Shown piece by piece: positions 1 to 20,237 of a DNA stretch of 20,237 nt (the first letter of the stretch is position 1; each line of letters begins with the position of its first letter). Below the pieces are notes generated by a model. That model ran no database searches. It saw only the letters and a program-made list of their open reading frames with translations, and had not been told where the DNA came from. The DNA is from a virus: the IMG/VR virus record IMGVR_UViG_3300025671_006770, positions 1 to 20,237 of that record; one strand, 5' to 3'. Position numbers and translations under genes: made by a program.

Positions 1-1966
1 GTGTTTTGTTTAGGTTTGCTGCCTGTCCTGTAAGTGCAAAAGAACCAGCAGCAAAACTTTCGCCTATGCCAAAGTCAATCTCTTGACCCGTGAGAGTAAA
101 CGACCCCGCATCAGCCGTAATATTCAGCGCCTTAACAAGATCAACATCTTGTCCAGAAAGCGTGAAGCTACCTGCATCTGCTGTAAGTTTGACTGCTTTA
201 TTTAGGTTTGCAGCCTGACCAGTTAAGGTAAACGCTCCAGCAGCAAAACTCTCGCCAATGCCGAAGTCGATCTCATTGCCCGTCAGAGTAAAGCTACCAG
301 CCTCTGCTGATACATTTACAGTTTTCTTGAGCGTTACGTCTTGGCCCGTAGAAGCAAATGAACCAGCATCGACAGAAAGATTTACATCTTTATTTAGATC
401 GACATCTTGACCACTTAGGGTGAAGCTACCGTTGTTTGCAGTAAGAACTTTACCCTCTACGAAACCTACAGCTTGACCACTAAGAATGAAGCCGCCAGCA
501 TTGATGGCAAGATTTATACCCTTATTAAGATTTACGTCCTGACCCGTAGAAGCAAACGATCCAGCATCTACTGAAAGGTTGATTGCTTTGGTAAGACCTA
601 CGTCTTGACCGCTAAGTGTGAAACCACCGTTGTTTGCAGCTAGGGCTTTGCCCTGCTCAAAACTTACGTCCTGACCAGCAAGAGTAAAGCTACCTACATC
701 TACACTAAGGTTTACAACTTTCTTGAGTGTAACGTCTTGTCCTGTAAGAGCGAAAGAGCCAGCATCAACAGAAAGGTTTATACCTTTATTTAGATCGACA
801 TCTTGACCGCTAAGTGTGAAACCACCATTGTTGGCGGTAAGGACTCTGCCCTCTACGAAACCTACAGCTTGACCAGCAAGGGTGAAGGAGCCACTATCTA
901 CACTAAGGTTTACTGTTTTATTAAGGGTAGCGTCTTGTCCCGTAAGAGTAAATGTACCTGCGTCCAGAGATACATTCAGCGCCTTGTTTAAGGTTGCATC
1001 CTGACCACTTAGAGTAAAGCCACCGTTATTTGCAGCTAGGACTCTGCCTTCTAGGAAATCAACAGCCTGACCAGATAGAGCAAAGCTGCCAGCATCAACG
1101 GTAAGATTTACACTCTTAACAAGGGTTACATCTTGGCCTGTGGTTGAGAATGAACCACTATCAGCAACAAAGTTTATGCCTCTGTTGAGGTTTACATCCT
1201 GTCCACTTAATGTAAATCCACCGTTGTTTGCGGTTAGAACTTTATTAGATGCAAAGGATACGTCTTGACCAGTAAGAGTAAAGAAACCAGCGTCTACACT
1301 AAAGTTGACGCCTCTGAGTAGACCAACGTCTTGTCCAGTAGATGTAAATGAACCACTATCAACAGTAAGAACAACGGCGTTTTTAAGACCAACATCCTGA
1401 CCGCTAAGGCTAAAGCCACCATTGTTTAGTGAAATGCTTTTGCCTTTGATAAGGCTTACGTCTTGACCTGTAACTGTAAAGCTGCCGCTTGGAGTAACTT
1501 CAGTAATAAGTTTTGCAGCGCCTTGCAGACTTAATGTAAATGTACCTGACGTAATAGAAAGGTTAAGGGCTTTATTAAATGTTACATCTTGACCTGTAGT
1601 GGTAAATGATCCAGCGTCAACAGATAGAACCTTGCCAAGATTTAAATCAACAGTCTGTCCACTCAAACTGAAGCTGCCACTATCAGCAGACATCTTAACC
1701 GCTTTGACTAGATTAACATCTTGTCCAGTTAAAGTGAAGCTACCATTATCAGCGGCAATATTAAGGGCTTTGAATAAATCAACAGTCTGACCAGTGAGCG
1801 AAAAAGAACCACTAGCTGAAACCAACAGAGCCTTAACAAAATTTACATCTTGGCCTGTAAGAGCGAAAGAGCCAGCATCAGCAGTAAGTTTTCTACCTAC
1901 ATTTAAATCTACCGCTTGACCTGTGATAGCAAAACTACCCGCATCGGCAGTCATACTATATTGAAC
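1..1966 (-). repeat. 66-bp coding tandem repeat with 198-bp super-period
   Basis: About 30 copies of a 66-bp (22-codon) unit lie inside the left-edge fibre gene. A higher-order period of three units (198 bp) is visible: the NNGG variant recurs every third unit at about 430, 625, 823, 1021, 1219 and 1417. Near the left edge a shortened 192-bp super-unit occurs twice, marked by GIGESFAAG at about 45-75 and 237-265. Copies are diverged, so this is an old array. Confidence 0.85.
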
Positions 1967-2023
1967 AGACGTTACACCCGCATCTGCGAACGGAGCAGCC
2001 GCTATAGGATGTAAGCCAAACAT
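1..2023 (-). CDS. Giant 22-residue-repeat virion/fibre protein (C-terminus beyond left edge)
   Basis: The frame is open from an ATG at 2023 to the left edge (about 674 residues) with no stop, so the gene is partial. After about 19 unique residues the protein is a tandem array of about 30 degenerate 22-residue repeats with core SFTLTGQDV followed by an L-x-K stretch and a short hydrophobic strand. Repeats of this type are known to me from tail or virion proteins of marine and rhizobial phages; the fold is probably all-beta. No enzyme motif or transmembrane segment is seen. The Shine-Dalgarno GAGGGG lies 8 bases before the ATG, and the upstream acetyltransferase gene ends 4 bases away, so the two are probably translated together. 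Likely role: structural fibre or surface protein; the exact location on the virion is unknown. Every third repeat carries NNGGF instead of DAGSF (see the repeat entry). Confidence 0.85.
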   Translation of the reverse strand, partial: MFGLHPIAAAPFADAGVTSVQYSMTADAGSFAITGQAVDLNVGRKLTADAGSFALTGQDVNFVKALLVSASGSFSLTGQTVDLFKALNIAADNGSFTLTGQDVNLVKAVKMSADSGSFSLSGQTVDLNLGKVLSVDAGSFTTTGQDVTFNKALNLSITSGTFTLSLQGAAKLITEVTPSGSFTVTGQDVSLIKGKSISLNNGGFSLSGQDVGLKNAVVLTVDSGSFTSTGQDVGLLRGVNFSVDAGFFTLTGQDVSFASNKVLTANNGGFTLSGQDVNLNRGINFVADSGSFSTTGQDVTLVKSVNLTVDAGSFALSGQAVDFLEGRVLAANNGGFTLSGQDATLNKALNVSLDAGTFTLTGQDATLNKTVNLSVDSGSFTLAGQAVGFVEGRVLTANNGGFTLSGQDVDLNKGINLSVDAGSFALTGQDVTLKKVVNLSVDVGSFTLAGQDVSFEQGKALAANNGGFTLSGQDVGLTKAINLSVDAGSFASTGQDVNLNKGINLAINAGGFILSGQAVGFVEGKVLTANNGSFTLSGQDVDLNKDVNLSVDAGSFASTGQDVTLKKTVNVSAEAGSFTLTGNEIDFGIGESFAAGAFTLTGQAANLNKAVKLTADAGSFTLSGQDVDLVKALNITADAGSFTLTGQEIDFGIGESFAAGSFALTGQAANLNKT

Positions 2024-2027
2024 CTAG

Positions 2028-2540
2028 TTACCCCTCACTTAACGCCGAAACAACATCAGTCAAACGTCTTAAATAAATTCTGTAATTGTACATGTCGTCC
2101 ACGCCAGTGTCAATCAGATTTCCAATCCTTGTTGAGTAATCAAATATAGCTTGGCTTTCATAGCCCCAAAGCACCGTGTAGATGTAACCATCGTTAATGC
2201 TAAACTGCGATTTGGCTACAGACAATTTATCGCCTAAGCCTTGATCCCGATAATCAGGGTTTACAAAAACTCCGACAGGTGAAACACATTCTGAAAGAGT
2301 TATGCCGTTGTTACTTAAATACGTCCCGATTTTATCTTCAAGATACTGAGTGTTTGCGTTGGAAAAATTAAGGCTCGTTCCAACAACAGTGTCACCATCC
2401 AGCCCTGCGGCAAAACACGCATTTTGCTCTGCAAATCTTCCAACAGTTTCACTGCTATGGACACCTTGACTACAAACAAATTCACAAACTTTTTCGTACA
2501 AACTATGATCAAGTAATCGACCCGTTACAATATCGACCAT
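2028..2540 (-). CDS. GNAT-like N-acetyltransferase in the tail-gene cluster
   Basis: This 170-residue protein resembles GCN5-related acetyltransferases, which move an acetyl group from acetyl-CoA to an amine. The visible support is a motif-A-like segment, VGVFVNPDYRDQGLGDKLS at about residues 89-107, containing the R-x-x-Q-x-G pyrophosphate-binding signature. The remainder is too diverged to name a substrate. I chose the ATG at 2540: it sits 7 bases after a GGAGG Shine-Dalgarno, whereas the GTG one codon upstream (2543) is only 4 bases from it. The start overlaps the stop of the preceding fibre gene (TGATG), so the two are translationally coupled. Its place between two virion genes suggests modification of a virion or host-surface component, which is inference. 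Confidence 0.65.
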   Translation of the reverse strand: MVDIVTGRLLDHSLYEKVCEFVCSQGVHSSETVGRFAEQNACFAAGLDGDTVVGTSLNFSNANTQYLEDKIGTYLSNNGITLSECVSPVGVFVNPDYRDQGLGDKLSVAKSQFSINDGYIYTVLWGYESQAIFDYSTRIGNLIDTGVDDMYNYRIYLRRLTDVVSALSEG

Positions 2541-3349
2541 CACGTCACCTCCAAGTATCCAGAGACATAGCGATTATCTGAGCTAGTGGTGCTAGACCAA
2601 GAAACATCACTAGGTGTTGCTGTACTTTGGAAATGACTGCTTCCTCGCACGTATCGAGCAACTCTAAGTGTCTGACTTAACTCAGTGTTGTATGTCGGCC
2701 CACTTCCCCATGTGTGTGTTGAGCTAGAACCCGCTGTTGCAGCAAACATAATTACACTAGAAGATGCGGCAGATGCGTTTATAGTATTGCTGCTTGCTGT
2801 ACTCACATCATTAAGTGTAACAGTTGGAGAAGAAGTAGATGGTCGATAAATTTGAACCGTTGTTCTAAATCCTAAACCAGCAGTAGGAGTCCCAGTTGTA
2901 CTATTTGTAAAAGTTGTATCGCCTGCCGTCAAAACTTTATAACAAACTTTTAGACCAGTATGCACAAAAAGGGTGCCTTTTGTATACGGCCCCACCACAC
3001 TCCTTTGAGAAGCTGCTGCTTGGGTCCACCCACTAGGTGTATTAACAGTGAATGAAGCCGTATTGCTGCTGTCTTCAGCTACAGCTTGTATTGTTGCTAT
3101 GGCAATATCTCCAGCAGAAAAAGTCGGCAGTGTAACTGTTGTGCTAGTTGAAGTACCGCTGATTTGAGCAGTTATAGTAACAAGAGCAGATGCTCCGTAC
3201 CATTCATTGAAAGCCATTTGAGCACCATCGGCCTTGCTGATTAAGCCCCGAATGTCACTATCATTAATAGTTGCTTCCGTGCCTGTGGTTCCACCAGCTT
3301 CAACGTGCATTGCATTGAGATCAATTTGACCACTACTTGGCAGAGGCAT
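2540..3349 (-). CDS. Virion structural protein with LPSSG-type N-terminus
   Basis: The 269-residue protein opens with MPLPSSGQIDLNAMHVEAG and continues with a T-I-N-D-S-D-I-R-G-L segment and then F-N-E-W-Y-G-A. That arrangement is typical of the N-terminal module of many phage virion and tail-associated proteins. Residues from about 55 onward are rich in Ser, Thr, Gly and Val with alternating beta-strand character, consistent with a jelly-roll-like or fibre domain. No catalytic motif is seen. The start overlaps the end of the S74 gene by 17 bases; a GAGG 9 bases before the ATG serves as ribosome-binding site. The exact role (fibre tip, fibre connector or decoration) cannot be told. Confidence 0.7.
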   Translation of the reverse strand: MPLPSSGQIDLNAMHVEAGGTTGTEATINDSDIRGLISKADGAQMAFNEWYGASALVTITAQISGTSTSTTVTLPTFSAGDIAIATIQAVAEDSSNTASFTVNTPSGWTQAAASQRSVVGPYTKGTLFVHTGLKVCYKVLTAGDTTFTNSTTGTPTAGLGFRTTVQIYRPSTSSPTVTLNDVSTASSNTINASAASSSVIMFAATAGSSSTHTWGSGPTYNTELSQTLRVARYVRGSSHFQSTATPSDVSWSSTTSSDNRYVSGYLEVT

Positions 3350-3854
3350 TTTTCAATACCTCAATTTCAGTCTTCAAATCTTTGATTGCTTCGATAAGAA
3401 TTGAGGTCAAAGCATTGTAATTTACTGAAAGGTGGGTAGAACCATCCATGCGTTTTACTGTAGAAACCGCTTGCGGCAAAACCTTTTGAACATCTTGGGC
3501 AATGACGCCAGCGCTTTTCGTGCCATCACGCTTCCAATCGAATGAAACACCATTCAGAGCCATGACACTTTGCAGACCTGCAACTGGTTCGAAATTTTGC
3601 TTTAACCCAGCGTCAGAAGCAACCGTTGTGCTGTAAGCCACAATGTTTCCATCCGCATGGAAATCTCCATCTGCTTCAAAACGAAACTCATTTGATCCGT
3701 TTATATACACATCCATCTGGGTGTCTGTAGTGAACGTAATGTAGTCACCGCTGTCTTTACCAATGTTTGTTGAGGCATATACACTGCCCGTGACATCAAT
3801 GTCACCAGTGAAAGTTCCGTTAGCTAAATCACCTAAATCTCTGCTCTTGGTCAT
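3333..3854 (-). CDS. Short fibre with C-terminal S74 intramolecular chaperone
   Basis: The 173-residue protein ends in a Peptidase_S74 / intramolecular chaperone domain, at about residues 78-170. These domains help fibres trimerise and then cut themselves off. The visible signature is Ser80-Asp81 with Lys85, the same Ser-to-Lys spacing of five as in the endosialidase chaperone dyad. It is followed by F-D-W-K, G-V-I-A-Q-D-V and L-P-Q-A-V, and a closing coiled-coil segment L-I-E-A-I-K-D-L-K-T-E-I. The first ~75 residues are beta-rich and would remain as a very short fibre after cleavage. Shine-Dalgarno GAGG lies 8 bases before the ATG. It directly follows the propeller-like fibre gene, with a 3-base gap. 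Confidence 0.85.
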   Translation of the reverse strand: MTKSRDLGDLANGTFTGDIDVTGSVYASTNIGKDSGDYITFTTDTQMDVYINGSNEFRFEADGDFHADGNIVAYSTTVASDAGLKQNFEPVAGLQSVMALNGVSFDWKRDGTKSAGVIAQDVQKVLPQAVSTVKRMDGSTHLSVNYNALTSILIEAIKDLKTEIEVLKNASAK

Positions 3855-3857
3855 TCT

Positions 3858-5417
3858 TTATGCCTCTGTTGAATATTGATAAACTGTGTCGCTGTTTACT
3901 CCCACCATATACATGGTCTTACCACTGTCTCCGAAACAAATACCTCTAGCATAAATATCTTGAGAGTTTACTGAAAATGAGGTGTTAGAATACGAAGCGG
4001 TTGATACATCCCACGCTGTAGAAAGATCGTATTGGTATATTATATTTGATGTGCCTCCCAAGTAAAACATTTTTGTACCATCAGAGGAAAAATCAATCTC
4101 TTGGCTATTACCGTCTTGCGAGATCGTTGAAAAAGAAGTTGTATAAGATAAAGTGCTAATATCCCATGCGGTAGATAAACCGTACTCGTATACAGTTCCA
4201 TTTTGAATAGTGTACATTTTAGTGCCATCTGTCTTAAAAGCCAGACCAAGCGAAGCTGTGTTGGCATTGCTGCTCAAAGTCCCTAAAAGAGTGCTGGCAG
4301 TTGCTGTACCTGCGGAGGAGTAATCATACGCTGTACTAAGAGGTATGCTTCGAACAGTACCTTGTATTCTATCGACAGCATAAACTTGATTTCCACTATC
4401 ACCAAACCTTGCTCCGTTAGCTCGAGAATGACCAGTACTTACAGAACCCGCATGGCTTGCGGTGCTAACATCAAAAGCCGTAGATAGTGTATAAAATTGG
4501 AAGCTATCTGAGGTTTCACCTGTGACTATCATAACAGTCCCATCGGGAGATAAGTCTAGCGCTGTAGGATTAACTTCTTGGCTAGAAACACTATAACTTA
4601 CACTGTCATAGGAAGCGCTTCCAAGCATCCACCCTTGAACAAGTGAAAGGTTAAGAGTGACAAAACGGGTTGTAGTTGAAATTCCGTCAGAGGCACTTAA
4701 ACGTACTTTTACATTCCCAACATCAGCAGTATCTGTTGACGGATCAAAAGTATAAACACCCGTGCTTTGGTTGATCGAAGTTGCTGAAACCAATTGATTA
4801 GGCAAAGCATTGTTCGTGGTTGGATACGCAATCCCGTAAGTAATACCGAATCCCTCTGGATCATACGCTACCATCGTCACCGTAGAAGTTGATCCATCAT
4901 TATTTAAATCGTGCGAAGTTGGAGGTTCAGTAGTAATGACAGGACTTTCATCGACGCCAATACTGACCCGTTTCCACGCGGAAGTCGTGCGAATGTACAA
5001 CTGATCTGCCGCCAAATCGTAAGCTAAGTCGCCTTCTGATGGACTGCTTACGGCATCAATAGTAGTCTTATCTGCATAAGTCGTGACACCAGAGCCACTT
5101 CCACCACCACCAGAAGCAGCGCCAGCCACCTCTGTAACTGTAATCAAATCACCAGTTGTTGCGCCTGTCGCAAGTGTAACGGTGTTTGAAGCGGCAGAAA
5201 TAGTAACATCAGTCGAGAACAATTTTGCGCCATTAAGATAAACACTGACGTTATCAGCATTCGTTATTCCACCAGTTACCGTGAAAACTGTTTGACCAGA
5301 GGTCGCCGTGAACTCTTGTTCTGCTAAAGAGACAGCCGCAATCGCAGCCCCACCAATCGTGACTGAACCGCTTGTTGCTGAGATGTCATTAGTTTGATGA
5401 TTGATGGTAATTGACAT
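3858..5417 (-). CDS. Multidomain tail fibre with propeller-like repeats
   Basis: The 519-residue protein has clear domain order. Residues ~33-97 form a fibre-type beta domain (F-T-V-T-G-G then V-Y-L-N-G then G-D-L-I-T-V-T). A Gly/Ser linker follows at 101-110, then a short segment of the kind S-P-S-E-G-D-L-A-Y. Residues ~155-258 resemble a cadherin-like Ig fold (D-P-E-G-F-G-I-T-Y, S-A-S-D-G-I-S). Residues ~267-519 contain five ~50-residue repeats with F-S-S-D-G-T-K-M-F-Y and Y-x-L-S-T-A-W-D-V-S-T-A-S cores, as in beta-propeller-like repeats of phage tail proteins. Such repeats probably bind host-surface glycans or proteins; the ligand is unknown. The start follows the previous stop by 3 bases. 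Confidence 0.8.
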   Translation of the reverse strand: MSITINHQTNDISATSGSVTIGGAAIAAVSLAEQEFTATSGQTVFTVTGGITNADNVSVYLNGAKLFSTDVTISAASNTVTLATGATTGDLITVTEVAGAASGGGGSGSGVTTYADKTTIDAVSSPSEGDLAYDLAADQLYIRTTSAWKRVSIGVDESPVITTEPPTSHDLNNDGSTSTVTMVAYDPEGFGITYGIAYPTTNNALPNQLVSATSINQSTGVYTFDPSTDTADVGNVKVRLSASDGISTTTRFVTLNLSLVQGWMLGSASYDSVSYSVSSQEVNPTALDLSPDGTVMIVTGETSDSFQFYTLSTAFDVSTASHAGSVSTGHSRANGARFGDSGNQVYAVDRIQGTVRSIPLSTAYDYSSAGTATASTLLGTLSSNANTASLGLAFKTDGTKMYTIQNGTVYEYGLSTAWDISTLSYTTSFSTISQDGNSQEIDFSSDGTKMFYLGGTSNIIYQYDLSTAWDVSTASYSNTSFSVNSQDIYARGICFGDSGKTMYMVGVNSDTVYQYSTEA

Positions 5418-5420
5418 AGT

Positions 5421-5726
5421 TTATACCGCCGTTGATCCATCCATATCGTCTTGGGTCATTACCCAAGCATAGCACTTGTCTAGGAAAGCATCGCCAGAAG
5501 ATGCTTCAACATCATCTAGGTTTGCGCTGTACCGCTTGAAGTCTACCTCACGGGTATCATCAGTGGGCGTTGATGTAGCATATGCACTGAGATCAATCAT
5601 TACCATAAACTTAGTGTCAGAGTCGCGCTCGCGGGTCACAGCCGCTGTTACAATACGATAGTATGCCCCATTAAAGGCGATACCATATTGGCTGTTAGCT
5701 TCTGCAATATTATGCCGTATAGCCAT
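5421..5726 (-). CDS. Hypothetical virion-cluster protein, 101 aa
   Basis: I do not recognise a family. The protein is soluble, without signal peptide or membrane segment, and acidic in its C-terminal half. It begins MAIRHNIAEANSQYG and includes a central predicted strand F-M-V-M-I-D-L. A strong AGGAG Shine-Dalgarno precedes the ATG. It sits between two fibre genes in the same orientation with short spacers (3 bases downstream, 14 upstream), so a structural or fibre-assembly role is likely but unproven. Confidence 0.7.
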   Translation of the reverse strand: MAIRHNIAEANSQYGIAFNGAYYRIVTAAVTRERDSDTKFMVMIDLSAYATSTPTDDTREVDFKRYSANLDDVEASSGDAFLDKCYAWVMTQDDMDGSTAV

Positions 5727-5740
5727 TGTTAGTTTCTCCT

Positions 5741-7609
5741 TTAGGCGTAAGTAACTTCGCTGGTTCGGATGTTTGCCACCCAGCGGATATTGTGTGCAGC
5801 TTCACCTGTACAAGTGATAGCAAGGGCATTGTTTGTATTATCTGCTGAGAGAGCCATGCCCCACCCATCTGTATTTGAAATTACTGTTGTGGCACTATTG
5901 GCGAGTGTGGTTGTGCCACCGTCATTGACCAGCAAGCCCTCTATTCTCCACGAAGCATAGGCTTGTGCGCCGTTCTGCATAGCAGTGATTGTACCGTCAA
6001 AGGTAATGCAAGTATCACTTGCTGCTACGATTTGGTTGGTAGATGACGCCGTGCCATTGTTGCTTGTCAAAACAGTTGCGGTTGCATCTGTAGTGTCTGC
6101 GACTAAAACAAATGAGCCGCCTTGAGCATCACCTATTGTACCAAAGAAAATCCCAGAAAATGCTATTTTTCCTTGCTGTTCTGCTTTTGACCTATGAATA
6201 GCTGTTGAATAAGCAGCCTGTGCATTTGCAGTAGTACCCAAAGCCAAAGCTGATCCAACGGCTGTTGTATCATAACCGACGGCGCATCCATATGTACTTG
6301 TAGCATGGCTGCTTGAGCCGATTGAGATTGACTTTACACCTTGTGCATAACCACCACTCAGAGCTATGGCTTCTGTTCCTGTGGCCTTGGCGAATGGGCC
6401 AATAGCAACACTGTTAGCGCCAGTAGCACCGTAGCTAGAAGTTCTATTACTTATAGCTGCCGCAAAACTTGTTGTACCAGACGCATAAGAAGAACCCATT
6501 GCTATTGCGTTATTACCTGTTGCAGTGACACCGCCAGCCGCAGCAAATGAACCATTGGCCCCTGCCTGTGAACCAAGCCCACCTGCTGTTTGACCAATTG
6601 CTGTAGCATAATAAGATGCGTTTGCTGTTGCACCAGAACCAAAGGCAAAGTTATAAGTACCTGTGCTTGCCTCTGAATTATAACCAATAGCTATATTATG
6701 AGTATTACTAGCATCTGCCCCAAAACCAATCGCTACACTGCTGGTCCCGCTAGATGTTGTGCTATCCCCAATAGCTATTGCATTCGTACCAGTAGCACTT
6801 GGCTGTGCTGCAGGACTGCTCTCATTAGCAGCATAAAGGTCTGCACCACCACCAGCCGCATCTGCCCATTCGCCAGCCGTGGCACCAGCGTTTACTGTGA
6901 GCACCTGTCCAGCGGTCCCCAGAGAAGCAGGGATGTTGGTAGCAATATCAACACCATCAACGGTTCCTGTGACTGTGATATTGCCTGTTATACTAGCACC
7001 CGTATTCGTCGTTGCAACCTTGGTGCTACCATTATACATCAAAGAAACAGCGCCATTGTTGACGCCGCTAATAATATCTTCTCCGATTGGACTTTGAATG
7101 CGTATATCCGCACCCATTATTCTCAAATTACCAGACTGACTTTCGGAAATATATGAGTGACCATCGCCGCCAACAAAAATTCGTAGATCACCATTGTCAC
7201 CAAATTCCGCCGCTGCACCAGCAGGAAACTTCAAGTCATCCGTCGATTTATCCCAAGTAACGTTGTAAGCATCGCCAACAAGTGTAAAATCACCAGAAGC
7301 ATCAAGTAAAGTTGCCTTAGACGCTGGCAAGGTAACGAAAATATCCTTACTACCAGCGCCCCAACTTACAGCAAGATCACTATTAGAGCTTTCGATAATT
7401 GTAGTTCTGGCGAGCGTTGTCCCTGTCGCAGTATAAGTACCAATACCAACTTCATAGTCTGTACCATCAGTACAGGCATAGTAAGTCGTATTACCATCGC
7501 CCACAGCCGCAAAGGACTGGAACCCAGCTTTAGCACCCGCAAGAGTATAGGTTCCAGTTCCAGTTGTGGTTGTGGTCTCTTGTACGCGATCAGCGACAAC
7601 AAGCGCCAT
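5741..7609 (-). CDS. Tail fibre with YadA-head-like repeats
   Basis: The 622-residue protein starts with a module often found at the N-terminus of phage tail fibres: A-D-R-V-Q-E-T-T-T-T-T-G-T-G, F-Q-S-F-A-A-V-G-D-G, then a run ending D-I-F-V-T-L-P-A at about residue 96. Residues ~100-250 are beta-rich shaft with T-G-N-I-T-V-T-G-T-V-D-G-V-D. Residues ~270-470 carry repeats of the form N-A-I-A-I-G, S-V-A-I-G and N-I-A-I-G-Y, typical of the left-handed beta-roll head of trimeric autotransporter adhesins such as YadA. The C-terminal ~140 residues form a beta-rich domain with no motif I can name. Shine-Dalgarno GGGG precedes the ATG. Likely function: trimeric host-recognition fibre. Confidence 0.85.
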   Translation of the reverse strand: MALVVADRVQETTTTTGTGTYTLAGAKAGFQSFAAVGDGNTTYYACTDGTDYEVGIGTYTATGTTLARTTIIESSNSDLAVSWGAGSKDIFVTLPASKATLLDASGDFTLVGDAYNVTWDKSTDDLKFPAGAAAEFGDNGDLRIFVGGDGHSYISESQSGNLRIMGADIRIQSPIGEDIISGVNNGAVSLMYNGSTKVATTNTGASITGNITVTGTVDGVDIATNIPASLGTAGQVLTVNAGATAGEWADAAGGGADLYAANESSPAAQPSATGTNAIAIGDSTTSSGTSSVAIGFGADASNTHNIAIGYNSEASTGTYNFAFGSGATANASYYATAIGQTAGGLGSQAGANGSFAAAGGVTATGNNAIAMGSSYASGTTSFAAAISNRTSSYGATGANSVAIGPFAKATGTEAIALSGGYAQGVKSISIGSSSHATSTYGCAVGYDTTAVGSALALGTTANAQAAYSTAIHRSKAEQQGKIAFSGIFFGTIGDAQGGSFVLVADTTDATATVLTSNNGTASSTNQIVAASDTCITFDGTITAMQNGAQAYASWRIEGLLVNDGGTTTLANSATTVISNTDGWGMALSADNTNNALAITCTGEAAHNIRWVANIRTSEVTYA

Positions 7610-7619
7610 GATCTACCCC

Positions 7620-8057
7620 TTAAGTAAGAGTAAGGATACCGTTGGTTCCAATGTCGATAGTGAAGGTGTCACCATCGTTCAGTGTAAGGCTTGAGCCATA
7701 GTCATAGTAGCCAATGATAGGATCAGCAGGAGAGGTAGGCGTATCGTTATAAATAACGACATATCTAAATGCTGCTGCAGATCCACCAGATGCCGTGATT
7801 GTAAGGTCATCTGCTGATAGTTTGTATGTGCCACTTGTTTGTGTAGATGTTACGTTTGCCAAGGTGGGTGCTGAACCACCTATGTTGGTGTACGCAATTT
7901 CTGTGATGTTTGCTAAAACACCATTACCATCTGCTGTAGCATCTGTACCTGCAGTTGGGTCTGTGTTTGACAACGCAACCTTTAGCGTGTCACTGTCGAG
8001 GTCCATAGCGTTAGCTAAATTGACCACGAAGTCATTTACTTTCGTAAAACTTGCCAT
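7620..8057 (-). CDS. Small virion-associated protein
   Basis: The 145-residue protein begins MASFTKVNDFVVNLANAM with a following L-K-V-A-L-S-N-T-D-P. I recall this N-terminus from small structural proteins of other tailed phages. The C-terminal half has F-R-Y-V-V-I-Y-N-D-T and the ending D-G-D-T-F-T-I-D, both consistent with beta strands. The fold and exact role are unknown; it could be a minor head-tail or decoration protein. It follows the portal gene by 5 bases and precedes the YadA-like fibre by 10. The Shine-Dalgarno is weak (GTGAG), so translation may rely on coupling to the portal gene. Confidence 0.75.
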   Translation of the reverse strand: MASFTKVNDFVVNLANAMDLDSDTLKVALSNTDPTAGTDATADGNGVLANITEIAYTNIGGSAPTLANVTSTQTSGTYKLSADDLTITASGGSAAAFRYVVIYNDTPTSPADPIIGYYDYGSSLTLNDGDTFTIDIGTNGILTLT

Positions 8058-8062
8058 TTTGT

Positions 8063-9370
8063 TTACTCACTTTTCTTTGGTGGTAGCTCCGCATTAGCTA
8101 ACAGAGCATTTACAATGTCATCCTGATCACTCAGGTCTATGTTAGCGCCATTCAAGTTACGTAGGTAACTACCAAGTTCTCTCAGGTCATGTGGCGCTAC
8201 ATCACCTGCACATATCTTTGGCATGAGGTCAAAGTTAAGACCGTTGATATGCCAAAGTGGTTCAACTAACTGCTTATTCAGTACATCAAAAATAGAATTA
8301 ATATAGCTTTCCATAGAGCGTAGGAATAAGTCAGTTTTAGATTTGCTTAACGCATAAGAGCCATTCGCCCCTGCACCCAACATCAAGAACTCAGCCATAA
8401 CGCTCCTAGCAATATCGTGCTGATAGCGGCTGATGATAGGATTGATATCAATGTTGCGAGAGCCATTACTTGTAATAAGCTCAATATCGACAATCCTTTG
8501 GTTGGTTGGTTTTCCATCTATATCTCTATATACATCAGAGGGCAACAAAGCATAGCCTTGCTCATTGAACTTAAGGTCTCTTAGGATCTTCTCCATCTGA
8601 CCACGTACTGATACTTGATCAGCAGTTGCATCAGGAGAAAGATACTCTGCAGCAATCCTTCCAATAGGAACACCATGAAGCTCTCTCTCAACAGCTATGG
8701 CTTCCACACTCTGAAAGTTCTTTAGGTACTGATATGAAGTATAAGCGTTCCGTAAGATAGAACGACCAGAAGGGTCATTATTTATACTTGTTGTTTTATA
8801 GTGCAACAACTTATTAATTGGAATATAGGTAGTTTTAAGACCGTAGTTCTGCTCTTGCTTTACACCTAATACATCCCCTGTTGTTTTATCAACATCAAAC
8901 TCTTCTATGGTCCACTGCGCCCTAGAAGCCAGCTTCCTTACGCCTATCCTACCATCAGAATATCTGCTGTAAGATTTAGGGTCTTCTGTTCTAGGTCCAC
9001 GTCTACGTTTATAGACCACCTCAAACAAAGAAAACCCAAACGTCAAATGCGAAAGGGCTTCTGCAATATGATCATCAAGAGAATGTTCCATGTCCTTTAG
9101 GACACCTTCGACAAACTCTGCTTCTTTTCTACCTGCTGCTGTATCTTTAGCTGGTTCAACATAATAATCTACATCACGTAGAACCTGCTCTGTGGCGTAC
9201 ATAATTGCGCCAATAGTGCTATCATTGTCTCGCATCTCACGAAACTTATTGATAGCCTTCTTACCTTTGATCTCTTGCAGAAACTCATCTGCACGAATAG
9301 TACCATTGCGGGTCTGTTCCCCACCTTGGCCTAACTCTAGTTTACCTAGCTGTTCACTAATCTTCTTCAT
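8063..9370 (-). CDS. Phage portal protein (Mu gp29 / DUF935-like)
   Basis: The 435-residue protein fits a portal protein, the dodecameric channel at one head vertex through which DNA enters and leaves. Support: the early segment M-R-D-N-D-S-T-I-G-A-I-M-Y-A, the central L-A-S-R-A-Q-W-T-I-E-E-F-D, the stem-region pattern K-L-L-H-Y-K-T followed by G-R-S-I-L-R-N-A-Y, and the helical E-R-E-L-H-G-V-P-I-G-R. These resemble the Mu gp29 / DUF935 type, whose usual length is a little greater. The gene lies directly after the large terminase: the terminase stop and this ATG are adjacent with no spacer. No head protease, scaffold or major capsid gene follows within the window, which is unusual. Confidence 0.85.
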   Translation of the reverse strand: MKKISEQLGKLELGQGGEQTRNGTIRADEFLQEIKGKKAINKFREMRDNDSTIGAIMYATEQVLRDVDYYVEPAKDTAAGRKEAEFVEGVLKDMEHSLDDHIAEALSHLTFGFSLFEVVYKRRRGPRTEDPKSYSRYSDGRIGVRKLASRAQWTIEEFDVDKTTGDVLGVKQEQNYGLKTTYIPINKLLHYKTTSINNDPSGRSILRNAYTSYQYLKNFQSVEAIAVERELHGVPIGRIAAEYLSPDATADQVSVRGQMEKILRDLKFNEQGYALLPSDVYRDIDGKPTNQRIVDIELITSNGSRNIDINPIISRYQHDIARSVMAEFLMLGAGANGSYALSKSKTDLFLRSMESYINSIFDVLNKQLVEPLWHINGLNFDLMPKICAGDVAPHDLRELGSYLRNLNGANIDLSDQDDIVNALLANAELPPKKSE

Positions 9371-10720
9371 TTAGGCCACTAAACCTTTTGCGCTAGAGTA
9401 AGCAAGTCTTAAGGTAGGGGTTGGATTACCGTGGTGCATTAGGTCGGTCAATGCCCACACGCAAGCGTCTAACCTATCGGGAGATCCCAGAGAACCTAAA
9501 GGCTCCCAAGTTCTCATTTGCGTTTCCAACTCGTCAAGACCTTTAACATGCTTGACTTTATGTTTTTCATAGAGTGCAGATATAGGTTCAGCCCTAGCCA
9601 TTTTTCCTCGACTAGCATGTACAAGGCGAATAGGAACTGTTTCATCTTCTGCTTCAAGTGTCCTACGGACCATTTCACCGCCTTGGTTCCTTTCGGCAAC
9701 AATACGATCCGCACTATACTCCCTGTACAACGAGATAGCCTTCGCTGCCCATTGTTGAGGGCTAAATCTGTCCGTGGCATCTTCAAGTACGTATCCAATC
9801 CCGTTTACATCTACACCAGCAACAATAATACCAGTCATGTCAGATTCTGTCTTAGCTGTTACAGCAGGGTCTACAGCAACAACAATACGATTGAGTTCTG
9901 GTACTTCACTTCTTTCAATGGTACACTCGTCAAGCATTTCTGTTGTCCAGAGTGCGCCATCAGCTTCTTCCAATATCTCAGCATAAAGTTCCTGTCGCCC
10001 TAACCTTGTTCCTTCATATTCTTTTCTAACTGTATCAAGGAATGGCTTTGCCAAGTTGTCTACGTTATCAAAGGTAGATCCTCTGGTAATGTAGCTATCA
10101 GGAGAAGCAATTAAGCCCCTCATCAATTTGGTGGGCTTTGGTGTAGTTGTTACCATCACCCTTGGTTTACGACCAAGACGTAAGGTAAATTGTAGCATAT
10201 CCCAAACATCTTGCTGGTTACGCCAAGCTGCAACCTCATCTGCCCAAGCTGCATGAAACTGTGGTCCACGTAAACGCTCTGGGTCTTCTGCAGAATAGAA
10301 CTCTACTTTAGCTCCATTCTCCCACGTTAAGGTTCTATTGGTAGGCGACCAAACAGGAAACCCCATCTTACCGCCTCTGTGTGTCTTGTCACCCTTCCAA
10401 CAAACATTAAGGAAACCAGACTCACCCTCTACCATAACCCTTCTAATATCTGAGTTTGTAGGAGCAACAGCAGCGATACGTTTCTTACCAGATTTAACTT
10501 GCTCTCTAACCCACTCAACGCCAGCCCTAGTCTTTCCCCAACCACGACCAGCAAGAGCTATCCAGACATTCCAATCACCTTCTGGCTCTAGCTGTTCTTG
10601 TCTAGCCCAGAAAGGCCACAGATACCTAAGCTCCTCAGCTTTATTCTGCCCTAGTTCAGAAAGTACCTGTTGTAATTTTTCGGGTGGCAGTGACCTAAGA
10701 TCACTCGACGTTATCTTCAT
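9371..10720 (-). CDS. terL: Terminase large subunit (packaging ATPase-nuclease)
   Basis: This is the motor that pumps DNA into the prohead and cuts it. In the frame numbered from the upstream TTG, Walker A is G61-R-G-W-G-K-T67, Walker B ends at D164-E165 (A-W-A-D-E), and the coupling motif T-T-T-P lies at 194-197. The RNase-H-like nuclease follows with V-A-V-D287-P-A, A-E346-R-N, and the late acidic cluster S-P-D-R-L-D-A (D418, D421). It matches the gp17-like family seen in many alphaproteobacterial phages, at normal length. I chose the ATG at 10720 (449 residues); a TTG three codons upstream at 10729 is possible but has no good Shine-Dalgarno. It overlaps the small terminase by 20 bases. Confidence 0.93.
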   Translation of the reverse strand: MKITSSDLRSLPPEKLQQVLSELGQNKAEELRYLWPFWARQEQLEPEGDWNVWIALAGRGWGKTRAGVEWVREQVKSGKKRIAAVAPTNSDIRRVMVEGESGFLNVCWKGDKTHRGGKMGFPVWSPTNRTLTWENGAKVEFYSAEDPERLRGPQFHAAWADEVAAWRNQQDVWDMLQFTLRLGRKPRVMVTTTPKPTKLMRGLIASPDSYITRGSTFDNVDNLAKPFLDTVRKEYEGTRLGRQELYAEILEEADGALWTTEMLDECTIERSEVPELNRIVVAVDPAVTAKTESDMTGIIVAGVDVNGIGYVLEDATDRFSPQQWAAKAISLYREYSADRIVAERNQGGEMVRRTLEAEDETVPIRLVHASRGKMARAEPISALYEKHKVKHVKGLDELETQMRTWEPLGSLGSPDRLDACVWALTDLMHHGNPTPTLRLAYSSAKGLVA

Positions 10721-11090
10721 TTTTTCCAAGCAACGACATCAAAGTGTTTATCGCACCCTCATCAAGATCGGGGTCTTCAGACTGCTCAACCTCATTAATA
10801 GTTTGAGTAGGAGACCAACCACCCTTAGACCGTAGATAAAACTCAGCAGCTTTAAAATCGCCATCAAGTGCCTGTTGAACAACAATAGCACCAACCTGAC
10901 CTATAATCTCAGCACGTTCTTCTGAGATCATCTGTCCATAGATCTTATAGAGAGTATTCGTAGAACGTGGGGCATTCTGATACTTCTGTATCGACCCCAT
11001 AATGTCTTTCATCGACACACCGTTACGAATACCCTCACGGATCTTCTTTGCGACAACTTCGCTATATGGTAATGCTCTGCTATCAGTCAC
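10701..11090 (-). CDS. terS: Probable terminase small subunit
   Basis: The 129-residue protein lies just upstream of the large terminase and overlaps it, the usual place for the DNA-recognition subunit. A helix-turn-helix-like N-terminal part (about residues 12-52) is followed by an oligomerisation helix (E-R-A-E-I-I-G-Q-V-G-A-I-V-V-Q-Q-A). The segment G-D-F-K-A-A-E-F-Y-L-R-S-K-G-G-W-S at 77-93 is like that of many phage small terminases. The C-terminal tail is acidic, as expected for a region contacting the large subunit. The start is GTG at 11090, with AGGGGG 9 bases upstream. Two perfect hairpins lie immediately 5' of the gene and may be part of its control or of the packaging site. Confidence 0.78.
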   Translation of the reverse strand: MTDSRALPYSEVVAKKIREGIRNGVSMKDIMGSIQKYQNAPRSTNTLYKIYGQMISEERAEIIGQVGAIVVQQALDGDFKAAEFYLRSKGGWSPTQTINEVEQSEDPDLDEGAINTLMSLLGKNEDNVE

Positions 11091-11105
11091 AATCTACGGC
11101 CCCCT

Positions 11106-11144
11106 GTTAGCTTACCAGCTAACGGTTAGTCGATTAAAAATCGA
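11106..11144. promoter_or_regulatory. Twin perfect hairpins just upstream of terS
   Basis: Two adjacent inverted repeats lie 16-54 bases upstream of the terS GTG. The first, 11106-11123, has a 7-bp stem GTTAGCT/AGCTAAC with a 4-base loop. The second, 11128-11144, has a 7-bp stem GTCGATT/AATCGAC with a 3-base loop. Neither is followed by a T-tract, so they are not classical terminators. Candidates are an mRNA 5' structure controlling terS, an operator pair, or part of a cos/pac site. Confidence 0.6.
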
Positions 11145-11655
11145 CCATTGTTAAAATTCCCCAAGTGCATCGGCATGACTGTCTCTCAAAACAACAATAC
11201 CCTAAAGATTTGTCATGGTTGACTTGGGAAAACCCTACTTAAGTATTATACTTAAGTTTATGGGATATATTATATATTAATATATATCCCATTTACTATA
11301 GTTTATATACTTAAGTATATCTCTTATGTATATATACAGGCATTTTTTGGGATTTTAGACACAATTTTTACAACTTTTTTATAAGTTATTGATAACAAAC
11401 GAATCTTTTTTGTACTTTTTTTTGTTTTCGGATATGGGGTGGGTAACGCTCGGATAGCCGAATCACCCGTAGGAATATGGGGGGCCCCAACTTGGGTATG
11501 TCAAGGGGGCAAAAGGATAGGTTGACAAACGAGAAATATATACGCTCGGATAGCGAATCGGCTACCATCTAGCAGGTTTATTTCACAAGTATAATTTGAC
11601 CAGATAGTAAAAGATTGACCAAACGATCAAATAATAACGTATTGAAACAATAAAC
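11145..11655. other. Non-coding region between the late unit and the small-gene unit
   Basis: No convincing gene is found in these ~510 bases. Contents: the AT-rich palindrome cluster; a C/G-rich part with GGGGCCCC (11481-11488) and the 11-base palindrome CCCAACTTGGG (11486-11496); two copies of ACGCTCGGATAG (11446-11457 and 11542-11553), each followed closely by CGAATC; and AAGGATAGGTTGAC at 11513-11526, which recurs in the divergent control region. A TTGACA reads leftward at 11500-11505, but the best -10-like CATATT is 19 bases away, so this is only a weak candidate for the late promoter. Confidence 0.5.
11237..11320. repeat. AT-rich palindrome cluster with ACTTAAGTA boxes
   Basis: Three copies of an ACTTAAGT core lie at 11237-11244, 11250-11257 and 11309-11316. 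The first pair forms a near-perfect 21-base palindrome (11237-11257). The third lies in the perfect 16-base palindrome ATATACTTAAGTATAT (11305-11320). Between them is an 11-bp inverted repeat, ATGGGATATAT/ATATATCCCAT, at 11260-11292. The stretch is nearly pure A+T. It could be a protein-binding array, an easily melted origin element, a late-promoter region, or part of a packaging site. The sequence alone does not decide. Confidence 0.6.
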
Positions 11656-11681
11656 AAAAAAAGGGCCGCACAATGGCGGCC
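11656..11681 (-). terminator. Rho-independent terminator of the 13030-11710 unit
   Basis: Read on the minus strand, a GGCCGC/GCGGCC stem (six GC-rich pairs, 6-base loop) is followed directly by CC and seven T. It lies about 30 bases after the stop of the cysteine-rich gene. This is a textbook intrinsic terminator. It separates the small-gene unit from the terminase unit, so the late unit must have its own promoter between about 11655 and 11090. Confidence 0.85.
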
Positions 11682-11709
11682 TAGTTGGGGGAGTCAACTG
11701 TAAAAAGGA

Positions 11710-12387
11710 TTAGTGCATTGCAATCTCATTAGCTTTGCGCTTGCTAACACCATGGGCAGGGAATCCGACAATTGTGTCGCGTTGTCTGGCGCATAGTTGA
11801 CAGGTTGCACATGATACATTGTCTTTGATTGTGGCAGGACAGACAACGACCTTACGACCTTTGGGTGTTGTTGTGTTTGTTGTCTGCGTCTCTGGTAGCA
11901 CTACCGTCACAGGAGCGATATCAAGGTCGCACAATGCGTCAGCATGTGCAAGGCTATTGCCTGACAGGTTGACAGTAAACCCTAATTCGTTAAGGCGCTC
12001 AACGACTCTCGCGTTATGCTTATCAGTTAATACATTATAGTGTGTATATGTGAATCCGCGTCTGCCCTTGTTGGCATGTGCTAATTCCTCATTGGCTGCA
12101 GCGTCGAGTCTCTTTCCGTCTCCTGCTAGATCACCAGCTTGGTTATGGCGCCACAGTTGACCAGCCTTAAACCCTTTGACCTTATCTATAAAGGTTGACC
12201 AAGAGTCGCCGCGTAGACCGTCTGTGACCTTTTGCCAATGCAGCGCCAAAGGTCCACCATCTGCATAACATCCGTTTTTCTTAAATGGGCAAGTATCGGG
12301 ACAGGTCTTTGCGCTTGTTGTCGTGACAGGAATCTTGCCTGTTTTGACGTTGTTTGATTTTAGCGTGGTGTGTACTGTATAGGTCAC
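11710..12387 (-). CDS. Cysteine-rich conserved phage protein (DUF7227-like)
   Basis: The 225-residue protein matches a family I recall from many phages and plasmids, with no proven function. Two cysteine sets stand out: C29-x3-C33-x6-C40 with the following Y-A, and C183, C193-x2-C196-x2-C199 near the end. Conserved-looking segments include G-Q-L-W-R-H-N-Q-A-G-D-L (76-87), G-R-R-G-F-T-Y-T-H (108-116), N-L-S-G-N-S-L-A-H-A-D (140-150) and a C-terminal G-F-P-A-H-G. The cysteine pattern would suit an Fe-S or zinc site, and a radical-SAM-like fold is possible but not shown. The start is GTG at 12387, with GGAG 8 bases upstream; it overlaps the preceding 32-residue gene as GTGA. It is the last gene before the terminator. 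Confidence 0.75.
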   Translation of the reverse strand: MTYTVHTTLKSNNVKTGKIPVTTTSAKTCPDTCPFKKNGCYADGGPLALHWQKVTDGLRGDSWSTFIDKVKGFKAGQLWRHNQAGDLAGDGKRLDAAANEELAHANKGRRGFTYTHYNVLTDKHNARVVERLNELGFTVNLSGNSLAHADALCDLDIAPVTVVLPETQTTNTTTPKGRKVVVCPATIKDNVSCATCQLCARQRDTIVGFPAHGVSKRKANEIAMH

Positions 12388-12482
12388 TTCTTTGACTCCT
12401 TTGTCTCTTTTATTAGTTTAATGATAAGCAATTCGAGGTCTCTTTGCAATTCGTCGATATATGGTGTATCTGATAATTTCAT
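12384..12482 (-). CDS. Very small protein, 32 aa
   Basis: A 32-residue reading frame fills the gap between the 55-residue gene and the cysteine-rich gene. It is joined to both by stop/start overlaps (ATGA upstream, GTGA downstream), and a GGGAG ribosome-binding site lies 7 bases before its ATG. The protein, beginning MKLSDTPYIDELQRDLELL, looks like one amphipathic helix with a lysine-rich end. No family is recognised. The exact fit of start, stop and Shine-Dalgarno is the main support. It could alternatively act as a leader that couples translation of the downstream gene. Confidence 0.55.
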   Translation of the reverse strand: MKLSDTPYIDELQRDLELLIIKLIKETKESKK

Positions 12483-12646
12483 TGATAGACTCCCGAATCT
12501 TCACTATTGATCAGTGAATAATGGTATCCTCCGATATTAGGGATAAAGATTCCAAAACCATCTGAATCCAATGACAAACCGTAAGAGAATTTGCCAAGCA
12601 AGAACACAACAAGCAATATTTGAAATTTGAAAATCAGTCTCAGCAT
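12479..12646 (-). CDS. Small secreted or membrane-anchored protein, 55 aa
   Basis: The N-terminus MLRLIFKFQILLVVFLLGKF is a hydrophobic segment after a short basic start, so it may be a signal peptide or a single membrane anchor. Residues 25-55 form a short polar domain rich in Gly, Asp and Ser (L-D-S-D-G-F-G-I-F-I-P-N-I-G-G-Y), which would be outside the inner membrane. GGAG lies 8 bases before the ATG. It overlaps the next gene by 4 bases. No family is recognised; superinfection exclusion or envelope modification are possibilities based only on topology. Confidence 0.6.
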   Translation of the reverse strand: MLRLIFKFQILLVVFLLGKFSYGLSLDSDGFGIFIPNIGGYHYSLINSEDSGVYQ

Positions 12647-12657
12647 TATTTCGACTC

Positions 12658-12801
12658 CTATACCGATAAACCATAGGCCAAAACCACAAGGCCAAAGATT
12701 GAGAATGAAAACAAGATTCCAACCATAACAGATTCAACGATAGTGCGATTGCGGCGTGCTATCTTGCGGCTTTTAATGCTTGACCTATTTCTACGTGACA
12801 T
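12658..12801 (-). CDS. Small basic single-TM protein, 47 aa
   Basis: The first 20 residues are strongly basic (MSRRNRSSIKSRKIARRNRT). A hydrophobic helix V-M-V-G-I-L-F-S-F-S-I-F-G-L-V-V-L-A-Y follows at about residues 25-43. The topology suggests an inner-membrane protein with its basic tail in the cytoplasm. The Shine-Dalgarno GGAG sits 7 bases before the ATG. The stop TAG runs into the GGAG of the next gene. No family is recognised. A holin-like or regulatory membrane role is conceivable but not supported by any motif. Confidence 0.6.
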   Translation of the reverse strand: MSRRNRSSIKSRKIARRNRTIVESVMVGILFSFSIFGLVVLAYGLSV

Positions 12802-12855
12802 ATCCGACTCCGTTTGTTTTGTTGTTCCGATAACCTTTTATAGGCTGATTCGGTA

Positions 12856-12872
12856 GGGGGAGTCAATCCCCC
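12856..12872. other. GGGGGA/TCCCCC hairpin at the end of the 55-aa gene
   Basis: A 6-bp G/C stem with a 5-base loop spans the stop codon of the first small gene (12863-12865). On the minus strand it is not followed by a T-tract, so it may attenuate or protect mRNA rather than terminate fully. The string GGGGGAGTCAA also occurs at 11687-11697. Confidence 0.4.
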
Positions 12873-13030
12873 ATTTCGTCAATCCACTCTTTGCATTGTC
12901 TCTTTGTTGGCAGGCTCAATATCCACTCTCCATCACTGTCAATCACTCGCCAATCTAGGCCAGTATTTGCCTCATATCCGTCAACCGTGTATCCTTTGTA
13001 AGTGTAGAGGCTTTGTCCGATACGTTTCAT
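12863..13030 (-). CDS. Small phage protein, 55 aa (first gene of small-gene unit)
   Basis: This is the first gene of the leftward small-gene unit. Its ATG follows GGAGTC with an A-rich spacer. The protein has a Y-T-Y-K-G-Y-T-V segment at residues 9-16, a W-R-V-I-D-S-D-G-E-W-I core at 27-37, and an ending T-K-R-Q-C-K-E-W-I-D-E. It is soluble and without a signal peptide. It resembles in layout the 59-residue protein encoded on the other side of the control region (T-Y-K-G-H-S-I at the start, C-K-E-Y-V-D at the end), so the two may be distant paralogues. Function unknown. Confidence 0.65.
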   Translation of the reverse strand: MKRIGQSLYTYKGYTVDGYEANTGLDWRVIDSDGEWILSLPTKRQCKEWIDEMGD

Positions 13031-13093
13031 TTTTGACTCCGTTTGTTGTCGTTTCTATGCATTATATATGCACCGATTCGCAGCAGATGTAAA

Positions 13094-13131
13094 CTATCCT
13101 GAAGTATAATTTTATATATCTTGAAGGATAG
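13094..13131. repeat. Imperfect inverted repeat around an AT core
   Basis: CTATCCTGAA at 13094-13103 pairs with TTGAAGGATAG at 13121-13131 (one-base bulge), enclosing an A+T-rich loop. It sits between the leftward -10-like box and the rightward -35-like box, an operator-like position. The right arm is part of the AAGGATAGGTTGAC string also present at 11513-11526. Confidence 0.5.
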
Positions 13132-13276
13132 GTTGACGCAAGTGTCCGAATCAGTGTATTCTGGAACAAATAGAGCGCAAAGCGCCGAATCGGTGGAGTC
13201 AAGGGCTAGTTGTTGAAACGCGGTCGCAAAAGGTGGAAGGATGGGCAGGTGCGAATCAGTTGCAAAAATGTCACAC

Positions 13277-13330
13277 AGAACGAATCAGGAACAAAGAACG
13301 AATCATGAATCTGGAACGAATCAGGAACAC
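13277..13330 (+). repeat. Three 18-bp direct repeats (GAACGAATC iterons)
   Basis: Three head-to-tail units of exactly 18 bp lie at 13277-13294, 13295-13312 and 13313-13330. Each begins (A/G)GAACGAATCA; the first and third continue GGAACA. A looser copy of the core, GCGAATCAG, lies at 13252. Each unit holds a CGAATC, hence a GANTC site. The arrangement looks like replication iterons or a tandem operator. Confidence 0.75.
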
Positions 13331-13342
13331 TCGAAAATTTGG

Positions 13343-13452
13343 CCTGACCCCCTCCAGTGGAAATATGGAACCCCCTCCAGTGGAAATTAGGCTTGACCCC
13401 ACCAGTGGAAATATGGTAGACTGATTCGTGAGAGGCCACCAGTGGAAATATA
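13343..13452 (+). repeat. Four spaced copies of the CCAGTGGAAAT motif
   Basis: AGTGG cores start at 13356, 13379, 13404 and 13441, giving spacings of 23, 25 and 37 bases. Each is preceded by a C-rich run (TGACCCCCTCC, ACCCCCTCC, TGACCCCACC, GGCCACC) and followed by AAATATGG, AAATTAGG, AAATATGG or AAATATAG. The last copy ends 17 bases before the first rightward start codon. All copies face right. Candidate roles: phage-specific promoter, iteron set or operator. Further copies occur inside downstream genes. Confidence 0.75.
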
Positions 13453-13468
13453 GAAAGGACCAGCAAAT

Positions 13469-13618
13469 ATGTTCAACATCAGGGTGAAATATAAAGACGA
13501 AGTGAAGTCCAGAGTAACTGCGACAGTGGGAGAATATTCAAACTACCTAGAAAATATGTTGCATGTTATGACACAAAATGCTAACATTGATTGGGTAAAA
13601 GTAGAGAGGGTATCATAA
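13469..13618 (+). CDS. Small hypothetical protein, 49 aa
   Basis: This is the first gene of the rightward unit, starting 17 bases after the last AGTGGAAAT motif. A short AAAGGA site lies 9 bases before the ATG. The protein begins MFNIRVKYKDEVKSRVTATV and ends D-W-V-K-V-E-R-V-S; it looks like a small soluble alpha/beta protein. No family is recognised. The stop is followed one base later by the next ATG. Small first genes like this are common in phage early regions and often act on the host, but nothing here shows a target. Confidence 0.6.
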   Translation: MFNIRVKYKDEVKSRVTATVGEYSNYLENMLHVMTQNANIDWVKVERVS

Positions 13619-13619
13619 T

Positions 13620-13799
13620 ATGGCAGAGCTTGGCAAAAGAATTACTTACAAGGGACACTCAATCATTCCAGTATATTTTGAGGAGAGTAAGAAATTAGTG
13701 TTTGACTTGTATATGGGAATCACCTATACTCGTTATATAGACACTTGGAACAGTGTTGAAGAGTGTAAAGAATACGTCGATAGACCTACAAAACTTTAA
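13620..13799 (+). CDS. Small hypothetical protein, 59 aa
   Basis: The 59-residue protein begins MAELGKRITYKGHSI. It continues with an aromatic-rich middle (Y-M-G-I-T-Y-T-R-Y-I-D-T-W) and ends V-E-E-C-K-E-Y-V-D-R. The order YKG, then a central aromatic/acidic strand pair, then CKE(Y/W)(V/I)D is shared with the 55-residue protein at 12863-13030 on the opposite strand. No membrane segment. The ATG starts one base after the previous stop, with GAGAGGG 7 bases upstream as ribosome-binding site. Confidence 0.65.
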   Translation: MAELGKRITYKGHSIIPVYFEESKKLVFDLYMGITYTRYIDTWNSVEECKEYVDRPTKL

Positions 13800-13810
13800 G
13801 GAGAATCATA

Positions 13811-13972
13811 ATGATGGAAGAGCGTGAAACATATTATGAGTTGTACAAAGATGGTAGTTGCCATTCATCATATATACTTTATGAGGATGCGCTTGAGCAA
13901 GCTCTACATTGTTTAGATGATGACTGTGCAGAGATATATAAAGTGGTTGTATATGAAGAGAGGGTGCTGTAA
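13811..13972 (+). CDS. Small acidic protein, 53 aa
   Basis: A GGAG 7 bases before the ATG (GGAGAATCATAATG, a context repeated exactly at 14261-14274) gives a strong start; a second ATG follows immediately. The protein is acidic and Tyr-rich (E-T-Y-Y-E-L-Y-K-D-G-S) with a helical middle, Y-E-D-A-L-E-Q-A-L-H-C-L, and two further cysteines. It has no recognisable family. The stop overlaps the next start as TAATG. Confidence 0.62.
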   Translation: MMEERETYYELYKDGSCHSSYILYEDALEQALHCLDDDCAEIYKVVVYEERVL

Positions 13973-14271
13973 TGGAAAAGATCATCAGAGATATCAAAGA
14001 CATCGAAGGCGACATTGATAAATTGATCAGTCGCGCAGAGGAATATCGTAAGGATGCAGAGCGTGGCATTAACGTAAACCATACACGTGAAGGTGATATG
14101 TCGTGGACTAAACAGGACAAGATTAATAGCCTGTTCGAGTATCTGGAAGATGCAAAGAATGACATTGATCGAATGAAAGATGACCTCAAGGTCGTAAAAG
14201 ATTACTTGACTAATCTGCTGGATGATGTACAATACGAATCAATCAGACAGAAAGCTACAGGAGAATCATAA
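13972..14271 (+). CDS. Coiled-coil hypothetical protein, 99 aa
   Basis: The 99-residue protein is almost wholly charged helix: residues 1-35 and 50-85 show heptad-like spacing of Ile, Leu and Val (I-I-R-D-I-K-D-I-E-G-D-I-D-K-L-I and I-N-S-L-F-E-Y-L-E-D-A). They are joined by a polar link containing N-H-T-R-E-G-D-M. It probably forms a helical hairpin and oligomerises. No catalytic motif or signal peptide. GAGG lies 8 bases before the ATG. Both ends overlap neighbours as TAATG. Confidence 0.7.
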   Translation: MEKIIRDIKDIEGDIDKLISRAEEYRKDAERGINVNHTREGDMSWTKQDKINSLFEYLEDAKNDIDRMKDDLKVVKDYLTNLLDDVQYESIRQKATGES

Positions 14272-14498
14272 TGGCACACACATGGACCACAGTAGGATAC
14301 AGAGGGTATGACTTGGACATTGTTGTCGAGGGAGACCAGTGTATATATGAAGGTATTTATGATAACATCAGGCTGCGTAAGAAGAGCGGAGAAGCTATGT
14401 CAGAGCGTTTAGAGAAAGCCCTGATGAAGGAATATGGGGATGATTACTTCGCAGAATATCTGTACGAGCTTGGCTCGTATGTCGATAACGAATACTAA
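14271..14498 (+). CDS. Hypothetical protein, 75 aa
   Basis: The protein begins MAHTWTTVGYRGYDLDIVVEG with a beta-hairpin-like N-terminal half. A helical, acidic C-terminal half follows (S-E-R-L-E-K-A-L-M-K-E-Y-G-D-D-Y-F-A-E-Y-L). No family is recognised. A GGAG stands 7 bases before the ATG, in the same 14-base context as the start at 13811. It shares TAATG overlaps with both neighbours, so it is translated as part of the same chain. Confidence 0.68.
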   Translation: MAHTWTTVGYRGYDLDIVVEGDQCIYEGIYDNIRLRKKSGEAMSERLEKALMKEYGDDYFAEYLYELGSYVDNEY

Positions 14499-14686
14499 TG
14501 AAAATCCTCTTCATCATAATGTTCTCCTATATCATCATGCTGATTGTTGTCGGAATATTGGTGACAGTAGGGATGGAAAAGGAGAGCATTAACTCTATAA
14601 ATATTTACTTGACGATAGTTCAAATATCGTTCATAATTGTAATCATAAAGCGAATCAAGGAGATTGCACAATGGCACTACCAGTAA
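14498..14686 (+). CDS. Two-TM small membrane protein (holin-like candidate)
   Basis: The 62-residue protein has two hydrophobic helices, at about residues 2-25 (I-L-F-I-I-M-F-S-Y-I-I-M-L-I-V-V) and 36-50 (I-Y-L-T-I-V-Q-I-S-F-I-I-V-I-I). A short acidic/polar turn (M-E-K-E-S-I-N) joins them, and a basic tail K-R-I-K-E follows. Two helices and a charged tail match the shape of class II holins, and a cell-wall hydrolase without a signal peptide is encoded about 460 bases downstream in the same unit. That is topology plus context only. Its ATG overlaps the preceding stop (TAATG), and its end overlaps the next gene by 16 bases. Confidence 0.62.
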   Translation: MKILFIIMFSYIIMLIVVGILVTVGMEKESINSINIYLTIVQISFIIVIIKRIKEIAQWHYQ

Positions 14687-14916
14687 ACTTAATCAAAAAC
14701 CTACTCAATGAACAGAAGGGTCGTTTCTTCATTGTTGATGTTGTCAAAGAGAACGGGGACAAGCGTAGACTTAACGGTAAGGTCGTAGAAATCCGCGATA
14801 ATGGTTTGGTCACTATCAAACTTGGTGGAACCAAAGATCAATACCGTTCCTTCTACACTGACAAGGTGCAGCGTATCCATCAACGTAAACGTGCCATATT
14901 CTGTGTTGGAGCGTGA
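14671..14916 (+). CDS. Small SH3-like phage protein, 81 aa
   Basis: The 81-residue protein begins MALPVNLIKNLLNEQKGRFF and then runs through strands F-I-V-D-V-V, L-N-G-K-V-V-E-I and L-V-T-I-K-L-G, with a basic C-terminus. The pattern (short helix, then a small barrel with R-F-F-x-V and R-x-L-N-G) resembles small phage proteins of the DUF2693 kind, a tentative match from memory. A nucleic-acid or protein-binding role is possible. The start lies 7 bases after a GGAG and inside the end of the membrane-protein gene. Confidence 0.65.
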   Translation: MALPVNLIKNLLNEQKGRFFIVDVVKENGDKRRLNGKVVEIRDNGLVTIKLGGTKDQYRSFYTDKVQRIHQRKRAIFCVGA

Positions 14917-14917
14917 T

Positions 14918-15145
14918 ATGTCATACACAATGATAAAAAACTGCAAGATGGATTGGGACACAGAGATTCACAAATTCACCTTTGTCACTGGTGGATGTCC
15001 CATCGTGGCACCAGATAGCCTTGGCGATCTTATAAGCTCACTGCAAGACCTATATAAACAAATTGCAGAGGGTGGAATTTATAACCATGAACTACCAATG
15101 GAAATCAAGGTTGAAGGTGGTCAACTCTGGACGGACATTGAGTAA
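14918..15145 (+). CDS. Hypothetical protein, 75 aa
   Basis: The real start is the ATG at 14918, six bases after a GGAG and two bases after the previous stop; the frame is open further upstream but that part lies across the previous gene. The protein is MSYTMIKNCKMDWDTEIHKF followed by a beta strand, a helix (L-G-D-L-I-S-S-L-Q-D-L-Y-K-Q-I) and the ending E-I-K-V-E-G-G-Q-L-W-T-D-I-E. It is soluble and acidic, with no known family. The stop overlaps the next start as TAATG. Confidence 0.65.
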   Translation: MSYTMIKNCKMDWDTEIHKFTFVTGGCPIVAPDSLGDLISSLQDLYKQIAEGGIYNHELPMEIKVEGGQLWTDIE

Positions 15146-15540
15146 TGATTGGTCTTGAGTGTCTAGCAGTTGCGGTTTTCTTTGAGAGCCGCAGCCAACC
15201 CATCGAAGGACAGTATGCTGTTGCTGAGGTGGTGATGAACCGTGTGGAGAGTGACAGGTGGCCCAACACTATCTGTGATGTTGTCTTCCAAGATAAACAA
15301 TTCTCGTTCACACATGATGGAGCGTCAGATCATATACACAAGTACACTGACAATCCGATTGACTGGAGAGCCGCTCTAATGGCCCGTACAGTAGCCTTAG
15401 AGGTTTTTGGCAGGGGAGATACCTCAATCACCTCTACCCACTACCACAACCTCTCTGTGTCGCCCTCATGGACAAAGGAGTATTTAAAGGATGGCAGAAT
15501 TGGAGACCACATATTCTATACCGCCCCTAGTGGAAAATGA
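15145..15540 (+). CDS. SleB-like cell-wall hydrolase (candidate endolysin)
   Basis: The 131-residue protein matches the Hydrolase_2 / SleB family, which cleaves peptidoglycan glycan strands. Key segments are present in order: F-F-E14-S-R (the family's catalytic glutamate), A-V-A-E-V-V-M-N-R-V (25-34), C-D-V-V-F-Q-D-K-Q-F-S (44-54), S-T-H-Y-H-N (97-102), W109 and H-I-F-Y (122-125). The length equals a bare catalytic domain. There is no signal peptide, so it would need a holin to reach the wall. Its place beside small early genes rather than in the late unit is unusual if it is the endolysin; a role in DNA entry or remodelling is an alternative. Its last codons carry an AGTGGAAA motif copy. Confidence 0.85.
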   Translation: MIGLECLAVAVFFESRSQPIEGQYAVAEVVMNRVESDRWPNTICDVVFQDKQFSFTHDGASDHIHKYTDNPIDWRAALMARTVALEVFGRGDTSITSTHYHNLSVSPSWTKEYLKDGRIGDHIFYTAPSGK

Positions 15541-15664
15541 GTTGATCAGGATGGGGATACTCCCCGCAACGCAATTAGAGGAACTAGAGAGAGTGTGTCC
15601 AAGGGATAGATGGGCGCATCTACCTACAGACCCCTACGATGAAAATGGAGAGATAATATTCTAA
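15491..15664 (+). CDS. Small hypothetical protein, 57 aa, overlapping the hydrolase
   Basis: A frame from the ATG at 15491 to a TAA at 15662-15664 fills the gap between the hydrolase and thyX. Its stop overlaps the thyX start as TAATG. The protein (MAELETTYSIPPLVENELIR at the start, D-R-W-A-H-L-P-T-D-P-Y-D-E-N-G near the end) is acidic, without membrane segment or known family. It overlaps the hydrolase gene by 50 bases; GGAG lies 10 bases before the ATG. A shorter start at ATG 15551 is possible. The CCCCTAGTGGAAAATG motif encodes P-L-V-E-N in this frame. Confidence 0.5.
   Translation: MAELETTYSIPPLVENELIRMGILPATQLEELERVCPRDRWAHLPTDPYDENGEIIF
15524..15539 (+). repeat. Dispersed CCCCTAGTGGAAAATG motif copy
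   Basis: At the very end of the hydrolase gene, 125 bases before the thyX start, a C-run plus TAGTGGAAAATG repeats the control-region motif. It also resembles the second copy inside the primase gene (CCCCTCTAGTGGAAAATATG). Confidence 0.55.
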
Positions 15665-16284
15665 TGATTAAAGCAACCCTGATGGACTACATGGGCAGTG
15701 ATATTACTGTCGTTAATGCTGCGAGAGTATCTTTCGGCAAGAAGTCCAGTAACACATACACAACAGACAAGGATGAGAAGTTGATCTGGTATCTAGCAGA
15801 GCACAGGCATATGTCACCCTTTGGTCATTGCTTTGCTTCCTTCCATGTTAAGGCTCCTATCTTTGTAGCACGTCAACTTGTGAAGAATAAGTTCCTACGT
15901 TGGAATGAGGTCAGCCGCAGATATGTCGATGATGAGCCTGAGCTGTACGAAGCCCCCATCTGGCGTGGCAGGGCTGAAGATAAGAAACAGGGTAGTGAAG
16001 GTGAGGTAATAAGCAATGCAAATGTTTTCTACCACAACACACAGTCATTGATGATTTACAAGCAACTTATTAATGAAGGTGTATGCCCAGAGCAAGCACG
16101 TATGGTACTGCCACAGTCTATGATGACTGAGTGGTACTGGTCAGGTAGCCTTGATGCCTTTGCTGATATGTGTAACCTGCGTTGTGCGTCTGATACCCAA
16201 GTGGAGACACAGAATGTTGCGATACAGATTAGTCGTAAAATGCGTAGTCTATTTCCCGTATCATGGGAAGCATTAGTGAGGTAG
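15664..16284 (+). CDS. thyX: Flavin-dependent thymidylate synthase ThyX
   Basis: The 206-residue protein makes dTMP from dUMP using FAD, NADPH and methylene-tetrahydrofolate, supplying thymidine for phage DNA. Family features: N-A-A-R-V-S-F at 18-24, H-R-H-M-S-P-F-G-H at 47-55, the signature region R70-Q-L-V-K-N-K-F-L-R-W-N-E-V-S84-R-R-Y87, A-R-M-V-L-P-Q at 145-151, and E-W-Y-W-S-G-S-L at 156-163. The signature is atypical: the usual R-H-R before x7-S reads K-N-K here, although the serine and the following R-R-Y are kept. The length is normal for the family. The ATG overlaps the previous stop. Confidence 0.92.
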   Translation: MIKATLMDYMGSDITVVNAARVSFGKKSSNTYTTDKDEKLIWYLAEHRHMSPFGHCFASFHVKAPIFVARQLVKNKFLRWNEVSRRYVDDEPELYEAPIWRGRAEDKKQGSEGEVISNANVFYHNTQSLMIYKQLINEGVCPEQARMVLPQSMMTEWYWSGSLDAFADMCNLRCASDTQVETQNVAIQISRKMRSLFPVSWEALVR

Positions 16285-16287
16285 AGG

Positions 16288-16524
16288 ATGACAGGTATAA
16301 TAGGTGTAGAAACAGTAAAAGAAAACGAGGATGGTAGTGCCGACTATGTGTTTCATTTTGATGCACATGCGCGTGGGCTTCTGGCAGAGGAAGGTTTGAA
16401 GTTGGTGCTTTACTGTGCAGCCGCCAAGATGGACATGCAGTTGGTGTATGATTTTATAGAGGATCATATTAGGTACAACAAAGATGAATGGGATGATCAA
16501 GGCAAGTCGGAGAATCTTACATGA
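16288..16524 (+). CDS. Hypothetical protein, 78 aa
   Basis: The 78-residue protein begins MTGIIGVETVKENEDGSADY, with a beta hairpin (V-F-H-F-D-A-H) and two helices (L-A-E-E-G-L-K-L-V-L-Y-C-A-A-A and Q-L-V-Y-D-F-I-E-D-H-I). It is acidic, with no membrane segment. The layout recalls small phage proteins often found beside nucleotide-metabolism genes, but I cannot name a family. GAGG sites lie immediately before the ATG, which is 3 bases after the thyX stop. Its stop overlaps the next ATG as ATGA. Confidence 0.68.
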   Translation: MTGIIGVETVKENEDGSADYVFHFDAHARGLLAEEGLKLVLYCAAAKMDMQLVYDFIEDHIRYNKDEWDDQGKSENLT

Positions 16525-16691
16525 CAAAAAAACATAGTTTTGGAATCCCATTAAAAGACATCAGACCTATGACTGATGAAGAGAGGCAGAGGGCGACAGA
16601 GAAAAAGGAAACTAACAATGACAGAGCAAGAAATACTAAAAATGTGCAGAAATCTGGCAAAAAAGTACAAAAACAGGCAAGAATACGATGA
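16521..16691 (+). CDS. Small basic protein, 56 aa, overlapping the sigma-like gene
   Basis: The ATG overlaps the previous stop (ATGA) and follows a strong GGAG by 8 bases. The protein begins MTKKHSFGIPLKDIRPMTDE and is then highly basic and polar (E-R-Q-R-A-T-E-K-K-E, K-S-G-K-K-V-Q-K-Q-A-R-I-R), probably disordered or nucleic-acid binding. It overlaps the first 74 bases of the sigma-like gene in another frame, long for this genome. The strong start makes it likely that ribosomes enter here. It could serve mainly to couple translation of the sigma-like gene. Confidence 0.5.
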   Translation: MTKKHSFGIPLKDIRPMTDEERQRATEKKETNNDRARNTKNVQKSGKKVQKQARIR

Positions 16692-17163
16692 TTTGGTATC
16701 TGAGGGGGTTGTTAAGTGTCTTGAGGTTTTGAACAAAGGTGATGCTGATAAGGCAGCACTGAAATCTCATGCTAGGACTGCCATGCAGGATTATTACAAC
16801 CACAAAAGGAAGGTTGTGCAAGTCCCTGTACATGGTCAGGCACACTCTATGTCTAGGCATCAAGAGACAAGTAGCTGGACTGCTATGGCGCTGCAAAAAG
16901 CCTTGTACACCCCTTCAGTGGAAATTAGAGAGGAAATGGCAATGGGTGAATCTCCAGAGACAATTCTGGAGCGTAAACAGTTCATCAGACATGTCTTTAT
17001 GACTGCGTTTAATTGTCTTACTCACGACGAGTGGACAATTATTCGTATGCGGTATTGGGATGGTATGACACAAGATGCTGTAGGTAAGGAGATGTGCCAC
17101 AACCAAAAGTGGGTATCTCGTAGGGAAAAGTCAGCGCTTGAAAAAATCTGTAACAATTTGTGA
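16618..17163 (+). CDS. Phage sigma-70-like transcription factor
   Basis: The 181-residue protein has the two core regions of a minimal sigma-70 factor. Region 2 is at about 15-70: Y-D-D-L-V-S-E-G-V-V-K-C-L-E-V-L, then a helix ending H-K-R-K-V-V-Q-V-P. Region 4 is at about 133-178: L-T-H-D-E-W-T-I-I-R-M-R-Y-W-D-G-M-T-Q-D-A-V-G with the recognition helix H-N-Q-K-W-V-S-R-R-E-K-S-A-L. Regions 1 and 3 are absent, as in ECF-type factors. It probably redirects host RNA polymerase to phage promoters. I chose the ATG at 16618, 8 bases after AAGGA; the frame is open 14 codons further upstream without a better site. An AGTGGAAATTAG motif copy lies inside the gene at 16917. Confidence 0.75.
   Translation: MTEQEILKMCRNLAKKYKNRQEYDDLVSEGVVKCLEVLNKGDADKAALKSHARTAMQDYYNHKRKVVQVPVHGQAHSMSRHQETSSWTAMALQKALYTPSVEIREEMAMGESPETILERKQFIRHVFMTAFNCLTHDEWTIIRMRYWDGMTQDAVGKEMCHNQKWVSRREKSALEKICNNL
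16910..16928 (+). repeat. Dispersed CCCC-x-CAGTGGAAATTAG motif copy
   Basis: Inside the sigma-like gene, a C-run is followed by TTCAGTGGAAATTAG. The part from AGTGG on (AGTGGAAATTAG) is identical to the second copy of the control-region cluster (13379). It encodes T-P-S-V-E-I-R there, between regions 2 and 4. Confidence 0.6.
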
Positions 17164-17249
17164 TGTCTAAAATATTGAAACTTGCCTGTATCTATATACG
17201 TAAGTTTTAATCATTATGATGATAATAAACTAAAGAAGGAAACATAAGT
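17164..17249. other. Short spacer with hairpin before the ParB-like gene
   Basis: The only real gap in the rightward unit. It contains an inverted repeat with outer arms AAACTT (17178-17183) and AAGTTT (17202-17207) and inner GTAT/ATAC pairing, followed by TTAAT and then by ATTAT/ATAAT arms at 17213-17226. It may be a weak terminator or an internal regulatory site; a new promoter for the replication genes could also lie here. Confidence 0.4.
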
Positions 17250-18116
17250 ATGGATGATGACGAATGGGAACAAAGTTTGCTTAACGCAACAAAACATGAT
17301 GGTATGTTGTATCACGAGATCTGTAAGTGGTCGCCATATAAAGAAGAGACTATCGACAAGATTGCAGATAACATGGTTCGTAATGGGTATGATAAAGATC
17401 AACCTGTCGTAACATATGAGGGTGCTATTCTTGATGGTCGTCATCGTTATGTTGCAGCACAAAAGGTTGGTGTCGATCCAATTATGGTAGAGTTTAATGG
17501 CACACGACAAGAAGCCATTGATTTTGTGACAATGCGTCAAGTTGATCGTGGTCACTGGAGTAATCAAGAAAAGGAATACTTCTATGTGAAACGTGCTGAG
17601 GCTTTGGGTGTTCGTAAGCGTGAAGACAGTCTGAAGCAGAACACTGCCGATACGCCAAATGGCGCAACGGTTCCCTCTCAAGAAGAACATGCAGATGCTC
17701 TTGGGGTAGGCCACAGGACTGTTAACCGCTGGGAAAAAGACCGCAAGGAAATTATGTCTGATCCTATTTTGTCGTCAAAGACTGACACATTCGAGGGTTA
17801 TAGGGAAGCAAAGCAGGAGATTAAAGAACGTAAGGCTCGTACTCTTATTGTGCCAGACTATGACATTAACGAGGCTATGGGTGCGATTAAAGGTATCGCT
17901 CAAATGTATGGTCAACAATACACTGGCGATCCAGAGGACGCCGCACAGGTGCTATTGGACAGAATAATGGAAGGATATGAAATAGATGACATAGGACTAA
18001 GTATTGCTAGAGACTATGCTAAATGGTTTCTGTCGCTAAAGAAAGTAATGGATCTTGTTGAACCAGAACTTGAAGACTTCTTAACAGATAAACCTAACCT
18101 GACCGTTGTAAACTAG
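17250..18116 (+). CDS. ParB-like nuclease/DNA-binding domain protein
   Basis: The 288-residue protein carries a ParB/sulfiredoxin-type N-terminal domain. The core runs I-D-K-I-A-D-N-M, Q-P-V-V-T-Y-E-G-A-I-L-D-G-R-H-R-Y-V-A-A (51-70) and D-P-I-M-V-E-F. In this fold the G-R-H-R loop binds nucleotide. A helical part with the ParB-like W-S-N-Q-E-K-E-Y-F-Y-V-K follows, then a helix-turn-helix at about 143-165 (S-Q-E-E-H-A-D-A-L-G-V-G-H-R-T-V-N-R-W). The C-terminal ~110 residues are helical and acidic. Phage proteins of this type act as regulators or replication or partition-like factors; which applies here is open. AAGGAA lies 8 bases before the ATG. Its position between the sigma-like and replication genes fits a regulatory role. 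Confidence 0.78.
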   Translation: MDDDEWEQSLLNATKHDGMLYHEICKWSPYKEETIDKIADNMVRNGYDKDQPVVTYEGAILDGRHRYVAAQKVGVDPIMVEFNGTRQEAIDFVTMRQVDRGHWSNQEKEYFYVKRAEALGVRKREDSLKQNTADTPNGATVPSQEEHADALGVGHRTVNRWEKDRKEIMSDPILSSKTDTFEGYREAKQEIKERKARTLIVPDYDINEAMGAIKGIAQMYGQQYTGDPEDAAQVLLDRIMEGYEIDDIGLSIARDYAKWFLSLKKVMDLVEPELEDFLTDKPNLTVVN

Positions 18117-18126
18117 GAGACCCGAA

Positions 18127-18522
18127 ATGACATCAGCAGCAAAAGTATGGAATACAGCAAAGCAACAGTGCTTGGATTTGAATTTGAAACCAACAGTCGA
18201 TAATGCAAACAAACTTATTCGACGTGGTGGATCATCTGTGAAGAATATGCGTAACTATAATGCACGTAGTGAGGTCAAAGATATTTCACAGAAACCTTAC
18301 ACTAATGAGTTTGGTGATCAAGAAGCATTTGGTTCTATCTGTGATCGAAATATAGAATATGCAGAACAATTCGTAGACAAGAACTATAAAAAATTCCAAG
18401 GTGGTGTAAGCAACATGACAAGTGCAGCAATGTACATTGTTCGTTGTCAACGTGAAAGGCTTAATATGTTAACAGTGGATGATGACACCCCTTTGAAATT
18501 CAAATCTTCACGTAAATCATAA
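18127..18522 (+). CDS. Hypothetical protein upstream of the primase, 131 aa
   Basis: The 131-residue protein begins MTSAAKVWNTAKQQCLDLNL. It is helical and mildly basic, with segments D-N-A-N-K-L-I-R-R-G-G-S-S-V-K-N-M and a C-terminal helix Y-I-V-R-C-Q-R-E-R-L-N-M-L, then a basic tail. No family is recognised and there is no membrane segment. The strong GGAG 8 bases before the ATG and the 10-base gap to the ParB-like gene place it in the same unit. Its position before the primase-helicase suggests a replication accessory role, for example DNA binding or helicase loading, which is inference only. Confidence 0.7.
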   Translation: MTSAAKVWNTAKQQCLDLNLKPTVDNANKLIRRGGSSVKNMRNYNARSEVKDISQKPYTNEFGDQEAFGSICDRNIEYAEQFVDKNYKKFQGGVSNMTSAAMYIVRCQRERLNMLTVDDDTPLKFKSSRKS

Positions 18523-18539
18523 ATAGAAAGGAGAGTCAC

Positions 18540-20093
18540 ATGACAGAGAAAGCGCATCAACCGTGTCCCTATGTGTTGTGTGGCTCTTCTGATGCTTTCA
18601 GTTGGAACACTGGGGGTTATGGGAAGTGCCATGCTTGTGATAGGGCATATCCATCAAAAGATGAAACCTTTGAGTGGGCGCAAGAGGCTTACCCAACAAA
18701 GTATGCGGAGACTGTAGTGGAAATAAGGAAACCTGACCCCTCTAGTGGAAAATATGTACCTATGAGGGGTATCACAAAAGAGACCATGCAGGATTTCAAC
18801 GTCCTGACATATGACGACAAACAAGAATACATATACCCTTCTGGGGGAATTAAGGTACGCTGTATTGCTGATAAGAAGTTCTACACCAAAGAGGGGTTCA
18901 AGGGTGACGAACTGTTTGGTATGAACCTGTTTACTGCAGGTTGTTCTAAGACTGTGACAATCACAGAGGGCGAACTGGACGCACTGTCAGTAGCACAGAT
19001 GCTCAAGAGCCAGTACATCAATCCTGTTGTGTCGTTGCCCTCTGCTACCCCTTCCAAGAAAATGTGGGAGAATTGTGCAGACTGGTTAAACAGCTTTGAG
19101 CGTATTGTGTTATCTGTTGATAACGATGAAGCAGGTAATGCTGTAGCTGATCGTGTGGCACGTCTATTCCCAAACAAGGTGTATCGTGTACCACATGACA
19201 AGTACAAAGACGCTAATGATTTCTTGCGTAACAATGCAGCACAAGAGTTTAAGTCTGCTTGGTTCAAGCCTCGTAAGCATACGCCAGAGAACATCTTAAA
19301 TAGCACAGAACAATTCTTGTCGCTGTATCGGGATACCCCAGAACATCAGTACGTACCCACAGGAATACAGGCACTTGATGACAAGATCCTTGGTTTGATG
19401 CAGGGACACTTCACTGTGATCAAGGCCCCCACAGGAATTGGTAAGACAGAGATCATGCGCTATCTTGAATATAACATGCTAGAGCGTAAGATACCTATTG
19501 CAGCATGGCATCTGGAAGAGACAAAGTTACGCAGTCTTCTTGGTCTTGTGTCGTATCATAGGAAAGATAATCTCACACGCAGAGACTTGATCGAAGAGAA
19601 AGGCGCAGAAGACCTTGTTGTTACCGCTATCGAAGAACTGACCAAAGATGAAAACTTCTATCAGTTTTATTTACCAGATGGTCAAGGATCTGATGAACTG
19701 TGTGATCAGATACGCTTCTTTAGCCAAGCCTGTGATTGTAAGTTTGTATTCTTTGAGCCAATACAGGACGTGGTTGCAGGTACGTCAGAAGAAAGCAAAG
19801 AGGCTATGCTTGCAGACTTGTCTATTAGACTGTCAAAGTTAGCTGCAGAATTAAACGTAGGGATCGTGACAATCGCCCATACCAATGAAAACGGAGACCC
19901 AAAGTATTGTAAGATGATTGGTCAACGCGCCTCTGTTATCATTGACCTGCAGCGTGACAAAGAGTCAGAAGACTATGATGAACGTAATACTACGTATATC
20001 AGCGTACAAAAAAACCGCCCCTGCAGCGAAGAGGGACGGGCTGGAAAGATGAAGTTTGATTCAGACAGTTTTACACTAAGAGAGGTAATATAG
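18540..20093 (+). CDS. DNA primase-helicase (T7 gp4-like)
   Basis: The 517-residue protein has the full layout of a bifunctional replicative primase-helicase. An N-terminal zinc finger uses C9-x4-C14 and C30-x2-C33 (the usual first pair is C-x2-C). A Toprim domain has I-T-E143-G-E-L-D and S-V-D194-N-D196-E-A-G. A RecA-like helicase domain has Walker A A296-P-T-G-I-G-K-T303, W-H-L-E326-E-T, Walker B F-V-F-F-E-P-I-Q-D410, the T-I-A-H448 sensor, and the C-terminal Q-K-N-R-P with E-G-R-A-G-K. It unwinds DNA and lays primers at the fork with the polymerase that follows. GGAG lies 7 bases before the ATG. Two AGTGGAAA motifs sit in the zinc-finger-to-Toprim linker. Confidence 0.93.
   Translation: MTEKAHQPCPYVLCGSSDAFSWNTGGYGKCHACDRAYPSKDETFEWAQEAYPTKYAETVVEIRKPDPSSGKYVPMRGITKETMQDFNVLTYDDKQEYIYPSGGIKVRCIADKKFYTKEGFKGDELFGMNLFTAGCSKTVTITEGELDALSVAQMLKSQYINPVVSLPSATPSKKMWENCADWLNSFERIVLSVDNDEAGNAVADRVARLFPNKVYRVPHDKYKDANDFLRNNAAQEFKSAWFKPRKHTPENILNSTEQFLSLYRDTPEHQYVPTGIQALDDKILGLMQGHFTVIKAPTGIGKTEIMRYLEYNMLERKIPIAAWHLEETKLRSLLGLVSYHRKDNLTRRDLIEEKGAEDLVVTAIEELTKDENFYQFYLPDGQGSDELCDQIRFFSQACDCKFVFFEPIQDVVAGTSEESKEAMLADLSIRLSKLAAELNVGIVTIAHTNENGDPKYCKMIGQRASVIIDLQRDKESEDYDERNTTYISVQKNRPCSEEGRAGKMKFDSDSFTLREVI
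18714..18756 (+). repeat. Motif doublet AGTGGAAA inside the primase gene
   Basis: Two copies start at 18716 (AGTGGAAATAAGG) and 18744 (preceded by CCTGACCCCTCT, followed by ATATG), 28 bases apart. The arrangement mirrors copies 2 and 3 of the control region (25 bases apart, with TTGACCCC between). It encodes V-E-I-R-K-P-D-P-S-S-G-K-Y in a linker of the primase. Confidence 0.65.
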
Positions 20094-20237
20094 TGCCAGT
20101 ATTTGATATTGAAACAGATGGACTAAACAGCACCAAGATACACGTATTGTCTTGGGCTGATGATAATGGTGATGTACAGCATACCCATGACTATGAGGCT
20201 ATGCGTATATTCTTTACAGAAGCAAAGGTTTTGATCG
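20093..20237 (+). CDS. DNA polymerase A-family, 3'-5' exonuclease start (cut by window edge)
   Basis: Only the first 48 codons are in the window. The protein begins with a GTG start: V-P-V-F-D-I-E-T-D-G-L, followed by K-I-H-V-L-S-W-A-D. The D-x-E motif (D5, E7) is exonuclease motif I of the proofreading domain of T7-type DNA polymerases. The GTG overlaps the last base of the primase stop (TAGTG), and GAGG lies 7 bases upstream. The order primase-helicase then polymerase is usual in T7-like replication modules. A stand-alone exonuclease or RNase-H-like protein cannot be excluded from so short a piece. Confidence 0.8.
   Translation, partial: MPVFDIETDGLNSTKIHVLSWADDNGDVQHTHDYEAMRIFFTEAKVLI

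Follow-up and report, generated by a model that had tools for sequence, protein, structure and literature searches.

An oriented repeat in the early region of CRP-6-type roseophages resembles the landing site of a protein that brakes or otherwise controls early transcription

Our comparative analysis of CRP-6-like roseophages revealed a short, directional motif that forms a tandem array at the predicted early promoter and recurs inside early genes, where, judged from codon usage, it is maintained by selection at the DNA level through codon choice. We give an even chance to the model in which the motif is an asymmetric ∼19-bp operator through which a DNA-binding protein controls the early promoter, while the copies inside genes act in a stoperator-like manner. 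No published account of gene control in CRP-6-type phages was found, and the analysis provides a predicted early promoter, a defined candidate operator and conserved in-gene sites, all of which are directly testable. Putative directional protein sites that lie within genes and are kept through codon choice are unusual.

The analyzed DNA, here called the window, is a 20,237-base virus record and represents a fragment of a CRP-6-like roseophage. Its primase/helicase and terminase (TerL) are 76% and 69% identical, respectively, to those of Roseobacter phage CRP-6, and by these sequence matches the phage belongs to the CRP-6-type RCA roseophages. CRP-6 is a short-tailed phage of an RCA-lineage roseobacter, and phages of its type are ubiquitous in the ocean; the 2019 description reports an integrase for CRP-1 to CRP-3 only and is silent on promoters, repeats and sigma factors (PMC6918029). 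Late genes occupy the left half of the window and are encoded on the minus strand, and the right half carries plus-strand early genes; the two halves diverge from a control region at ∼13100–13450. Gene calls were simple longest-ORF calls. For comparison, 80 viral contigs were fetched via related primases and further contigs via the motif pattern; the long records of eleven relatives were mapped for motif copies, and a set of 137 records was compiled, each of which covers the primase region plus 1.3 kb or more upstream of it.

Some features of these genomes lie apart from the motif. Positions 2–2023 (minus strand) encode a protein that consists of repeats of the unit GSFxLTGQDV and is probably located in the tail or on the surface. 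In the region preceding the small terminase gene, the 38 dereplicated relatives show two oriented elements, TGCCGAT (29/38) and GGGACCCT (24/38), neither of which occurs in reverse (0 each); in the window they lie at about 11090–11200 (minus strand) and might represent a late leader or a packaging site. Beyond the reach of the window, CRP-6 (L009) has a conserved early gene at 10907–11449 with a DNA-methyltransferase family match (phrog_799, E=3e-28).

The core of the motif, AGTGGAAA, occurs in eight rightward copies in the window, all at the positions listed in the original prediction, and in one leftward copy at 4390–4397, which had been placed near 4389; the chance expectation for both strands is 0.79 (maximum 3 in 100 shuffles). 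Four copies on the plus strand form the array in the control region, at 13349–13367, 13372–13390, 13397–13415 and 13434–13452 (cores 13356–13363, 13379–13386, 13404–13411 and 13441–13448), and these alone carry the exact full unit CCAGTGGAAAT, with a C-run 5′ of the core. The other four, also on the plus strand, lie inside three early genes, as had been claimed, and deviate from the full unit at one or two flanking bases. One lies at 15522–15540 (core 15529–15536), where the cell-wall-hydrolase gene (15145–15540) has its 3′ end, one in the sigma-factor gene at 16910–16928 (core 16917–16924; codons PSVEIRE), and two in the primase/helicase gene (18540–20093, plus strand; from gene call and homology) at 18709–18727 (core 18716–18723; codons VVEIRK) and 18737–18755 (core 18744–18751; codons DPSSGKY). 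The preceding C-run holds for the copies with cores at 15529, 16917 and 18744 but not for that at 18716. The argument that the reading frame differs between the gene copies is right, and all three frames are occupied. Not noted in the original prediction were the predicted promoter around copy 3, the abundance of GANTC in the 5′ flank and the recurrence of this layout across a whole phage group.

The same orientation is found throughout the group. In the 137 records, related ones included, the core occurs 400 times on the early strand and once on the opposite strand, and a looser extended pattern 1019 times versus 0 (overlapping starts counted too); in the eleven long-record relatives, the copies likewise lie almost all on the early strand. 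Chance density on both strands would have spoken against a functional site, and the genome-scale scan instead shows a strong one-strand bias. The unit of ∼19 bp reads CCCC-N2-C-AGTGGAAA-WW, with variants including CGATGGAAA and CGWGGGAAW that are at times mixed within one array, and its consensus, GACCCCNCCAGTGGAAATTAGG, is asymmetric and has no inverted symmetry. Every phage has a tandem head-to-tail array of 3–7 copies before the first early gene. In the array comparison, which comprised 65 dereplicated arrays with three or more copies, the copies are spaced 18–64 bp apart, and the minimum of 18–19 bp fits the length of a ∼19-bp site. The CRP-6 array is built of the CGATGGAAAA variant, and a divergent relative (G014, L356; 2280–2420) carries an array of the CGWGGGAAATGTTC variant with the promoter TTGACC-N17-TATAAG.

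Further repeats were noted beside these arrays. A four-copy array is present at 8390–8470 on the 8.9-kb contig of a phage that otherwise differs and has unrelated replication genes (G018, L219), which suggests that arrays may pass between phage lineages; about ten GCCCTAGTCGGTT repeats lie upstream of this array. A second repeat family, (CGAATCAG)TTGCAAAAATGTCAC, is present in several copies upstream of the array in CRP-6 (L009, 44400–44900) and in the control region of G015 (L349/L348). In L280, an unrelated contig that contains long low-complexity repeats, a nearly perfect repeat of 23 bp was treated as a possible chance match.

A sigma70-type promoter of the form TTGACC-N17-TAnnnT-GATTC, with one motif copy filling its spacer, is predicted in 48 of the 65 distinct arrays. 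In these 48 arrays, the distance from TTGACC to the −10-like hexamer is 16–18 bp, mostly 17; common hexamers are TAGACT, TAGGGT, TAAGGT, TAATCT and TATAAA, often with GATTC directly after. Promoter copies have higher −10 scores than the remaining copies (p=3e-18). For 19 of the tallied promoter copies, the next copy follows 37 bp downstream, just beyond the predicted start. In the window, the predicted −35 element TTGACC (13393–13398, plus strand) overlaps with its CC the C-run of copy 3, at the same place as in the 48 of 65 dereplicated arrays. Copy 3 lies within the 18-nt spacer between this −35 element and the predicted −10 element TAGACT (13417–13422, plus strand), and copy 4 follows 37 bp after copy 3, just beyond the predicted transcription start. 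The first early ORF, as read from the sequence, comprises 49 aa (13469–13618, plus strand) and is preceded by a Shine-Dalgarno-like AGAAAGGA at 13452–13459. The distant relative G017 differs in that its copies precede the predicted promoter instead of lying inside it.

Directly after the −10 element stands GATTC (13423–13427), a GANTC (CcrM-type) site that recurs there in many arrays and suggests control by host GcrA/CcrM. The 5′ flank of the array (13140–13340), with its CGAATCAG/CGAATCATG repeats, is rich in GANTC, and positions 13006–13500 (495 bases) contain 11 such sites (22/kb) compared with 2.0/kb elsewhere. In most mapped relatives, the control region has 8–34/kb versus 1.4–2.4/kb outside; G001 and G009 are exceptions. 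The GANTC-rich surroundings, the direct repeats in a divergent control region and the doublet in the primase gene would also suit replication-origin iterons or primase recognition sites, which were among the functions originally proposed. Such sites would leave unexplained that the motif is kept at the codon level in many early genes while late genes show no excess on the sense strand, and sites for an outgoing fork would be expected on the late-gene strand of the left arm, where they are absent; we consider this explanation improbable.

Codon usage points to selection on the DNA itself. With the arrays excluded, sense-oriented copies in the early genes of 13 mapped sequences number 67 (core) and 48 (extended). 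Gene-wise shuffling of synonymous codons gives expectations of 9.7 and 4.2 (200 shuffles; null maximum 19 core and 12 extended); in antisense, the early genes contain 1 core and 0 extended copies. Late genes show no excess in sense orientation (11 core and 3 extended versus 8.5 and 2.9 expected), and their 8 extended antisense copies versus 1.6 expected may result from the simple gene caller, through spurious ORFs opposite the early region. The in-gene copies use all three frames (22/14/13), and among the 65 non-array copies of the mapped genomes 49 lie inside early genes and 8 are intergenic. Counted over non-independent occurrences, with related phages among them, the primase sequence DPxSGxY is encoded with AGT-GGA in 60/60 cases while the adjacent residue varies (AGT makes up 24% of Ser codons and GGA 20% of Gly codons), so AGT GGA AA at the window site with core 18744 is kept in 60/60; TCA GTG GAA at the sigma-gene site (core 16917) is kept in 23/23 among relatives; the core of the primase site that has no C-run (core 18716) is kept in 19/22; and LPSVEKP in DNA polymerase is encoded with TCA-GTG-GAA in 45/45 motif phages versus TCA-GTA-GAG or TCA-GTG-GAG in 5/5 motif-free relatives. 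Taken together, strand bias, codon-level upkeep and group-wide recurrence lend good support to the original prediction of a phage-specific functional site.

The in-gene copies do not resemble sigma70 promoters: their best −35/−10 score is no different from that at random positions in genes (p=0.83), and no second conserved box at a fixed distance was found within about 40–50 bp of 61 dereplicated single copies. Both results bear on the proposal that the motif is a promoter element of the phage sigma factor and that the in-gene copies serve as middle promoters within the early operon. The candidate reader is the product of 16618–17163 (plus strand), a sigma-70-family protein (Sigma70_r4 E=3.8e-10, r2 E=6e-4) with a two-domain sigma fold whose fold matches are sigma factors. 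Its gene is present in nearly all motif phages and missing from motif-free relatives; among the 137 records, 120 have both gene and motif, 9 neither, 5 the motif only and 3 the sigma gene only. The five sigma-less motif records include L295 and G014, which represent one genome, and L017, which stops short of the place that the gene occupies in the window; the same may hold for L079, and L013 shows one stray match only. However, the nine records without motif and sigma gene are Cobaviruses or have Cobavirus-like gene sets that share the primase, so that the co-absence is not independent evidence and may reflect one event. The relatives that keep the genes without the motif copies, which the original prediction had regarded as counterevidence, are only phages in which array and sigma gene are missing as well.

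Several observations argue against this role of the sigma factor, which we rate as unlikely. Usually a phage has only one array copy within a promoter, which is of the housekeeping sigma70 type; copies in tandem at intervals of 19–27 bp could not accommodate a promoter each, and the second box expected at a fixed distance from in-gene copies is missing. Moreover, the C-terminal HTH diverges strongly among phages that share the nearly constant motif (mean identity over 25 sequences 0.35, compared with 0.45 for the N-terminal domain), and in G014, which has a variant array, no sigma gene was detected in 26.5 kb. A switch in sigma specificity between CRP-6 and its sister G015 was also considered and dropped, as the AGTGGAAAT and CGATGGAAAA variants mix within single arrays. 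Separately, eight contigs (L050–L055, L087, L089) combine a CRP-6-type primase with a Cobavirus-like gene set, and the primase module seems to have moved between phage groups.

The ParB-like protein (17250–18116, plus strand), whose binding site the motif had also been proposed to be, was rejected as reader because its gene is not conserved: it was not found in the other mapped motif genomes and is present in few relatives only. The 66-aa protein hyp19 co-occurs with the motif but is small and acidic and thus unlikely to read DNA, and a WYL_2 protein was discarded on weak or no matches in several motif phages. No repressor was recognised among the proteins scanned, and PF00940 (T7-type RNA polymerase) gave no match in 16 records, nor in the positive control. 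A host-encoded regulator whose site is exploited by the phages would account for a near-constant motif despite very different early genes, including in G018, which has little else in common. We think such a regulator improbable as well: the exact site occurs in 1 of 248 Rhodobacteraceae genomes and array-like doublets in 5 of 395, two of which (G306, G291) resemble insertion-sequence ends. This near absence of host sites favours a phage-encoded reader, which is the most likely case.

We adopted the operator/stoperator-like model based on the copy in the promoter spacer, the copy past the start and the co-directional in-gene copies, a layout near that of the stoperators in mycobacteriophage L5. 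According to this model, a DNA-binding protein would bind the motif as an oriented unit. At the array, it would block or throttle host RNA polymerase at the early promoter, and at the in-gene copies it would halt or slow the elongating polymerase, as L5 stoperators do. PF00589 integrases gave no match in 12 records, which makes a classic use in lysogeny unlikely; together with the lytic isolate, the lack of a detected integrase indicates that the site would more likely serve the shutdown or timing of early transcription than the maintenance of lysogeny. An activator or a factor that modifies RNA polymerase could also account for the orientation along transcription and the site in the promoter spacer. 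The lambda Q protein is captured at a binding element in the late promoter, and a phage protein captured at the promoter-spacer and in-gene copies could make polymerase processive through the long early operon. The position between −35 and −10, the strict orientation and the restriction to early genes would fit such a positive factor; however, tandem copies upstream of the promoter and repeated reloading within genes are not known for Q-like factors, and no antiterminator gene was recognised, so that we regard it as rather unlikely.

Repeated terminal sites are also a feature of IS21-family elements, and insertion-sequence-like ends in Rhodobacteraceae, which we take to be IS21, contain CTCAGTGGAAATTA; these ends differ in having no C-run, and the likeness spans ∼12 bp in a pattern-selected hit. 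Four such contig ends (L366, L368, L369, L363) carry CTCAGTGGAAATTATGCGC and TCAGTGGAAATCAACA, with partial likeness to the motif. An IS21-like origin was rejected, as genome-scan hits look scattered, plasmid matches are unconvincing and the Mu-type transposase PF22483 (IstA) is absent from 13 motif-phage records (control positive in 3 genomes). The early operators of temperate phages such as lambda OR/OL are tandem and overlap the early promoter, as do the putative ones of the roseophages; in contrast to them, the roseophage sites are non-palindromic, have a single orientation and occur within genes too.

Stoperators of cluster A mycobacteriophages (L5, gp71 repressor) share with the roseophage motif that the site is asymmetric and numerous in the genome, that one copy sits on the early promoter and that the scattered copies point along transcription; in L5, site orientation follows transcription and inverted sites fail (PMC9283540). 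The L5 stoperator is a 13-mer, whereas the roseophage unit comprises 19 bp with a C-run plus GTGGAAA, and the tandem array of 3–7 copies is not as in L5. L5 stoperators lie in short intergenic gaps, whereas most scattered roseophage copies are inside coding sequence, and the L5-type repressor is a monomer with two DNA-binding domains (gp71), whereas the roseophages have no recognised repressor. Moreover, stoperator phages are temperate and use the site for immunity, whereas the roseophage is lytic, infects a marine alphaproteobacterium and has no integrase that we could find. Given the different sequence, the mostly in-gene copies and the lack of a recognised integrase or repressor, we do not class the motif as a member of the stoperator system; no mention of Roseobacter was found in the stoperator papers that were searched, and a literature search for the motif returned nothing relevant among the matches listed. 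A tentative extension, which we consider possible but doubtful, is that an abundant group of lytic, integrase-less marine phages has evolved, independently of mycobacteriophages, an L5-like brake on both initiation and elongation, with in-gene roadblocks in conserved coding sequence that serve an early-to-late switch and not immunity. If the in-gene sites stop elongation, stoperator-type control would not be confined to temperate actinobacterial phages.
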